In this document: in pieces, positions 1-64,000 of the stretch
Layout of the letters: each line of letters begins with the position of its first letter
How positions within the stretch are numbered: position 1 is the first letter of the stretch
Source of the DNA: Lentzea sp. NEAU-D7
Lineage (GTDB): Bacteria > Actinomycetota > Actinomycetes > Mycobacteriales > Pseudonocardiaceae
Direction: 5' to 3'
DNA length: 64,000 nt
Assembly: GCF_026242055.1 (NCBI RefSeq)
Contig: NZ_JAPJDL010000019.1
Location: forward strand, 62,001-126,000
Program-made: the position numbers and the translations under genes
The notes under the pieces: generated by a model
What the model was told of the DNA's origin: nothing
Seen by the model: the letters and a program-made list of their open reading frames with translations, nothing else
Databases searched by the model: none

Positions 1-177
1 GCGCGCGAGACGGGCGATCTCCGCGACCGTCACGTGCGGGCTCATCCGCGTGCCGCCCTTGCCCATGCCGCGCGCGGTGTTGTCGATGACGAGCACACCT
101 TTCATGCCGGTGCGCCGGTCGGACACGCAGACGACCTTCTCCGGCCCCCACTCGTCCATGAGCTCGAGAACGTCCAT
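1..177 (-). CDS. Glu/Leu/Phe/Val dehydrogenase family protein (partial, N-terminus only)
   Basis: Only the first 59 codons are in the window; the gene runs off the left edge. The visible protein carries the N-terminal signature of the glutamate/leucine dehydrogenase family (GMKGVLVIDNTARGMGKGG, with the GKGGTRM substrate-site motif), which oxidatively deaminates an amino acid with NAD(P)+. ATG at 177 is chosen over GTG at 180 because GAGG lies six bases before it. The ribosome binding site overlaps the stop of the upstream FAD oxidase, so translation is probably coupled. It is the third gene of a leftward operon with an aldehyde dehydrogenase and an FAD oxidase, pointing to catabolism of an amino acid or amine. 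The exact substrate cannot be told from this fragment. Confidence 0.85.
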   Translation of the reverse strand, partial: MDVLELMDEWGPEKVVCVSDRRTGMKGVLVIDNTARGMGKGGTRMSPHVTVAEIARLAR

Positions 178-185
178 CACATTCC

Positions 186-1346
186 TCACACGCAGTTGAG
201 TTCCGGCCGTGCCTTGTCGGCGGCGAACCTGGAGGCGTCCAGACTGGACACGTCGACGAAGGGCTCGCGTCCGAGCACGAGATCGCGCACGACCTCGCCG
301 ACCGCGGGCCCCTGCAGGAACCCGTGTCCCGAGAAGCCCGTGGCGTAGAAGAACCTGCCCGCTGAACCGATCAGCGCGTTGTGGTCCGGCGTCACCTCGT
401 ACAGCCCGGCCCACCCGTCGCGCACGCCCACGTCCAGCAGTCTCGGTGCCCGCCTGGCGATGGCCTCGGTGAGGCGGGGCAGCCACGCGTCCGACATGTC
501 GAGCTTGAAACCCGGTGTCTCGTCGGGATCGGACATGCCGAACAGCAGTCCCCGGCCCTCGCGGTGGAAGTAGAAGGTGCTGCCGAAGTCGATGGTGAAG
601 GGAGTCACCCGATCGTGTAGCTCCGGCATGGGTTCGGTGAACATGATCTGCCGCCGCAAGGGGGAAACGGGCAGGTCAACGCCCACCATCTGGCCGATCT
701 CCCGCGACCAGGCACCCGCCGCGCAGACCAGAGTCCGCGCTGAAACCGCCCCGCGGTCGGTTTCGACGCGAAAAGTGTCAGACCCCGTCCCTACGATCGA
801 TCTCACGGTTGTTCTGGTGTGGAAGCGGACACCGGATCGGCGGGCAGCGGTGGCGTAGCCCAGTACGACGGACTCAGGCGTGCAGTGTCCGTCGTCGGGC
901 GAGAAGGTCGCCGCGAGCAGGCCGTCCGTTTCGATCAGCGGCGAGATCCGCCGGGCCTCCTCGACAGTCAGCATGCGGCTGCGCACGCCGAGGGAGTTCT
1001 GGAGATCGACGTTGCGCTCGAACGCCGTGACGTGTTCCCGAGAGGAAAGGAGGAACAGGTAGCCGACCTGGTGCAGATCGATCTCCTGCCCGGGGCGCTG
1101 CGGAAAGCGCTGGAACAGTTCGATGGATCGAGCTCCGAGCCTGATGTTCAGTTCGTCGGAGAACTGGGCGCGCACTCCACCCGCTGCCTTGCAGGTGGAG
1201 CCGGACCCCAGGTCATCCCTCTCCACGACCACGACGTCCCGGACTCCTGCCTCGGCGAGGTGGAAGGCGATGGATGTGCCCATCACCCCGCCGCCGATGA
1301 CGACGACCTCTGCTTGAGCGGGCAGCTCAGGCGAGGCGGAAGTCAA
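186..1346 (-). CDS. FAD-dependent oxidoreductase (DAO / sarcosine oxidase-like)
   Basis: 386 residues, the normal size for single-chain D-amino-acid, glycine or sarcosine oxidase-like flavoenzymes. The ADP-binding Rossmann motif VIGGGVMG sits at residues 16-23, followed by an acidic beta-2 end (VVVERDDLGSGST). A C-terminal DHNALIG segment near residue 325 is the usual second FAD contact. It probably oxidises a secondary or primary amine or imino acid with release of peroxide. The start is TTG 1346, preceded by GAGG eight bases upstream and overlapping the end of the aldehyde dehydrogenase gene by 20 bp. Operon position suggests it works in the same amino-acid breakdown route. Substrate is not assignable from sequence alone. 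Confidence 0.88.
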   Translation of the reverse strand: MTSASPELPAQAEVVVIGGGVMGTSIAFHLAEAGVRDVVVVERDDLGSGSTCKAAGGVRAQFSDELNIRLGARSIELFQRFPQRPGQEIDLHQVGYLFLLSSREHVTAFERNVDLQNSLGVRSRMLTVEEARRISPLIETDGLLAATFSPDDGHCTPESVVLGYATAARRSGVRFHTRTTVRSIVGTGSDTFRVETDRGAVSARTLVCAAGAWSREIGQMVGVDLPVSPLRRQIMFTEPMPELHDRVTPFTIDFGSTFYFHREGRGLLFGMSDPDETPGFKLDMSDAWLPRLTEAIARRAPRLLDVGVRDGWAGLYEVTPDHNALIGSAGRFFYATGFSGHGFLQGPAVGEVVRDLVLGREPFVDVSSLDASRFAADKARPELNCV

Positions 1347-2811
1347 GGTTCGCCTCGATCGCGAGAGTGTCCATCTGCGCCTTCTGCAGCTTCCCGGAGT
1401 AGTCCCAGTTCATGGACTGCCAGCGGGTGAACTGGTCGAGCACCCACACGCCCGACTGCCGGGAGCCGTTGCCGCTCTTGCCATTGCCGCCGAACGGCAG
1501 GTGCGCCTCGGCCCCGGACGTCGAGTTGTTGACGCTGACCATTCCGGCGGAGATGCCGGCGCGGAACCGGAAGGCCTTGTTCGGGTCCGTGGTGTAGATC
1601 GAGCAGGAGAGGCCGTAGCCCGGCTTGTTGCCGAGCTCGATCGCCTCGTCGAGGTCCGAGTAGCTCATGACGCCGACGAGCGGGCCGAACGTCTCCTGCA
1701 GGAACAGTTCGTCGTCGTCGCGCACACCGGAAACGATTGCGGGGTGGTAGAAGAAGCCGTTCTCGCCAGTGAAACCGTTGCGCGGACTGGTGGCCGAGAT
1801 GCGGCCGGTCGGGCCGTGCACCACGTGGTGCTCGCCGATCCAGCCGAGGTACTTCTCGTACGCCAGTGCGAACTTCTCGTCCAGCAACGGTCCGTAGAGG
1901 ACATCACCGGTCGGGTCGCCCACGGTGGCAGTGGCGACGGCCTCGACGAACCGGGTCAGGAACTCGTCGTGCACCGACTCGTGCACGATCGCCGTGCCGA
2001 GCGAGGTGCAGCGCTGGCCCGCGGAACCGAAGCCGGCGAACAACGCGCCCTGCACGGCCAGGTCGAGGTCCGCGTCCTCGGTGACGACCATCGGGTTCTT
2101 GCCGCCCAGCTCCAGGCACGGTGTCTGGAGGTGGCGTCCGCACAGCTCGCCGATGCGCACACCGACCTCGCTGGACCCGGTGAAGCCGACCTTGTCGACC
2201 AGCCCTTGCCGCAGTGACTGTTCGAGTCCGTCGTAGGTCTCCGAGCCCTCGGCGAAGACGATCTCGAACACGCCGTCCGGGATGCCGGCGGCCTGGAACA
2301 CGTCGTAGAAGGCCTGGGCCGACGCGGCGGAGTACTCGGCGGGCTTCCAGACGACGGAGTTGCCGCACAGCAACGCCGGGATGATGTACCAGGACGGCAC
2401 GGCGACCGGGAAGTTGCCCGCGGTGATGATCGCCGCGACACCGACCGGGTTGCGGAACGTGAAGAGCTGCTTGTCCGCCATCTCCGAGGGGACCGTCTGC
2501 CCGTAGAGGCGCCTGCCCTCGCCGACGAAGAAGTTCGCGGTGTCGACGATCTCCTGCACCTCGCCGCGGGCCTCCGCGATCGGCTTGCCGATCTCTCGGG
2601 TCACGAGCTGGGAGAGGGGCTCGAAGTTCGCCTCGACCAGGCGGCCGATGTTGCCGATGACCTGGCCGCGCACCGGCGCGGGTACGCGTGCCCACGCGCG
2701 CTGGGCGGCCTTGGCCCGCTGAGCGGCGTCGACGAAGTCGCGGCTGGTCCCGAGCTCGATCTCGGCGACCACGTCGGAGGTGTTCGACGGGTTCGTGGAG
2801 ATGTAGGGCAT
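1327..2811 (-). CDS. NAD(P)-dependent aldehyde dehydrogenase
   Basis: 494 residues, full length for the ALDH superfamily. The catalytic cysteine is C268 in GQRCTS, the general base E234 in LELGGKNP, the oxyanion Asn N133 in AGNFP, and the NAD-binding loop GFTGSSEVG is at 209-217. The frame stays open well upstream, but the protein homology starts at ATG 2811 (MPYIST), which also leaves an 81-bp divergent promoter region to the LysR gene. It is the first gene of a leftward operon with an FAD oxidase and a Glu/Leu-type dehydrogenase, so its aldehyde is probably a semialdehyde made during amino-acid degradation (lysine or a related compound would fit; this is inference). Confidence 0.92.
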   Translation of the reverse strand: MPYISTNPSNTSDVVAEIELGTSRDFVDAAQRAKAAQRAWARVPAPVRGQVIGNIGRLVEANFEPLSQLVTREIGKPIAEARGEVQEIVDTANFFVGEGRRLYGQTVPSEMADKQLFTFRNPVGVAAIITAGNFPVAVPSWYIIPALLCGNSVVWKPAEYSAASAQAFYDVFQAAGIPDGVFEIVFAEGSETYDGLEQSLRQGLVDKVGFTGSSEVGVRIGELCGRHLQTPCLELGGKNPMVVTEDADLDLAVQGALFAGFGSAGQRCTSLGTAIVHESVHDEFLTRFVEAVATATVGDPTGDVLYGPLLDEKFALAYEKYLGWIGEHHVVHGPTGRISATSPRNGFTGENGFFYHPAIVSGVRDDDELFLQETFGPLVGVMSYSDLDEAIELGNKPGYGLSCSIYTTDPNKAFRFRAGISAGMVSVNNSTSGAEAHLPFGGNGKSGNGSRQSGVWVLDQFTRWQSMNWDYSGKLQKAQMDTLAIEANLDFRLA

Positions 2812-2892
2812 GCATCCACCCTGGTCGGTGGGCCGTGGATGCGCCAGAGGTCGCAGAACGAAACCTCGCGACGTCGAGCATAAGCTGGCCTG

Positions 2893-3810
2893 GTGCTCAA
2901 CCCGGTCCATCTCCGCACGCTCGTCGAGGTCGTGAAGACGGGCTCCTTCGCCGAGGCCGCCCGCCGCCTCGGCTACACGTCGTCGGCCGTGTCGCAGCAG
3001 ATCTCGGCGTTCGAGCGGGCGGTCGGCGTGACGCTCTTCGAACGTGAGGCGCACTCGATCAGGCCGGCCGCCGCCGCTCTGCTGATCGCCGACCGCGGTG
3101 GCGAGTTGCTCGCGGCGTTCGACGGGTTCGAGCACGAGGTGAAGGCGATGGTGCAGGGCCTGCGCGGGCGCCTGCGGATCGGCACGTTCCCCACGGCCAG
3201 TGCGCGGGTCGTGCCGAAGGCGCTGGCGAAGCTGCAGGCGGAGTTGCCGGGCGCCGAGATCCGCCTGGACGAGGCGGAGCCGGACGACGTGCTGCCGCTC
3301 GTGCTGTCCGGCGACCTCGACCTCGCGCTGGTCTACGCGTACGACCTCGTGCCGCGCACGTGGCCGGAAGAGCTGACCGTGCTGCCGTTGCTCGACGAGT
3401 CCCTGCTGGTCATGGTGCCGGCCGGGCACCAAGCGGCGAAGAACAACGTCAAGCTCGAAGACCTCAAGGACGAACGCTGGATCGCGTCACGCGACGGGAC
3501 CTCCGGTGCCACCTGTCTCACGCGCCTGTGCGCGGCGGCGGGCTTCGCTCCCAAGATCGCTTTCAGGAGCAACGACTACGAGGTTGTGCAGTCGCTGGTG
3601 GCGGCCGGTGTCGGTGTCGCACTCGTTCCCGCGCTCGGGCACAGGAAGCTGTCCGGCACGCATGCGATGCCGTTGCGCCACAAGCCTTTGCGCAGGCACG
3701 TGCACGTCGTGCACCGCACGGCGAACACCAATCCCCTGCTGCGCGACGCGGTGAACGCACTCCAGGAGGTGTGCCGGAACGCCGTGGCAGGTCACCTGTA
3801 CCAGCCGTGA
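2893..3810 (+). CDS. LysR family transcriptional regulator
   Basis: 305 residues: winged HTH at about 1-60 (GSFAEAARRLGYTSSAVSQQ recognition region) and a LysR substrate-binding domain at about 90-295. It is divergent from the aldehyde dehydrogenase operon and is the likely activator of it, responding to a pathway intermediate. Start GTG 2893 lies six bases after a TAAGCT -10-like box (2881-2886), so the message may be leaderless. The 81-bp region 2812-2892 should hold the LysR box. LysR proteins of this shape are usually autoregulated from the divergent promoter. Confidence 0.92.
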   Translation: MLNPVHLRTLVEVVKTGSFAEAARRLGYTSSAVSQQISAFERAVGVTLFEREAHSIRPAAAALLIADRGGELLAAFDGFEHEVKAMVQGLRGRLRIGTFPTASARVVPKALAKLQAELPGAEIRLDEAEPDDVLPLVLSGDLDLALVYAYDLVPRTWPEELTVLPLLDESLLVMVPAGHQAAKNNVKLEDLKDERWIASRDGTSGATCLTRLCAAAGFAPKIAFRSNDYEVVQSLVAAGVGVALVPALGHRKLSGTHAMPLRHKPLRRHVHVVHRTANTNPLLRDAVNALQEVCRNAVAGHLYQP

Positions 3811-3835
3811 AGGAGAAAGGCGGCCAGACGTTCTC

Positions 3836-4024
3836 ATGAAGCGTGGGCTGGTGTTCTTGATCGTGATCGCCGTCTGGTTGGTCACGAGCCTGGTGTTGTG
3901 GTTGCGGACCACCTTCTGGGTGGCGTTCGCGTGGTTCGTCGGCCAGTTCGTGCTGATGTTCGTCGGTGCCGTGGTCGTCGAGTTGCGCGACCGGTGGCGG
4001 GCCCGCCGGGCCCGCGCCGACTGA
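3836..4024 (+). CDS. Small two-helix membrane protein
   Basis: 62 residues with two hydrophobic stretches (about 5-22 and 26-50) and a basic C-terminal tail (RDRWRARRARAD), so the tail should face the cytoplasm. No family is recognised. ATG 3836 is used; an AGGAG lies about 20 bases upstream, rather far for a ribosome binding site. It follows the LysR gene by 25 bp and ends just before the convergent DUF664 gene. Function unknown. Confidence 0.6.
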   Translation: MKRGLVFLIVIAVWLVTSLVLWLRTTFWVAFAWFVGQFVLMFVGAVVVELRDRWRARRARAD

Positions 4025-4027
4025 TCT

Positions 4028-4513
4028 CTACTCGCCGGTCTGCCCGTCCGCGAGTTCGCGGAGGAGGTCCAGATGGCCCACGTGGCGCGCGGTTTCCTGC
4101 GCCACGTGGGCCAGGATCCACCGCACGGTGCGTTCGCCGTCGGCGGCCATCGCGTCGGGGGCCAGCTTCTTCAGCGCCTCGGCGTTCGTCCATTCCTCGC
4201 GGTAGGCCTGGACGAGCGACTCCGGGGTGTCGTCGTCTTCGAGCTCCCAGGACGGGTCCGGGTCGCCCTCCCACAGCGACGGCAGGTCGAGGCCCGCGCC
4301 CGCGATGCACAGCCAGTACCGCTCGACGGCCGTCAGGTGCTTCAGGACGCCGAGTGCCGTCAGCTTCGGGGACGTGGCGATCGGGGCCGCCGCGGCCTGG
4401 TCGCGGGTCAGGCCGTCGACCTTGAGCACGGCGGTCTTGCGGAGGAAGTCGAGGAACTCCCAGGCGAGCACGCTTTCGTCGGTGGCGCGCTTCTCGGGCC
4501 AGGTTCGGGTCAC
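4028..4513 (-). CDS. DinB / DUF664 family protein (mycothiol transferase-like)
   Basis: 161 residues forming the four-helix DinB fold. The metal-site histidines expected for the family appear in LKHLTAVERYW and in HVAQETARHVGHLD. DUF664 members in actinobacteria are related to mycothiol-dependent transferases. Start GTG 4513 overlaps the stop of the DUF397 gene by a shared GTGA, so the two are translationally coupled. Why a DinB protein sits with an XRE/DUF397 pair is not known; it may simply be co-transcribed cargo. Confidence 0.85.
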   Translation of the reverse strand: MTRTWPEKRATDESVLAWEFLDFLRKTAVLKVDGLTRDQAAAAPIATSPKLTALGVLKHLTAVERYWLCIAGAGLDLPSLWEGDPDPSWELEDDDTPESLVQAYREEWTNAEALKKLAPDAMAADGERTVRWILAHVAQETARHVGHLDLLRELADGQTGE

Positions 4514-4680
4514 CGGGCGAGTTTGTCAGCCTTCGCCGCCGCGAGGAACGCGGACCAGGCGTCCGTCCCGAGCGCGATGTGGGCGGCCGGAGCCTTGCTG
4601 TCCCGCAGCCCGACGCCGCGTCCGATCTCGACGCAGTCGGTGCCGTTGGGGCTGTAGCTGCTCTTGCGCCATTCGGTCAT
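4510..4680 (-). CDS. DUF397 domain protein
   Basis: 56 residues, read directly from the minus strand. It begins MTEWRKSSYSPNGTDCVEIG and continues with the LRDSK motif, which is the DUF397 signature; the whole domain is present. DUF397 proteins are encoded next to DUF5753 helix-turn-helix proteins in most actinomycetes, and members such as those at the Streptomyces whiJ locus act with the regulator in development. ATG 4680 lies 13 bp after the stop of the HTH gene and the stop overlaps the DUF664 start. It is likely the partner or antagonist of the upstream DNA-binding protein. Confidence 0.93.
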   Translation of the reverse strand: MTEWRKSSYSPNGTDCVEIGRGVGLRDSKAPAAHIALGTDAWSAFLAAAKADKLAR

Positions 4681-4693
4681 CGCGATCGGCTCC

Positions 4694-5527
4694 TCAGGAG
4701 ATGATGCTGGCGATCAACTCCTGCGATTCTTCCACGCTCAGCGCGGTCTGATCGAGTGACTTGAGGATGCGCGAGTAAGCCTCGATGGAGGCCTTGTCGT
4801 CCAGGTAGACGCCGTGGTTCTCGGCGTCGATGAAGACGACTGATTCCAGTTTGTCGAACTTGAGGAAGGTGAACGAGCCTGCTGTGCCCGCGTGGGCTCC
4901 AAGAGACGTGGGCACGATCCGATAAGTGATGTACGGCCGGAGCCCCATGGTCATGAGGTGATGCAGCTGATCCGACATCAGCTCAGAACTGCCGACGGGA
5001 AGGTGCAGCGCCTGTTCGTGGATGAAGAAGGTCATCACGCACCGCCGGTTGATCAGCTGTTGCTGGCGCGCGGTTCGGGCTGCGACGCGTTCGTCGGCTT
5101 CTTTCGCGGGCGAGTTCGGGTTCCCCTCGATCAGCGCGCGCAAGTAGTCCGGGAGTTGGAGCAGGCCTGGGATGAGGTGCATGCTCCAGCACAGCAATTC
5201 GGTGGCGACTTTCTCGTTCTCGCCGAGAGTGCGCGGCCAGCCGGGAGACCTCTCGCCGTGCACCTGGAGCCAGCCTGAGCGGTCGGCCTCGCGGAACATC
5301 GTGAGCAGGTGGTCAGATTCCTCCAGCGGTGTGCGGCACACGCCCAGCAACCGGATGAGGTCGTGTTCGCTGATGCCGCCCTTGCCGTTCATCAGGTCGG
5401 ACAGCTTGGCGGGGTCCCAGCCGGCGAGTTGCGAGGCGCCGCGTCCGGTCAGGCCCGCTTTGTCGATGGCCGCGCGTATGCCCGCGCCGAACTCACGTCC
5501 TCGTACCGTGGAGTCTCTCTTTGGCAT
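4694..5527 (-). CDS. Helix-turn-helix regulator with DUF5753 domain
   Basis: 277 residues: an XRE-type HTH at about 10-65 (ASQLAGWDPAKLSDLMNGKG) followed by a DUF5753 domain at about 90-270, containing the typical LLCWSMHLIPGLLQLPDYLRAL and QQQLINRR segments. This is the regulator half of the DUF5753/DUF397 pair. ATG 5527 lies six bases after a TAGCTT -10-like box, suggesting a leaderless message, and a perfect CACAC-ATC-GTGTG palindrome lies just upstream, a candidate autoregulatory operator. Order HTH - DUF397 - DUF664 on one strand indicates one operon. Confidence 0.92.
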   Translation of the reverse strand: MPKRDSTVRGREFGAGIRAAIDKAGLTGRGASQLAGWDPAKLSDLMNGKGGISEHDLIRLLGVCRTPLEESDHLLTMFREADRSGWLQVHGERSPGWPRTLGENEKVATELLCWSMHLIPGLLQLPDYLRALIEGNPNSPAKEADERVAARTARQQQLINRRCVMTFFIHEQALHLPVGSSELMSDQLHHLMTMGLRPYITYRIVPTSLGAHAGTAGSFTFLKFDKLESVVFIDAENHGVYLDDKASIEAYSRILKSLDQTALSVEESQELIASIIS

Positions 5528-5533
5528 GAAATG

Positions 5534-5587
5534 AAGCTAGAGCCACACATCGTGTGATTCCACCAGGTTCGGCCGAATTCAGCCGAA
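5534..5587 (-). promoter_or_regulatory. Promoter and two palindromes upstream of the DUF5753 regulator
   Basis: On the minus strand a TAGCTT -10-like hexamer (5534-5539) ends six bases before the ATG. A perfect palindrome CACAC-ATC-GTGTG occupies 5544-5556, in the -10/-35 spacer, and a near-perfect 20-bp palindrome centred on GAATTC (TTCGGC arms, one mismatch) occupies 5568-5587. Either is a plausible binding site for the HTH protein. The rest of the gap to 5805 shows no gene. Confidence 0.5.
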
Positions 5588-5805
5588 GAGGGGTTCGTGT
5601 TGGAAGTGCTCCAACGTCCTAAGTGGCCGGTGTTCTTCCAGTGGTGCTGGCGGAGCTTGGGGCAGACGGTTTCCCATGGTTCCGTTGGTGTCGTTCAACG
5701 AGTTTGCAGTCGTGGCGGGACAACCATTCCTGGGCTTGGCGTGCTCCTGGTGGCCGGGACGAACGTCCACGTCCCCTGTGCGGACGGTACCCGGCGCGTT
5801 CCTGA

Positions 5806-7392
5806 TCAGGAGGCGGATTTGCGGTACCAGCGCGGGGAGGTGTTGATCGGGGGCTTGAGGCTCGCGTTCACCACGATCATGGTGGGGCCGTCGGCGGCGG
5901 AGAGGGCGGACCTGAGGTCGTCGAAGCCGTCGAGGGTGACGGCGGGGATGCCGAAGCTCTCGGCGAGCTTGGCGAAGTCCGGGCGGGTCAGGTCGACGCC
6001 GCTGATGGCGTGGTTCGCGATCTGCTGGTCGTAGCGGAGCATGCCGTAGCCGCCGTCGTCGACGAGCACGATGGTGAGCGGCAGGCCTTCTTGCTTCAAC
6101 GTCGCGAGGTCGCCGCACGCGAAGAGGAAACCTCCGTCGCCGACGACCGCGATCGTGCGGTGTTCGACGGCCGCGCCGATGGCCGCCGGGAAACCGAAGC
6201 CGAGCGTGCCCCAGCCGACCGGGTAGGCGAGGCCGCGCGGTCTGGTGACGTGGTGGAAACCGCCGATCCAGTAGCCGGGGATGCACATGTCGGCGACGAT
6301 CGTGGCATCGGTGTCTTCCAATGCCCGCAACAGCTTCGCGGCTTCGGGGGAGTCGGCTTCGGCCAGTGCGCGCACCTCCGCGTTGACGGACTCGATGTCG
6401 ACGCTGGCCGGCTTGGCCATCACCGTTGCGGCGAGGGCGGTGGTGACGGCGGCGGCGTCGCCTTCGAGCGTGACGTCGGCCGGGTAGTTCTTGGTCGCCT
6501 CGGCCTTGTCGATGTTGATGGCGAGCAGGGTGCGCGGCTTCGGCTGCAACCAGTTCTGGGTCATCATGCCGTCGAAGTCGGTGCCGACCGCGATGACGAG
6601 ATCGGCGTCGTCCCACAGCTTTCCGACGGGCGGTGCGTGCACCGGACCTCGCACGACGTAAGGGCTGTCCGTCAGGCCGCGGGCGCCGTACGTCGTGATG
6701 ATCGGTGCCTGAAGCTTGGCGGCCAACGCACCGATGGCTGCTCCTGCGCCTGAACGCGCCGCACCGCCGCCGGCCCAGATCAGGGGCCTCGACGCCCCGG
6801 CGATGAGCTTCTCGGCCTCGGTGAGGTCGGGGACGAGGTGCGCGGGCTCGGCCTTCGTCACGGTGTGGTGCGGAACGTCGGCGGACAGGAAGTCCGTCGG
6901 GACGCCCAGGTACACCGGGCCGTGCGGGCTTCGCGTGGCCTGCTGGACGGCCTTGTCGGCGTACGCGCCGAGATCCTGGGCGGACGGCACGTCGAACGAC
7001 GCCTTGGTGACCGGCGCGAACATGGCCTTCTGGTCGCGCGTCTCGTGCAGCACGCCGCGGTGCACGCCGGGCCGCCGCAGCGTCGAGGGGATGTCCGTGG
7101 CGATCACGAGCACCGGGCTCCCGGACGCCCATGCCTCGCCCGTGGCGCCCAGGGTGTTCGCCGCGCCGGGGCCGGTGGTCACGACCGCCACACCGAGCTT
7201 GCCGGTGGCGCGTGCGTAGCCGTCTGCGGCGTAGACCGCCGTTTGCTCGTGGCGCACGCCGATCATGCGGATGCCTGGGTGCTTCCGCAGTGCCTCCCAG
7301 ATGGCGAGGTTGTGCACGCCGGGCAGTCCGAACACCACCTCGACGTCGTGCGCGGCCAGCACTGCCAGCAAGCTCTCGGCACCCTTCGGCAT
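5806..7392 (-). CDS. Thiamine diphosphate-binding enzyme (acetolactate synthase / decarboxylase-like)
   Basis: 528 residues with the three ThDP-enzyme domains: N-terminal Pyr domain (catalytic Glu E49 in RHEQTAVYAADGYARATG), central domain at about 190-330, and C-terminal PP domain with the GDGGF...DDGGYGM ThDP/Mg motif starting at residue 418. The family includes acetolactate synthases, benzoylformate decarboxylases and guanidino-oxopentanoate decarboxylases. There is no adjacent small regulatory subunit, so a housekeeping IlvB is unlikely. ATG 7392 is the natural start. It stands alone; its substrate, probably a 2-keto acid, is not assignable. Confidence 0.88.
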   Translation of the reverse strand: MPKGAESLLAVLAAHDVEVVFGLPGVHNLAIWEALRKHPGIRMIGVRHEQTAVYAADGYARATGKLGVAVVTTGPGAANTLGATGEAWASGSPVLVIATDIPSTLRRPGVHRGVLHETRDQKAMFAPVTKASFDVPSAQDLGAYADKAVQQATRSPHGPVYLGVPTDFLSADVPHHTVTKAEPAHLVPDLTEAEKLIAGASRPLIWAGGGAARSGAGAAIGALAAKLQAPIITTYGARGLTDSPYVVRGPVHAPPVGKLWDDADLVIAVGTDFDGMMTQNWLQPKPRTLLAINIDKAEATKNYPADVTLEGDAAAVTTALAATVMAKPASVDIESVNAEVRALAEADSPEAAKLLRALEDTDATIVADMCIPGYWIGGFHHVTRPRGLAYPVGWGTLGFGFPAAIGAAVEHRTIAVVGDGGFLFACGDLATLKQEGLPLTIVLVDDGGYGMLRYDQQIANHAISGVDLTRPDFAKLAESFGIPAVTLDGFDDLRSALSAADGPTMIVVNASLKPPINTSPRWYRKSAS

Positions 7393-7852
7393 GGCCTCGA
7401 CGCTAAGGGCCGCTTACCGCGGCGGCAACGGGCGTGCAGCAGTTCTGGTGCTCAGCGTCAGCTCCACTCACGAGTTCAGTCCAACTGGGACGGTGTGAAC
7501 GTTCCGGTCCGCGAAATCTCGATCGATTCCGCTGAAACGCAATTGAGGTGTGTGCGGAGACTTGTCGATTTTCGACGCGTCACCGCGCCTTTTCGTCCTG
7601 AAGGGCGATTTGGCTGGGCGGCTCGGCCGTCAGCGCGGGTGGACCTGACGGCCGAACGGGGCGTGGTGCGCGTGAGGTTCGGTCTGGTGCGGACCTCGCG
7701 CGGCGGGACGGCATTTCCGGCCTTCTCGCGCCTTTGTTTCGGCGGATTCACGGCTTCGTGAATTGGCCTCGAGATGATTGACGAGTGAACTGTGTTCAGG
7801 GAGTGGCCCCTTGTGCCACCATGTGCGGCGACCGCGCGACCTGGGGGTGGAG
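7393..7852. other. Intergenic region without a convincing gene
   Basis: 460 bp between the divergent ThDP gene and the PLDc_N gene. No reading frame here has actinobacterial codon bias or recognisable domains. It contains a perfect 11-bp inverted repeat, TCGGCCGTCAG at 7623-7633 with its complement at 7645-7655, and a TTGACG-like hexamer near 7779. Nothing else is supportable. Confidence 0.5.
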
Positions 7853-8209
7853 ATGCTGTACTTCGGTGGGCTGTTCGGAGTGCTGATGATGGGCCTGTTG
7901 ATCTTCGCTGTCGTGGATGTGATCACGACCGACGAAGGCTCGGTTCGCAATCTGCCGAAGATGATGTGGCTTCTCCTGGTCTTGCTGTTCCCGTTGGTGG
8001 GATCGATCGCGTGGCTCGTTGCGGGCCGTCCGGTGGTGGGGACTGGACGCGCGCGATTCGGAACGCATGAACGAGGTGCTCCCGCTTTTTCCGAGTACGA
8101 CCGGCCGGGACGGTTCTCGGCCACCGATGCCGACGACGATCAGGAGTTCCTGCGCCGCTGCCGTGAGCGCGCGGAGGAACAACGACGCAAGGGACGCGAG
8201 AACCAGTGA
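7853..8209 (+). CDS. PLDc_N domain membrane protein
   Basis: 118 residues from ATG 7853, which has GGGGGTGG immediately upstream; the frame is open further upstream but without homology. Two membrane segments (about 2-22 and 36-58) enclose the phospholipase D N-terminal/cardiolipin-synthase-type motif MMWLLLVLLFPLVGSIAWLV, followed by a charged cytoplasmic tail. In actinobacteria such short proteins stand alone without the catalytic HKD domains; function is unknown. The stop overlaps the GTG start of the next lipoprotein gene. Confidence 0.8.
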   Translation: MLYFGGLFGVLMMGLLIFAVVDVITTDEGSVRNLPKMMWLLLVLLFPLVGSIAWLVAGRPVVGTGRARFGTHERGAPAFSEYDRPGRFSATDADDDQEFLRRCRERAEEQRRKGRENQ

Positions 8210-8811
8210 GGATTGTCCTGCTGTTCTTGGTTTTACTGCTCGCCGGTTGTGGCGGAAACGCGCAAATGGCGGCACAACCCCCCACCTCTCCATCGTCCAC
8301 TTCGGACAAGCTCGCGCCGGCCGACTTCCAGGCGCGCTGGTGGACCTGGGCCTCCCAGCCCTCGGGCACCAACCCGGTGTCCGACACCTCCGGGCGTTTC
8401 TGCATGCGGGACCAGCCCGTCGAGGTCTGGCTGCTCGCCGGGACGCTCGGCGAGGAGCCGGTCGAGCGGCAGTGCCGGGTCCCCGCCTCCAAGCCGTTGC
8501 TCGCCCCGGTCGTGAACCTCGCGAGCGACGTCGCGTCCTGCGAGAAGTTCATGAAGAGCGCGCAGGGCGAGGTGCTGCTGGACGGCTCCACCCAGGCGCT
8601 CACGAAGGTGCCCGCCACGCCGTTCACCTACGAAGCGCGCGCGGGCAACCCGTACGGCACCTCGGCCGGGCGGATCAACTCCGTCGGCTGCGGTCTCTAC
8701 GCGTGGATCTCCGCGCCCGCCTCCGGTGAGCACGAGCTCGTGATCCGCGGCTCGGCGCCCGGCGGTGTCGAGGTCGACGTGAGGTACAAGCTCATCGTGG
8801 GAGCCGACTAG
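8206..8811 (+). CDS. Secreted lipoprotein of unknown function
   Basis: 201 residues. A signal peptide ends in the lipobox LLAGC with the acylated cysteine at residue 15, followed by a Ser/Thr/Pro linker. The mature domain has five further cysteines (for example in GRFCMRD, RQCRVP, VASCEKF and VGCGLY), so disulfides are likely. No known domain is recognised. GTG 8206 overlaps the stop of the PLDc_N gene by four bases, so the two genes form a coupled pair. Confidence 0.8.
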   Translation: MRIVLLFLVLLLAGCGGNAQMAAQPPTSPSSTSDKLAPADFQARWWTWASQPSGTNPVSDTSGRFCMRDQPVEVWLLAGTLGEEPVERQCRVPASKPLLAPVVNLASDVASCEKFMKSAQGEVLLDGSTQALTKVPATPFTYEARAGNPYGTSAGRINSVGCGLYAWISAPASGEHELVIRGSAPGGVEVDVRYKLIVGAD

Positions 8812-8840
8812 AGCGGAAAACCAGGTGCGCCGGTCCGGTA

Positions 8841-8954
8841 ACGTGGTGGGTGGCGTCCGAGCAGACGTGAGGCTGGAGCCGCTCCCCGGCAGTGAGCGGC
8901 ACTCTCCGCCGCAGTGTTCAGCAACTCCTGCTCGCCGAAGCGAACTGACCACGT
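8841..8954 (+). promoter_or_regulatory. Candidate structured leader
   Basis: The 204-bp gap before the 273-residue gene has self-complementary segments that would close a multi-stem RNA: ACGTGGT (8841-8847) with ACCACGT (8948-8954), CGTC (8854-8857) with GACG (8864-8867), and GCCGCTC (8878-8884) with GAGCGGC (8894-8900). No known riboswitch class was recognised. High GC makes chance stems common, so this is only a candidate. Confidence 0.25.
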
Positions 8955-9015
8955 AGACGCGTGACACATGCGTCCTTGTCGGCCGAGCCGGGCGGCGGAA
9001 ACGAGGACTGCTGTC

Positions 9016-9837
9016 ATGGCACGTCTGTCCACCACGGACCAGCTCGCCGATCTGCGGCGCACCTACACCGGCGAGAACCTGTCCCAGGTGGTCCCGGCCG
9101 TCCGCGACGGGGACTCGGTGCTGCCCGACGCCACCACCGGGTCCCAGCAGCGGTTGGAGGCCGAGGTCCTGACGGCTGGGTGTGCCGCCGCGAGCGTGCT
9201 CCAGCTGATGCCGCCCGCGAGCATCATCAGGCCCGCCCACGCGTTCCAGACGGTGGAACCGGGGGAGACGTTGCGGCTGCACCTGAGCGACAGGGCTCTC
9301 GGCCCGCTGCTGTTCGAGCTCCTGCCGCGCACCGAGGGCGGCTTCGGCATGGGCGTCGCCGGTCTCGAGCACCGGCAGTACCGCAGGTCGTCCGAGCTGA
9401 CCACCGGTGACGCCGGTGTCGTGCTGGCCGGGGTCGACGAGCAGGCGTGGGACCTCGGCATGCGTTACGTGCGCTGGATGCACGAGTTCCGCGGTGTCGA
9501 GTACACCGACGGCGGCGGCAACGACGACGAGATCGCGGAACCGGCCACTGGGAGCGCTCTTCTGCGCCGGGTACACCTGTGGCATGAAGCCAGCTGGTTG
9601 CGAGCACTCCCGATGGGCGGGGCCTGGTTCGTCGAATGGGCCGGCGGTCCGGCCGAGGACGAGATCCGGCAGAAGCTCGGCCACCCCGACTTCGGAACCA
9701 CCCGCGCCGTCACGTTGCGCCGCATCGACGCGCCGACCGAGGACGTCGAGGAGGGCATGCGGACCTATCCGTGGCCGGAGGAGTTCGTGTCTGCCGTCAC
9801 GGCTGGTCAGCCCGATCAGCGGCCCGGCCGCCGGTAG
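9016..9837 (+). CDS. Conserved hypothetical protein, 273 aa
   Basis: Soluble protein with no signal peptide, membrane segment or domain that I recognise. It is rich in acidic residues, especially around 165-175, and its C-terminal half contains Trp-rich segments (WHEASWLRALPMGGAWFVEWAGGP). ATG 9016 is chosen because GAGG lies nine bases upstream; an ATG 48 bases earlier lacks one. It precedes pdtaR by 42 bp in the same direction, and pdtaR has its own strong AGGAGG, so the two may share a transcript. Confidence 0.7.
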   Translation: MARLSTTDQLADLRRTYTGENLSQVVPAVRDGDSVLPDATTGSQQRLEAEVLTAGCAAASVLQLMPPASIIRPAHAFQTVEPGETLRLHLSDRALGPLLFELLPRTEGGFGMGVAGLEHRQYRRSSELTTGDAGVVLAGVDEQAWDLGMRYVRWMHEFRGVEYTDGGGNDDEIAEPATGSALLRRVHLWHEASWLRALPMGGAWFVEWAGGPAEDEIRQKLGHPDFGTTRAVTLRRIDAPTEDVEEGMRTYPWPEEFVSAVTAGQPDQRPGRR

Positions 9838-9879
9838 ACTGCGCTTTCGCCCGCAGGAACGATCGTCAGGAGGACCCCG

Positions 9880-10491
9880 GTGACCCAGCAGGCTGCCGAG
9901 GCCCAGTCCGATGCCACGCGCAAGGCCCCCCGCGTGCTCGTCGCCGAGGACGAGGCGTTGATCCGCCTCGACCTCGTGGAGATGTTGCGCGAAGAGGGCT
10001 ACGACGTGGCGGGCGAGGCCGCAGATGGCGAAGAGGCCATCAAGCTCGCGACCGAACTCGACCCCGATCTGGTGATCCTGGACGTCAAGATGCCCAAGGT
10101 CGACGGGATCGAAGCGGCGCAGCACATCGCGGGCAACCGGATCGCGCCGGTCGTGATCCTCACCGCGTTCAGCCAGCGCGACCTGGTCGAGCGCGCCCGC
10201 GACGCGGGTGCGATGGCCTACCTGGTCAAGCCGTTCGCCAAGCGGGACCTCGTGCCCGCGATCGAGCTGGCGATGAGCCGGTTCAACGAACTGGCCGCGC
10301 TGGAGCAGGAGGTCGCCGGGCTCACCGAGCGCCTGGAGACCCGCAAGGTCGTGGAGCGGGCCAAGGGCATTCTCATGACCAAGCAGGGTCTGAGCGAGCC
10401 GGAGGCGTTCCGCTGGGTGCAGCGCACCGCCATGGACCGCCGCACGACGATGAAGGCCGTCGCAGAGGCCGTCATCGAGAACTTCGGCTGA
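9880..10491 (+). CDS. pdtaR: ANTAR-domain response regulator PdtaR
   Basis: 203 residues: receiver domain at about 17-132 with acidic pocket E23/D24, phosphoacceptor D68 (VILDVKMP), T95 and K117, and a C-terminal ANTAR RNA-binding domain at about 143-199 (RKVVERAKGILMTKQG). It matches M. tuberculosis PdtaR (Rv1626), which is activated by the kinase PdtaS encoded elsewhere and acts by binding hairpin RNAs to antitermination effect. Position a few genes before polA is the same as in mycobacteria. GTG 9880 has AGGAGG at 9869-9874. Confidence 0.95.
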   Translation: MTQQAAEAQSDATRKAPRVLVAEDEALIRLDLVEMLREEGYDVAGEAADGEEAIKLATELDPDLVILDVKMPKVDGIEAAQHIAGNRIAPVVILTAFSQRDLVERARDAGAMAYLVKPFAKRDLVPAIELAMSRFNELAALEQEVAGLTERLETRKVVERAKGILMTKQGLSEPEAFRWVQRTAMDRRTTMKAVAEAVIENFG

Positions 10492-12120
10492 TCAGCGTCT
10501 GAGTTCGAGCAGCACGGAGTCCGTCTGCCGTCCCGGATCCTCGGGGCGCAGGCGGACTTCGGCGTTGTGGCTGCCTTTCAGCGAAAGCAGCAGCTCGTGC
10601 CTCCCACCTATGCCACCCGGCATCGGCACGGTCGCCGCGAGAGAGCCGTCCACGTACACCTCGAAGCCCGCTATCGGCGCCACAGAGCGCGCGGAGGCCG
10701 CGTCGAGGGTGATCACCAGTCGTGCGTCGTTCGGGTCCGCAGCGGCGAACTCAGCGGTCATGACGGGCAAAACGGGCGGCGGCTCGCCCGGAGCGTTCTC
10801 CAGCTTCACCTCGGACCGGCCGGGGACCTCCAGGTAGCTCTCCAGCACCTGGGCCTGCGACGCGCCGGGCATCCGCAGCACTAACGGCGTCAGCGCGTTC
10901 GGCCCGGACTCCCCGAGCAGCTCGGCGGGCACGTCCCCGACCAGCGTCAACTCGCTGTTCTCCGCCGACGACCAGCCGCTCACCGCCGGCCGCAACGGCA
11001 GCCGCGCCGGCCCGAGCTGCGCGACCAGCCCGTTCGGGTCGCCGCCGTCACCGAAACGCACCGTCGTCCGCAGACGCGCTGAAGGCGCCGTGCGCAACGG
11101 TGCGCGTGCCACGCCGATGCCCGGCGCCTCCTCCTCGGGTTCGAGCACGCGCAACGTCCCCGCCACCAGCTGTGTCTCGATCACCTCGTCGGCCGGGCCG
11201 CGTGAACCGGTGATGCCCACGGCGTCGATCTCCACGCGTCCGGGGTAGCCGGGCGGCGGCGTCACGCTGACGAGCACGCTCGCCTCGCGCCACCTCGGCA
11301 CGACCGGCAGCGTCGCGATCTCGGCGCCATCTTGCACAACGCGCACATCGTTATCTGTCAGCACCGCTTCGAATCGATGCAGAACGCCCGCGCCGCGCGT
11401 TCCCGGCGCCACGGAGTCGTCCACCACCACGCGGATCGCATCGGCAGGAGGAATGGGTCCGAGGCGATCGGGGGTTCCGGGGACCAGGTCGAGCACGAGC
11501 TTCCCGCGCGGTCCGGCCGCGTCCGTCACCACGGCCACACGGCCCAGTTCGCCCGACTCGTTCAAGCTCAGAAGCGTCCTCGCGCGCAGCACGGCCGTGT
11601 CGTTGCCGCACGGCATGTCGAGCACCAGGCGGCCTCCCGAGCCGGAGCCGGGGTTCACGCACCCCCGCCGCCCGCTCAGGTGGTAGCGGCGCTCCAGGAA
11701 CGTGTCGTCGAAGTCGTCGATCCAGCCGTTGATCTTCCGGCGCCAGCTGTCGTCGCTCGGGCGTTCCTCCGCCCTGACCGGCCGGGACCGCTGGCCGAAG
11801 GCGTCGACGGCGCGCACCTCGGGCCTTCCGGAGCCCGCGACCTCGGGCGACGCGACGAGTTTCCCGGCGACCTCGTAGCCCGCCGCGCCTTCCACGGGAG
11901 TCCATTGGACTCGTCCGTCACTGCTCCAAACGGTGGACGGGGGGCCGGGCTGCGCCGGCGGCGACGAAACCTTGACGAAATCTGCTGTGTACTTAGTTAA
12001 GCGAATGGCCTCTGAACTGGGCTTCTTCGAGGCATCATCGGTAGCGCGCAGAACCAGGACCGAACCGACCAGAACCGCGACGATGCTCATCGCGGTGATC
12101 ACCCGACGACGCGGAGTCAT
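10492..12120 (-). CDS. Secreted or membrane-anchored protein of unknown function, 542 aa
   Basis: An N-terminal hydrophobic segment at about 8-26 (VITAMSIVAVLVGSVLVL) is a signal anchor or uncleaved signal. A short fibronectin-III-like stretch follows (VQWTPVEGAAGYEVAG, about 70-85), then beta-rich sequence in which DDFDDTFLERRYHLS resembles the start of a jellyroll/concanavalin-like module. No catalytic motif is identified. ATG 12120 is six bases after a TAACGT -10-like box, so it may be leaderless. It is convergent with pdtaR and their ends abut. Confidence 0.7.
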   Translation of the reverse strand: MTPRRRVITAMSIVAVLVGSVLVLRATDDASKKPSSEAIRLTKYTADFVKVSSPPAQPGPPSTVWSSDGRVQWTPVEGAAGYEVAGKLVASPEVAGSGRPEVRAVDAFGQRSRPVRAEERPSDDSWRRKINGWIDDFDDTFLERRYHLSGRRGCVNPGSGSGGRLVLDMPCGNDTAVLRARTLLSLNESGELGRVAVVTDAAGPRGKLVLDLVPGTPDRLGPIPPADAIRVVVDDSVAPGTRGAGVLHRFEAVLTDNDVRVVQDGAEIATLPVVPRWREASVLVSVTPPPGYPGRVEIDAVGITGSRGPADEVIETQLVAGTLRVLEPEEEAPGIGVARAPLRTAPSARLRTTVRFGDGGDPNGLVAQLGPARLPLRPAVSGWSSAENSELTLVGDVPAELLGESGPNALTPLVLRMPGASQAQVLESYLEVPGRSEVKLENAPGEPPPVLPVMTAEFAAADPNDARLVITLDAASARSVAPIAGFEVYVDGSLAATVPMPGGIGGRHELLLSLKGSHNAEVRLRPEDPGRQTDSVLLELRR

Positions 12121-12189
12121 ACGTCCACGTTATGGCAGCCGTCCAAAGAGTGAACGAAGGCTACGGTCTGTGACATTGCTTAAGTAAAA

Positions 12190-12262
12190 CATAACGCCGC
12201 GTTGCGTTATGGTCACGAGCCCATTGGCTTTGATGACTGCGGTCACAGTCATCGCCTAGGTT
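12190..12262 (+). promoter_or_regulatory. Liv operon control region: two operators and -10 box
   Basis: Two perfect palindromes precede the Liv operon: CATAACGC-n6-GCGTTATG at 12190-12211 and GATGACTG-n6-CAGTCATC at 12232-12253. A TAGGTT hexamer at 12257-12262 follows the second one and could be the -10 element, giving a leader of about 75 nt. The palindromes are of the size bound by GntR/TetR/FadR-type repressors. No regulator gene is adjacent, so the binding protein is unknown. Confidence 0.5.
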
Positions 12263-12345
12263 CCGGCCATCCCTCAGGAGAGGGTGATGGAGCGGTGCGC
12301 GGAGATCTCGCGTAGCCGGGAGCAGGGATATAGGAGGGACATCAC

Positions 12346-13575
12346 GTGCGTAAGCACTCTGTGAAGTCCGCAGCGATCGTCGGCGCCTCGCTGCTTGTTC
12401 TTGCAGCCTGTGGCTCGAACAAGACCGAGGGCGGCGGCACCACCGGGGGCAGCTGCGACACGTCGAAGGGCACTCTGACCGTCGGTGTTGTCGCCCCGTT
12501 GTCCGGGAACCTGTCCGCTCTCGGCGTCGGCATCAAGCAGTCCGCCGAGCTCGCCGTGGACGAGGCGAACAAGAAGTGCACGGTTCCGGGCTTCAAGCTG
12601 ACCGTGTCCGCCCAGGACGACGAGGCCAACCCCGCCAAGGGTGCCCAGGCCGCCACGAAGCTGTCGACCGACCCGAACGTCGTGGGTGTCGTCGGCACGC
12701 TGAACTCGTCGGTCGCCCAGACCGTGCAGCCGATCCTGCGGGACAAGAAGATCCCCCAGGTGTCGCCCGCCAACACGAACCCGTCGCTGACCAGGGGCAA
12801 TGACTTCCTGACGGCCCCGAAGCGCCAGTTCGACAACTACTTCCGCGTCTGCACCACCGACGACCTGCAGGGCCCGTACGCGGCCAACTACCTCGTCGAG
12901 AAGGCCGGCAAGAAGAAGATCGCCATCATCACCGACGGCAAGACCTACGGTGAGGGCCTCGCGGCGGAGCTGCAGAAGCAGGTCGCCAAGAAGGGTGGCA
13001 CGATCGTCGGCTCCGAGAAGGTCGGCGAGAAGGACACCGACTTCTCCGGCGTCATCGCCAAGATCAAGGCCCTCGGCCCGGAGGCCGTCTACTACGGCGG
13101 TGAGTACCCGGTCGCCGGCCCGCTGTCCAAGCAGATGAAGGACGCCGGTCTCGACGTTCCGCTGATGGGCGGCGACGGCATCTTCGACGGCAAGTACATC
13201 GAGCTCGGCGGCAAGGAGGGCGACCTCGCCACCTCCGTCGGTGCCCCGACCGAGTCCCTGGCCACGGCCAAGGCCTTCGTCGACGCGTACAAGGCCAAGT
13301 TCGGCAAGGAGGACTACGCCGCCTACGGTGCGTTCTCCTACGACGCCGCGAACGCGATCATCGGTGCCCTCGGCAAGACCCTCGAGGGCGGCGCCGCGTG
13401 GGACGACTCGAAGCGTGACGCCATGCTGACCAACGTCGGTGCCTACTCCGGCTCCGGTGCCACTGGTGAGGTCAAGTTCGACCAGTACGGCGACAGCACG
13501 AACAAGGTGCTGACCGTCTACCAGGTCACCTCGGCCAAGTGGAAGGACGTTCAGACCGGCACCTTCACCGGCTGA
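12346..13575 (+). CDS. livK: Branched-chain amino-acid ABC transporter substrate-binding lipoprotein
   Basis: 409 residues, periplasmic-binding protein type I (Peripla_BP_6) fold. The signal peptide ends in LVLAAC with the lipidated cysteine at residue 22, then a Gly-rich linker. Typical family segments are GVVAPLSGNLSALGVGIKQS near residue 48 and KIAIITDGKTYGEGLA near residue 190. It captures Leu/Ile/Val or related ligands outside the membrane for the permeases encoded downstream. GTG 12346 follows AGGAGGG at 12332-12338. Confidence 0.95.
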   Translation: MRKHSVKSAAIVGASLLVLAACGSNKTEGGGTTGGSCDTSKGTLTVGVVAPLSGNLSALGVGIKQSAELAVDEANKKCTVPGFKLTVSAQDDEANPAKGAQAATKLSTDPNVVGVVGTLNSSVAQTVQPILRDKKIPQVSPANTNPSLTRGNDFLTAPKRQFDNYFRVCTTDDLQGPYAANYLVEKAGKKKIAIITDGKTYGEGLAAELQKQVAKKGGTIVGSEKVGEKDTDFSGVIAKIKALGPEAVYYGGEYPVAGPLSKQMKDAGLDVPLMGGDGIFDGKYIELGGKEGDLATSVGAPTESLATAKAFVDAYKAKFGKEDYAAYGAFSYDAANAIIGALGKTLEGGAAWDDSKRDAMLTNVGAYSGSGATGEVKFDQYGDSTNKVLTVYQVTSAKWKDVQTGTFTG

Positions 13576-13601
13576 CGACTACCGAAAAACTGATTGAGCC
13601 A

Positions 13602-13636
13602 CGGCGGGGGCGGGCGTTCTTTGCTCGCCCCCGCCG
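13602..13636 (+). terminator. Intercistronic hairpin after the binding-protein gene
   Basis: A 14-bp stem (13602-13615 with 13623-13636, one G-U pair) with a 7-nt loop and no T-tract. Such hairpins between binding-protein and permease genes usually stabilise the upstream message or act as partial terminators, giving more binding protein than permease. Confidence 0.75.
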
Positions 13637-13651
13637 TCTACGGAGGTAGTC

Positions 13652-14566
13652 GTGTCAGTCCTGCTCCAACAGCTGGCCAACGGGGTCATTCAGGGTGCGT
13701 TGATCGCCCTGATCGCCCTCGGGTACACGATGGTGTACGGCATCATCCAGCTGATCAACTTCGCCCACGGCGAGGTTTTCATGGTGGCCTCGTACGGAGG
13801 CCTTGCCACGTTCACGCTTCTTCCTGACGACCTCAAGAAGTCGCCTGCCGTGGCCCTGCCGCTCATGTTCGTCGGCGGCATCTTGGTGGCGGTCGTCGTC
13901 GCCGTGATCATGGAACGGTTCGCCTACCGGCCGCTGCGCAACGCGCCCCGGCTGGCGCCGCTCATCACAGCGCTCGGCGTGTCCGTGTTCCTGCAGGAGG
14001 CCGTGCGCGTCTTCTACCCGAACGCCAAGTCCAACCTGCCCTACCCGAAGGTCTTCCCCGAGGGCAACCTCACGATCGGCTCGGTCAACATCTCGTGGAC
14101 CGGTGTGCTGCTCGTCGTGCTCTCGGTCGGCCTCGCCGTCATCCTGCAGACCTACATCAACCGCTCCCGCATGGGACGCGCGATGCGGGCGACCGCGCAG
14201 GACCCCGACACCGCGAAGCTCATGGGTGTCAACCCCGACCGCGTGATCGTGCTGACGTTCATCATCGGCGCTGTCCTCGCCGGTGTCGCGGGCATCATGT
14301 TCGGCGGTTACCTGAACAACATCAACATCGACATGGGCTTCCAGAACGGCATCTTCGCCTTCACGGCGGCCGTCCTGGGCGGCGTCGGCAGCATCCGCGG
14401 CGCGGTCATCGGCGCGTTCATCATCGGTCTGATCAAGACCGTTGCCGGTCAGTACATGCCGGGCGGCACCCAGTACGACTACGTGTGGATCTTCGTCGTG
14501 TTGATCCTCGTGCTCGTCTTCCGCCCGCAGGGTCTGTTCGGTGAGCCGGAAAGGGTGCGCGCATGA
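13652..14566 (+). CDS. livH: Branched-chain amino-acid ABC transporter permease LivH
   Basis: 304 residues with about eight membrane helices. The opening LLQQLANGVIQGALIALIAL and YTMVYGIIQLINFAHGEVFM are hallmark LivH sequences, and the conserved GVNPDRVIVLTF motif lies near residue 190. It forms the inner-membrane channel with LivM. GTG 13652 has GGAGGTAG just upstream. The stop overlaps the livM start by four bases (ATGA). Confidence 0.96.
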   Translation: MSVLLQQLANGVIQGALIALIALGYTMVYGIIQLINFAHGEVFMVASYGGLATFTLLPDDLKKSPAVALPLMFVGGILVAVVVAVIMERFAYRPLRNAPRLAPLITALGVSVFLQEAVRVFYPNAKSNLPYPKVFPEGNLTIGSVNISWTGVLLVVLSVGLAVILQTYINRSRMGRAMRATAQDPDTAKLMGVNPDRVIVLTFIIGAVLAGVAGIMFGGYLNNINIDMGFQNGIFAFTAAVLGGVGSIRGAVIGAFIIGLIKTVAGQYMPGGTQYDYVWIFVVLILVLVFRPQGLFGEPERVRA

Positions 14567-16275
14567 GTACGGTCGACACTTCTGCGAAGCGTTCCGCGCT
14601 CGCACCCCTCGGCAAGCCGTTCGCGGCCGCCGGCGGCGTCCTGGGCATCGTCGCGGCGTTGCTGCCGTGGGTCACGTTCGGTCTCAACGACGGCAACTGG
14701 CCGGACAAGTCGACGCTGCAGTTCTTCGACGCGCCGTTCCTCGTCACCGGGTTCCGCTGGCACGTCCTGCTGCTGGGCGTCCTCATCCTGGTCGCCGCGT
14801 TCGCGCCGGTCCCGTCCAAGGGCCGCGTCGTCCGGGCGCTCGGCTGGGGCCTCACCCTCGTGTCGTTCGTCAACGCCGCGTACATCACGGTCAAGGGCGG
14901 TGGCCTCGGTGCCATCACGGCCCTCGACGGTGCCACCGCGTTCGGTGGCGTCGTCGGCCTCGTGGCCGGTGTGCTGGCGATCCTCGCGGGGTACGGCATC
15001 GGCATCGAGCCGGTGGGCGAGTGGAAGTTCAAGCTCTCCACCCCGCTCGCGTACCTGGTGCTGCTGCTGTCGTTCGGCGCCGTGCTCTACGCCGTCGCCG
15101 CGATGCTGACCACCGGTGGTGTCGGCTCGGCCAACCCGTACGCGGGTGCGATCTTCCTGTCGTTCCTCGGGTTCGCCGCGGGTGTGCTCGGCGCGCTCAG
15201 CGGCGTCGGCTACATCCGCTGGCTCTCGGCGCTGTCCGAGCAGCACCGCGTGTTCAGCGTGGTCGTGCTGGCGGCGTGCGCGCTGCTGCTGCCGTTCACC
15301 GAGGCGGGCAACGAGTACTGGATGACCGTCGCGGCGAACATCGGCATCTACGCCGCCACCGCGATCGGCCTGAACATCGTCGTCGGTCTCGCGGGTCTGC
15401 TCGACCTCGGGTACGTGGCGTTCATGGGTATCGGTGCCCTCGTGGCAGCGAACTTCTCCGGTGCCGCCACCGCGTACTTCGGCTTCGACCTGCCGTTCCC
15501 CGTCGCCGCCGTGATCGCGGCCGTCGTGGCCGGCATCTTCGGCGCGATCGTCGGTTCGCCGACGCTGCGGGTCCGCGGTGACTACCTCGCGATCGTGACG
15601 CTGGCGTTCGGTGAGATCTTCACCCGCTCCGCGCAGAACGACATCGGTGGCTTCACCAACGGCTCCAACGCCATCCCGGGCATCCCGGCGCTGTCGTTGT
15701 TCGGAGCGGAGTTCAACAAGTCGTTCACGATCGGCGCGGTGAAGCTGCCCGCCGGTGTCCTCTACTACATCCTCATCGTGCTGCTCGTCGCGGCGACGAT
15801 GGCGGTGTTCGCGAACCTCAAGTTCAGCCGCATCGGCCGTGCGTGGATCGCGATCCGGGAGGACGAGGACGCTGCCCGCGCGATGGGCATCCGCACCGGC
15901 AAGATGAAGATCCTCGCGTTCCTCATCGGTGCCATGCTCGCGGGTCTCGCGGGCGCGGTGTTCGCGCACAAGAACGGCACCGTCTCGTACGAGTCGTTCA
16001 AGTTCCTCGAGTCGGTCACGCTGCTCGCGGCGGTCATCCTCGGCGGCATGGGCTCGATCCCCGGTGCCGTTCTCGGTGCCGCGCTGCTGTTCGTGCTGCC
16101 CGAGAAGCTCCGCGACTTCGAGGACTACCGCCTCATGATCTTCGGCCTCGCGCTGATCCTGATCATGCGGTTCCGCCCGGTGGGGCTGATCCCCGATGCG
16201 CACAGGCGCGCTGAGATGGTCGAGCGCGCTGATGAGAACGCCGAAGAGGCGCATGTGGAGGCGAAGAAGGCATGA
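14563..16275 (+). CDS. livM: Branched-chain amino-acid ABC transporter permease LivM, N-terminally extended
   Basis: 570 residues, clearly longer than the usual 300-420. The LivM core begins near residue 255 (IGIYAATAIGLNIVVGLAGL) and includes the RVRGDYLAIVTLAFGEI and IAIREDEDAARAMGI motifs that contact the ATPases. The first 250 residues add about six more hydrophobic helices with no separate domain recognised; extended LivM proteins occur in actinobacteria. Overlaps of four bases on both sides show tight coupling with livH and livG. Confidence 0.94.
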   Translation: MSTVDTSAKRSALAPLGKPFAAAGGVLGIVAALLPWVTFGLNDGNWPDKSTLQFFDAPFLVTGFRWHVLLLGVLILVAAFAPVPSKGRVVRALGWGLTLVSFVNAAYITVKGGGLGAITALDGATAFGGVVGLVAGVLAILAGYGIGIEPVGEWKFKLSTPLAYLVLLLSFGAVLYAVAAMLTTGGVGSANPYAGAIFLSFLGFAAGVLGALSGVGYIRWLSALSEQHRVFSVVVLAACALLLPFTEAGNEYWMTVAANIGIYAATAIGLNIVVGLAGLLDLGYVAFMGIGALVAANFSGAATAYFGFDLPFPVAAVIAAVVAGIFGAIVGSPTLRVRGDYLAIVTLAFGEIFTRSAQNDIGGFTNGSNAIPGIPALSLFGAEFNKSFTIGAVKLPAGVLYYILIVLLVAATMAVFANLKFSRIGRAWIAIREDEDAARAMGIRTGKMKILAFLIGAMLAGLAGAVFAHKNGTVSYESFKFLESVTLLAAVILGGMGSIPGAVLGAALLFVLPEKLRDFEDYRLMIFGLALILIMRFRPVGLIPDAHRRAEMVERADENAEEAHVEAKKA

Positions 16276-17090
16276 GCACGCCTGTACTGGAAGCGCGTGA
16301 CGTCTCGATGGTCTTCGGTGGCCTCAAGGCGTTGAAGGGCGTCACACTGACGCTCGAAGAAGGCAAGATCGTCGGCCTGATCGGTCCGAACGGCGCGGGG
16401 AAGACGACGTTCTTCAACTGCCTGACGGGTCTGTACACGCCGACCACGGGTGAGGTGCTGCTCAAGGGCAACGTCCTGCCCGGCGACCCGGCGAAGGTGA
16501 CGGACGCGGGCGTGGCCCGCACGTTCCAGAACATCCGCCTGTTCCCCAGCATGACCGTGCTGGAGAACGTCATGGTCGGCCGCCACGTCCGGATGAAGCA
16601 GGGCCCGCTGGCCTCGCTGTTCCACGGCCCGGCCTACCAGCGCGGCGAGAAGGCGGCCCGCGAGCGGTCGCGGGAGCTGCTCGCGTTCGTCGGCCTGAAC
16701 GGCGTCGAGGACGAGCTCTCGCGCAACCTGCCGTACGGCGACCAGCGCCGTCTGGAGATCGCGCGCGCGTTGGCGACGGACCCGGCGGTTCTGCTGCTGG
16801 ACGAGCCCACCGCGGGTATGAACCCGCAGGAGACGGAAGCGACGCAGCAGCTGATCTTCCGCATCCGCGACACGGGTGTGTCCGTCGTGGTCATCGAGCA
16901 CGACATCAAGTTCATCTTCGGGCTGTGCGACTCGGTCTCCGTGCTCGTGCAGGGCGAACTGCTCGTCGAGGGCAGCCCCGAGGTCGTGCGGGCGGACCCG
17001 CGGGTGGTCGAGGCCTACCTCGGCAAGCCGCCGGAGGAAGTCCAGCACGACGTCGAGGCCGCTGCTGCAGCTGAGGAGGAGCAGGCATGA
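16272..17090 (+). CDS. livG: Branched-chain amino-acid ABC transporter ATP-binding protein LivG
   Basis: 272 residues. Walker A GPNGAGKTT is near residue 37-45, the LivG-specific signature region reads LPYGDQRRLEIARAL instead of a canonical LSGGQ, Walker B is LLLDEPTAGMNP, and the switch His lies in VVIEHD. It pairs with LivF to power the LivHM channel. ATG overlaps the livM stop, and its own stop overlaps livF. Confidence 0.96.
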   Translation: MSTPVLEARDVSMVFGGLKALKGVTLTLEEGKIVGLIGPNGAGKTTFFNCLTGLYTPTTGEVLLKGNVLPGDPAKVTDAGVARTFQNIRLFPSMTVLENVMVGRHVRMKQGPLASLFHGPAYQRGEKAARERSRELLAFVGLNGVEDELSRNLPYGDQRRLEIARALATDPAVLLLDEPTAGMNPQETEATQQLIFRIRDTGVSVVVIEHDIKFIFGLCDSVSVLVQGELLVEGSPEVVRADPRVVEAYLGKPPEEVQHDVEAAAAAEEEQA

Positions 17091-17803
17091 CCGCGCTGCT
17101 CGAAGTCCGCAACCTCTCGGTCGCCTACGGCGCCATCGAGGCCGTCCGCGACATCTCGTTCACCGTCGAGGCCGGCCAGATCGTGTCGCTGATCGGCTCG
17201 AACGGTGCGGGCAAGACCACGACCCTGCGCACCATCTCGGGTCTGCTGCGGCCGAAGTCCGGCGAGATCCTGTTCCAGGGCAAGCCGATCCACAGCGAAC
17301 CGGCGCACGCGATCCTGGGCATGGGCATCTCGCACTCGCCTGAGGGCCGTCGTCTCTTCCCGCGGATGACCGTGGAGGAGAACCTGCAGCTCGGTGCCTA
17401 CGTCCGCAAGGACGACGGCGTGCAGGCCGACATGCAGCGCGTGTACGACCTCTTCCCCGTCCTGGGGGAGCGGCGGCACAACAAGGCCGGGCTCTTCTCC
17501 GGTGGTGAGCAGCAGATGCTGGCCATCGGTCGCGCGATGATGTCCAAGCCCCGCCTGCTGATGCTCGACGAGCCCTCGATGGGTCTCTCGCCGATCATGA
17601 CGCAGCGGATCTTCGACACCATCAAGGAACTGCAGTCGCTGGGCACCACCATCCTCCTGGTGGAGCAGAACGCCCTCGCGGCGCTGGCGTTGTCGGACCA
17701 CGGCTACGTGATCGACCTCGGCAAGACCACTCTGGACGGTCCGGGGCACTCGCTCCTGGCCGACCAGCGGGTGCGCGACGCGTACCTGGGTGAGGCTCAC
17801 TGA
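17087..17803 (+). CDS. livF: Branched-chain amino-acid ABC transporter ATP-binding protein LivF
   Basis: 238 residues with Walker A GSNGAGKTT, signature FSGGEQQMLAIGRA, Walker B LLMLDEPSMGLSP and switch His region LLVEQNALAALAL, in which the usual His is replaced by Asn as is normal in LivF. Last gene of the five-gene Liv operon, which ends at a strong hairpin. Confidence 0.96.
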   Translation: MTALLEVRNLSVAYGAIEAVRDISFTVEAGQIVSLIGSNGAGKTTTLRTISGLLRPKSGEILFQGKPIHSEPAHAILGMGISHSPEGRRLFPRMTVEENLQLGAYVRKDDGVQADMQRVYDLFPVLGERRHNKAGLFSGGEQQMLAIGRAMMSKPRLLMLDEPSMGLSPIMTQRIFDTIKELQSLGTTILLVEQNALAALALSDHGYVIDLGKTTLDGPGHSLLADQRVRDAYLGEAH

Positions 17804-17819
17804 GGTTCGGTTTTGCGGG

Positions 17820-17852
17820 AGCGGGGCGGAGGGACTTTCCCTCCGCCCCGCT
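17820..17852. terminator. Bidirectional terminator hairpin after livF
   Basis: A perfect 15-bp stem (17820-17834 with 17838-17852) with a 3-nt loop lies between the stops of livF and the convergent lipase gene, and can serve both. Confidence 0.88.
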
Positions 17853-17858
17853 GTCGTT

Positions 17859-19031
17859 CTACGAGCGGTCGAAGTCGGCCAGGATCCGGGGCAGGGCCAG
17901 CTTGGCGGCCCTGCCGTGGTTCACGTCCGCGCCCAGGTCGACGAGCGTGCTGCGGGCGTGGTGCCGCTTCAGGCGCTGGTCGCAGTAGGCGGAGGTCTCG
18001 AGCAGCGTGTCGCGGTCCCCCGCCGAGGAGTAGATCGTCACCGGGACCGCGGGGCGCCAGTCGCAGTAGCCGTCGGCCTCGCGGAGCTTCGCGCGCAGGA
18101 CGCCCGACGGGTGCTTGACGCGCTCCAGGTAGGACTCGGTCAGCAGTTCGGCCATGGTCGCCGGCAGGTGCCGGAAGATCTCCTCGTTGCGGTGGTCGCC
18201 GTCGAAGAGCGCCTCGACCGACGGGTCGCGGAAGGCCTCGGCGGGGTCGTCGTAGAGGTGGTGCAGGCGGTTCCAGGCCACCGTCCAGTACGCCATGTAC
18301 GCCACGCCGTTGGCGATCTCGTCGTTCATCGCCCTGGCCACGAGCAGGCTCGGCTTGAACGGACCGCCGATCGGGGCGAGAGCGCCCACTTCCAGCCGCG
18401 GGTCGGCGCCGCGGTGCAGGGCCTGCCCCAGCGCCATGGCGGCGTGGCCGCCCTGCGAGTGGCCGGTGATCATGACGCGCGGGTCGGGGCGGAGGCCTCG
18501 GCGGGCGGCGAACTCGCGGGTGGCGCGCAGGGCGTCCACCGAGGCGGTGACGGTCGACGGGGCGTCGACGTACGGGTGGTGGCCGGGGCCCGTGCCCAGG
18601 CCCAGGTAGTCCGGAGCCGTGGTGAGGTAGCCGGCGGCGGCGAAGAGGTAGGTGGCGGCTCTGTCGTTGCCGTCCGCCACCGACGCCACGGAGCCCCGGT
18701 AGCCGGTGGTGCCGTGCAGCCAGGTGACCTGCCGGGGCGTTCTGTCCTCGTTGCGCGGCAGGGCGATCAGGGCGCTCGCCGTCGTCGGTTTCCCGAACGC
18801 GTCGACGGTGCGGTAGGTGATGCGCTTCGCGTCCACGGCGAAGCGGACGCGCGAGGCGTCCAAGGCGTGGTCCCCCAGGTATGTGACCAGCTGGTTGGTG
18901 TCCATCGTGGACACCGGGACGACGTCGAGGAGGCTGCCGCGGACCGGGCGGGCCGAGGCGGTGGCCGGGACCGAGGCCGCGACCACCGCGCCGCACAGGA
19001 CTGCTGCTGTCAGTCGAGTCGTGAGGGTCAT
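17859..19031 (-). CDS. Secreted alpha/beta-hydrolase, secretory-lipase-like
   Basis: 390 residues from ATG 19031. The signal peptide MTLTTRLTAAVLCGAVVAAS ends at about VPATASA. The nucleophile elbow GHSQGGH and the oxyanion region WLHGTTGYRG are as in the secretory lipase (LIP) family, where a C-terminal Asp and His (GADVNHG) complete the triad. It should hydrolyse esters or lipids outside the cell. The frame extends upstream to GTG 19082 but the signal peptide fixes the start. Convergent with the Liv operon. Confidence 0.88.
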   Translation of the reverse strand: MTLTTRLTAAVLCGAVVAASVPATASARPVRGSLLDVVPVSTMDTNQLVTYLGDHALDASRVRFAVDAKRITYRTVDAFGKPTTASALIALPRNEDRTPRQVTWLHGTTGYRGSVASVADGNDRAATYLFAAAGYLTTAPDYLGLGTGPGHHPYVDAPSTVTASVDALRATREFAARRGLRPDPRVMITGHSQGGHAAMALGQALHRGADPRLEVGALAPIGGPFKPSLLVARAMNDEIANGVAYMAYWTVAWNRLHHLYDDPAEAFRDPSVEALFDGDHRNEEIFRHLPATMAELLTESYLERVKHPSGVLRAKLREADGYCDWRPAVPVTIYSSAGDRDTLLETSAYCDQRLKRHHARSTLVDLGADVNHGRAAKLALPRILADFDRS

Positions 19032-19107
19032 GCGGCCAACGATGTCGCGCTGATCTTGGTCGCACACTGGGGCTGACCGCACAACAGGGGTGTGGTTTAC
19101 CCCAGTA

Positions 19108-19518
19108 CTAGGCGCCGGGAGGCTTCGGGCGGATGAGGCACGTGAGGCGGGCGGTGCAGGTGCGCTTGCCCTCGTCGTCGGTCACGACGATCTCGTACGT
19201 CGTGGTGCTGCGGCCCAGGTGGATCGGGCGCGCCACGCCGGTGACGGTGCCCTCGCGCGCCGCTCGGTGATGGGTGCAGGACAGCTCGAGCCCGACGGCG
19301 ATGCAGTCGAACTGGGAGGCGTGCATCGCGGACGCGACGGAGCCCAGCTGTTCGGCGAGGACCGCGTTCGCGCCGCCGTGCAGCAGGCCGAACGGCTGCC
19401 GGTTGCCCTTGACCGGCATGGTGCCGATCATCTCCTGCACATCCCATTGGGTGATTTCGATGCCCATGCGGACGTGCAGTTGCTCGTCGGCGAACTCGAT
19501 AGGCAGGTCGGGGGTCAC
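19108..19518 (-). CDS. Hotdog-fold thioesterase (PaaI family)
   Basis: 136 residues forming one hotdog domain. The family motif FGLLHGGANAVLAEQLGS holds the HGG turn and catalytic acidic residue. PaaI/YbgC-type enzymes cleave acyl- or aryl-CoA thioesters. GTG 19518 is divergent from polA with only 55 bp between the two starts. A thioesterase next to polA is a common actinobacterial arrangement. Confidence 0.9.
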   Translation of the reverse strand: MTPDLPIEFADEQLHVRMGIEITQWDVQEMIGTMPVKGNRQPFGLLHGGANAVLAEQLGSVASAMHASQFDCIAVGLELSCTHHRAAREGTVTGVARPIHLGRSTTTYEIVVTDDEGKRTCTARLTCLIRPKPPGA

Positions 19519-19543
19519 ACGTGCTCCAAGGGCTCAAGCAAAA

Positions 19544-19566
19544 CTGTCAGACCCCCACCCTAGACT
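19544..19566 (+). promoter_or_regulatory. DNA-damage (RecA-NDp / PafBC-type) promoter of polA
   Basis: CTGTCAGAC at 19544-19552, eight bases, then TAGACT at 19561-19566. This fits the mycobacterial RecA-independent damage promoter consensus tTGTCRgtg-N8-TAnnnT, which is activated by PafBC. The GTG start of polA is seven bases after TAGACT. An almost identical element precedes uvrB. Confidence 0.75.
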
Positions 19567-19573
19567 CGGGCCC

Positions 19574-22246
19574 GTGACTACCTCAGACGTGAAGCGGCTC
19601 CTGCTCATCGACGGTCACTCGATGGCCTACCGAGCGTTCTACGCCCTGCCCGCCGAGAACTTCGTGACGAAGACGGGCCAGGTCACGAACGCCGTGTACG
19701 GGTTCACGTCCATGTTGATCAACATCCTGCGGGACGAGAAGCCGACGCACGTCGCGGTGGCGTTCGACGTCTCGCGCAAGACGTTCCGCTCCGAGCAGTA
19801 CCCCGAGTACAAGGCCGGTCGCTCCAAGACGCCGGACGAGTTCCGCAGCCAGGTCTCCCTCATCCAGGACGTGCTGGCCACGCTCCGCATCCCCACCATG
19901 GAGAAGGAGAACTACGAGGCGGACGACATCATCGCGACGCTGACCACGCAGGCCGTGGAGCAGGGCGTCGAGGTGGAGATCGTCACCGGCGACCGCGACG
20001 CGTTCCAGCTGGTCAACGACAAGGTCACGGTGCTGTACCCGGTCAAGGGCGTCTCGGAGATGGGCCGCTTCACCCCGGCCTACGTCGAGGAGAAGCACGG
20101 TGTGCGGCCCGACCAGTACGCGGACTACGCGGCGGTGCGCGGCGACTCGTCGGACAACCTGCCGAACACCCCCGGTGTCGGCCCCAAGACGATCATCAAG
20201 CTGCTCAACCAGTTCGGCGGCCTCAACGAGCTCGTCGACCGCATCGACGAGGTGCCGGGCAAGGTCGGCGAGGCCCTGCGCGGCAACCTGGCGAACATCA
20301 TCATGAACCGCCAGCTCACCGAGCTGATCAAGGACGTCGAGCTGCCGTACACGATCGACGGGCTCGAGGTGCAGCAGTGGGACCGCGACGCGGTGCACCG
20401 CCTGTTCGACGAGCTGGAGTTCCGCGTCCTGCGCGACCGTCTGTTCCAGACGCTGTCCACCGCGGAGCCCGAGGCCGAGGAGGGTTTCGAGGTCTCCGGC
20501 GGCGCGATCCCCGCGGGCACGCTCGCGAAGTGGCTCGACCAGAACGCCCGCAAGACGCGGGTCGGCGTCGCGCTGCGCATCACCACCGACCTGGAGGGCG
20601 TCGCGCTGTGCACCGCCACCGGCGAGGGCGGGTACGTCGCCGTCGAGGAGCTGAACGAGGCCGACGAGCAGGCGCTCGCCGCGTGGCTGGCCGACGAGTC
20701 GGTGTCCAAGGCGGGCCACGACCTGAAGCTGCCGTTGCGGCGCGTGCGCGCCCGCGGGTGGAAGCTGCGCGGCCTGTCCTCCGACACGGCGCTGGCCGCC
20801 TACCTGGTGCGTCCCGGCCAGCGGTCGTTCGCCCTGGACGACCTGGCGCTGCGCTACCTCAAGCGCGAACTGCGGGCCGAGGAGTCCGGGGACGGTCAGC
20901 TGTCGCTGCTCTCCGACGAGTCCGAGGAAGCCCAGAAGGTCGCCACCAGCACGATCCTGCGCGCGCGTGCCGTCGCCGAGCTCGCCGACCGCCTCGACGA
21001 GGAACTGGTCACGATCGGCGGCGCCGACCTGCTCGCGAACCTCGAGCTGCCGCTGATGAACGTGCTCGACGAGGTCGAGGCCATCGGCATCGCGATCGAC
21101 GTCGACCACCTCTCGGAGCTGGAGGCGCACTTCGCCGCCGGCGTGAAGCAGGCGGCGCAGGACGCGTACTCGGTCATCGGCAAGGAGATCAACCTCGGCA
21201 GCCCGAAGCAGCTGCAGACGGTGCTCTTCGACGAGCTGAACATGCCGAAGACGAAGAAGACCAAGACCGGCTACACCACGGACGCGGACGCGCTGCAGAA
21301 CCTGTTCGAGCAGACCGAGCACCCGTTCCTGCAGCATCTGCTCTCGCACCGCGACGTCACGCGCCTGAAGTCCACTGTGGACGGCCTGCTGAAGTCGGTG
21401 GCCGACGACGGCCGCATCCACACGACGTTCCACCAGACGATCGCGGCCACCGGCCGGCTGTCCTCGACGGACCCGAACCTGCAGAACATCCCGATCCGCA
21501 CGGACGAGGGCCGCCGCATCCGCCAAGCGTTCGTCGTCGGCGAGGGCTACGCGGAGCTGATGACTGCGGACTACAGCCAGATCGAGATGCGGATCATGGC
21601 GACGCTGTCCGGCGACGAGGGCCTGATCGCGGCGTTCAACAGCGGCGAGGACCTGCACACCTACGTGGCCTCGCAGGCGTTCTCGATCCCCACCTCCGAG
21701 GTGACGGGGGAGATGCGCCGCCGCATCAAGGCGATGTCGTACGGCCTCGCGTACGGCCTGTCGGTGTTCGGTCTGTCGCAGCAGCTGCGCATCCCGACCG
21801 AAGAGGCCCGCGAGCAGATGGAGGCGTACTTCTCCCGCTTCGGCGGCGTGCGCGACTACCTCAACGAGATCGTGGAGAAGGCCCGCAAGGACGGCTACAC
21901 CGAGACGGTGCTCGGCCGTCGCCGCTACCTGCCGGACCTGACGTCGGACAACCGCCAGCGCCGCGAGATGGCCGAGCGCATGGCTCTCAACGCGCCGATC
22001 CAGGGCAGCGCCGCGGACATCATCAAGGTGGCCATGCTGGGCGTCTACCGCGCGCTGGAGTCGTCCGGCCTGCGCTCGCGGATGCTGCTGCAGGTCCACG
22101 ACGAACTGGTGCTGGAGGTCGCCGAGGGCGAGCGCGAGGCCGTCGAGGCGCTCGTGCGCGACCAGATGGGCAACGCCTACCAGCTCCTGGTGCCGCTGGA
22201 GGTCTCGGTCGGCGTGGGTCGTTCCTGGGACGACGCCGCCCACTAG
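19574..22246 (+). CDS. polA: DNA polymerase I
   Basis: 890 residues. The 5'-3' exonuclease domain (1 to about 300, starting LLLIDGHSMAYRAFYAL) is intact. The 3'-5' exonuclease-like domain (about 310-500) lacks the catalytic D-x-E acid motif (VALRITTDLEG instead), so proofreading is probably lost, as in mycobacteria. The polymerase domain has motif A (TADYSQIEMRIMA), motif B (RRRIKAMSYGLAYG) and motif C (LLQVHDELVLEV). It fills gaps in excision repair and Okazaki maturation. GTG 19574 is chosen because it sits seven bases after the -10 box of a damage-type promoter. Confidence 0.97.
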   Translation: MTTSDVKRLLLIDGHSMAYRAFYALPAENFVTKTGQVTNAVYGFTSMLINILRDEKPTHVAVAFDVSRKTFRSEQYPEYKAGRSKTPDEFRSQVSLIQDVLATLRIPTMEKENYEADDIIATLTTQAVEQGVEVEIVTGDRDAFQLVNDKVTVLYPVKGVSEMGRFTPAYVEEKHGVRPDQYADYAAVRGDSSDNLPNTPGVGPKTIIKLLNQFGGLNELVDRIDEVPGKVGEALRGNLANIIMNRQLTELIKDVELPYTIDGLEVQQWDRDAVHRLFDELEFRVLRDRLFQTLSTAEPEAEEGFEVSGGAIPAGTLAKWLDQNARKTRVGVALRITTDLEGVALCTATGEGGYVAVEELNEADEQALAAWLADESVSKAGHDLKLPLRRVRARGWKLRGLSSDTALAAYLVRPGQRSFALDDLALRYLKRELRAEESGDGQLSLLSDESEEAQKVATSTILRARAVAELADRLDEELVTIGGADLLANLELPLMNVLDEVEAIGIAIDVDHLSELEAHFAAGVKQAAQDAYSVIGKEINLGSPKQLQTVLFDELNMPKTKKTKTGYTTDADALQNLFEQTEHPFLQHLLSHRDVTRLKSTVDGLLKSVADDGRIHTTFHQTIAATGRLSSTDPNLQNIPIRTDEGRRIRQAFVVGEGYAELMTADYSQIEMRIMATLSGDEGLIAAFNSGEDLHTYVASQAFSIPTSEVTGEMRRRIKAMSYGLAYGLSVFGLSQQLRIPTEEAREQMEAYFSRFGGVRDYLNEIVEKARKDGYTETVLGRRRYLPDLTSDNRQRREMAERMALNAPIQGSAADIIKVAMLGVYRALESSGLRSRMLLQVHDELVLEVAEGEREAVEALVRDQMGNAYQLLVPLEVSVGVGRSWDDAAH

Positions 22247-22261
22247 GGCCACAACGCGAAG

Positions 22262-22294
22262 CAGCCCGTCCGAGCCGAGTGCTCGGGCGGGCTG
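22262..22294 (+). terminator. Terminator of polA
   Basis: A 13-bp stem (22262-22274 with 22282-22294, one G-U pair) and 7-nt loop, 15 bases after the polA stop. No clear T-tract, as is common in actinobacteria. Confidence 0.82.
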
Positions 22295-22296
22295 TC

Positions 22297-22410
22297 GTGG
22301 TGAAAGCCGGGGAATCATCTCCCTCGCTGTCCGAGCAGGCAGCCAAGAACGCCGTGCAGGTGCGTGCGGACGGTGCGAGAGTCGCGGCGGAACGGCTGAT
22401 GGCGCTGTGA
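22297..22410 (+). CDS. Possible small protein, 37 aa
   Basis: GTG 22297 to TGA 22410 encodes a short amphipathic peptide (SEQAAKNAVQVRADGARVAA in its middle). Codon third positions are GC-rich, but there is no ribosome binding site and no known family, and the frame begins within the tail of the polA terminator. It could be chance or the remnant of a longer gene. Confidence 0.2.
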   Translation: MVKAGESSPSLSEQAAKNAVQVRADGARVAAERLMAL

Positions 22411-22451
22411 TTCGCCAGATCCGGGCGGTGGCCGCGTGGTATGTCAACGGT

Positions 22452-23096
22452 ATGAAGATCCTTGCCGTGGTGCTGCTGCTCCTCGCCATCGCCGCCTGCA
22501 CGCCCACCCCGCAGGGTGAGCCGAAGCAGGAAGCGTGGCTCACGGGCAAGCTGACCTTCCGCAAGGTCGAGAGCGTCACGCCGGGGTCCGCCCCGACGCC
22601 CTCCCCGTCATCCGGTCACCCCGTGCCCCGCAGCGAGGCCGGCGACCCGGCCGTCCAGACGGTGCGGGCGACCCGGCAGAGCCCGGACGCCACCGTCCGC
22701 GAGCTGGCGCTCGGCACGCTGGACTGCGCCGCCCCGGATCCGCTCGTCGGCAACGACGACGCGGCCGCCCCGCTGGTGACCTGCGACGCCGAAGGGGCCA
22801 AGTACGACCTCGGCCCGGTCTTCCTCGACGGTGACCGCGTCGTCAAGGCCAAGGCCAGCCCCAGCGAGTACGGCGGCGGCCACGTGGTGACGGTCGAGTT
22901 CGACGACGGGGGCGCACGCACCTGGAGCGACTTCACGACCGCCAACGTGGGGAACCAGGTCGCCATCCTGATCAACGGACGGGTGCTCAGCGCGCCCAGC
23001 ATCCAGTCGCCCATCACCGGTGGCACCACGCAGATCACCGGCCGGTTCACCGCGGACCAGGCCGATCAGCTCGCGAGGCAACTGGTCGGCCGATGA
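22452..23096 (+). CDS. Lipoprotein with SecD-like periplasmic (P1 head) domain
   Basis: 214 residues from ATG 22452. The signal peptide ends AIAAC, with the lipidated cysteine at residue 16. The C-terminal half (about 140-214) carries the SecD P1-head pattern: VTVEFDDGGARTWSDFT, NVGNQVAILINGRVLSAPSI and PITGGTTQITGRFTADQA. In SecDF this domain contacts emerging preproteins, but the SecD membrane helices are absent here. Stand-alone lipoproteins of this type occur in actinobacteria and their role is unknown. It lies just after polA at the start of the accessory block. Confidence 0.8.
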   Translation: MKILAVVLLLLAIAACTPTPQGEPKQEAWLTGKLTFRKVESVTPGSAPTPSPSSGHPVPRSEAGDPAVQTVRATRQSPDATVRELALGTLDCAAPDPLVGNDDAAAPLVTCDAEGAKYDLGPVFLDGDRVVKAKASPSEYGGGHVVTVEFDDGGARTWSDFTTANVGNQVAILINGRVLSAPSIQSPITGGTTQITGRFTADQADQLARQLVGR

Positions 23097-23262
23097 TCCA
23101 GGACAGCGGAACTCGTTGTGCGTCTGGGGCGTCGACCTCCTCGCCGAGGTGAGCGCGACTGGACGCGCTGATGCCCCGGCTTCACAACGGCGGCGAGAAG
23201 AACTGAACCGCGCGAGCTGGGACGTACGTGTTGTGGGTGTCCGCAGTGAGGGGTGACCCGCA

Positions 23263-24324
23263 ATGTCGTACCAGGTTGGGCTCGATCTCGGATCCGCAGG
23301 CACCACCGTCGCCACCAGCAGTGGCGTCACGACCAGCAGTCGCCGGCAGCAGGCGCAGGCAGGGGAAGTCGCGTGCGTCCTGGACGATTTCACGCATCGG
23401 CACGGGGAGCCGCCTAGCCGCGTCGCCATGACGCATCCCCTGTGCTGGCCGCACGAGCACCTTGAGCAGTTGCGCCAGGACCTCATCAACGAGGGGCGCG
23501 CGGACGTGTTGTTCGTGCCCGCGCCGCACGCCGCCGCCATCGCGTTCGACGCCGACGTGCAGATGCCCGAACACAGCACGGTGGCGGTGTTCGACTTCGG
23601 TGCCACCGGATGTGACGTCACGCTGCTGCGCAAGCAAGGCGTGCTGTTGCTGGCCGGGCAGCCGGAACGGGTCGAGGTCGGCGGCTTCGACCTGGACGAG
23701 CTCGTGGCGGAGCACGTGATCGCGAAGATCGGCACGCACAGCCGTGAGCTCGTGCGGAGCTGCGTCGAGGCGAAGGAGCTGCTCGGCAGCTATCCGGAGG
23801 TGCGGATTCCCTATGTCGCGACGAACGGTGAGGTGCGCGAGGTCCGGCTGAGCCGATTGGAGTTCGAGGCGATCATCCGGCCGTCGGTTGAGATGGCGAT
23901 CGACGCGCTGGAACGCGTGGCGGGCAGTGCGGGGCTGTGCCTGCCGGACGTCATCCTGCTCGTGGGCGGGTCTTCGCGGATCCCCCTGGTGGCGAGGGAG
24001 ATCACGGAACGGCTGCGCATCCCGGTGATGAGGGCCCCGGACGGTGCGGCCGCGACGGGTGCCTATCTCGAAGCCAGGCAGCTGGAACCAGAACCCGCCG
24101 AGCAGTCCACCGTCGAGGTTCCCCTGCCGCGCCAGGAAGACCAGGAGAAGCGGATCCCGACCACGCCGTTCATCGCGGCGGGGTTGCTCGTGCTCGTTCT
24201 CGGAGGAGGGTGGTTCGCGCACGACGCGATGAACCAGCCACAGGTGAGGATGGAGAACACCAGCGTGCAGTTCGAACCGCCGGGAACGGCCGAGCTGCCC
24301 CGCATCACCGAGCCAGGGCGCTGA
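23263..24324 (+). CDS. Hsp70-like actin-fold ATPase with C-terminal membrane anchor
   Basis: 353 residues. Phosphate-1 loop GLDLGSAGTTVA at 6-17, phosphate-2 motif VAVFDFGATGCDVTLL near 108-123 and adenosine motif VILLVGGSSRIPLV near 228-241 define an Hsp70/DnaK-type nucleotide-binding domain, though short and missing part of subdomain II. The peptide-binding domain of DnaK is absent; instead a single membrane helix (TPFIAAGLLVLVLGGGWFA, about 305-325) and a short extracytoplasmic tail follow. It is therefore not a canonical chaperone. The 3' end overlaps the convergent aminotransferase gene by 20 bp. Confidence 0.82.
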   Translation: MSYQVGLDLGSAGTTVATSSGVTTSSRRQQAQAGEVACVLDDFTHRHGEPPSRVAMTHPLCWPHEHLEQLRQDLINEGRADVLFVPAPHAAAIAFDADVQMPEHSTVAVFDFGATGCDVTLLRKQGVLLLAGQPERVEVGGFDLDELVAEHVIAKIGTHSRELVRSCVEAKELLGSYPEVRIPYVATNGEVREVRLSRLEFEAIIRPSVEMAIDALERVAGSAGLCLPDVILLVGGSSRIPLVAREITERLRIPVMRAPDGAAATGAYLEARQLEPEPAEQSTVEVPLPRQEDQEKRIPTTPFIAAGLLVLVLGGGWFAHDAMNQPQVRMENTSVQFEPPGTAELPRITEPGR

Positions 24325-25522
24325 TCTCCCGCACCGTCCGGTCGATCTCGTCCGGGGTGTTGAGGATCGACGTGCCGACTCGTGCGTACGGGATCCGGTA
24401 GGACGCCGTCGTGATCTGGATCTGCTTGCGCGCCAGCAGTTCCACGACCTGGGGACCCGTGTGGCCGGTGACGTCGAAGCACACCATGCCCGCGGACGTC
24501 GCCGGGTCGCGTGGAGTGTGCACGACGACGCCGGGGACCTCGGCCAGCCCGTCGGAGAAACGCCCGGACAGCTCGGCGATCCGGGACGCCACGCGGTCGC
24601 GGCCGAGGCGTTGGTGGAACCGCACCGCCGCCTGCACTCCGAAGTACTGCTCGAACGCGTGGAAGCCGCCGGGGCCGAGCAACGCGGTCTCGCTGCGGTC
24701 GCTCAGGCTCGGCAGCATCGGCACGATCTCGCCGCGCACCTCGGGATTCACCCACACCATGCCGGTGCCACGCGGCCCGAACAACCACTTGTGCGTACCG
24801 GAAACGAACACGTCCGCACCCATGCGCGCCGCATCGTCGTGCACGGCCGCCAGTCCGTGCACGCCGTCTACGACGAGGAGACAGCGGTCTTCCTGTTTGC
24901 GGCCCTTGTTCGCCTCGGCCACGACCTGCGCGCAAGCTCGCACAGGCATGCGCAGACCCGTGCTCGACTGCACCCACGTGATGCCGACGGCACGGGTCCG
25001 CGGCGTGATCGAGTTCCGCAGCCGGGTCGCGATCTCGTCCTCGGTGGCCTTCGCCGGGTTCTCGTAGAGCGTGCCGATCCGGACCCTCGCACCCATCCGC
25101 CCCGCCGCGAGCCTCGCCGCCTGCTGGTGCCACGCGTGGTCCTGGTCGCTGAGCAGCAGCTCCTGGTCCGAACGCAGCTTCAGCCCGCCGTAGACGATCG
25201 AGAGCCCCATGGTCGTGTTCGGCACGAACGCGATGTCGTCCGCCGCGCCACCGACGTACTGCCCGAGCGCGACGGCGACCTCCTGCGCCTGCTCGGGCAT
25301 CAGGTCGTGCGAGTTCGCGTCGAGCCGGCGCTTGAACTCCTCGACCGCGTCGCGCACCTCGCGCGGGTTCGACGCGAGGTAGAACAGCCCCAGGTTGGTG
25401 AGGCCCGGGTCCAGCCGGAACTCGCGGCGCACGGCGGACCAGTCCACTTCCCGCGCGGCGGACGACGCGGTCGGCGCGACGGCGAGCAGCCCTGCACCCA
25501 CGAGGAAGTCACGACGTTCCAT
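24305..25522 (-). CDS. PLP-dependent class V aminotransferase, exported (isopenicillin-N epimerase-like)
   Basis: 405 residues. The N-terminus ERRDFLVGAGLLAVAPTASSA has the twin-arginine signal pattern, so a folded PLP enzyme is probably exported by Tat. The Schiff-base lysine lies in SGTHKWLFGPRGTGM and the PLP-phosphate Asp in LLVVDGVHG. The family covers cysteine desulfurase-like enzymes and isopenicillin-N epimerases; the substrate here is unknown. ATG 25522 is chosen because it begins the Tat signal. Its start overlaps the end of the DUF1453 gene by 14 bp, indicating one operon. Confidence 0.87.
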   Translation of the reverse strand: MERRDFLVGAGLLAVAPTASSAAREVDWSAVRREFRLDPGLTNLGLFYLASNPREVRDAVEEFKRRLDANSHDLMPEQAQEVAVALGQYVGGAADDIAFVPNTTMGLSIVYGGLKLRSDQELLLSDQDHAWHQQAARLAAGRMGARVRIGTLYENPAKATEDEIATRLRNSITPRTRAVGITWVQSSTGLRMPVRACAQVVAEANKGRKQEDRCLLVVDGVHGLAAVHDDAARMGADVFVSGTHKWLFGPRGTGMVWVNPEVRGEIVPMLPSLSDRSETALLGPGGFHAFEQYFGVQAAVRFHQRLGRDRVASRIAELSGRFSDGLAEVPGVVVHTPRDPATSAGMVCFDVTGHTGPQVVELLARKQIQITTASYRIPYARVGTSILNTPDEIDRTVREISALAR

Positions 25523-25955
25523 GCCCGCCATTGGACACCCGTTCCGGCGCGAACGGCAGGCCACTGGTCAACGCTTTCGCGCCCACGGCGCACAGCTCGC
25601 CGAGCATGCTCACGCCGATGGAGAGCTGCGTCGGCGCGTGGTGGTCGAGCAGCGCCACGAAGCCGAAGCTCGCGCCGATCGACGCCACCCACACGAGCAA
25701 GGTCCACGGCGTGTACCGCTGCCACAGGTGGCCGTCGCGCTCGAACAGCCTGATCGTCATCCCCCGGAGCGCGCCGAACGCGAAGCCGGCGGCGAGCGGG
25801 AGCAGGTAGGCCAGGTGGAACTCGTCGACCGCGCGGATGCCGAAGAACAGCAGGAACGCGGGCGGCGCCAGCAGGTCTCTGGCGTTGAGCGGTTCTCCCC
25901 TGAAACGGCGCACGAGCACGTACAGCACACCGGCCGCGATCAGCAGATACGTCAT
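25509..25955 (-). CDS. DUF1453 (CcdC-like) membrane protein
   Basis: 148 residues with four to five hydrophobic segments (about 1-14, 29-47, 50-65, 83-102, 112-130). The pattern of an N-terminal helix followed by RRFRGEPLNARDLLAPPAFLL matches DUF1453/CcdC-like proteins. ATG 25955 follows AGGGGGA. It heads an operon with the exported aminotransferase and is divergent from a TetR gene, with a paired palindromic operator between, so TetR control is likely. Confidence 0.8.
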   Translation of the reverse strand: MTYLLIAAGVLYVLVRRFRGEPLNARDLLAPPAFLLFFGIRAVDEFHLAYLLPLAAGFAFGALRGMTIRLFERDGHLWQRYTPWTLLVWVASIGASFGFVALLDHHAPTQLSIGVSMLGELCAVGAKALTSGLPFAPERVSNGGHGTS

Positions 25956-25966
25956 TGCTTCCCCCT

Positions 25967-26009
25967 AAGTAGCATGACCCTGCTACTTAAACTAGCAGGG
26001 TCATGCTAG
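25967..26009. promoter_or_regulatory. Double TetR-type operator between divergent genes
   Basis: Two related palindromes: AAGTAGC-n8-GCTACTT at 25967-25988 and CTAGC-n8-GCTAG at 25992-26009. Together they also form one perfect inverted repeat with 16-bp arms (25970-25985 and 25993-26008) and a 7-bp centre. It covers the space between the DUF1453 start and the TetR start and is the expected site for autorepression and control of the divergent operon. Confidence 0.8.
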
Positions 26010-26012
26010 AAA

Positions 26013-26621
26013 ATGGAGGTGTCACCGAGAGTCGTGGATCCCGCCGCACGCCGCCAAGCCGTCGCGGAGGCGGTGTTCCGCGTGGTGGTGCGCGACGGCG
26101 TCGAACAGGCCTCGCTGCGCAACGTCGCGGTGGAGGCGGGCCTCGCGATCGGCTCGATCCGCCACTACTTCGACAGCCACGACGACATGATCATCTTCGC
26201 CGTCGAGGCCCTCATCCACTCGACGGACCAGCGTGTCCTCGCCCAGGTGCAGGCGTTGCAGGACCGCGGTGACCCGCGCCGGCCGGCTGAACGCGTGCTC
26301 TCCGAGGTGCTCCCGCTCGACGACCGCCGCCGCGACGAAGCCGTGCTGTGGCTGGCCTTCGTCACCGCCGCGCGCACCCGGCCGTCGCTCGTGCCGCACG
26401 CCGAACGGCTTTACGACGGCCTGCGCATGCTGTGCCGCCGCGTGCTGACGGTGATGGCCGAGGCCGGGACCGTCGAGGCCTCGCACGACCTCGGCCTGGA
26501 GTCCGAGCGGCTCGCGTCGCTGCTCAACGGCCTCACCGTCGACGGGGTGCTGCACCCGGACCGGATGACGCCGGAGCTCACGGTGTCGTTGCTGCGCCGG
26601 CACCTCGACTCGCTGCGGTAG
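26013..26621 (+). CDS. TetR family transcriptional regulator
   Basis: 202 residues: N-terminal TetR HTH at about 10-55 (ASLRNVAVEAGLAIGSIRHYF) and an all-helical ligand-binding domain. ATG 26013 is given; an in-frame GTG at 26034 (VDPAARRQ) with GGAGG ahead of it is an alternative start. The 42-bp double palindrome immediately upstream is the probable operator, so it should repress itself and the divergent DUF1453-aminotransferase operon. Confidence 0.92.
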   Translation: MEVSPRVVDPAARRQAVAEAVFRVVVRDGVEQASLRNVAVEAGLAIGSIRHYFDSHDDMIIFAVEALIHSTDQRVLAQVQALQDRGDPRRPAERVLSEVLPLDDRRRDEAVLWLAFVTAARTRPSLVPHAERLYDGLRMLCRRVLTVMAEAGTVEASHDLGLESERLASLLNGLTVDGVLHPDRMTPELTVSLLRRHLDSLR

Positions 26622-26847
26622 CTTCCACCACCCACACCGGCAGCTCGGGCACGCCGTCGACGCCGCTCAGGACGACCACGTCCCGCAGCGCCACCAGGAG
26701 ACCGGGACGTTCGTCCGGTGGCAGGCAGTGGAACGACGCACTCGCCAGCACCGTGCCGAACTCACCCGTGAACGTGGAGCCGACGACCCACTCGACGCCC
26801 TCACCGCGCGTGCGGGCGATCTCGATCGCGGTCGGCGCCATGTCCAC
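26578..26847 (-). pseudogene. Remnant of a SAM-dependent methyltransferase gene
   Basis: On the minus strand this stretch has strong GC-third-position bias and reads VDMAPTAIEIARTRGEGVEW, then FGTVLASASFHCLPPDERPG and VDGVPELPVWVVEA. These are the post-motif-I acidic loop, motif IV and the C-terminus of a class I methyltransferase. The SAM-binding motif I (GxGxG) and everything before it are missing, and a stretch after motif IV looks deleted. The homology stops at 26847, where a truncated Lrp gene begins on the other strand. Confidence 0.72.
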
Positions 26848-26868
26848 GCGTGCCTCACCGAGGAAGGA

Positions 26869-27345
26869 GTGGCGGCGCTGCGGCCGGAGTTCGCACTGGA
26901 GCCACCGACCGAACTCACGCCTCTCGACGAGCAGCTCCTCGCCGCTCTCGAAGCCGACGGCCGCGCGGGTTTTGCCGAGCTCGCCGCTCGGGCCGGCGCC
27001 TCCGAGTCGACCGCCCGGAGGCGCGTCGAGCACCTCAGGAGAACCGGGGTGCTGGAGCTGCAGCTGGACGCCGACCCGGTCCGGTTCGGCTTCGCCACGC
27101 AGGCCAGGCTGTGGATGCGCGTGCAGCCGCGGCACCTCGCCGCAGCCGGAGCCGCCCTGGCCACCCATCCCGAGGTGTGCTTCGCCGCTGCCACGACAGG
27201 CCCGGCGAACCTGGTCGCCGGCGTGACCTGTCGCGGCAGCGGCGATCTCCACCGCTACCAGACCGAGCGCGTCGGAGTCCTCGGCGGGGTGGGGGAGCTG
27301 GAGACGGCTCCGGTCCTGCGCACCCTGAAGCGCGCCTTCGCCTGA
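26869..27345 (+). CDS. Lrp/AsnC family regulator, 5'-truncated
   Basis: 158 residues from GTG 26869. It contains one AsnC-type HTH (LTPLDEQLLAALEADGR to STARRRVEHLR, about 15-60) and one effector-binding RAM domain ending TLKRAFA. The lead-in VAALRP and the overall pattern are those of the C-terminal half of double-HTH Lrp proteins (about 320 residues); the first HTH-RAM half is missing. The frame runs open to 26728, but codon bias there belongs to the opposite strand (methyltransferase remnant). It may be expressed as a single-domain regulator or be decaying. Confidence 0.65.
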   Translation: MAALRPEFALEPPTELTPLDEQLLAALEADGRAGFAELAARAGASESTARRRVEHLRRTGVLELQLDADPVRFGFATQARLWMRVQPRHLAAAGAALATHPEVCFAAATTGPANLVAGVTCRGSGDLHRYQTERVGVLGGVGELETAPVLRTLKRAFA

Positions 27346-28806
27346 CTACGAGACGCGCGGGGCGTCGACCGCCCAGTACCAGTTGTTGCCGGCGTCGAAG
27401 AGGCGCCAGGAGACGCGGGCCGTGCGGGCGCCCGCGGGGACGGTCACGGTCAGCGAGACCTGCTGCGCGATACCGTCCGCGTCGTGGGTGCGGACGACCT
27501 GCGCCGGGCCGCCGTCGAACGACACGCTGACCGTGCCGCGCTGGGTGCCCTCCTGCCGGTAGTGCGAGAAGTAGTCGAGCTTCACGCTCGCCCTGCCCGT
27601 CACGTCGTAGGCGGGCGAGGTCAGCGTCGAGTCGAACTTGCCGAGCGCGGACGGCGAACCCTTGTCGTCCCACTCGTCGGGGTCGGCGACCGCGAAGACG
27701 CCGCGTGCGCGCACGTTCGCCTCACGCCACTGAGAGGGAGCGGTGCGGGTCCAGAAGTCGTCGGTGGTGAACGACCAGCCCTGCCACTCCGCGACGCCCT
27801 GCGGCATCGACGAGGCGGTGGTCACCGACCAGCCCGCCGGACCCTGGTGCGTCCAGCCGAGGACCGAGGCGGGCACACCGGTCTCGTCCTGCCGCGGCTT
27901 CAGCGTCACCGAGTCGAACGGGTCGACCGGCGCGGTGCCCAGCGCGTGGCCGTCGAGCGACGCCGGGACGTTGAGGTGCCGCAACGCCGACGCCGCCACG
28001 TCGACCAGCTTCGGTGCCACGGCGGGGCGCGCCGGGCCCGTGGAGATCACGAACGTCATCCGCTCCTCGGGCGAGTCACCGCCGTGGCCACCCGCCGCCG
28101 TGTGGCCGTGGTCGGTGGTGATCATGATCAGCCAGTCCTCGGACGCGTACGACGGCCGCGACTCGATCGCCTTGACCAGACGGCCGATCTGCGCGTCGTT
28201 GGTGCGCATCGCCGCGGCGTACTGGGAGGAGTCGGCACCGCTGTTGTGGCCAGCGATGTCGATCTGGCCGAGGTAGACGAACGACGCGTCGGCGGCATCG
28301 GTCCGCAGGTGCTGCTCAGCGTCGACGGTGATCTTCTCGTCCGAGCCGGTGTAGCCCGCCGTGTCGCCGTCGAGGACGTACTTGCGGTCCTGGCCGGAGC
28401 GCAGGACCTGGTCGCTGATCGGCTTCCAGTCCACCGCCGCGTACGTCGAGAGGGCCGGGTTCGCGGTGTTCGCGCGCTCCAGCCAGCTCGGGTAGGACGT
28501 GAGGGCGTTGCCGGCGAACGAGTTGTCCTTGACCTTGTGCTTGTCCGGCCAGACGCCGGTGAGGACCGTCGACCAGCCGGGGCCGCTGGAGGTCTGGGCC
28601 ATGCCTGACCCGTACAGCGCGCTGCGGGCGCCGTAACCGCGGTTCAGCAGCGCCTTGATGTTGGGGGTGTCACCGTTGATCAGCTTGTCGTAGCGGGCGC
28701 CGTCGAGCCCGATCACGAGCACCTTGGGCGTCTTCGCCGGCGCCGCGACCGCGGCCGGGGTCACCAGCAGGAGGGGCAGGAGTACCGCAAGAGCAGCTCT
28801 TGTCAT
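27346..28806 (-). CDS. Secreted alkaline-phosphatase-superfamily phosphodiesterase
   Basis: 486 residues. Signal peptide MTRAALAVLLPLLLVTPAAV ending at AAPA. The type I phosphodiesterase/nucleotide pyrophosphatase core spans about 30-290: metal ligands in VIGLDGARYDKL, the nucleophile region AQTSSGPGWST, QIDIAGHNSG and TTDHGHTAAGGHGG. The C-terminal 180 residues form a beta-sandwich-like module of unknown role. It probably cleaves phosphodiesters or nucleotide pyrophosphates outside the cell. The start is placed at ATG 28806 to begin with the signal peptide. It ends one base after the Lrp stop on the opposite strand. Confidence 0.88.
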   Translation of the reverse strand: MTRAALAVLLPLLLVTPAAVAAPAKTPKVLVIGLDGARYDKLINGDTPNIKALLNRGYGARSALYGSGMAQTSSGPGWSTVLTGVWPDKHKVKDNSFAGNALTSYPSWLERANTANPALSTYAAVDWKPISDQVLRSGQDRKYVLDGDTAGYTGSDEKITVDAEQHLRTDAADASFVYLGQIDIAGHNSGADSSQYAAAMRTNDAQIGRLVKAIESRPSYASEDWLIMITTDHGHTAAGGHGGDSPEERMTFVISTGPARPAVAPKLVDVAASALRHLNVPASLDGHALGTAPVDPFDSVTLKPRQDETGVPASVLGWTHQGPAGWSVTTASSMPQGVAEWQGWSFTTDDFWTRTAPSQWREANVRARGVFAVADPDEWDDKGSPSALGKFDSTLTSPAYDVTGRASVKLDYFSHYRQEGTQRGTVSVSFDGGPAQVVRTHDADGIAQQVSLTVTVPAGARTARVSWRLFDAGNNWYWAVDAPRVS

Positions 28807-28892
28807 GACAGGCAGACTTGCGGCCTGCAAACGTCTTCAGCAACGGTTGCGGCCTGGTGTTCACCCGGGCTTCGGCAGTTGTCAGTACAAGT

Positions 28893-29339
28893 TCACTGCT
28901 TGGCCGTCACCTGCACGTCGCGCGCGGTCAGCTCGGCGGCGCACTCAGTGCACTCGACCTTCGCCCGCACGCCTCCGCCGCAGTCGCGGTGGTGCAGGTG
29001 GAACGACTCCTCTTCTTCTGGAGCCATCCACTTCTCGCCCCACGTCCGCAGCGCCATCAGCACGGGGTAGAGGTCGCGCCCCTTCTCCGTGAGGCGGTAC
29101 TCGTGCCGTGTGCGGCCATCCTCGTGATAGGGCACGCGCTTGAGCACGTTCTCCTGCAGCAACACGTTCAGCCGGTCGGTCAGGACGCTTCGCGAGATGT
29201 CCATCGTCGCCTGGAAGTCCTCGAACCGGCGGGTGCCCAGGAAGATCTGGCGGAGCAGCAGCAGCGTCCAGCGCTCGCCCAGCAGCGCCGCTGGGCGGCT
29301 CAGCGTGCAGGGCATGCTCGCGAAACTCGAGTACGGCAT
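28893..29339 (-). CDS. HxlR family transcriptional regulator
   Basis: 148 residues. The HxlR winged-helix spans about 10-105, with GERWTLLLLRQIFLGTRRFEDF and RLTEKGRDLYPVLMALRTWG. The C-terminal extension has Cys residues in HHRDCGGG and VECTECAAEL that may bind zinc. It is divergent from a GNAT acetyltransferase and the 77-bp gap contains two palindromes, the likely operator. ATG 29339 is used; an internal ATG at 29315 is possible. Confidence 0.92.
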   Translation of the reverse strand: MPYSSFASMPCTLSRPAALLGERWTLLLLRQIFLGTRRFEDFQATMDISRSVLTDRLNVLLQENVLKRVPYHEDGRTRHEYRLTEKGRDLYPVLMALRTWGEKWMAPEEEESFHLHHRDCGGGVRAKVECTECAAELTARDVQVTAKQ

Positions 29340-29359
29340 GGGACAAGGATATCCCTTGC

Positions 29360-29399
29360 GTTCGATTTTCGAACTCAGCTACAGTTCGGATTCCGAACT
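29360..29399. promoter_or_regulatory. Candidate HxlR operator (two palindromes)
   Basis: GTTCGA-TTT-TCGAAC at 29360-29374 and AGTTCGGA-T-TCCGAACT at 29383-29399, both perfect, share the direct repeat CGAACTCAG 24 bp apart. They fill the space between the divergent HxlR and GNAT genes. Confidence 0.72.
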
Positions 29400-29416
29400 C
29401 AGAGGGGTCGATCCTC

Positions 29417-29929
29417 ATGCGCGTCACCGAGCTCAACCGCGACACCGCGCCGGAAGCTGTCGACGCGGTGTTCGAAGGACTGTCCGCGCGAAGCCGCTAC
29501 CTGCGGTTCCACTCGCCGACGCCTCGGCTGACCGCGTCCGCGCGCCGGGTGCTGACCGACGTGGACGGCGAACGGCACGCGGCCGTGTGCGCGACGGTCG
29601 GCGGTGATCCGATCGGCATCGCGAGGGTCATCAAGACCGGCGAGTGCGGCGCGGAGATCGCCGTCGCCGTGATCGACCTGTGGCAGCGCCGCGGCGTCGG
29701 CCGTCTCCTGCTGGAGGAGCTGACGTCGATCGCGGCCCGGATGGGCGTCGCCGAACTGCACGGCAACGTCCTGCCCGACAACCGCGCGATGCTCGCGCTC
29801 GTGCGCAAGGTGCTGCCCGGTGTGCGGCTGACCAGGGAGGTCGACACGATCGAACTGAGCTACCCGCTCGCCTGGGTCACCGCCGAGATCAGCGACGCCG
29901 ACCTTGTAGAGAGTTTGCAGGGAATTTAG
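29417..29929 (+). CDS. GNAT family N-acetyltransferase
   Basis: 170 residues with a full GNAT fold; the acetyl-CoA pyrophosphate loop is QRRGVGRLLLEEL and the preceding strand AEIAVAVIDLW. The sequence resembles small GNATs often grouped with protein-acetyltransferase (Pat)-like C-terminal domains. Divergent from the HxlR regulator, which probably controls it. Substrate unknown. Confidence 0.9.
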   Translation: MRVTELNRDTAPEAVDAVFEGLSARSRYLRFHSPTPRLTASARRVLTDVDGERHAAVCATVGGDPIGIARVIKTGECGAEIAVAVIDLWQRRGVGRLLLEELTSIAARMGVAELHGNVLPDNRAMLALVRKVLPGVRLTREVDTIELSYPLAWVTAEISDADLVESLQGI

Positions 29930-29953
29930 AGATCCTGTCCCGACCATGGCCGC

Positions 29954-30421
29954 GTGATCACCGCACGTGTCGCCGGCCGCCTGATCCGCCGTTCCGAGAT
30001 CGTGGAGCGTGCGTGCTCATGGCTGCGTGACTCGGTCCCGTACAGCCAGAAGAGGTTCCACCAGAACGAACACGGCATCTACCGCGCCGACTGCTCGGGC
30101 TTCGTGTCCATGGCGTGGGGGCTGCCCGGCAAACCGGAGGACCGGCACGGCGGCTTCGACACCCCAGGCCTCGTCCTGGTGAGCGGCCTGATCCCCGCGC
30201 ACGAACTGCGGGCGGGCGACGTCGTCATCCGCGCGGACGGCACGAACCTGACGCGGCACGTGGTGATCTTCGCGGCGTGGGCGGAGGAGCCGGGACGGTA
30301 CTGGGCCTACGAGCAGGCCGGTGGGCGCAGCACGCGTTTGCGCGTCCTCACCTATCCCTATGAGACCGGGGCGGAACTGTACGTGCCGCGCCGGTATCTG
30401 AGCGTGCACGACGAAGCGTGA
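29954..30421 (+). CDS. NlpC/P60-like cysteine hydrolase, no signal peptide
   Basis: 155 residues. The catalytic Cys lies in RADCSGFVSMAWGL and the His in LTRHVVIFAAW, with a polar third residue probably in YEQAGG, so the papain-like NlpC/P60 triad looks complete. No signal peptide is visible from GTG 29954. The next gene encodes a secreted paralogue with the same core. Peptidoglycan or a related amide bond is the usual substrate of the fold, but a cytoplasmic member may act on something else. Confidence 0.8.
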   Translation: MITARVAGRLIRRSEIVERACSWLRDSVPYSQKRFHQNEHGIYRADCSGFVSMAWGLPGKPEDRHGGFDTPGLVLVSGLIPAHELRAGDVVIRADGTNLTRHVVIFAAWAEEPGRYWAYEQAGGRSTRLRVLTYPYETGAELYVPRRYLSVHDEA

Positions 30422-30552
30422 CGATCGTCCACACGGGCCCAGCCGCGCGTTCACCGTTGACCGTTTGCGCGGCGCCGAAAAGCCAGGAGGGGCCGGAAGA
30501 TGGGACGTTCGACCGGACCAAAACTTCACATCGTCTTGCTACGGTGACCGGC

Positions 30553-32025
30553 ATGAGATCGTGGGGGATGTTGGCGGTCGCCGCGGCGGCCATCACGTTC
30601 GGCTCGACGCTGGCCATGCCGGACGTCGCGGTCGCCGCTGCCGAGGGCGGGGTGGTCTGCGGAACGTACGAGGCCAACTCGAAGATCACGCGCAGCGAGG
30701 TCCTGGCCCGCTCCCGGACGTGGATCAGCGCCCGCGTGCCCTACAGCCAGAGCGACTGCTTCGGCAACAAGTACGGCGCCTACCGCACCGACTGCTCCGG
30801 CTTCGTCTCGATGGCCTGGGGCCTGCGCATCTCCTACACCACGCACATCCTCGAGCAGGTCGCGCACCGCATCGACTGGGAGGACCTCCGTCCCGGCGAC
30901 GCGCTCAACGACCGCGAGAACCACGTCGCGCTGTTCATCGGCTGGGCGGACGCGGCCAAGACGCGGCCCATCGTGCGCGAGCAGGCCGGGCCGGACGGCA
31001 GCAGGCCGGTGCAGCGCGTGTGGAGCGCCAGCACGGCTCGCCGGTACGTGCCCCTGCGTTACAACAACATCCTCGAAGCCGGTGGCGGTGGCGGCACCAC
31101 CAGCGAGACGCCGGTGACGGACAAGCTCGTCGTCAGCGCCGGCCCGCAGATCTCGAACACCGGCCAGCAGCGGCTCGAGATCTTCACGCGCGACACCGAC
31201 GGCACGATCGCCATGAACTTCCACAAGTCGAGCCGCTGGAACGGCTGGCAGCAGCTCGGCCCCGAGCTCTTCGCCGGCGACCCGGTCGCGCTGATGAACC
31301 CGCAGACCAAGCTCGTCGAGGTGTTCGCGCGCGGCACGGACGACAAGATCTACCGCCGCGTCGACGGCAAGTGGCTCGCGCTCGGCGACACGGCCGTCGC
31401 GGGCGAGCCGACGCTGTTCTGGAACGACAAGACCAAGGCCGTCGAGGTCCTCGCCCGCGGCGCGGACGGCCTCCTGCTCCGCTTCACCGACAGGTGGGCG
31501 CCGGTCGGCGACCGCAAGATCGAGGGCAACCCCGCCGTCGCCGACAAGGACGTCTACGCGCGTTCCGCCGACGGCAAGCTCGTGAAGTGGGATGGCACCA
31601 CCTGGGCGGACCAGGGTGACAAGAAGATCGTCAGCGACCCCAGCGTCGCCGTCGACCAGGTCTTCGTGCGCACCGAGTCCGGCAGCGTCGAGCAGTACGC
31701 GGCGGGCGTCTGGAAGTCGTTGGGCGGCAAGGGCACCGGCGCGCCGTCGGCGGTCTTCAACTCCACGACCGGGTCCATCGACGTCGTGCAGCTCGGTGAG
31801 GGCGGCGTCGTCGAGCACTCCCGCGCGACCGACGGCGGCTGGTCCCCGTGGGCCAAGCTCGGCACCACCAAGGTCTCCGGGACGCCGACCGCGATGTACC
31901 ACGCGCAGACGAAGACCGTCGAGGTCTTCGCCCGCACCGACGACGGCGAGCTGATCCGCCGCTTCTACAAGGAGAAGGCGGGCTGGAGCCAGTGGGCCAG
32001 GCTCGGCGACAAGGCCGGTTCCTGA
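30553..32025 (+). CDS. Secreted NlpC/P60-like hydrolase with C-terminal beta-propeller
   Basis: 490 residues from ATG 30553. The signal peptide MRSWGMLAVAAAAITFGSTL is followed by a catalytic domain at about 40-175 (TDCSGFVSMAWGL, ENHVALFIGW). After a Gly linker, six or so repeats such as VEVFARGTDDKIYRRVDGKW and VEVLARGADGLLLRFTDRW form a PLL/tachylectin-like beta-propeller (about 200-490), which usually binds sugars. A TACGGT box ends seven bases before the ATG, so the transcript is probably leaderless. The propeller may target the hydrolase to cell-wall glycans. Confidence 0.87.
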   Translation: MRSWGMLAVAAAAITFGSTLAMPDVAVAAAEGGVVCGTYEANSKITRSEVLARSRTWISARVPYSQSDCFGNKYGAYRTDCSGFVSMAWGLRISYTTHILEQVAHRIDWEDLRPGDALNDRENHVALFIGWADAAKTRPIVREQAGPDGSRPVQRVWSASTARRYVPLRYNNILEAGGGGGTTSETPVTDKLVVSAGPQISNTGQQRLEIFTRDTDGTIAMNFHKSSRWNGWQQLGPELFAGDPVALMNPQTKLVEVFARGTDDKIYRRVDGKWLALGDTAVAGEPTLFWNDKTKAVEVLARGADGLLLRFTDRWAPVGDRKIEGNPAVADKDVYARSADGKLVKWDGTTWADQGDKKIVSDPSVAVDQVFVRTESGSVEQYAAGVWKSLGGKGTGAPSAVFNSTTGSIDVVQLGEGGVVEHSRATDGGWSPWAKLGTTKVSGTPTAMYHAQTKTVEVFARTDDGELIRRFYKEKAGWSQWARLGDKAGS

Positions 32026-32032
32026 TCTGGAC

Positions 32033-32070
32033 GAACGGGGCGGCGACTCGGATGAGTCGCCGCCCCGTTC
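32033..32070. terminator. Bidirectional terminator
   Basis: A perfect 17-bp stem (32033-32049 with 32054-32070) with a GGAT loop between convergent genes. Confidence 0.9.
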
Positions 32071-32085
32071 CGTCTCAGCCGGAGA

Positions 32086-32583
32086 TCAGCACTCGACGAG
32101 CAGGCTCTTGATCGCCGCCTCGCCCTTCGTCTCGTCGTTGGCGACGAGCGCGGACTTGATCTCCTTCGCCGCGTCCCTGCACTTCTGCGAGCTCACCGCG
32201 TCGGCCTCGGCCTTCTTCTGCGCGGCCACCGCCCGGTCGGTGTCCTCCGCGCTGTTCTCGGCCTTCTTGGTGAGGTCCGTGATCTCGCGGTCCTTGCCCT
32301 CGACCTGCTTCGACAGGTCGGCGGAGCGGTCCTTCTCCTGGAAGAAGAGCACGCCGAACGCGGCACCGGCGCCGAACAGCAGCACGACGAACAACGACAA
32401 CACGACGATGCCGGTCTTCTTCGGCTTCGGCGCCACGGGTGCCGGCGCGACGGGCTGCTGCTGCAGTGGCGGCGCGAACGCGGGAGGCGTGTACACCTCG
32501 AACTCCGGCCCGGCGGGCACGCTGTCCCGCTGCTGCACGGTGGTGTCCGCGGACTGCTGCGGATCGAAAACAGGATTGGTCAT
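32086..32583 (-). CDS. Membrane protein with extracytoplasmic coiled coil
   Basis: 165 residues. A Pro/Gln-rich cytoplasmic N-terminus (about 1-55) leads to one membrane helix (GIVVLSLFVVLLFGAGAAFG, about 57-80), then a charged coiled coil (DLSKQVEGKDREITDLTKKA) and a C-terminal part with two Cys (SSQKCRDAA and the terminal VEC). ATG 32583 has GGGGGA just upstream. No family with known function is recognised; the layout suggests an envelope-associated structural or sensory protein. Confidence 0.75.
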   Translation of the reverse strand: MTNPVFDPQQSADTTVQQRDSVPAGPEFEVYTPPAFAPPLQQQPVAPAPVAPKPKKTGIVVLSLFVVLLFGAGAAFGVLFFQEKDRSADLSKQVEGKDREITDLTKKAENSAEDTDRAVAAQKKAEADAVSSQKCRDAAKEIKSALVANDETKGEAAIKSLLVEC

Positions 32584-32628
32584 GATTTCCCCCAAGGAAG
32601 TCCCCCTGGGCTTGTCATCGCCCGGCCG

Positions 32629-33543
32629 TCAACGCTGTTGCGTGAGCCGGGACACGGCATCGACCACCAGTGGGAAGAACCGGTCCACGTCGAGCCCGAC
32701 GGCCACCCGCGCGTTCGGCTCCCGGCCGAGCCTGCCGTGCAGGTCCACGACCGTCGCGCCGCGGGTGAACGTCCCCGCGGTCTCGATTCCCACGAACGCC
32801 TCGACGCACGTCACCAGCGTCGGGTCGATCACCCGCGCCACCGCCACCGGGTCGTGCAGCGGTGGTGCCGCGAACCCGAACACGTCGCGGTAGGTCGCCG
32901 CGAAGAACGTCATCAGCTCCCCGCACGTCCGCCCGAGCGGCCCCAGCGCGTTCAACTGAGCCACGATTTCCGGCGTCACCAACGCCTGGTGCGTCACGTT
33001 CAGGCCGACCATCGTGATCGGCACGCCGCTGCCGAAGACGATCGCGGCCGCCTCCGGGTCGACGTGGATGTTGAACTCCGCGTACGGCGTGGTGTTGCCG
33101 CGCTCGGTCGACCCGCCCATGAGCACGATCTCGCGCACCGCGGCAGGCCCGTACCGCCGCAGGTACATCGCCACGTTCGTCAGCGCGCCGGTGGCCACCA
33201 GCGTCGCCGGCATGTGGGCGTGCATCACGTCGATCGCGTGTTCTTCGACCACGCCGACGGTCAGCGGGCCGGGCGCCGGGCCGTCCATTCCGGACTCCCC
33301 GTGGATGTCCTCCGCCACGTGCAGCGGTCGCACCAGCGGTTGTGCGCACCCGCGCGCGATCGGCACCGAGATGCCCGCGGCGGAGCAGATCCGCCGGGCG
33401 TTCGCGGTGACCTTGTCCAGCGTCTGGTTCGCGGCCACGGTGGTGATCGCGCGCAGGTCGATCTCGGGTGAGCCGGCCGCGAGCAGGATCGCGATCGCGT
33501 CGTCGTGGCCGGGGTCGCAGTCGAGCACCACAGGAGTCGGCAT
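32629..33543 (-). CDS. Inosine-uridine-type nucleoside hydrolase
   Basis: 304 residues. The Ca2+-site signature DCDPGHDDA occupies 8-16; further family features are LVATGALTNVA and the FNIHVDPEAA segment. The enzyme cleaves the N-glycosidic bond of nucleosides to free base and ribose. ATG 33543 is divergent from a Gfo/Idh/MocA oxidoreductase, with a shared 69-bp control region; the two may serve a sugar or nucleoside catabolic route. Confidence 0.92.
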   Translation of the reverse strand: MPTPVVLDCDPGHDDAIAILLAAGSPEIDLRAITTVAANQTLDKVTANARRICSAAGISVPIARGCAQPLVRPLHVAEDIHGESGMDGPAPGPLTVGVVEEHAIDVMHAHMPATLVATGALTNVAMYLRRYGPAAVREIVLMGGSTERGNTTPYAEFNIHVDPEAAAIVFGSGVPITMVGLNVTHQALVTPEIVAQLNALGPLGRTCGELMTFFAATYRDVFGFAAPPLHDPVAVARVIDPTLVTCVEAFVGIETAGTFTRGATVVDLHGRLGREPNARVAVGLDVDRFFPLVVDAVSRLTQQR

Positions 33544-33552
33544 GTCCTCATC

Positions 33553-33596
33553 TTGACGAGGTCGTGGCCGGTGCCGCTAGCGTGGAGAAAACGTTT
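33553..33596 (+). promoter_or_regulatory. Promoter with LacI-type operator
   Basis: TTGACG (33553-33558) and TAGCGT (33578-33583) form a plausible though long-spaced (19 bp) promoter. The palindrome AAACGTTT (33589-33596) just downstream, in the context GAAAACGTTTGC, resembles LacI-family operators, which commonly control sugar catabolic genes. Confidence 0.45.
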
Positions 33597-33612
33597 GCAG
33601 GGGAGGCTGGGG

Positions 33613-34878
33613 ATGGCGCGCAGGCGGTACGCGGTGGTCGGCACGGGCTCGCGGGCGGAGCGGCACGTTCACGCCATCGCGGTCGAGCACGCCGGCACCT
33701 GCGAGCTCGTGGCGTTCGCCGACGTGAACCGGACCAGGATGAACGTCCACAACGACCGCCTCGCGGAACAGGGGGTCGAGCCGGTCCCCGTCTACGACGC
33801 CGAAGACTTCCTGAAGATGCTCGACGAGCAACGGGTCGACGTGGTGGTGGTGACCACCGTCGACCGTTTCCACGACACGTACATCGTCGAGGCGTTGGAC
33901 GCCGGTCGTGACGTCGTGACGGAGAAGCCGATGACGACGGACGTCCCGTCGGCCGGCAAGATCCTGGACGCGGTGCACCGCAACGAAGGCAGCGTCACCA
34001 TCACCTTCAACTACCGCTACAACCCGATCCACGAGAAGGTGCGCGCGCTGCTCGCGGACGGCGCCGTCGGCGAGATCGGGTCCGTCCACTTCGAATGGCT
34101 GCTGGACACCCGGCACGGCGCCGACTACTTCCGCCGCTGGCATCGCGACAAGGCCAACTCCGGCGGTCTCATGGTCCACAAGGCGACCCATCACTTCGAC
34201 CTGCTCAACTGGTGGGTCGGCTCGGTTCCCGAAACCGTGTACGCGCAAGGACGGTTGTTCTTCTACGGCAAGGAGAACGGCGAGCGCCACGGTTACACCC
34301 ACGACGACAGGTTCGACATCGAGCTTGAGCGGAACGCCTGGCTCAAGAAGCTCTACGTCGACGCACGGCACGAGGACGGCTATCGCCGCGACCAGAACCC
34401 GTTCGAGCCCGGTGTGTCCATTGAGGACGACATGGCGGTGCTCGTCCGCTACGCCAGCGGCGCGAACCTGACCTACCACCTCACGGCCTACTCGCCGTGG
34501 GAGGGCTACCGGCTGATGGTCAACGGCAGCAAAGGCCGGCTCGAACTGGAGGTCGTGGAGAACTCCTGGGTGTCGGGCCAGGACCCTTCGGTGCACGGCG
34601 TCAGCGCCAGCCCCGAACGGGGATGGGCGAAGGTCTCGGTGCAACGGCTGTTCGCCGAACGCGAGAACATCCCGCTGCAGTACGACAGGGACGGGCACGG
34701 CGGCGCGGACCAGCGCATGGTCGACGCGCTGTACGGACCTCCAGGACAGCGGGACCCGCTGGGTCGCAAGGCGACGCACCGCGACGGCGTGCTCTCCCTG
34801 CTGACCGGGTTCGCCGCCAACCGCAGCTTCGAGACGGGGCAGGCGGTCCGCGTCGCCGACCTCATCGACCTCCGATAG
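33613..34878 (+). CDS. Gfo/Idh/MocA family oxidoreductase
   Basis: 421 residues from ATG 33613. The NAD(P)-binding Rossmann motif VVGTGSRAERH is at about 7-17, the EKPMTT motif (catalytic Lys of the family) near residue 111, and the substrate-domain motif GGLMVHKATHHFDLLNWW near residue 190. Long members of this family (about 420) include dehydrogenases and sugar aminotransferase-partner enzymes acting on cyclitols or sugars. Divergent from the nucleoside hydrolase and followed by a second, shorter member of the same family. Confidence 0.9.
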   Translation: MARRRYAVVGTGSRAERHVHAIAVEHAGTCELVAFADVNRTRMNVHNDRLAEQGVEPVPVYDAEDFLKMLDEQRVDVVVVTTVDRFHDTYIVEALDAGRDVVTEKPMTTDVPSAGKILDAVHRNEGSVTITFNYRYNPIHEKVRALLADGAVGEIGSVHFEWLLDTRHGADYFRRWHRDKANSGGLMVHKATHHFDLLNWWVGSVPETVYAQGRLFFYGKENGERHGYTHDDRFDIELERNAWLKKLYVDARHEDGYRRDQNPFEPGVSIEDDMAVLVRYASGANLTYHLTAYSPWEGYRLMVNGSKGRLELEVVENSWVSGQDPSVHGVSASPERGWAKVSVQRLFAERENIPLQYDRDGHGGADQRMVDALYGPPGQRDPLGRKATHRDGVLSLLTGFAANRSFETGQAVRVADLIDLR

Positions 34879-35061
34879 CGGTCACCGTGCTCCCGGCGCC
34901 ATTGCCCGTTCGGGTGGCTGTGTTGACGCTTCGGATGCCGTTGGTACCGGGATGCTGTCGCAAACGAGTCTTGGTTGGCGCGGCGCATTGAAATTACCGG
35001 CACCTCGCCTGATGCTGGTGGCCGCGTTGGTGGCGGAGTCCGCCCGAGAAGGGTGATCGCG

Positions 35062-36108
35062 ATGCGTGTTGCGCTGGTCGGTGCTCGGGGACACGGGGCG
35101 CGGCACGTGGCGAACCTGGTCCGGCTCGGCCACGACGGGCTCGCCACGTTCGTCGGGGTGGTCGACGTGGCGGACGTCGACGTGCCGGTGCCGTCCTACC
35201 CCGACCTGCCGTCGCTGGCCGCCGAGCTCCACCCCGAGGTCGTCGTGGTCTCCTCGCCGCCCTCGACCCACCGCGACCTCGTGCTGACGGCGTTCGAACT
35301 GGGCTGCGACGTGCTCGTCGAGAAGCCGGCGGTGCTGTCGGTGGCCGACTTCGACGAGATCTCCGCGAAGGCGCTGGAACGGGGCCTGGTGTGCCAGGTC
35401 GGTTTCCAGACGCAGGGCACCGGCTCGTACCGGCGGCTCTGCTCGTTGATCGGCTCCGGCGCGCTGGGCGACATCACGGGCATCGGCGCCGCCGGGCGCT
35501 GGGTGCGCTCGGACTCCTACTACGAGCGCTCCGAGTGGGCGGGGCGGCAGGGCGAGGACGGAACGCTCGTCAACCCGTTCGCGCACGCCCTGCAGAACGC
35601 GCTGCTGCTCGCCGATGTCGAGGAACGCGCTGACATCACCGTCGAGCTGGAGCTGTACCGGTGCCGCGACACGATCAGTGCGGACGACACTGCCTGTGTC
35701 CGAGTCACGGCTGATGGTGCGCCACCGGTCGTAGTCGCCACCACGCTCTGTGCCACGACATCGTTGCCACCGGTCGTCCTGGTGCACGGAACGCTCGGGC
35801 AAGCGGTCTGGTGGTACGACGACGACAGGCTGACGGTCAACGACCACCGCATGGCCGTGGCGCCGCCGGCCGACCTGCTGGAGAACCTCATCCGGCACCG
35901 GCAGACCGGCGAGCCCCTGGTCGCGCCGCTGGCCGCCGCACGGGCGTTCACGTCGATCGCCGAGCAGTGCGGCAAGGCCGACGTGCCGCTGGTGTCCGCC
36001 CGCCGCGTCGGTGAACGGGTGGTGCTCGACGGCATAGACGAGGTCGTCGTGCGGGCGGCCGAGAAGATCGCGACCTTCACGGAGCTGGGCTGCGGTTTCG
36101 GACGGTAG
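35062..36108 (+). CDS. Gfo/Idh/MocA family oxidoreductase
   Basis: 348 residues from ATG 35062 with AGAAGGG ahead. Rossmann motif VALVGARGHGARH at 3-15 and EKPAVLS near residue 95. The C-terminal domain departs more from the family than that of the preceding paralogue. The 183-bp gap from that gene contains a TTGACG hexamer and may hold a separate promoter. A joint role with the neighbouring paralogue and nucleoside hydrolase in sugar metabolism is an inference from clustering. Confidence 0.87.
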   Translation: MRVALVGARGHGARHVANLVRLGHDGLATFVGVVDVADVDVPVPSYPDLPSLAAELHPEVVVVSSPPSTHRDLVLTAFELGCDVLVEKPAVLSVADFDEISAKALERGLVCQVGFQTQGTGSYRRLCSLIGSGALGDITGIGAAGRWVRSDSYYERSEWAGRQGEDGTLVNPFAHALQNALLLADVEERADITVELELYRCRDTISADDTACVRVTADGAPPVVVATTLCATTSLPPVVLVHGTLGQAVWWYDDDRLTVNDHRMAVAPPADLLENLIRHRQTGEPLVAPLAAARAFTSIAEQCGKADVPLVSARRVGERVVLDGIDEVVVRAAEKIATFTELGCGFGR

Positions 36109-36145
36109 TGTGCCGCGCAGTTCGCCGCGTTCGGGGAGAGTTGCG

Positions 36146-36661
36146 TTGGACACCTACATCGACCTGAAGGACGTCCGGGTCACCGGTTACGTCAGCACGG
36201 GCCTGATCGCGCTGGTCGTCGCCGAGTCGATCTGGGGCACGATCAACGACTGGCGGGGCGGCTCGTCGACGTGGAGCTTCCTCGCCATCATGCTGATGGT
36301 GCCCGCGGGTGTGGCGTCCGTCATGTGGTTCCGCGGTGTGACCCACAACGCCGAGGCGATCGCGCTGCACGGGGTGCGGACGGTCTCGCAGGTGTGGAAG
36401 GCCAGCGACCCGGCGCAGCGCGAGGTGCCGTTCGCCCAGCGCGTGGCGAGCCCGTTGATCAGGCCCTGGCAGTACGCGTTCCTCGCGATGGTGCTGAGCG
36501 ACGTGGTCGAGTCGCTGCTGCTCGACACCCCCTTCTACGTGGTGTTCTCCACTCTGTCGACGCTGTGCGCGATCGGCGCGGGCGGGCTCGCGTGCTTCCT
36601 CGTCCTCCGCATCTCGCTCATGCAGCAGCGGTTCGCGGTACCTCAGCGCAAACGCGGCTGA
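36146..36661 (+). CDS. Four-helix membrane protein of unknown function
   Basis: 171 residues from TTG 36146, which has GGGGAGAG five bases upstream; a GTG at 36110 in the same frame lacks one. Hydrophobic helices at about 16-33, 46-65, 113-130 and 134-155. No family with known function recognised. It lies between an oxidoreductase and the cold-shock gene, transcribed in the same direction. Confidence 0.7.
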   Translation: MDTYIDLKDVRVTGYVSTGLIALVVAESIWGTINDWRGGSSTWSFLAIMLMVPAGVASVMWFRGVTHNAEAIALHGVRTVSQVWKASDPAQREVPFAQRVASPLIRPWQYAFLAMVLSDVVESLLLDTPFYVVFSTLSTLCAIGAGGLACFLVLRISLMQQRFAVPQRKRG

Positions 36662-36668
36662 GTTGGGG

Positions 36669-36674
36669 TATAGT
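36669..36674 (+). promoter_or_regulatory. -10 box of cold-shock gene with long leader
   Basis: TATAGT, an unusually AT-rich -10 for this window, precedes a leader of about 150 nt before the ATG. Long structured leaders are typical of cold-inducible csp messages. AAGGAGA at 36819-36825 is the ribosome binding site. Confidence 0.55.
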
Positions 36675-36831
36675 TCTTCGTTGGTTGCAGTTTCGTGTTC
36701 GTGTCTTTCACGCTCGCCAAACTTCAGTTGCGAGCGCTTCTCCTTCTTCACGGTTGGGGCAAGGCTCATGACCAACCACGGAGCGGCTGCACAGTGCGGC
36801 TCGCTCTTCAGTAATCAAGGAGAAGCAGTAC

Positions 36832-37035
36832 ATGGCAAACGGCACCGTCAAGTGGTTCAACGCTGAAAAGGGCTTCGGCTTCATCGCCCCCGAGGACGGC
36901 GGCGCTGACGTCTTCGTCCACTACTCGGCCCTCAACGGCGGCGGCTACCGCAGCCTCGAGGAGAACCAGAAGGTCTCGTTCGACATCACGCAGGGCCAGA
37001 AGGGCCCGCAGGCGACGAACGTCACCGCTCTCTGA
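36832..37035 (+). CDS. Cold-shock protein (CSD, CspA-type)
   Basis: 67 residues, one complete cold-shock domain: [13 protein letters not shown] (RNP1) and DVFVHYSA (RNP2). Binds single-stranded RNA/DNA as an RNA chaperone. ATG 36832 follows a good ribosome binding site and a long leader, and a strong terminator follows the gene, so it is monocistronic. Confidence 0.97.
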
Positions 37036-37046
37036 CTTTGTCCCAC

Positions 37047-37082
37047 CCCGAAGGGCCTCCGGAGTTCCGGGGGCCCTTCGGG
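37047..37082 (+). terminator. Terminator of the cold-shock gene
   Basis: A 16-bp stem (37047-37062 with 37067-37082, one G-U), AGTT loop and a following CTTTTC; one of the few hairpins here with a T-run. Confidence 0.92.
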
Positions 37083-37142
37083 CTTTTCCAGGGCCGCTCC
37101 GCACACGTGTCGTGATCATGGGGTTTTCGCTAGCCTGACCCG

Positions 37143-37715
37143 ATGCCGTTGCTCGGACCAGCTGATCCGCTGCCGCACGTGCCCCGGCGCATCCTCGTCG
37201 CCGGCAACGCCGGATCCGGCAAGTCGACGCTCTGCCGGCGCATCGCCGAGCAGCACGCGCTGCGGCGGGTCGAGCTGGACAGCCTCTACTGGGGTCCACA
37301 GTGGACGCCGCGCCCGCAGTTCTTCGCGGAGGTCGCCGCGTTCGCGCAGGAGGACCACTGGGTCACCGAGTACCAGTACAAGGCGGCGCGGCCGGTGCTG
37401 CTCGCCAGGGCGGACACGGTGGTGTGGCTCGACCACCGGTTCCCGGTCGTGATGGGACGGCTGGTGGGTCGCACGATCAGACGTCGCGCGGCAGGCGTGG
37501 AGTTGTGGAACGGTAATCGGGAGTCGTCGCTGTGGTCGGCGTTCACCGACCCCGGGCACATCCTGCGCTGGGGCTGGAAGAGCTTCCGGCGCAACCGGGC
37601 CAGGGTGCTCGCCCTGGTCGACGACGTGGTGGTCGTGCGGCTGCGCGGGCAGGGGCAGGTGGAGCGGTGGCTCTCGGGACCGCTCGCCTCGGTCGGGGAG
37701 GAGCGTGCTCGGTGA
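37143..37715 (+). CDS. P-loop nucleotide kinase-like protein
   Basis: 190 residues. Walker A GNAGSGKST is at 21-29, followed by the pattern VELDSLYWGPQWTPRP typical of the 'topology modulation'/adenylate kinase-like P-loop group. The substrate is unknown. ATG 37143 is six bases after a TAGCCT box, so probably leaderless. Its stop overlaps the next gene start by GTGA. Confidence 0.82.
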   Translation: MPLLGPADPLPHVPRRILVAGNAGSGKSTLCRRIAEQHALRRVELDSLYWGPQWTPRPQFFAEVAAFAQEDHWVTEYQYKAARPVLLARADTVVWLDHRFPVVMGRLVGRTIRRRAAGVELWNGNRESSLWSAFTDPGHILRWGWKSFRRNRARVLALVDDVVVVRLRGQGQVERWLSGPLASVGEERAR

Positions 37716-38224
37716 GAACGGCGCTGGTGCTCGGAGGCACAGGCATGCTGACCGGTTGCGCGGGCCAACTCGTGGCACGCGGATGGCGGGTGGTGCTGCC
37801 GTCGCGCACGCAGCCGCTGATGGCCGACGACGGCCCAGGACGGGCCGCGAGGGCGTCGATCTCGAGGGGCCATCGGCCGACGTGGGTGAGGGCCGACTGG
37901 GCCGAGCCCGCCAAGCTCGCGTCGGAGGTCGAGTACGAGCTCGACGGCCACCTGGTGAACCTGCTGGTGGCGTGGGTGCACGACAGTTATCGCGTGAGCG
38001 TCCTCAATGCCGTGCGGCACCTTCTCGCAGAGGGAGCGCCGGTGGTGGAGGTGCACACGTGCGCGCCGGTGCCGGACCCGGTGCTCCCGCACCCGACGCA
38101 GCAGGTGTTGCTCGGTCACTTCGCCCACGACGCCACGCTGCGCACGAACCGCGCGGTGCTGAAGGCCGTCGAACGAGGGCTGGAAGGCCGGGCGCCCTCG
38201 TTGCACCACGAGGACGCCCACTGA
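37712..38224 (+). CDS. Rossmann-fold short-chain dehydrogenase-like protein
   Basis: 170 residues from GTG 37712, which overlaps the upstream stop. The N-terminal ALVLGGTGMLTGCAGQLVARG is a dinucleotide-binding Rossmann motif. The protein is shorter than classical SDRs and lacks the YxxxK active site, so it may bind a nucleotide without being a dehydrogenase. Coupled with the P-loop protein. Confidence 0.7.
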   Translation: MRTALVLGGTGMLTGCAGQLVARGWRVVLPSRTQPLMADDGPGRAARASISRGHRPTWVRADWAEPAKLASEVEYELDGHLVNLLVAWVHDSYRVSVLNAVRHLLAEGAPVVEVHTCAPVPDPVLPHPTQQVLLGHFAHDATLRTNRAVLKAVERGLEGRAPSLHHEDAH

Positions 38225-38227
38225 CGC

Positions 38228-38803
38228 TCACCGAGCCGAACGCATCCCCCGCACCAGCAGCATGACCGACTCGCGCACCTCCGCCCGCGACCGCTCCGGC
38301 TGGAACACCTGCCAGTCCAGCGCGATCACGAGCAACGTGCCGAACAACGCCGCCGACGCGGTGCCGACCTCGACCCCTTCGGGCAGGCGGCCCGCGTCGG
38401 CCAGGCGCTTCATCTGACCGCGCACGATCGAGACGATGTCGTCGCGCAGCAACGAGAGAGTGCCGTGCCATTGGCCGGGCGTGCGCCACAGCTCCGAGAC
38501 GAGGAGCTGGCCGAACGCCGGGTACTCGGCCCAGAAGCCGAGCATCTGGTCGACCAAGGCCTCCAGCGAGTCCTCGGACCCCTCCGCCGACCGCAGCCGG
38601 CCCGCGAGGATCTCCACCCCGTGGTGCAGCAGCGCTTCGACCAGGGCGTCCTTCGAGGCGAAGTTGTAGTAGATCGTGCCCTTGGCGACGCCCGCCTCCG
38701 CGGCTATCTCGTCGACCGTCACCGAGGCCGCGCCCCGTTCGCCGACCAGCTTCAACGCCGCGTCGAAGAGCTTCTGCCTGGTCGCCGTCGTCCGCGCGCT
38801 CAC
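38228..38803 (-). CDS. TetR family transcriptional regulator
   Basis: 191 residues from GTG 38803, which overlaps the stop of the YhgE gene (GTGA); an upstream in-frame start at 38839 would overlap more. TetR HTH at about 5-50 (VTVDEIAAEAGVAKGTIYYNF). It is the third gene of the operon ABC ATPase-like - YhgE - TetR, and the palindrome ACTGACCGGTCAGT upstream of the operon is a typical TetR operator, so it probably represses its own operon. Confidence 0.92.
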   Translation of the reverse strand: MSARTTATRQKLFDAALKLVGERGAASVTVDEIAAEAGVAKGTIYYNFASKDALVEALLHHGVEILAGRLRSAEGSEDSLEALVDQMLGFWAEYPAFGQLLVSELWRTPGQWHGTLSLLRDDIVSIVRGQMKRLADAGRLPEGVEVGTASAALFGTLLVIALDWQVFQPERSRAEVRESVMLLVRGMRSAR

Positions 38804-40716
38804 AGCACGAGCTCCGGCTTCAGCTTGGACGCTGTCCACACGCGCTGCTTGTAGGCCGCCACGGACGTCAAGGCTAGGGCTCCGAGGAGCCAGGCGAGAA
38901 GGATCAGGGCGTCCTTTCCGACGCTGCCGAGGTCACCGCCGTACATCAGGTGCCGCAGGCCGTCGACCGCGTACCCCATAGGCAGGCCGTAGTGCAGCGG
39001 GTACAGCGGCACCGGGATCGTCTGCCACGGGAACGTGCCACCTGCGCTGACCAGCTGGAGGATCAGCAGGATCAGGCCGAGGAACTTGCCGACGGCACCG
39101 AACGCGGCGTTCAGCGCGTGCAGGATCGCCACGAACGTCAGCGACATGAGTGCGAGGAATCCGAACGTGCCGATGGGGTTCGACGGCTCGATGTCCACCA
39201 CGAACCGCACGACCGTGAACATCACGAGCACCTGCACGATGCCGAGCAACGCGCCGGGTAGCCAACCGCCCACCGCGACCCTCAGCGCTGACTGACCGGC
39301 GGCGAGAGCACGGCGTGAGAGCGGGCGCAGCAGCAGGAACAGCACGAACGCGCCGATCCACGTGGCCAGGCCCAGGAAGAACGGAGCGAGGCCGGCGCCG
39401 TACGTGGCGGCCTTCGTCTGGGACAGGCCGCGCACCGCCACCGGGTCGCCGATCGCCTGTGCGATGGCCGCCCGCGTCGGGTCGTCCTGGTTCGGGATCT
39501 TGTTCACGCCGCCGGACAGGCCGTCGCGCAGCTGCGCCGATCCGTCGGCGATCTTCGCGGCGCCGTCCCTGAGCTGCGGAGTGCCGGTGGCCGCCTTCTG
39601 CAGGCCGTCGCGGAGCTGGGCGTTGCCGTCGGCGAGCTTGGTCGCGCCGTCGTCGAGCCTGCCGATGCCGGCGACCAGGCCGGGCATCTTGGACGAGAGC
39701 TGCTCGGCGCCGTCGGCCACCTGGTCCGCGCCGGTCGCGAGCTTGCGGAGATCACCCGCGGCGCCCTGGACCTTGCCGTTGGCGTCGTCCACCGGCTGGC
39801 GCACCTGCCCGATCGTCGTCAGCACGCGCTGCACCTGCTCCTCGGTGAAACCCAAGGCGCGCAAACGGTTCGCGATGTCGCCGTTGGCCTGGTCGAGCAC
39901 GCCGACGAGTGCCTGCGCCTTCTTCGCGTACTCCTCGGCCTGCGTCGCGGCGGTCTCGTTGCCGGTGGCGACCTGGCGCGCGCCGTCGGCGATCTTCTGG
40001 GCGCCTTCGGGCAGCGGCGCGGTCTGCGCACGGAGTTCATGCGTGCCGTCGCGGAGCTGTGCGGCGCCGGTGGCCGCCGTCACCGCACCCGTGGAGAGCT
40101 GCTGGACGCCGCTGTCGAGCTCGCCGAGCTTGTCGCGCAGCGTCGTGCTGCCGTCCGCGAGCTGCGTGGCGCCGTCGACGGCCTTGGTGGTCTCCTGGCG
40201 GATCGTGGAGAAGCCGAGCAGCAGCCTGTCGGCGGCCTCGGTGGAGACCTTCGCCGTGACGGCCCGGCGCACCTCGCTGACGACCTGGTTCGCGATCGTG
40301 CTGCCCAGGTAGTTGTTGGCGTCGTTCGTCGTCAGGGTCAGCACGCCCTGGCGCGGCTTGTTCTGCTCCGCGGACGTCAGCGCCTCGGAGAAGTCCTCCG
40401 GCAGGGTGAGCGCGAAGATGTACTCGCCCTTGCGCACGCCCTCGTCGGCGTCGTCGACGACCTTCCAGTTGAACTTCTTGCCGGTGAGCAGCTCGTCCGC
40501 GACGTCCTTGCCGGCGTTGAGGTCCTTGGCGCCCTTGTCCTTCACGACCAGCGCGGCGGGGACGTGGTTGAGGTTCGCGTACGGGTCCTTGTTGGCGTAC
40601 AGGTACAGCGACGCGTACAGCAGGGGCACGAGCGCCAGAGCCAGGACGGCGAGCTTGGGGAGCTTGCCGGAGGTGACCCGGCGGAGCTCGTTGAAGGCCA
40701 TGCGAAGGGCGCTCAT
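38800..40716 (-). CDS. YhgE/Pip family membrane protein (ABC-2 type)
   Basis: 638 residues: one N-terminal membrane helix (about 20-40), a large extracytoplasmic region (about 45-440) rich in the repeat LxDGxxxL/A (e.g. GATQLADGSTTLRDKLGELD), predicted to be a long helical rod, and five or six C-terminal helices (about 460-625). This is the layout of YhgE/Pip (phage infection protein) proteins, relatives of ABC-2 and MmpL-like exporters. The partner ATP-binding gene overlaps upstream, so together they probably form an exporter. Confidence 0.9.
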   Translation of the reverse strand: MSALRMAFNELRRVTSGKLPKLAVLALALVPLLYASLYLYANKDPYANLNHVPAALVVKDKGAKDLNAGKDVADELLTGKKFNWKVVDDADEGVRKGEYIFALTLPEDFSEALTSAEQNKPRQGVLTLTTNDANNYLGSTIANQVVSEVRRAVTAKVSTEAADRLLLGFSTIRQETTKAVDGATQLADGSTTLRDKLGELDSGVQQLSTGAVTAATGAAQLRDGTHELRAQTAPLPEGAQKIADGARQVATGNETAATQAEEYAKKAQALVGVLDQANGDIANRLRALGFTEEQVQRVLTTIGQVRQPVDDANGKVQGAAGDLRKLATGADQVADGAEQLSSKMPGLVAGIGRLDDGATKLADGNAQLRDGLQKAATGTPQLRDGAAKIADGSAQLRDGLSGGVNKIPNQDDPTRAAIAQAIGDPVAVRGLSQTKAATYGAGLAPFFLGLATWIGAFVLFLLLRPLSRRALAAGQSALRVAVGGWLPGALLGIVQVLVMFTVVRFVVDIEPSNPIGTFGFLALMSLTFVAILHALNAAFGAVGKFLGLILLILQLVSAGGTFPWQTIPVPLYPLHYGLPMGYAVDGLRHLMYGGDLGSVGKDALILLAWLLGALALTSVAAYKQRVWTASKLKPELVL

Positions 40717-41342
40717 GCGGTGATCTCCATCTTGGTGTCGTTGTCCTCACCAAGGCGCGCGTGCGGGATGTCGAGGATGTGAGCGGAGGAGTTCGAGCAC
40801 AGGACGACGACGGACCGTTCGGGGGTCACGTGGTCGTGGGCCAGTGCGAGCCACTCGCGCGGGTCGGGGTGGTAGCGGTCGGGGCAGTCGAGGACCAGCC
40901 CCGTCACGCCAGGACGTGAGGCGGCCAGGTCGAGCAGCACCGCGCACCGGGTCTGCGCCGGGACGTGCTCGAAGCGCTTGTCCGCGTGCTCATCGGCGGC
41001 GTGCTCCACCAACCAGTCGTGCACCGCCTTCTTGCCGGACGGCATGCCGTTCATCGCGAGCTCCTCGCCGACGACGGCGGACAGGCTCAGCGCTTCCTCC
41101 GGTTCGTTCACCTCGGGGGCGTCGACCAGGACGACGCGCTTGCGCAGCGTCTTCGCGTCCGGGGACACGGTGCCCGTGGAGGGCTTCATGCGGCCGGACA
41201 GCAGCAGGCCGAACGCCGTGTGACCGGTGCCGGGCTCGCCCGCGACCAGGGTCAGCTCTCCGGGCTTCACGGTCAGCGAAGTCGGCCGGAGCAGGGGACC
41301 ATGGCCCCCGTTGACGCCTGCGCGACTTGCGTGGATCTCCAC
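40713..41342 (-). CDS. Degenerate ABC transporter ATP-binding protein
   Basis: 209 residues resembling an ABC ATPase, but the Walker A reads GEPGTGHT (35-42), with His41 in place of the invariant Lys. A Walker-B-like strand VTGLVLDCPDR is present, while no LSGGQ signature is found and RCAVLLDLAASRP stands in the expected place. ATP hydrolysis is therefore doubtful; it may be a regulatory subunit. GTG 41342 start; its stop overlaps the YhgE start by four bases. Confidence 0.78.
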   Translation of the reverse strand: MEIHASRAGVNGGHGPLLRPTSLTVKPGELTLVAGEPGTGHTAFGLLLSGRMKPSTGTVSPDAKTLRKRVVLVDAPEVNEPEEALSLSAVVGEELAMNGMPSGKKAVHDWLVEHAADEHADKRFEHVPAQTRCAVLLDLAASRPGVTGLVLDCPDRYHPDPREWLALAHDHVTPERSVVVLCSNSSAHILDIPHARLGEDNDTKMEITA

Positions 41343-41361
41343 GTCTTTACCTTCCGTTTAA

Positions 41362-41375
41362 ACTGACCGGTCAGT
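41362..41375. promoter_or_regulatory. TetR operator upstream of the YhgE operon
   Basis: Perfect 14-bp palindrome ACTGACCGGTCAGT, 20 bp before the operon start. It matches the operators of TetR proteins that control YhgE/ABC-2 exporters. Confidence 0.8.
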
Positions 41376-41420
41376 ACAAATTCTCGCGCAGTCGTCGGCG
41401 CCCTGCAACTCGGACATAGG

Positions 41421-42341
41421 TCACCTAAGGGCGGCGGCGGGGCGTACTTCCCAGACGGTCCACAGCGGCCGGTAGCCCTGACGAGGCCAGAACACGCTGC
41501 TCAGCGGGTTCGGCGGGTTGTAGTAGAGGTACGTGCCGACCGTGCCCATCCGGTGAAGTTCCTGGTGGGCATAGGCGAGGAGCTGCTGGCCGATGCCGGA
41601 GCCGCGCGCGCCCGGCAGGACCGAGACGCAGTTCACATAGCCCCAGCGGCCGCGCGGCAGCCGTGCCGCCGCGGGCGTGCCGGGCTCGGACGACACGATC
41701 GCGCACTCGGCCAGCGCGACCGCGATGCCGTCGCGCTCGGCGAGCCAGATGGGACTCGCGTTCTTGAGGCGCTCGACCAGCGCGCGGCGTTTCACGTGGG
41801 CCGCGTTCGGGCGCACGATCGTCGAGCCGACATAGGAGGAGTACTCCAGCTCGGCGAGCGACAGCTCGAGCACGGTCTCCAGGTCGTGCGGGGTCGCACG
41901 GCGCATCGTGAGCGTGCGGGAGATGTGCTGGGCCGGCGTCCGCAGGCGCACGGCGAGCACGGACAGCGGGACGAGTCCGTGGTCCAGGAACGCCCGTGCG
42001 GCTTTGACGTCGCGGCTCGGCCAGTGCACGACGCACGCCGTGTCGTCGTGCAGTTCCTGCGTGTCGAGATGACGGCGGAAGCGGGTGAGCAGCGCGTCCA
42101 TGCCCTGCGAGTCGCCGACGAGCGGCAGCATCTCCCACACCTCGGCGGCCGACCACAGCCGCGTGGTCGTGTGCGGCTCGAAGCTCTGGTGGCTGACGAC
42201 CCCGGCCACGCGCGTGCCGTCCGCCAGCGCCGCCGTGAGGACGTGGCCGTCCGAGGGCGGTTCGGTGGCGGGCGGGAGCAACGGGTCCAGTGAGGCGAAA
42301 CGGGCTGACTGGGCCGCCACTAGTCCGCGTGCCGTGGTCAT
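41421..42341 (-). CDS. GNAT family N-acetyltransferase, two-domain
   Basis: 306 residues from ATG 42341. The C-terminal half (about 155-300) is a complete GNAT domain with the acetyl-CoA loop LPGARGSGIGQQLLAYAHQE. The N-terminal half resembles a degenerate GNAT fold, giving a tandem arrangement. Substrate unknown. It ends 11 bp before the methyltransferase gene on the same strand begins its stop, so both may be co-transcribed. Confidence 0.85.
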   Translation of the reverse strand: MTTARGLVAAQSARFASLDPLLPPATEPPSDGHVLTAALADGTRVAGVVSHQSFEPHTTTRLWSAAEVWEMLPLVGDSQGMDALLTRFRRHLDTQELHDDTACVVHWPSRDVKAARAFLDHGLVPLSVLAVRLRTPAQHISRTLTMRRATPHDLETVLELSLAELEYSSYVGSTIVRPNAAHVKRRALVERLKNASPIWLAERDGIAVALAECAIVSSEPGTPAAARLPRGRWGYVNCVSVLPGARGSGIGQQLLAYAHQELHRMGTVGTYLYYNPPNPLSSVFWPRQGYRPLWTVWEVRPAAALR

Positions 42342-42352
42342 GGCACGTGAGA

Positions 42353-43186
42353 TTACGACGTCAGGCGGGTCCGGAAGATCGCGGTGCCGGGGAAGAGCTT
42401 GCCGCGCAGCGGGCTCCACTGGCCCCAGTTGCGGGTGTGGCCCTTCGGCCACTCGGGCTCGACCAGGTCCTCGAGCACGAAACCGGTGCTCGTGAGCGCC
42501 CGGACGTAGTCGCCGAGCGTGCGGTGGTGTTCGACGTAGGTCGCCTTGCCCTCCTCGTCCACCTCCACGTAGGGCGTGCGGTCGAAGTACGACTGCGTGA
42601 CGGTCAGACCGAGAGGGCCGGGGTCGTCGGGGAAGATCCACCTCATCGGGTGGTTGACCGCGAACACCCAGGGCGCGCCGGGCCTGAGCACGCGGGCGAC
42701 CTCGCCGAAGACCTCCTGGACGTCCGCCACGAACGGCACGGCGCCGAACGCGCTGCAGGCGGCGTCGAAGGAGTCGTCGCGGAACGGCAGCTGGTCCGCG
42801 CTGGCCTGGACGAGCGGCACGTCGATGCCGGTCTCGGCGTTGTTGCGGCGGGCGTGGCGGAGCATGCCGGCGGAGATGTCGAAGGCGGTGACCTCGGCCT
42901 TGTGGTCCTTGAGCCAGCGAGCGCACATCGCACTGCCGCAGCCCACCTCCAGGACGCGCTGACCAGCGACGTCACCGAGGAACCGGGCGTCGGCCTCGCG
43001 CAGGCCCTCCGGGCACCACACGAAGTCCGCCGCGCCGAGGAACTCGCCGTGCGTCTCGTGGTAGTCGTCGGCGTCCGCGTCCCACCAGATCCGGTTCGCC
43101 ACGCGCGACTCGGCGGCGTCCGCCCCGCGCTTGACGATGCCTGCGGTGCCGAGCGCTTGTTCCGCGCTCGCGTGCTGGTTGGACAC
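42353..43186 (-). CDS. Class I SAM-dependent methyltransferase
   Basis: 277 residues. Motif I VLEVGCGSAMCARWL near residue 77, acidic end of strand 2 in TAFDISAGML, motif IV-like SFDAACSAFGAVPF and VLRPGAPWVFAVNHPM near 175. Such a methyltransferase is often found divergent from rpsA in actinobacteria; its substrate is not known. GTG 43186 start. Confidence 0.92.
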   Translation of the reverse strand: MSNQHASAEQALGTAGIVKRGADAAESRVANRIWWDADADDYHETHGEFLGAADFVWCPEGLREADARFLGDVAGQRVLEVGCGSAMCARWLKDHKAEVTAFDISAGMLRHARRNNAETGIDVPLVQASADQLPFRDDSFDAACSAFGAVPFVADVQEVFGEVARVLRPGAPWVFAVNHPMRWIFPDDPGPLGLTVTQSYFDRTPYVEVDEEGKATYVEHHRTLGDYVRALTSTGFVLEDLVEPEWPKGHTRNWGQWSPLRGKLFPGTAIFRTRLTS

Positions 43187-43211
43187 ACTGCTCCTTCACA
43201 TGGGGGCTGGT

Positions 43212-43241
43212 TTGCTTGCGCGTCTCGCGGCCGCGTACGAT
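43212..43241 (+). promoter_or_regulatory. Candidate rpsA promoter
   Basis: TTGCTT (43212-43217) and TACGAT (43236-43241), spaced 18 bp, lie about 120 bp before the rpsA ATG, leaving a leader long enough for autoregulation by S1. Confidence 0.5.
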
Positions 43242-43365
43242 ATCGCGTGCGTAGTGGGTTAGTGCTGCCCATGATCCAGACCCGCCGGATTCCAGGTCGC
43301 TGCGACGCTGCGCGCGCACCACTACCAGCCAATCAATGCCAATCCGTACCGGAGCCACCTACCTA

Positions 43366-44856
43366 ATGTCCACCGACACCACCACCGCCCCCGTTGCCGC
43401 TGCTCCCAAGCAGGTCGCGATCAACGACATCGGGACGGAGGAGGACTTCCTCGCAGCTATCGACAAGACGATCAAGTACTTCAACGATGGCGACATCGTT
43501 GAGGGCACGATCGTCAAGGTCGACCGGGACGAGGTCCTGCTCGACATCGGCTACAAGACCGAGGGCGTCATCCCCTCGCGTGAACTGTCGATCAAGCACG
43601 ACGTCGACCCCAACGAGGTCGTCAAGGTCGGTGACGAGGTCGAGGCGCTTGTTCTCCAGAAGGAGGACAAGGAAGGCCGTCTGATCCTCTCCAAGAAGCG
43701 CGCCCAGTACGAGCGCGCGTGGGGCACCATCGAGGCCCTCAAGGAGAAGGACGAGCCCGTCAAGGGCACGGTCATCGAGGTCGTCAAGGGTGGTCTCATC
43801 CTCGACATCGGCCTCCGCGGCTTCCTCCCCGCCTCGCTCGTCGAGATGCGTCGCGTCCGCGACCTCCAGCCGTACGTCGGCCGTGAGCTCGAGGCGAAGA
43901 TCATCGAGCTGGACAAGAACCGCAACAACGTGGTCCTGTCCCGCCGCGCGTGGCTGGAGCAGACCCAGTCCGAGGTCCGCAGCGAGTTCCTCAACCAGCT
44001 GCAGAAGGGCCAGGTCCGCAAGGGCGTCGTGTCCTCGATCGTCAACTTCGGTGCCTTCGTGGACCTGGGTGGCGTCGACGGTCTCGTCCACGTCTCGGAG
44101 CTGTCCTGGAAGCACATCGACCACCCGTCCGAGGTTGTCGAGGTCGGCCAGGAAGTCACCGTCGAGGTCCTCGACGTCGACATGGAGCGCGAGCGCGTGT
44201 CGCTGTCGCTCAAGGCGACGCAGGAAGACCCGTGGCGTCAGTTCGCCCGCACCCACGCGATCGGTCAGATCGTGCCGGGCAAGGTCACCAAGCTGGTTCC
44301 GTTCGGTGCGTTCGTCCGCGTGGACGAGGGCATCGAGGGCCTGGTCCACATCTCCGAGCTGGCCGAGCGCCACGTCGAGATCCCGGAGCAGGTCGTCCAG
44401 GTCGGCGACGACGTCATGGTCAAGGTCATCGACATCGACCTCGACCGTCGCCGCATCTCGCTGTCGCTCAAGCAGGCCAACGAGGGCTTCACGGTCGACA
44501 CCGAGTTCGACCCGACCCAGTACGGCATGGCCGCCGAGTACGACGACCAGGGCAACTACATCTACCCCGAGGGCTTCGACCCGGAGACCCAGGAGTGGCA
44601 GGACGGCTTCGACAAGCAGCGTGAGGAGTGGGAGCGCCAGTACGCCGAGGCGCACACTCGTTACGAGGCCCACATGAAGCAGATCCGCAAGGCCGCCGAG
44701 GCCGAGGAAGAGGCTTCGGCCGAGGGTGCGGGCAACTACACCTCCGGTGGCGACGCTCCTTCCACGTCCGTGGGCGCGCCGGCTCAGTCCGGTGGCACGC
44801 TGGCTTCCGACGAGCAGCTCGCGGCTCTCCGCGAGAAGCTGTCGGGCGGCATGTGA
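43366..44856 (+). CDS. rpsA: 30S ribosomal protein S1
   Basis: 496 residues with four S1/OB domains (about 35-105, 123-190, 208-278 and 293-363), each ending in the typical LSxK or LSLK strand. The actinobacterial C-terminal tail follows (DDQGNYIYPEGFDPETQEW, then an acidic Ala-rich stretch and LASDEQLAALREKLSGG). S1 binds mRNA for initiation and also tmRNA. The start is ATG 43366 (MSTDTTT); an in-frame ATG 30 bases earlier is not conserved in type. Confidence 0.98.
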   Translation: MSTDTTTAPVAAAPKQVAINDIGTEEDFLAAIDKTIKYFNDGDIVEGTIVKVDRDEVLLDIGYKTEGVIPSRELSIKHDVDPNEVVKVGDEVEALVLQKEDKEGRLILSKKRAQYERAWGTIEALKEKDEPVKGTVIEVVKGGLILDIGLRGFLPASLVEMRRVRDLQPYVGRELEAKIIELDKNRNNVVLSRRAWLEQTQSEVRSEFLNQLQKGQVRKGVVSSIVNFGAFVDLGGVDGLVHVSELSWKHIDHPSEVVEVGQEVTVEVLDVDMERERVSLSLKATQEDPWRQFARTHAIGQIVPGKVTKLVPFGAFVRVDEGIEGLVHISELAERHVEIPEQVVQVGDDVMVKVIDIDLDRRRISLSLKQANEGFTVDTEFDPTQYGMAAEYDDQGNYIYPEGFDPETQEWQDGFDKQREEWERQYAEAHTRYEAHMKQIRKAAEAEEEASAEGAGNYTSGGDAPSTSVGAPAQSGGTLASDEQLAALREKLSGGM

Positions 44857-44875
44857 GTCGCTAGCTAGACCTTCG

Positions 44876-44908
44876 AAGGCCCCTGCACCCTTTGGGTGTG
44901 GGGGCCTT
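44876..44908 (+). terminator. Terminator of rpsA
   Basis: A 15-bp stem (44876-44890 with 44894-44908, two G-U pairs), TTT loop, 20 bases after the rpsA stop. Confidence 0.88.
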
Positions 44909-45005
44909 TGTCGTTTGGCTTTGTGGGTGGCGGGCGGTGGCCCGGTGGGGCGCGACCTTGTGGGTGGTCACCTTGCGGGCGGCGACCTTGGGTTGCGTGC
45001 TTTCC

Positions 45006-45024
45006 CTGGGGGCGCTGCCCCCAG
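45006..45024. repeat. REP-like hairpin, copy 1
   Basis: CTGGGGGC-GCT-GCCCCCAG followed by ACCCCCGGC. A related copy with the same loop size and flank occurs at 51724-51742 after uvrB. Confidence 0.55.
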
Positions 45025-45119
45025 ACCCCCGGCAATCTGATCAGGGGGCCCGCGCCGTGCGCGGGTTGATGGCACGCCTGTTGCGTTGGGCGGCTGCCTG
45101 TTGCGTTGCTGGGTGCGTT

Positions 45120-45263
45120 GGCGGTGGGGTCCCATCACGAGCCGCACCAAGAGCGGGCCACACCTGAGGGGTGGGGTCAAGTCGACGAAAAGCGTGTCGA
45201 CTTGACCCCACCCCTCAGGTGCAGCAAGTGCTGTGGCGCGACTCGTGATGGGACCCCACCGCC
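45120..45263. repeat. Long nested palindrome
   Basis: Outer arms of 22 bp (45120-45141 and 45242-45263) and inner arms of 26 bp (45161-45186 and 45196-45221) are both perfect inverted complements around a 9-nt loop (45187-45195). The 19- and 20-nt segments between arms are only partly complementary. The inner arm contains GTCGAC and both arms contain GGTGGGGTC. It could form a large hairpin or cruciform. Confidence 0.9.
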
Positions 45264-45419
45264 TTTGCCTTGTGGAAGGACGGCTCGCCTTCGGCTTCGC
45301 TTGGGTGGGCTGCTGCTCGTCTTTGCTTCGCTTGGGTGGCTTGTCTTTGTCGCGCTGTCGGGTGCTTGTTGTCCACTCTGTGGTGGAGGCTGAACCTCGT
45401 TGTGTAGGTTGCTAAACCT

Positions 45420-46037
45420 ATGCGTGGGAACAAATTCTTCGTGGCACTGGGCGTGGGTGTGCTGGCGGTCTGCGCCGCCTGCTCGGCTGCCGCGCCGCAG
45501 ACTCAGGCGCCGCCGCCCCAGATTCCGAAGATCACGCCGTCCACGACTCCCTCTCGGGTGCCTGTGATGGTGGACCGGGCTTTGCCCGACGACTGTGAGC
45601 TCGTGGTGCCCGTCGACGTCATGAATGCGACGCTCGGGCAGGAGCTTCCCGGGGAGCCTCGGATCATCGTCGGCATCAAGGAGCCTGCCATCGGGCGGAC
45701 CGGGAAGATCGATTGTTACTACGGCATTCCCGAGAAGAAGGGGCTGCCGGACGCCAAGATCGTCATCGGGCTGTCCACCTACAACGACGATCTGACGGCT
45801 CGTACTCGTGTCACCGAGAGCGTCGAGGCCGAGCGGGGCGAGGGCGCGAAGATCACCGAGGTCGACGTCGGCAAGCAGAAGGGGACGTTGGTCGAGGGCA
45901 AGGACGAGCAGCTGTTGATCGGGTCGCTCGGGAAGTCGACGTTCGTGGTGCGCAACCGGCACAACTTCATCCCCAAGGAGAAGCTCATCGCGATACTGCC
46001 GGTGCTGGCCGTGCAGTCGATGACGCCGCCGGTGTGA
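45420..46037 (+). CDS. DUF3558-like lipoprotein
   Basis: 205 residues. Signal peptide ending VCAAC with the lipidated Cys at residue 21, then a Pro/Thr/Gln-rich linker. The mature domain contains LPDDCELV and GKIDCYYGI, two Cys probably joined, as in DUF3558 lipoproteins of actinobacteria, whose role is unknown. The start codon overlaps the palindrome TAGGTT-GCTA-AACCTA (45405-45420), which may include the promoter -10. Confidence 0.8.
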   Translation: MRGNKFFVALGVGVLAVCAACSAAAPQTQAPPPQIPKITPSTTPSRVPVMVDRALPDDCELVVPVDVMNATLGQELPGEPRIIVGIKEPAIGRTGKIDCYYGIPEKKGLPDAKIVIGLSTYNDDLTARTRVTESVEAERGEGAKITEVDVGKQKGTLVEGKDEQLLIGSLGKSTFVVRNRHNFIPKEKLIAILPVLAVQSMTPPV

Positions 46038-46059
46038 GTGTCCGGCTAACCTGACCCGC

Positions 46060-47208
46060 ATGCTCAGGGTGGGGTTGACCGGGGGGATCGGGTCCGGCAA
46101 GTCGACGATCGCGCGGCTGCTGGCGGAGAACGGTGCCGTTGTCATCGACGCGGACAAGCTTGCCCGGGAGGTGCTCGAGCCGGGTACCGACGGGCTTGCC
46201 GAGGTCGTCAAGGCGTTCGGTGAGGACGTGTTGAACGCGGACGGCACGCTGGACCGGGCCGCGCTGGCGGCCAAGGCGTTCGCCACCGAGGAGGCTCGGC
46301 AGACGCTCAACGGGATCACGCACCCGCGGATCGGTGCGCTCACCGGGCAGCGGATGTCGGAGGCCCCCGAGGACGCCATCGTGGTGCACGACATCCCCTT
46401 GCTGGTGGAGCGGGACATGGCGGCCGTCTACCACCTGGTGATCGTCGTCTTCGCCGACTCGGCCACGCGGCTGGAGCGGCTGGTGACGAGTCGCGGGATG
46501 GACCGGCGGGACGCCGAGAACCGGATCGCCGCGCAGGCCACCGACGAGCAGCGGCGGGCCGTTGCGGACGTGTGGCTCGACAACAGCGGTGAGGTTCCGG
46601 ACATCACGGCGTTGTGGGATCGGCTGGTCGGGTTCGAGAAGAACCTGCGCACGGGGTCGTACGCGTCCGGGTCGCCGCTGGTCGTGCCCTACGACGAGCG
46701 GTGGCCCGCCGAGGCCCGGCGGATCGCTCGGCGGATCAGCGTGGCGGCGGGTGGCCGGCGCGTCGAGCACATCGGGTCCACGGCGGTGCCGGGGCTCGCG
46801 GCCAAGGACGTGCTCGACTTCCAGCTCGCCGTCGAGGACATGGAGACCGCCGACGAGCTGCGGGAACCGCTGGCTCAGGCCGGTTTTCCGTACGTCGGGC
46901 CGTACGTGGACACGCCGCGCGGGGAAGGCGACTGGAGCAAGCGGCTGCACGCCGGGGCGGATCCCGGGCGCCGGGTGAACCTGCACCTGCGCGTGGAAGG
47001 TGCCGCGAACTGGCGGTGGGCGATCGACTTCCGGGACTGGCTGCGGCACGACACCGCGGCGCGCGACGAGTACGCGAAGGTCAAGCTCGAACTGTCACGA
47101 CGGTTCGCGGCCGACGGCAACGGGTTCGCCTACGGCGAGGCCAAGGAGCCGTGGATGGAGGCGGCCGCGAGGCGCGTCCAGGCCTACAGGGGCGGCCAGG
47201 AGTCGTAG
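46060..47208 (+). CDS. coaE: Dephospho-CoA kinase fused to GrpB (UPF0157) domain
   Basis: 382 residues. CoaE domain at 1 to about 195 with P-loop GGIGSGKST (8-16) and VIDADKLAREV; it phosphorylates dephospho-CoA in the last step of CoA synthesis. A GrpB/UPF0157 nucleotidyltransferase-fold domain follows at about 205-375 (VEHIGSTAVPGLAAKDVLDF). The same fusion is found in M. tuberculosis CoaE (Rv1631), where the extra domain aids stability. ATG 46060 is seven bases after TAACCT, so leaderless translation is likely. Confidence 0.96.
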   Translation: MLRVGLTGGIGSGKSTIARLLAENGAVVIDADKLAREVLEPGTDGLAEVVKAFGEDVLNADGTLDRAALAAKAFATEEARQTLNGITHPRIGALTGQRMSEAPEDAIVVHDIPLLVERDMAAVYHLVIVVFADSATRLERLVTSRGMDRRDAENRIAAQATDEQRRAVADVWLDNSGEVPDITALWDRLVGFEKNLRTGSYASGSPLVVPYDERWPAEARRIARRISVAAGGRRVEHIGSTAVPGLAAKDVLDFQLAVEDMETADELREPLAQAGFPYVGPYVDTPRGEGDWSKRLHAGADPGRRVNLHLRVEGAANWRWAIDFRDWLRHDTAARDEYAKVKLELSRRFAADGNGFAYGEAKEPWMEAAARRVQAYRGGQES

Positions 47209-47702
47209 ATGCCGTGCCACGTCAACCACGACGTCAGGTTGTGGTTGACGTTGCTGAGCTCTTCGAGGGTGCGGTGGACGGTGCGCAGCGCCTGGTCGGC
47301 GTCGCCCGGTCGCAGCACGCGGCCAGCGACCGCGGCGGCGAAGTCCTCGCTGCGCACGATGCGTGCCGTGGTGCCGCCGGGGACGGCCAGGCCCAGCAGC
47401 AGGTCGGTGGTCTGCCAGTGGCGGTGGTCGCGTTCGACCCGCACGGCGGACAGCACGCTCGGGCTGCTGCGCGCGTGCCGGGAACGCGGGCGGTAGGTGG
47501 TCAGGCGCAGGCCCAGTTCGGGCATCAGCCAGGTGACCTCGGAGTCCGAGAAAGGATCCTCCGGAGTGGGGTGCTCGATTCGCAGACCCCACCGTTCGGC
47601 ATAGCACGAACTGAGAGTTCGCGAGCCGCCCGACGAATACGAGCGCACGCCCGAAATGGTGTCGACGACATCGACCAACTGAGGTGTAGTGACCGCTCCC
47701 AC
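47184..47702 (-). CDS. DUF402 domain protein
   Basis: 172 residues from GTG 47702, seven bases after a TACGCT box (a TTG at 47720 is the alternative). The DUF402 core is seen in DHRHWQTTDLLLGLAVPGGT followed by RIVRSEDFAAAV. Paralogue of the next gene. A DUF402 gene lies between coaE and uvrB in mycobacteria too (Rv1632c). Some DUF402 proteins are nucleoside-diphosphate phosphatases, but the key residues here are not certain. Its 3' end overlaps coaE by 25 bp. Confidence 0.75.
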   Translation of the reverse strand: MGAVTTPQLVDVVDTISGVRSYSSGGSRTLSSCYAERWGLRIEHPTPEDPFSDSEVTWLMPELGLRLTTYRPRSRHARSSPSVLSAVRVERDHRHWQTTDLLLGLAVPGGTTARIVRSEDFAAAVAGRVLRPGDADQALRTVHRTLEELSNVNHNLTSWLTWHGIYDSWPPL

Positions 47703-47790
47703 GCCGCCGAGCGTAGTCAAATATGTGCTCCCAGTTACACGCCGGGTCGATTTGTTACGTCACGGTCAGGTGACGAACACGCTCTGTGTA

Positions 47791-48300
47791 TCAGCGCCAG
47801 GTCGTGGGACAACCCGAATAGGTGAGCCACCTGACCACATCGTGACCGTGCGCTGAAATACCGGACACCGCCGAGTAGGTGGTTTCCAGCGCCCATTGCG
47901 CGCGTTCCGCCGAGATCAGGTTCTGCTGCACCGCGGAGATCAACTCGTCGGTGTCCAGAACTGTCACGCTGTGCCCCGTCCGGACTATCAGGTCGAGGTA
48001 CAGGTCGGTCGTTTTCCAGACGCTGCCGATCGCGTTGATCTCCACCACGTCGACGTAGAAGTCGAAGTCGATCTGGTGGCCGGGGTGCCAGGACTGGCGC
48101 GTCACGCGGATGTTGAGCTTCGGCAGGAACCAGCTCTCGAAGTGGCTGATCTTCGGATGCCCGGCGAGCGGCCGGAACATGTAGAGGCCCGTCGGTGTGA
48201 GCCGGAACTCGTCGACCCTCCTCAGCTGCCCCTTGGGGTCGGTGTTGCTCTTGGCGTCCAGGTCGAAGTACTCGATCTTCGGCGGATGGATGTGTGCCAC
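47791..48300 (-). CDS. DUF402 domain protein
   Basis: 169 residues from GTG 48300 (an upstream GTG at 48336 has no promoter or binding site). Clear DUF402 motifs: FYVDVVEINAIGSVWKTTDL and LDLIVRTGHSVTVLDTDELI. Tandem paralogue of the preceding DUF402 gene, separated by 88 bp. Divergent from the DUF5685 gene. A role in nucleotide or RNA metabolism is only an inference from family members. Confidence 0.82.
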   Translation of the reverse strand: MAHIHPPKIEYFDLDAKSNTDPKGQLRRVDEFRLTPTGLYMFRPLAGHPKISHFESWFLPKLNIRVTRQSWHPGHQIDFDFYVDVVEINAIGSVWKTTDLYLDLIVRTGHSVTVLDTDELISAVQQNLISAERAQWALETTYSAVSGISAHGHDVVRWLTYSGCPTTWR

Positions 48301-48350
48301 GTCCGCGATACTGCCATCGCCGGGCGCCGCGGCCACTTAGGATGCCGCGC

Positions 48351-49457
48351 ATGTTCGGGATCATCCGCCCCTGTCGCAACAGAATGGGCGCTGAGCTGCG
48401 GTCCGCGTGGCTCTCACACCTTTGTGGAATGTGCCTGTCGTTGCGCGACGAGCACGGTCATCTCTCGCGCCTCGTCACCAACTACGACGGGCTGATGATC
48501 TCGGCCGCGGTGGAGGCGCAGTCCGGCGTCTCACGGCGGACCGCCGGGCCGTGCGCGCTGCGCGGCATGAAGTCCGCGGACGTGGCCATCGGCGACGGAG
48601 CGCGGCTGGCGGCCTCGGTGTCGCTCGTGCTCGCGTCGTTGAAGATCCAGGACCACGTGGACGACGGTGACGGCCTCGCGGGCCGGCTCGGGTGGGCGGG
48701 GCGCGCGGTGGCGCAGCGCTGGGCCTCCAAAGGCCTCGGAACGGCGTCCGACCTCGGGTTCGACGCGTCGGTGATGGTGGACGCGGTGCGGCGGCAGCCC
48801 GAGGTGGAGGCCGGAGCGGGGCTCGGCAGCTCGGTGCTGGTGGTCACCGAACCCACGGAGACCGCGACCGCGTTCGCCGTCGGGCAGACCGCGGTGATCG
48901 CCGGGCGGCCGCACAACGTCGAGCCGTTGCGCGAGGTGGGGCGGCTGTTCGGGCGGGTGGCGCACCTGATCGACGCCGTCGAGGACCTGGAGGAGGACCG
49001 CGCCTCGGGGGCGTGGAACCCGCTGCTCGCCACCGGGACGCCCGTCGACGAGGCACACCGGCTGTGCCTGGACGCCGTGGCGGGGATCAGGCTGGCGCTC
49101 GGCGACGTCGAGTTCACCGACGCGCGGCTCGTGCACAAGCTGCTGGTGCACGAGCTGGAGGAGTCGATCATCCGGGTGTTCGGCAAGCGCAAGCGGCACG
49201 ACTACCCGCCGGGCAAGCCCCGCTGGTCGGACCCCGGCAGCGGGCTGTGGTCGTATCCCCGGCTCAACTGGCAGCGGCAGCCGCGCGGGTGCTTCGAGGG
49301 CTGCGGCGCGTTCCTCTACATGTGCGGGACCTGCCAGTTCTGCTGCCGCGACCCGTTCCCCGGGCCGTGGAGCGACAAGCGGCGCGACGGCTGCGACCCC
49401 GGTCCCGACTGCGGCCCGAACTGTGACTGCGACTGCAACTGCTGCCCCTGCGACTGA
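48351..49457 (+). CDS. DUF5685 protein with cysteine-rich tail
   Basis: 368 residues. The N-terminus FGIIRPCRNRM and HLCGMCLSLRDEHG, with C8, C25 and C28, are DUF5685 landmarks. The helical body contains two Asp-rich patches, DHVDDGD near 103 and DAVEDLEED near 208, reminiscent of the metal-binding motifs of class I terpenoid synthases. The last 55 residues contain 14 cysteines, ending CDCDCNCCPCD, a metallothionein-like tail. TAGGAT ends seven bases before ATG 48351, so leaderless. Enzymatic activity is unproven. Confidence 0.8.
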   Translation: MFGIIRPCRNRMGAELRSAWLSHLCGMCLSLRDEHGHLSRLVTNYDGLMISAAVEAQSGVSRRTAGPCALRGMKSADVAIGDGARLAASVSLVLASLKIQDHVDDGDGLAGRLGWAGRAVAQRWASKGLGTASDLGFDASVMVDAVRRQPEVEAGAGLGSSVLVVTEPTETATAFAVGQTAVIAGRPHNVEPLREVGRLFGRVAHLIDAVEDLEEDRASGAWNPLLATGTPVDEAHRLCLDAVAGIRLALGDVEFTDARLVHKLLVHELEESIIRVFGKRKRHDYPPGKPRWSDPGSGLWSYPRLNWQRQPRGCFEGCGAFLYMCGTCQFCCRDPFPGPWSDKRRDGCDPGPDCGPNCDCDCNCCPCD

Positions 49458-49467
49458 GGTTGCCGGA

Positions 49468-49516
49468 GGGGTCTGACCAGGCACAATCGGAAATTGTCAG
49501 ACCCCCGGCGTACCGT
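49468..49516 (+). promoter_or_regulatory. uvrB promoter (RecA-NDp / PafBC type) within an inverted repeat
   Basis: TTGTCAGAC (49494-49502), eight bases, then TACCGT (49511-49516): an exact match in spacing to the mycobacterial PafBC-dependent damage promoter. The GTG of uvrB follows seven bases later. In addition GGGGTCTGAC (49468-49477) is the exact complement of GTCAGACCCC (49496-49505), so the -35 element is one arm of a 10-bp inverted repeat that begins 11 bp after the preceding gene. Confidence 0.8.
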
Positions 49517-49523
49517 GCTTCCC

Positions 49524-51686
49524 GTGGCTTTCGCAACCGAGCTCCCGCCAGAGGAAAGCACCGTCAAGGCGCACTCCGAGCACCGTCCCGTCGGCGACAT
49601 CGTCCGCTCCGACGGGCAGTTCCGCGTGGTCAGCGAGTACCAGCCGGCGGGCGACCAGCCGGCGGCGATCGCCGAGCTCGAACGGCGCGTGCGCTCCGGT
49701 GAGCGCGACGTCGTGCTGCTCGGCGCCACGGGTACCGGCAAGTCGGCGACCACGGCGTGGCTCGTCGAGAAGCTGCAGCGCCCCACCCTGGTGATGGCGC
49801 CGAACAAGACCCTGGCCGCCCAGCTGGCGAACGAGCTGAAGGAGCTCTTCCCGCACAACGCGGTGGAGTACTTCGTCAGCTACTACGACTACTACCAGCC
49901 CGAGGCGTACATCCCGCAGACGGACACGTACATCGAGAAGGACTCCTCGATCAACGAGGACGTCGAGCGCCTGCGCCACTCGGCCACGATGTCGCTGCTG
50001 ACCCGGCGCGACGTCATCGTGGTCGCGTCGGTGTCGTGCATCTACGGCCTGGGCACGCCCCAGTCGTACCTCGACCGCTCGATCCCGCTGGAGACGGGCG
50101 TGGAGGTCGACCGTGACGCGTTCCTGCGCCTGCTGGTCGACGTCCAGTACACCCGCAACGACATGTCGTTCACCCGCGGCTCGTTCCGCGTGCGCGGCGA
50201 CACGGTCGAGATCATCCCGTCCTACGAGGAGCTCGCCGTCCGCGTCGAGTTCTTCGGCGACGAGATCGACAAGCTCTACTACCTCCACCCGCTCACCGGC
50301 GACGTGGTGAAGGAGGTCTCCGAGCTCCGGATCTTCCCCGCGACGCACTACGTGGCGGGCCCGGAGCGCATGGAGCGCGCGATCCGCGACATCGAGGCCG
50401 AGCTGGAGACGACGCTCGCGCAGATGGAGCGCCAGGGCAAGCTGCTCGAGGCCCAGCGCCTGCGCATGCGCACCCAGTACGACCTGGAGATGATGAAGCA
50501 GGTCGGCTTCTGCAACGGCATCGAGAACTACTCGCGCCACATCGACGGCCGCGGGCCGGGGACGGCGCCGGCGACGCTGCTCGACTACTTCCCGGACGAC
50601 TTCCTGATGGTCATCGACGAGTCGCACGTGACCGTGCCGCAGATCGGTGGCATGTACGAGGGCGACGCGTCCCGCAAGCGCAACCTCGTGGAGCACGGCT
50701 TCCGCCTGCCCTCCGCGCTGGACAACCGCCCGCTGACCTGGGAGGAGTTCGCCGACCGGATCGGCCAGGTCGTGTACCTGTCGGCGACCCCGGGCCCGTA
50801 CGAGATGGGGCAGACCGGCGGGGAGTTCGTCGAGCAGGTCATCCGCCCCACCGGCTTGGTCGACCCCGAGGTCGTCGTCAAGCCGACCGAGGGCCAGATC
50901 GACGACCTGGTGCACTCCATCCGCGAGCGGGCCGAACGCGACGAGCGGGTCCTGGTCACGACGCTGACCAAGAAGATGGCGGAGGACCTGACGGACTACC
51001 TGCTGGAGCTGGGGATCCGGGTCCGGTACCTGCACTCCGAGGTCGACACCCTGCGCCGGGTGGAGCTGCTGCGCCAGCTCCGTCTCGGCGAGTACGACGT
51101 GCTGATCGGCATCAACCTGCTGCGGGAGGGCCTCGACCTCCCCGAGGTGTCGCTGGTGGCGATCCTCGACGCCGACAAGGAGGGGTTCCTGCGGTCCGGG
51201 ACGTCTCTGGTGCAGACGATCGGCCGTGCCGCTCGCAACGTGTCCGGTGAGGTCCACATGTACGCGGACCGGATCACCGACTCGATGCGGCACGCGATCG
51301 AGGAGACCAACAGGCGGCGTGAGAAGCAGGTCGCGTACAACGTCGAGCGCGGCATCGACCCGCAGCCGTTGCGGAAGAAGATCACCGACATCCTGGAGGC
51401 GGTCTACTCCGAGATCGAGGACGAGGTTCCGGTCGGCGGGTCCGGGCGCAACCAGTCCCGGGGCAAGCGGGCCGCGGGGGAGAGCGGGCGGTCCTCCGGC
51501 GTGGTGGCTTCGGCCGAGCGGGCCGGGATGGCCCGGTCCGAGCTGGCCGATCTGGTGCAGTCGCTGACCGACCAGATGATGAACGCCGCCCGGGATCTGC
51601 AGTTCGAGCTGGCCGCCCGGCTGCGGGACGAGATCCAGGACCTGAAGAAGGAGTTGCGGGGGATGGACGCGGCCGGGGTCAAGTGA
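49524..51686 (+). CDS. uvrB: Excinuclease ABC subunit B
   Basis: 720 residues. Walker [14 protein letters not shown] near 75-87, the damage-probing beta-hairpin [20 protein letters not shown] near 120, DESH box [14 protein letters not shown] near 365, helicase motif [11 protein letters not shown] near 570 and the C-terminal UVR domain ([20 protein letters not shown]) that contacts UvrC. It verifies DNA damage in nucleotide excision repair. GTG 49524 is taken as start because it lies seven bases after the -10 box. Confidence 0.98.
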
Positions 51687-51721
51687 CCCCAAGGCCGGTC
51701 TGCGTGCGATGGGTTCGCGTT

Positions 51722-51744
51722 GGCTGAGGGCTTTGCCCTCAGCC
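51722..51744. repeat. REP-like hairpin, copy 2
   Basis: A perfect 10-bp stem GGCTGAGGGC with a TTT loop, followed by TCCCGGC. It is related to the hairpin at 45006. It also sits 35 bp after the uvrB stop and could act as terminator. The remaining gap to 51940 shows nothing else. Confidence 0.6.
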
Positions 51745-51940
51745 TCCCGGCTCTCTCGCGGCGCCGCGCGTGGTCGGCGTGTCCACTGTGGAGGCGCGTT
51801 GCGTGCGGTGGGTTAGATCGCCGTCTCGGTGCGTAATCTCGTGCGCTTGTAACGATTTGCGCGCTTCCCGTAAATCGCCCTCTGGGGTGAGATGTGCGCG
51901 GACTGCTTTCGTCAGGGCCGTGGCCCGCCATGATCTCGGG

Positions 51941-52372
51941 GTGGATGTGGACTCCCACCTCGCCGCGGTGGAGCAGGCGCTGATCGCTGTGCGGCGCAGT
52001 CAGTCTCGTCGGGCCTTGGCCGAGTTGGCTGTGCCTGCCTTCGACGTGCTCGATGTCGTGGAAACAGCTGAGCGGACCGGTGCTCAGGCCACGGTTTCCA
52101 GTGTGGCCTTGGCTTTGCACGTTGATCAGCCCCGGGCCAGCAAGCTCGTCACGAGTGCGGTCGAGGCCGGGCTGGTGGCCCGTGTCGCCGACAAGGCCGA
52201 TGGACGGCGGGTGTTGCTCGTGCGGACGCCTCGGGGGCGGGCCACGTCCGCTGAGCTGCACCGGGCCCGTCAGAGTGCCTGTGCTGTCGCCATGGCGGAC
52301 TGGACCGAGGAGGAGCGGGTGGTGTTCGCCCGGCTGCTCACTCGTTTCGTCGCGGTGTTCGGCGCGCGATAA
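51941..52372 (+). CDS. MarR-type winged-helix regulator
   Basis: 143 residues from GTG 51941 (GTG 51947 is equally possible). The winged-helix region LAVPAFDVLDVVETAERTG to DQPRASKLVTSAVEAGLVAR and DKADGRRVLLVRTPRGRA follows the MarR plan. Upstream frame continues to 51770 but without homology. Target genes unknown; the neighbouring MmcQ gene starts 8 bp downstream. Confidence 0.82.
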   Translation: MDVDSHLAAVEQALIAVRRSQSRRALAELAVPAFDVLDVVETAERTGAQATVSSVALALHVDQPRASKLVTSAVEAGLVARVADKADGRRVLLVRTPRGRATSAELHRARQSACAVAMADWTEEERVVFARLLTRFVAVFGAR

Positions 52373-52379
52373 TCCTGTT

Positions 52380-52730
52380 GTGACACTGGATGAGTTGATC
52401 GTCTACTGCGCCGGCAAGCCCGGTGCCGAGGAGACGTATCCGTGGGGCGAGGCCGAGCTGGTGTGCAAGGTCGGTGGCAAGGCGTTCGCCTTCATCGGGC
52501 TCGACGCGCACACCGTCGGGTTGAAGTGCGGTGCCGACGCCGAGGCCGCCTCGGTGTGGCGAGAGCGCTTTCCCGGTGACGTCACGGTGAGCGGGTACGT
52601 CGGCCGGTACGGCTGGAACACCATCTCGCTCAAGGGGTCCGTGCCCGACGACGACCTGCTGGAGCTGGTCGACGGCTCCTACGAGGCCGTCGTCGCGCGG
52701 TTGCCCAAGGGGAGGCGGCCCGCCGTCTAG
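52380..52730 (+). CDS. MmcQ/YjbR family protein
   Basis: 116 residues with the CyaY-like fold of MmcQ/YjbR: ELIVYCAGKPGAEETYPWGE, KVGGKAFAFIG and the C-terminal YGWNTISLKGSVPDDDLLEL. These are small DNA-binding-like proteins of unknown role. GTG 52380 is six bases after GATAAT, so it may have its own leaderless transcript. The end overlaps the convergent VOC gene by four bases. Confidence 0.87.
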   Translation: MTLDELIVYCAGKPGAEETYPWGEAELVCKVGGKAFAFIGLDAHTVGLKCGADAEAASVWRERFPGDVTVSGYVGRYGWNTISLKGSVPDDDLLELVDGSYEAVVARLPKGRRPAV

Positions 52731-53107
52731 CGTTCTTCCGGCTGGAGGATGCCGAAGATGTTGTTCTCGGTGTCCTTGTAGTACGCGAGCAGGCCGACGC
52801 CGGGCATCTTGTCCTTGGGCAGGGCCACGGTGCCGCCGTTGACCTCGATGGCGGCGATGGTCACGTCGATGTCGGGCACGCTGATCGTCATGACGTAGCC
52901 GTGGACCGGTGCGTCCGGGGCCGGGTCCGGGCCGCGGCGGGGGAGCAGGCCGCCGTTCACGCCGGGCTGGTCGTCGTCGCCGGTCACGATGGTCCAGTAG
53001 GGGATGTCGCCCCACTGCTCGATCTTCCAGCCGAAGACCGAGGAGTAGAAGTTCCGCGCCCGCTCGGGATCTGCGGCGTGGATCTCGAAGTGCACAGGAC
53101 GTGACAT
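52727..53107 (-). CDS. VOC family (glyoxalase-like) protein
   Basis: 126 residues from ATG 53107; the longer upstream frame lacks homology. Two beta-alpha-beta-beta-beta modules: VHFEIHAADPERARNFYSSV and the second ending KDTENNIFGILQPEE. Related proteins are glyoxalases, dioxygenases or binding proteins; metal ligands H6 and the C-terminal E117-like residue are partly preserved. Divergent from another VOC gene. Confidence 0.85.
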   Translation of the reverse strand: MSRPVHFEIHAADPERARNFYSSVFGWKIEQWGDIPYWTIVTGDDDQPGVNGGLLPRRGPDPAPDAPVHGYVMTISVPDIDVTIAAIEVNGGTVALPKDKMPGVGLLAYYKDTENNIFGILQPEER

Positions 53108-53163
53108 GAGAGGGCACGCTACTCCGGACAGTGGTTGTCCGCATTGGTCTCTACGGTGTCCGC

Positions 53164-53556
53164 ATGGCAACCGAAATCCAGATCTCGTTCGACGCCGGTG
53201 ACCCGCCCAAGCTCGCGGACTTCTGGGCGCAGGCGCTCGGGTACGTCCAGCAGCCGCCGCCTCCCGGCTTCGCCACGTGGGAGGAGTTCGCGGTGAAGAA
53301 CAACATCCCGTTCGACTCGGTGGACGACTACGCGGCGATCATCGACCCGGAAGGCAAGGGACCGCGGTTCCTGTTCCAGCGGGTGCCCGAGGGCAAGACC
53401 GCGAAGAACCGCGTCCACCTCGACATCCGGCCGGGTCTCGACGCAGTGGCCCGCCTGGTTTCGCTGGGCGCCACGCGGGTGCGTGAGCACAACGACCAGA
53501 CGGGCCACTGGGTCGTGATGCTCGACCCGGAGGGCAACGAGTTCTGCGTCAGCTAG
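53164..53556 (+). CDS. VOC family (glyoxalase-like) protein
   Basis: 130 residues from ATG 53164. Single VOC unit: ISFDAGDPPKLADFWAQALG and HWVVMLDPEGNEFCVS at the C-terminus. The promoter region TTGTCCGCA-n8-TACGGT (53135-53157) keeps the exact spacing of the damage promoter of polA/uvrB but has C for the conserved purine; the ATG follows TACGGT by six bases. The stop overlaps the convergent permease gene by eight bases. Confidence 0.85.
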   Translation: MATEIQISFDAGDPPKLADFWAQALGYVQQPPPPGFATWEEFAVKNNIPFDSVDDYAAIIDPEGKGPRFLFQRVPEGKTAKNRVHLDIRPGLDAVARLVSLGATRVREHNDQTGHWVVMLDPEGNEFCVS

Positions 53557-54475
53557 TGATGTCCTTCGTCTTGAACCGCCGTGCCGCGAGCAGCGTGAAG
53601 ATGCCGCCGAAGGCGAGCGCCGAGAACGTGCCGCGTGCCATCTCCGACCAGTCGATGTCGGTCGAGAGCAGGTCGGCCCACGCCATCGCGTAGTGCGTCG
53701 GCAGGTAGTTGCGCAGGTCCCCGAGCGGCTCGATCTGGTCGAGGATCTGCGACACGATCGAGACGAGCACCGTGCCGCCGACCGCGCCGAGAGGCGCGTC
53801 GGTGGACACGGACAGGAACATCGCGAGGCCCGCGACCCAGAACAGGTTGATCGAGATGTAGACGACCGCGAACGCCATGGCGAGCACGCCGTCGCCGAAC
53901 GGGGCCGCCTCGCCGGTCGGGCTCACGACCTCGCCCGTGCCGTACCAGGCCACGCCGACGCCCAGTGCCACGGCGGGCAGCAGGGCGAGGGCGAAGACGC
54001 TGAGCAGGCCGCTGCTGATGGCCTTCTGGCGCAGCAGGCGGTGTCGCGGGATCGGCGCGGCGAGCAGGTACTTGAGGCTCGACCACGACGCTTCGGACGC
54101 GATCGTGTCGCCGAAGAACAGCGCCACGATCATCGGCAGCAGGAAGCTGCTGCTCACGAACAGCGTGAGCACCACGAAGTTGATGCCGCTGGCGGTCGCG
54201 AGGTCCACGAAGCCGCCGGAGCGGCGGTTCGGGTCGGACTGCCCGATCTCGAAGCTCGCCGCGAGGATGAACGGCAGCAGCACCAGGAAACCCAGCACGA
54301 GCTGGGTCCTGCGGCGGCGGATCTGCCGTTGCAGCTCCACGTGGATGCGGAGGGTGCGGCGCGCCTTGTAGCCGACCGACGAACCGTCCGGAGCCACCTT
54401 GGTGTGCTGCTGGGCGGCCGCGTCGGTGAGGTCCTCGAGCGCGCCCGGATCGGTGTGGACGCTGTTGTCGTTCAT
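53549..54475 (-). CDS. ABC-2 type transporter permease
   Basis: 308 residues with six membrane helices (about 60-80, 100-125, 150-172, 178-196, 210-235 and 282-298). The segment SEASWSSLKYLLAAPIPRHRLLRQK is typical of ABC-2 permeases. It is the last gene after the hydrolase-ATPase fusion and the 62-codon gene, so the ATPase domain of the fusion is its probable motor. ATG overlaps the upstream stop (ATGA). Confidence 0.9.
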   Translation of the reverse strand: MNDNSVHTDPGALEDLTDAAAQQHTKVAPDGSSVGYKARRTLRIHVELQRQIRRRRTQLVLGFLVLLPFILAASFEIGQSDPNRRSGGFVDLATASGINFVVLTLFVSSSFLLPMIVALFFGDTIASEASWSSLKYLLAAPIPRHRLLRQKAISSGLLSVFALALLPAVALGVGVAWYGTGEVVSPTGEAAPFGDGVLAMAFAVVYISINLFWVAGLAMFLSVSTDAPLGAVGGTVLVSIVSQILDQIEPLGDLRNYLPTHYAMAWADLLSTDIDWSEMARGTFSALAFGGIFTLLAARRFKTKDITS

Positions 54476-54652
54476 CGGTCCACCTCCTGCGGGACTGGTG
54501 CCTTCGTGCGGTTCGGGTTCGCGGTCCGCACGGGGGCGAACGCGGGCGTGACCGCGATCTCGTCCGCCACGTCGAGGCCGGCCTCGGCCAGCACCTCGAC
54601 GGCGGCGGGGTTCGGGGCGTCCGCCGTGGCGGACGCCGCTGCCATCAGGAAG

Positions 54653-54660
<8 letters not shown>
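54472..54660 (-). CDS. Small protein between fusion ATPase and permease, 62 aa
   Basis: 62 residues (starts MNDFLMAAASATADAPNP), no membrane segment, Ala/Pro-rich, with a Thr-Asn-Arg-rich C-terminal part. GTG 54660 overlaps the end of the fusion gene by 8 bp and its stop overlaps the permease start by four bases, which argues that it is translated. It resembles no family I know; a small coupling subunit or an exported peptide are both possible. Confidence 0.6.
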
Positions 54661-57499
<2,839 letters not shown>

Positions 57500-57702
57500 G
57501 TCGATGACGATATGCGAGTTTCGCTGAGAACGACCTGTTGGGATCCGCCCGCGGTCTCAGCATCAGTGGATCTTCAGCAGGCCTTCAGGTAGTGGTCGGT
57601 TCAACCCGAACGACACGCTGCGTATTCCCATCGCACCTGGTTGCGTGGGTCTGCTCACCCTGTGTGGCGCTAACCGCTCCTCGTAGAGCACAATATTGAC
57701 GC

Positions 57703-57836
57703 AGCATGGAGGGGAGTACTCCCTAAGCAGCGGTGTCGTCAGTACGGAGCTCGGCGTGGAGCTCCCGGTGCCGTTGGTCGTTCGAGAGCTCGTCTCGGCG
57801 GCGGAGGAGACCTCCGGGTTTATCTGGCATGCGCTG
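57703..57836 (+). promoter_or_regulatory. yybP-ykoY-like (Mn2+) riboswitch upstream of terC
   Basis: The plus strand has the class hallmarks in order: GGGGAGTA (57712-57719), GTGTCGTCAGTA (57733-57744), CTCCCGGTGCCGT (57762-57774) and GGAGACCTCCGGGTT (57806-57820). CAGCATG (57703-57709) can pair with CATG-CG-CTG (57829-57837) to close the aptamer. The yybP-ykoY class senses Mn2+ and often precedes TerC-type transporters, as here. Confidence 0.85.
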
Positions 57837-57850
57837 AGAATCCCGGAGGT
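57810..57850 (+). promoter_or_regulatory. Switching stem: aptamer strand versus ribosome binding site
   Basis: ACCTCCGGG (57810-57818), part of the aptamer 3' core, is the exact complement of CCCGGAGGT (57842-57850), which contains the GGAGG of terC. If the aptamer does not form, this stem would hide the ribosome binding site, so Mn2+ binding should turn translation on. Confidence 0.72.
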
Positions 57851-57856
57851 TGGGTT

Positions 57857-58861
57857 GTGAACGTCCCCGCATGGATGTGGATCGCGACGATCGGTGGTCT
57901 GCTCGTTCTGCTGGCTGTGGACCTCGTGATCGTCGATCGAAAGCCCCATGAGGTGACGATCGGTGAAGCCGCCCGCTGGGTGATCTTCTACGTGGCGATG
58001 GCCGCGGTCTTCGGTCTCGGCATCTGGTACTTCTCCGGTGGGCAGTACGCCACTGAGTTCTTCGCCGGGTACATCACCGAGTACTCGCTGAGCGTCGACA
58101 ACCTCTTCATCTTCTTGATCATCATGACGACGTTCAAGGTGCCCGCGATCCACCAGCACAAGGTGCTGCTGATCGGCATCCTGCTCGCCCTCGTCATGCG
58201 CGGCATCTTCATCGCGGCCGGCGCGGCGCTCATCGCCAAGTTCAGCTGGGTCTTCTTCATCTTCGGCGCGTTCCTCATCTACACCGGCTGGCAGCTGGCG
58301 CGGGAGAACCACGACGAGGAAGAGGAGTACAAGGAGAACCTGATGCTGCGCATGGTGCGCAAGGTTTTCCCGGTGACCAACGACTTCCACGGCTCCAAGT
58401 CGTTCATCAAGATCGACGGCAAGCGCTTCGTGACCCCGATGTTCATCGTCATGGTCGCGATCGGCTCCACCGACCTGCTCTTCGCGCTCGACTCGATCCC
58501 CGCGATCTTCGGCCTCACCAAGGAGCCGTTCCTGGTGTTCACGGCCAACGCGTTCGCGCTGATGGGTCTGCGCCAGCTGTACTTCCTGCTCGGCGGACTG
58601 CTCGCGAAGCTCGTCTACCTGTCGATCGGCCTGTCGGTGATCCTCGGCTTCATCGGTATCAAGCTGATCCTGGAAGCCCTGCACACCAACACCCTGCCGT
58701 TCCTCAACGGCGGCGAGCCCTTCCACGTGCCGACGATCGGCATCGAGGTCTCCCTGTCGGTGATCATCGGCGTGCTGGCGATCACGACGATCGCCAGCCT
58801 GCTCAAGGTGCGCCGCGACCCGGACTCCGCGAAGCACATCGGCGCCGACGCCAACCACTAG
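57857..58861 (+). CDS. TerC family integral membrane protein (probable Mn2+ exporter)
   Basis: 334 residues with about nine membrane helices. The family signature FFAGYITEYSLSVDNLFIFL carries the acidic residues of the cation site, and a second acidic set is in VAIGSTDLLFALDSIPAIFG. TerC/Alx proteins export Mn2+ or serve metalation of secreted enzymes. GTG 57857 has GGAGG at 57845-57849. The riboswitch-like leader supports a manganese role. It ends exactly where the convergent amidohydrolase ends. Confidence 0.94.
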   Translation: MNVPAWMWIATIGGLLVLLAVDLVIVDRKPHEVTIGEAARWVIFYVAMAAVFGLGIWYFSGGQYATEFFAGYITEYSLSVDNLFIFLIIMTTFKVPAIHQHKVLLIGILLALVMRGIFIAAGAALIAKFSWVFFIFGAFLIYTGWQLARENHDEEEEYKENLMLRMVRKVFPVTNDFHGSKSFIKIDGKRFVTPMFIVMVAIGSTDLLFALDSIPAIFGLTKEPFLVFTANAFALMGLRQLYFLLGGLLAKLVYLSIGLSVILGFIGIKLILEALHTNTLPFLNGGEPFHVPTIGIEVSLSVIIGVLAITTIASLLKVRRDPDSAKHIGADANH

Positions 58862-60064
58862 CTACAACTGGGAGACGCCGTTCTGGTAGACGGCGCGAAC
58901 GGCCTGCTTCAGCGTTCCGGCCTTCACGTGCTGTTCGGCGTCACCCTCCACGAGAACGAGATCGGCGAGCTTGCCAGGGGCGAGCTCGCCGAGTTCGTTT
59001 CCGAGGCGCATGAGCTCCGCGGCGGACGTCGTGGTCGCGTGGAGCGCCTCGGCCGGGGACATGCCGTACTCGACCATCAGCGTCAGCTCCTTGAGGTTGT
59101 CGCCGTGCGGGCCGACACCGGAGTCGGTGCCCATCGCGATCTTCACGCCCGCCTCGTACGCCTTCTGGAACGACTGGAAGTGCTGCGAGACAACGGCGTT
59201 GGCCTTGTCGAGGATGACGTCCGAGATCGCCACGCCGGCGGCGGCCTGGTCGAGCACCATGCGCGGGGCCATCAGCGTCGGCACGAGCCACGTGCCGTTC
59301 TTGAGCATCTCCTCGACGCCCTCGTCGGTGAGGAACACGCCGTGCTCGATGGACCGCACGCCGTTGCGCACGGCCGTGAGGATGCCGTCGCCGCTCATGG
59401 CGTGCGACATCACCGCGATGCCCGCGGCGTTGGCCTCCTGCACGATCATCGCGATCTCCTCGTCGCGGAAGTGCGCGTGCCTGGGGTTGCTGCGCGGGGA
59501 CATCACGCCGCCGCTCGACGCGATCTTGATGATGTCGGCGCCGTGGCGGACGAGCGTGCGGATGACCTTGCGCAGCTCCTCGGGACCGTCGGCGACGGTG
59601 TCCGGCAGGCCGGGGTGCAGGGGCGGTGAGATGTGGGCGCCGCACTGCATCCAGTCGTCGTTGTGGCCGCCGGTCTGCGAGACCATGTTGACCGCGATCT
59701 GCATGCGCGGGCCCTGGACCAGACCGCGCCGGACCGCCTCGGCGACACCGAGGTCGGCGCCGAGCGCGTCGCGGACGGTCGTGATGCCGCACTGCAGCGT
59801 GGCCTTCATGTTGCCGATCGCCTCGTAGAACGGCAGCGAGAACGGCGTGTTCAGCGACCTCACCAGGTCGGCGCCGCTGAACATGAAGTGCACGTGGCAG
59901 TCGAACAGCCCCGGCAGGATCGTGTGGCCCGTCGCGTCGACCTTGGTGTCGCCGTCGAGCCCGATGCCGACGTCGACGATGCGGTCGTTCTCGACCACCA
60001 CGTCGCCGGGCTCTGTCGCCCGGCCGGTGAAGACCCTGCCCCCGGAGAACACGATGCGCGTCAT
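58862..60064 (-). CDS. Amidohydrolase superfamily protein (prolidase / imidazolonepropionase-like)
   Basis: 400 residues with the TIM-barrel metal site of the superfamily: DCHVHF near 56, the carboxylated Lys in DIIKIASSGG near 179, His in VMSHAMSG near 218 and SIEHG near 237, and Asp in MGTDSG near 313. These match the Xaa-Arg/Xaa-Pro dipeptidase-like (Sgx9260) group. It likely hydrolyses N-acyl or dipeptide bonds in the cytoplasm. Divergent from an S9 peptidase, consistent with shared peptide catabolism. Confidence 0.9.
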   Translation of the reverse strand: MTRIVFSGGRVFTGRATEPGDVVVENDRIVDVGIGLDGDTKVDATGHTILPGLFDCHVHFMFSGADLVRSLNTPFSLPFYEAIGNMKATLQCGITTVRDALGADLGVAEAVRRGLVQGPRMQIAVNMVSQTGGHNDDWMQCGAHISPPLHPGLPDTVADGPEELRKVIRTLVRHGADIIKIASSGGVMSPRSNPRHAHFRDEEIAMIVQEANAAGIAVMSHAMSGDGILTAVRNGVRSIEHGVFLTDEGVEEMLKNGTWLVPTLMAPRMVLDQAAAGVAISDVILDKANAVVSQHFQSFQKAYEAGVKIAMGTDSGVGPHGDNLKELTLMVEYGMSPAEALHATTTSAAELMRLGNELGELAPGKLADLVLVEGDAEQHVKAGTLKQAVRAVYQNGVSQL

Positions 60065-60125
60065 ACGCGGGAATCTATGCGCTGAGTCAATTTTTGTGAT
60101 CGGTCAACAAATAACTCTGAGCGTT

Positions 60126-60146
60126 GCTAACAAGTTCTGTTAGCGT
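60126..60146 (+). promoter_or_regulatory. Promoter/operator between amidohydrolase and S9 peptidase
   Basis: Perfect palindrome GCTAACA-agttc-TGTTAGC (60126-60144). Its right arm overlaps a TAGCGT -10-like box (60141-60146) that lies seven bases before the S9 GTG, so a bound repressor would block that promoter. Confidence 0.65.
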
Positions 60147-60153
60147 CCACGCC

Positions 60154-62013
60154 GTGCGCCCTGAAGACCTGCAGCTGCTCACCACGCCCGGCACCGTCGC
60201 CGTGTCCGGAGACCTGGTGCTGGTCAGCATCACCACGCCCGACCTCGACAAGAACACCTACCGGGGCGGTCTGCACCGGGTGTTCCCGGACGGCACGACA
60301 ACACCGTGGACGCACGGTGATCGTGACAATGCGCAGCGCATTTCTCCCGACGGCAGGCTGGTCGCGTTCTTGCGCGTCAGCGGAAAGTCGAAGCCGCAGC
60401 TCTACGTCGTTCCGGTGGACGGCGGCGAGCCGCGCCGGCTGACCGATCTGCCGCTGGGCGCCGGTGCCCCCGTGTGGTCGCCGGACTCGTCACGGCTCGC
60501 CTTCGTGGCCCGCGTGCCCGAGGCCGGCCGCTACGGCACCACGGACGACGGCCCCGAGTCCGAGCCGCCGCGCCGCATCACGCGCCTGGACTACCGCGTC
60601 GACGACGTCGGCTTCCTCGCCGACCGCCGCCCGCGCCTGCACGTCGTCGACCTGGACGGTGCCGTCTCCGAGGTCACCGACGGAGCGCACGACGTCTCCG
60701 ACCAGGCCTGGCTCGACGACTCGACGCTGGTGTTCGTCGCCCCGCGCGACCTGGGCGTCTCCGAGACCCTGCACTCCGACCTGTACACGGTTCCCGCCAC
60801 CGGCGGCGAGGTCTCGCTGCTGGTGCGCGGCGCCGGTGAGGTCTCGATGCCGTTCGTGGCCAACGGGTCGCTCTACTGGCTGGGCACCGAGTTCACCGGG
60901 ATCGACGCGGTGGCGCGCAACCACGGCCTGTGGAAGTCCCCGGTGGACGGTTCCGCTCCCGTCCGCCTCACCGACGTCGAAACCGTCGACGTGGAACGGC
61001 TTTCGGGTCAGCCCGTGGCCGACTCGTCCGGCGTGCTCCTGGTCGTGCGCAACCGCGGTGCGCTGGAGCTGCGGCGCATCCCGTTCGACGGCGGGCCCGG
61101 CGAGGTCCTGGCGGGTTCCTCGGCCGCTGTCCGGTCGTTCGCCACCGACGGGTCCACCCTCGTCGCGGTCGTGTCCACTCCGGACAGCCCCGGTCAGGTC
61201 GAGTTCGTCGGAACCGGTGTGCGCACGGCGTTCTCGTCGGTCTCCACGCGCCGGGTCGTGGAACTCACCGGCTCCGCCTCCGACGGCTACCCGGTGCACG
61301 GCTGGCTCGTGCTGCCTGAAGGCGACGGCCCGCACCCGGTCGTCATGGCCGTGCACGGCGGCCCGTTCATGTACCACAGCTGGGGTTTCTTCGACGAGGC
61401 CCAGGTCTACGCCACCGCCGGCTACGCCGTCGTGCTGCCGAACCCGCGCGGCTCGGCGGGCTACGGCCAGGCCCACGGCCAGGCGGTGGTCGGCAGGTTC
61501 GGCACGGTCGACGTGGACGACGTCCTGTCCCTTTTGGACGTGGCGCTCGCGCGCGAGGACTGCGACGCCGATCGCGTCGGCGTGATGGGCGGCTCCTACG
61601 GTGGCTTCATGACGTCGTGGCTGTCCGCGCACCACGGCGAACGCTTCAAGGCGGCCTGGAGCGAGCGCGCGGTGAACGCCTGGGACTCGTTCGGCGGTTC
61701 CTCGGACATCGGCTACTTCTTCGCCGACGCCTACTGCGGCACCGATCCCGAGGCGCAGCGCGCGATGTCACCGCTGACCTACGCCGAGAAGATCAACCTG
61801 CCGTTCGCCGTCGTCCACTCCGAGCACGACTGGCGCTGCCCCCTGGAGCAGGCGCAGCGCATGTTCGTGGCGTTGAAGCGCCGCGGCGTCGAGACGGAGA
61901 TGCTGATCTTCCCGGGCGAGGGGCACGAGCTGACCCGGTCCGGGCAGCCGCGGCACCGCAAGCAGCGCTTCGACGCGGTGCTGGAGTGGTGGGACCGCTA
62001 CCTCAAGGCCTGA
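60154..62013 (+). CDS. S9 family prolyl oligopeptidase / acylaminoacyl-peptidase
   Basis: 619 residues. N-terminal beta-propeller (about 1-360, with WSPDSSRLAFVAR-type TolB-like blades) and C-terminal alpha/beta hydrolase with Ser in GGSYGGFM near 492, Asp in HSEHDWRCP near 570 and His in PGEGHELTR near 600. It cleaves short peptides with Pro or N-acyl residues in the cytoplasm. GTG 60154 follows TAGCGT by seven bases. A 13-bp hairpin follows the gene. Confidence 0.94.
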   Translation: MRPEDLQLLTTPGTVAVSGDLVLVSITTPDLDKNTYRGGLHRVFPDGTTTPWTHGDRDNAQRISPDGRLVAFLRVSGKSKPQLYVVPVDGGEPRRLTDLPLGAGAPVWSPDSSRLAFVARVPEAGRYGTTDDGPESEPPRRITRLDYRVDDVGFLADRRPRLHVVDLDGAVSEVTDGAHDVSDQAWLDDSTLVFVAPRDLGVSETLHSDLYTVPATGGEVSLLVRGAGEVSMPFVANGSLYWLGTEFTGIDAVARNHGLWKSPVDGSAPVRLTDVETVDVERLSGQPVADSSGVLLVVRNRGALELRRIPFDGGPGEVLAGSSAAVRSFATDGSTLVAVVSTPDSPGQVEFVGTGVRTAFSSVSTRRVVELTGSASDGYPVHGWLVLPEGDGPHPVVMAVHGGPFMYHSWGFFDEAQVYATAGYAVVLPNPRGSAGYGQAHGQAVVGRFGTVDVDDVLSLLDVALAREDCDADRVGVMGGSYGGFMTSWLSAHHGERFKAAWSERAVNAWDSFGGSSDIGYFFADAYCGTDPEAQRAMSPLTYAEKINLPFAVVHSEHDWRCPLEQAQRMFVALKRRGVETEMLIFPGEGHELTRSGQPRHRKQRFDAVLEWWDRYLKA

Positions 62014-62016
62014 AGG

Positions 62017-62062
62017 CCGGGCTGAGGCTGCTCCGATCTCCCGCCGGAGCAGCCTCACCCGG
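62017..62062 (+). terminator. Terminator of the S9 peptidase gene
   Basis: A perfect 13-bp stem (62023-62035 with 62045-62057), extended by CCGGG/CCCGG with one bulge, four bases after the stop. Confidence 0.85.
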
Positions 62063-62143
62063 CGGTGCTTGCAAGGCGCACGTCAGGAGGCCTGACCCGT
62101 TCGGCCGCTGGATCGCCGGCTTGTCCGGAGTGAAGGTGGTCGG

Positions 62144-64000
62144 GTGGAGAACACACCCTCCAGGGCAGTGGTGCGGGCCAGTTGGCAGGGCGGCCTGCCA
62201 CCGGTGTCGCCGGACGGTGCGGTGCCCCGTCAACTGCCGGCGGTGGTCGCGACCTTCAGCGGGCGGCGCGAGGAGCTGTCGCAGCTCGATTCGGCACTGA
62301 GCTCGGGTGCCGTCGTCATCTCGGCGGTCAACGGCACGGCGGGGGTCGGCAAGACCGCCTTGGCGCTGCACTGGGCGCACCGGGCGGCCGACCGGTTCCC
62401 GGACGGTCAGTTGTACGTGAACATGCGCGGGTTCGATCCGGACCGCGAACCGATGACGGTCGCCGAGGCGGTCCGGGGCTTTCTCGACGCGCTCGGGGTG
62501 CCGAGTGACGCCATCCCGGTCAGCCTGGACGCCCAGACGGCCCTGTTCCGCAGCAAGATCGCGGGACGTCGGGTCCTGCTCGTGCTCGACAACGTCAACA
62601 ACGCCGCGCAGGTCCGGCCTCTGCTGCCGGGGGACTCCTCCTGCTTCGTCCTGATCACCAGTCGGAACAGCCTCGCGGGACTGGTCGCCGAGCACGGCGC
62701 GCGACCGTTGCGCCTGGATCTGCTCTCCGACGACGAAGCCGCCGCGCTGCTCCGTGACCGGCTGGGTGACGTGGACACCGACGCGCTGGTCGAGCTGTGT
62801 TCCGGCCTGCCGCTCGCGCTGAGCATCGTGGCCGCCCGTGTCGCGCTGGAGCCGAACACGTCGATCGCGGAGTTGCGCGCGGAACGACTCGAAGCGCTCG
62901 ATCTCGGTGAGGAGCACGTCAACGTCCGGTCGGTCTTCTCGTGGTCGTTGCGGGCGTTGAGCGAGCCCGCGGCGAGGCTGTTCCGGCTGCTCGGACTGCA
63001 CCCCGGTCCGGACATCGACGCCCACGCCGCGGCCGCCCTCGCCGGTCGTGGCGACTGCAGGAAGCTGTTGCGTGAGCTGGTGAGCGCCTCGCTGCTGGAG
63101 GAGTACCTGCCCGGGCGGTTCCGCTTCCACGATCTGTTGCGGCTGTTCGCCCAGGAGCTGGCGGGTTCCGATGACGAGGCCCGGCACCGGATGCTCGGCT
63201 TCTACCTGCACACGGCATGGGCAGCGGACCGAGCGCTGGTGACGCAACGGATAGGTGTCGACCTGCCGCCGCTACGCCCCTCCGTCGTGCCGTTGAGGTT
63301 CACCGGCCCGTCCGATGCACGCGAGTGGTTCGTAGCCGAGCACGCCGTGTTGAAGGGTCTGGTCGGGCACGCTGCGGCGGCCGGATTCGACCGGTACGCG
63401 TGGCAACTGGCGCTGACGATGCGCAGTTACCTGGACACGCAGGGACATTGGCGCGACTTCGCGTCGGTGTACCGGACAGCGGTGGGGCCGGTGAACCGGC
63501 ACGCCGACCTGGTCGCTCGCGTTCGTGTCCACAGAGGACTTGGTCGCGCGCTTTCCCGCCTGTCGCAGTGGGAGGAGGCGGAGTACGTGCTGCGGTTGGC
63601 GCTCGGCCTCGCCGAGGAATCCGGTGACCGCACACAGCAAGCGCACTGCCACGAGGCGTTGTCCGCGTTGTGCTCGGCTCAGGGCAAACACAAACGCGCG
63701 TTGCAGCATGCGAACGGATCGCAGAAGTGGCATCCCCGGCACGACGACGCCTGGCTGGCGTCAGCCTGGGTGCTGAAGCCCCGTTGCTACGCGGCGCTGA
63801 ACCTGTTCGACGAGGCGCTGGTCGCCGTCGCCACCGGGTTGAAGCTGCATCGCGGTCTCGCGACACCCGACGAGACGGGCGAGGCCGAGGCGTTGAACTG
63901 CGCGGCCCACATCTACCTCCGCAAGAGCGAGTTCGGCCTGTCTCTGGAAAGCGCGACGAGCGCGCTCACGCTGCACCGGTACCTCTGCAACAGGCCGGGA
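62144..64000 (+). CDS. NB-ARC / TPR regulator (AfsR-like, partial)
   Basis: 619 codons visible; the gene runs off the right edge. From GTG 62144 there is no SARP DNA-binding domain, only a short lead. The NB-ARC domain has Walker A NGTAGVGKT at 63-71, Walker B RRVLLVLDNV with D149, the sensor ITSR near 172 and GLPLALSIVAAR near 227. A winged-helix-like part and then TPR repeats from about 430 follow (QWEEAEYVLRLALGLAEESG). STAND ATPases of this type act as switches in actinomycete regulation; the output domain may lie beyond the window or be supplied by a partner. Confidence 0.88.
   Translation, partial: MENTPSRAVVRASWQGGLPPVSPDGAVPRQLPAVVATFSGRREELSQLDSALSSGAVVISAVNGTAGVGKTALALHWAHRAADRFPDGQLYVNMRGFDPDREPMTVAEAVRGFLDALGVPSDAIPVSLDAQTALFRSKIAGRRVLLVLDNVNNAAQVRPLLPGDSSCFVLITSRNSLAGLVAEHGARPLRLDLLSDDEAAALLRDRLGDVDTDALVELCSGLPLALSIVAARVALEPNTSIAELRAERLEALDLGEEHVNVRSVFSWSLRALSEPAARLFRLLGLHPGPDIDAHAAAALAGRGDCRKLLRELVSASLLEEYLPGRFRFHDLLRLFAQELAGSDDEARHRMLGFYLHTAWAADRALVTQRIGVDLPPLRPSVVPLRFTGPSDAREWFVAEHAVLKGLVGHAAAAGFDRYAWQLALTMRSYLDTQGHWRDFASVYRTAVGPVNRHADLVARVRVHRGLGRALSRLSQWEEAEYVLRLALGLAEESGDRTQQAHCHEALSALCSAQGKHKRALQHANGSQKWHPRHDDAWLASAWVLKPRCYAALNLFDEALVAVATGLKLHRGLATPDETGEAEALNCAAHIYLRKSEFGLSLESATSALTLHRYLCNRPG

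Follow-up and report, generated by a model that had tools for sequence, protein, structure and literature searches.

The closest described counterparts of the promoters considered here are the LexA/RecA-independent promoters of mycobacteria (RecA-NDp, or P1-type), whose consensus is tTGTCRgtg-8nt-TAnnnT (PMC5656591), or, in M. tuberculosis, TGTCGG, TGTCAG or TGTCAC-10N-TA-3N-T, with no demand for gtg (PMC8151990). PafBC is activated by single-stranded DNA and its PafB subunit contacts the -26 motif (PMC11804915), and in M. smegmatis lacking pafBC the uvrB transcript is down by 37% (PMC5656591). A review extends the promoter type to other Actinobacteria (PMC8223512); in Streptomyces venezuelae an initial motif search suggested that the PafBC motif is not conserved (PMC9380542).

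We analysed a window of 64,000 nucleotides from Lentzea sp. NEAU-D7, in which a preliminary description had noticed that two repair genes, uvrB and polA, carry twin promoters, and had proposed that they belong to one regulon. The features that matter at the two genes are the following.

49494..49502, + strand: uvrB PafBC-type "-26" element TTGTCAGAC (sequence; family-locus pattern match)
49511..49516, + strand: uvrB -10 hexamer TACCGT (spacer-11 match in family loci)
49524..51686, + strand: uvrB coding sequence, GTG start at 49524-49526 (NCBIfam UvrB NF003673, 1077 bits)
19544..19552, + strand: polA PafBC-type "-26" element CTGTCAGAC (sequence; family-locus pattern match)
19561..19566, + strand: polA -10 hexamer TAGACT (sequence; family-locus conservation)
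19574..22246, + strand: polA coding sequence, GTG start at 19574-19576 (NCBIfam DNA polymerase I)

The twin layout is as it had been described: both genes have the 11-mer TGTCAGACCCC, an equally spaced TAnnnT and a start codon 7 bases further on. The order is TTGTCAGAC, 8 bases, TACCGT, 7 bases and GTG at uvrB, and CTGTCAGAC, 8 bases, TAGACT, 7 bases and GTG at polA, and both sites read TGTCRG, then N10, then TAnnnT. The closest named UvrB found is that of Saccharothrix (88%), and the product of polA is DNA polymerase I (NF004397, 1065 bits, residues 7-888 of 890). Both promoters fit the published motifs apart from the lower-case gtg, in whose place, after TGTCR, they have GAC; GTG stands there at the same genes in other genera, and we took the lower-case letters as variable consensus positions rather than defining ones. 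The uvrB element is very likely a PafBC-dependent promoter of the RecA-NDp (P1) type, and uvrB, with its GTG 7 nt past the -10, is predicted to be leaderless. The guess of a shared regulon is right, and the kind of switch involved is already known.

The pattern is not confined to the two genes. TGTCRG-N10-TAnnnT occurs 89 times in the genome compared with 14 occurrences of the reversed pattern, so that chance would be expected to account for about 14 of the 89; the element had been called rare, a description that 89 consensus sites do not bear out. Its spacing is constrained: when spacers of 8 to 13 bases are pooled there are 105 matches in the genome versus 56 for the reversed pattern, and among the 100 matches listed N10 accounts for 85, the other 15 being divided among five spacers, none of which has more than 5. 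The wider pattern TGTCR-N11-TAnnnT yields 100 matches versus 35 reversed; these represent 98 distinct contexts, of which 87 have TGTCRG, and a 12-base gap instead leaves 4 matches versus 11 in the control. At locus L234 (G000:C25:87499-87596), two copies of the motif face each other in a near-palindrome about 98 bases long.

The constrained spacing is also seen in the family. All 40 genomes of a family sample covering 39 genera have both genes, and at the 30 loci examined per gene TGTCR-N11-TAnnnT is present in 28 for uvrB and 28 for polA; with spacers of 8-10 and 12-14 it is found at 0 of 30 loci for either gene. TGTCR, TA and T were imposed by the search pattern, and the G that follows TGTCR, which was not imposed, is kept at 96% of the 28 uvrB and 92% of the 28 polA loci. 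The first GTG or ATG lies 6-8 nt past the -10 at 26 of 28 uvrB loci, where the distance is always 6-7 nt, and at 27 of 28 polA loci, and TAGACTCG is almost invariant across the 28 matching polA loci. Three misses (L136, L155 and L191) have CGTC in place of TGTC at the right position, and the polA locus L170 keeps TAGACT with no TGTC ahead of the -10. Among the family loci examined, the full 11-base identity between uvrB and polA is restricted to this genome and its one relative of the same genus; what the others have in common is TGTCRG, the spacing and TAnnnT.

A wider sample comprised 80 named uvrB loci, in which the Actinomycetes were grouped by record titles. Within 100 nt upstream of uvrB the strict motif is present in 17 of 30 Actinomycetes, not counting 2 that lacked upstream sequence, and in none of the 10 other Actinomycetota or the 38 remaining loci, the last group including at least two deep-branching Actinomycetota; it is absent there from 13 of the 30 Actinomycetes, Corynebacterium and Bifidobacterium among them. 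A looser TGTCR match is found in 20 of 30, 3 of 10 and 1 of 38, respectively. In eight control bins of 100 nt within uvrB, none of the 32 Actinomycetes and none of the 10 other Actinomycetota had a match, and the 38 others had 2 in one bin and none in the remaining seven. Peterkaempfera griseoplana (Streptomycetaceae) has the motif upstream of uvrB, and the one named Streptomyces locus, from S. oceani, has the looser form TGTCGT only.

The presumed regulator is encoded in the genome by two adjoining open reading frames.

L279:1117-2079: PafB open reading frame (full-length PDB match)
L279:2079-3056: PafC open reading frame (full-length PDB match)

Their full-length matches are PDB entries 7p5x, 9fnd and 6sj9, which the depositors named "Transcriptional regulator-like protein" (the PafB match), "PafC" and, for 6sj9, "Proteasome accessory factor B/C (PafBC)"; 7p5x and 9fnd we take to be M. 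smegmatis complexes. The pafBC genes lie about 22.7 kb downstream of pafA, and the four open reading frames scanned directly after pafA gave no family match, the neighbour being a RebC-like oxygenase. Between pafA and pafBC (G000:C12:472400-495100; L261, L280, L281 and L279) there are genes for this RebC-like oxygenase and an EvaA-like sugar dehydratase, which suggests that a gene cluster of the glycosylated indolocarbazole type may have been inserted into the Pup/PafBC locus.

We compared 149 genomes of the phylum and called a genome enriched when its motif count stood above that of the reversed pattern at p<0.01. All 12 genomes with a close PafB (E<1e-50) are enriched (691 sites versus 137 reversed). 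The same holds for 13 of the 69 whose PafB is more distant (E 1e-50 to 1e-20), for 1 of the 28 whose matches are weaker still and for 3 of the 40 lacking any PafB match (733 versus 658 reversed sites). Several genomes of family f13 are enriched though their PafB similarity is only moderate, and three genomes without a listed PafB match, G101, G102 and G164, stand above the control with 15, 28 and 26 motif sites to 2, 10 and 8 reversed ones. The 12 enriched genomes with a close PafB and the uvrB promoter of P. griseoplana bear on the suggestion made for S. venezuelae that the motif is not conserved.

The less expected feature of the promoters in this genome is their core. After TGTCRG, 48 of the 87 sites continue with ACC, 19 with TGn and 15 with GGn, and the unusual TGTCRGACC is the commonest form. 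Another WYL-family activator, a paralogue of PafBC, may bind the element, at least at the TGTCRGACC sites: the core is bimodal, with 48 ACC versus 34 TGn or GGn, the genome has 17 matches to the WYL domain, and a WYL activator acting under genotoxic stress, SiwR, is reported from M. smegmatis (PMC10693628). Across genera, however, the cores at uvrB and polA interchange among GACC, GTGG, GTGC and GGGG at one unchanged spacing, and since the cores vary at constant spacing a single tolerant regulator is the simpler account; we regard the paralogue as improbable and PafBC as the regulator to be preferred.

A downstream open reading frame with a coding score of at least 20 was assigned to 72 of the 98 sites, and 18 of the 72 begin exactly 7 nt past the -10. 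Removal of 8 non-TGTCRG sites, one duplicate and the short open reading frames of L209, L213, L217 and L233 left 59 scanned genes: uvrB, polA and 57 others. Replication and repair account for 18 of the 59, namely recA, uvrA, uvrB, uvrC, polA, ligA, a second NAD ligase, recN, radA, recQ, sbcD, a DinG/YoaA-like helicase, a dnaN-like clamp, dnaX, gyrB, a gyrB-like topoisomerase subunit and two PD-(D/E)XK nucleases. The control consisted of 15 listed sites with wrong spacing, 10 of which yielded scanned open reading frames, and none of these 10 is a replication or repair gene (Fisher p 0.038, with a small control). The other 41 scanned genes lie outside replication and repair (ribosomal protein S2, glyoxalases and ABC transporters, for example), and many of them have no family match. 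Among the repair genes that had been named for a check, recA and uvrA have the element, but no motif occurs within 1.5 kb upstream of pcrA/uvrD or of either dnaE locus.

Several sites stand beside genes of other kinds. The gene for the proteasome ATPase has a consensus site 32 nt ahead of it (L202, G000:C12:447360), and another is located just past a second PafA-family gene and before a proteasome subunit gene (L203, G000:C12:459719); the second PafA-family gene, at 391.6 bits, falls below the cut-off and is probably dop. Three genes for WGR-domain proteins are found downstream of TGTCAGACCCC sites (L205, L206 and L219), at a distance of 276 nt in L206.

A set that includes recA, uvrA and recN is SOS-like, and the promoters might accordingly be thought to be under LexA control. 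The element is, however, non-palindromic and stands at a fixed distance from the -10, and GAACN4GTTC is found 0 times in the 64 kb window, where 0.9 occurrences are expected by chance, a number so low that other forms of the LexA box may still occur. We consider LexA control of these promoters very improbable, and PafBC the far better explanation of the same gene set.

Counts of the 11-mer in the window are weak evidence by themselves. There are 3 exact copies of TGTCAGACCCC, at 776, 19545 and 49495, and 4 with at most one mismatch versus 1.7 expected; in the whole genome there are 18 exact copies and 0 of the reversed control, and a comparison of the two lists places TAnnnT at the equal distance in 13 of the 18. 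Two further features of the window belong to its third consensus match, and one to the uvrB promoter.

776..797, + strand: third consensus match, with correctly spaced TACGAT, antisense in a ThiO-like oxidase gene
186-1346, - strand: the ThiO-like oxidase gene that holds this match
49468..49478, - strand: inverted copy GGTCAGACCCC, 5' of the uvrB element, forming a 10-bp inverted repeat with it

The match at 776-797 has no credible gene downstream and probably belongs to the sites expected by chance, although it may be a promoter for antisense transcription. The inverted copy was considered as a general part of the promoter and rejected, since copies matching at 10 of 10 positions accompany only 2 of the 98 sites in the genome and their overall distribution resembles that of the control. 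That the likeness of uvrB and polA is a coincidence between two GC-rich promoters, as the 4 copies in the window could be read, is already contradicted by the genome-wide enrichment, the fixed spacing and the 28 of 30 family loci per gene, and we give it practically no credence. The proposal of one regulon rather than chance is strongly supported, because the promoter anatomy with its fixed genome-wide spacing, the repair genes downstream, the conservation in the family and the presence of PafB and PafC, each of them observed in this analysis, all agree.

The unusual point beside the ACC core is a hairpin repeat of about 73 bases, which occurs in 19 distinct copies (three in L256 and one each in L027, L029, L038, L051, L194, L198, L210, L226, L232, L235, L236, L238, L241, L242, L250 and L251). 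Every copy begins with TGTCR-N11-TAnnnT, a link that is biased by selection, as the copies were gathered through the promoter pattern; the search used a covariance model built from 12 copies and run on loci of the same genome around motif sites. Pairing holds in 96.4% of cells versus 37-64% when the alignment is slid, and on the promoter strand the hairpin has U-G and G-U wobble pairs. Its variation is mostly of the type C-G to U-G and A-U to G-U, and covariation does not rise above shuffles, 240 of 500 of which reach the observed value. Ten loci searched against Rfam gave no match up to E 0.1, and searches of plasmids, phages and viral contigs were likewise negative. No full copy turned up in the window or in 100 other loci (a weak test); the model's only match in the window, a weak one, is to the promoter of uvrB (13.4 bits, E 0.34). 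In rough gene calls, a gene on the same strand ends no more than 11 nt from 6 of the 19 copies; a next gene was called for 15 copies, and in 12 of these it is convergent. We found no description of the repeat in Rfam or in the available texts of the literature on PafBC with small RNA. As the repeat combines the promoter pattern with a hairpin and the next gene, where one was called, is mostly convergent, it could be that promoters of the PafBC type have become part of a multi-copy repeat from which damage would induce short structured, partly antisense RNAs throughout the genome, a speculation that we rate as rather unlikely.

How the promoters would work we infer from the mycobacterial literature, which is also the source for the start point and the inducibility. 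Upon DNA damage, PafBC with single-stranded DNA would join the housekeeping RNA polymerase, PafB would read TGTCRG near -26 and sigma-A would read TAnnnT. Transcription would then begin at the GTG or right beside it, so that the mRNA of uvrB would be leaderless, and polA, recA, uvrA, uvrC, recN and others would be switched on jointly without LexA. A damage response known from mycobacteria is in this way placed in a 9.3 Mb actinomycete, with polA, ligA, dnaX and the proteasome genes as predicted new members; the available texts found in our literature search do not name polA as a member of the PafBC regulon.

Compared with the LexA SOS box, which is a palindromic repressor operator, the uvrB and polA element is non-palindromic, although the DNA-repair gene sets of the two systems overlap. 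The likeness to the mycobacterial RecA-NDp/P1 promoters is much closer: it extends to TGTCRG, the 10-base gap and TAnnnT, to the position upstream of recA, uvrA, uvrB, uvrC and other repair genes and to the possession of PafB and PafC genes. The differences are that the core here is often TGTCRGACC and not TGTCRgtg, that pafBC is separated from pafA, and that polA, the proteasome ATPase and the proteasome subunit have sites of their own.
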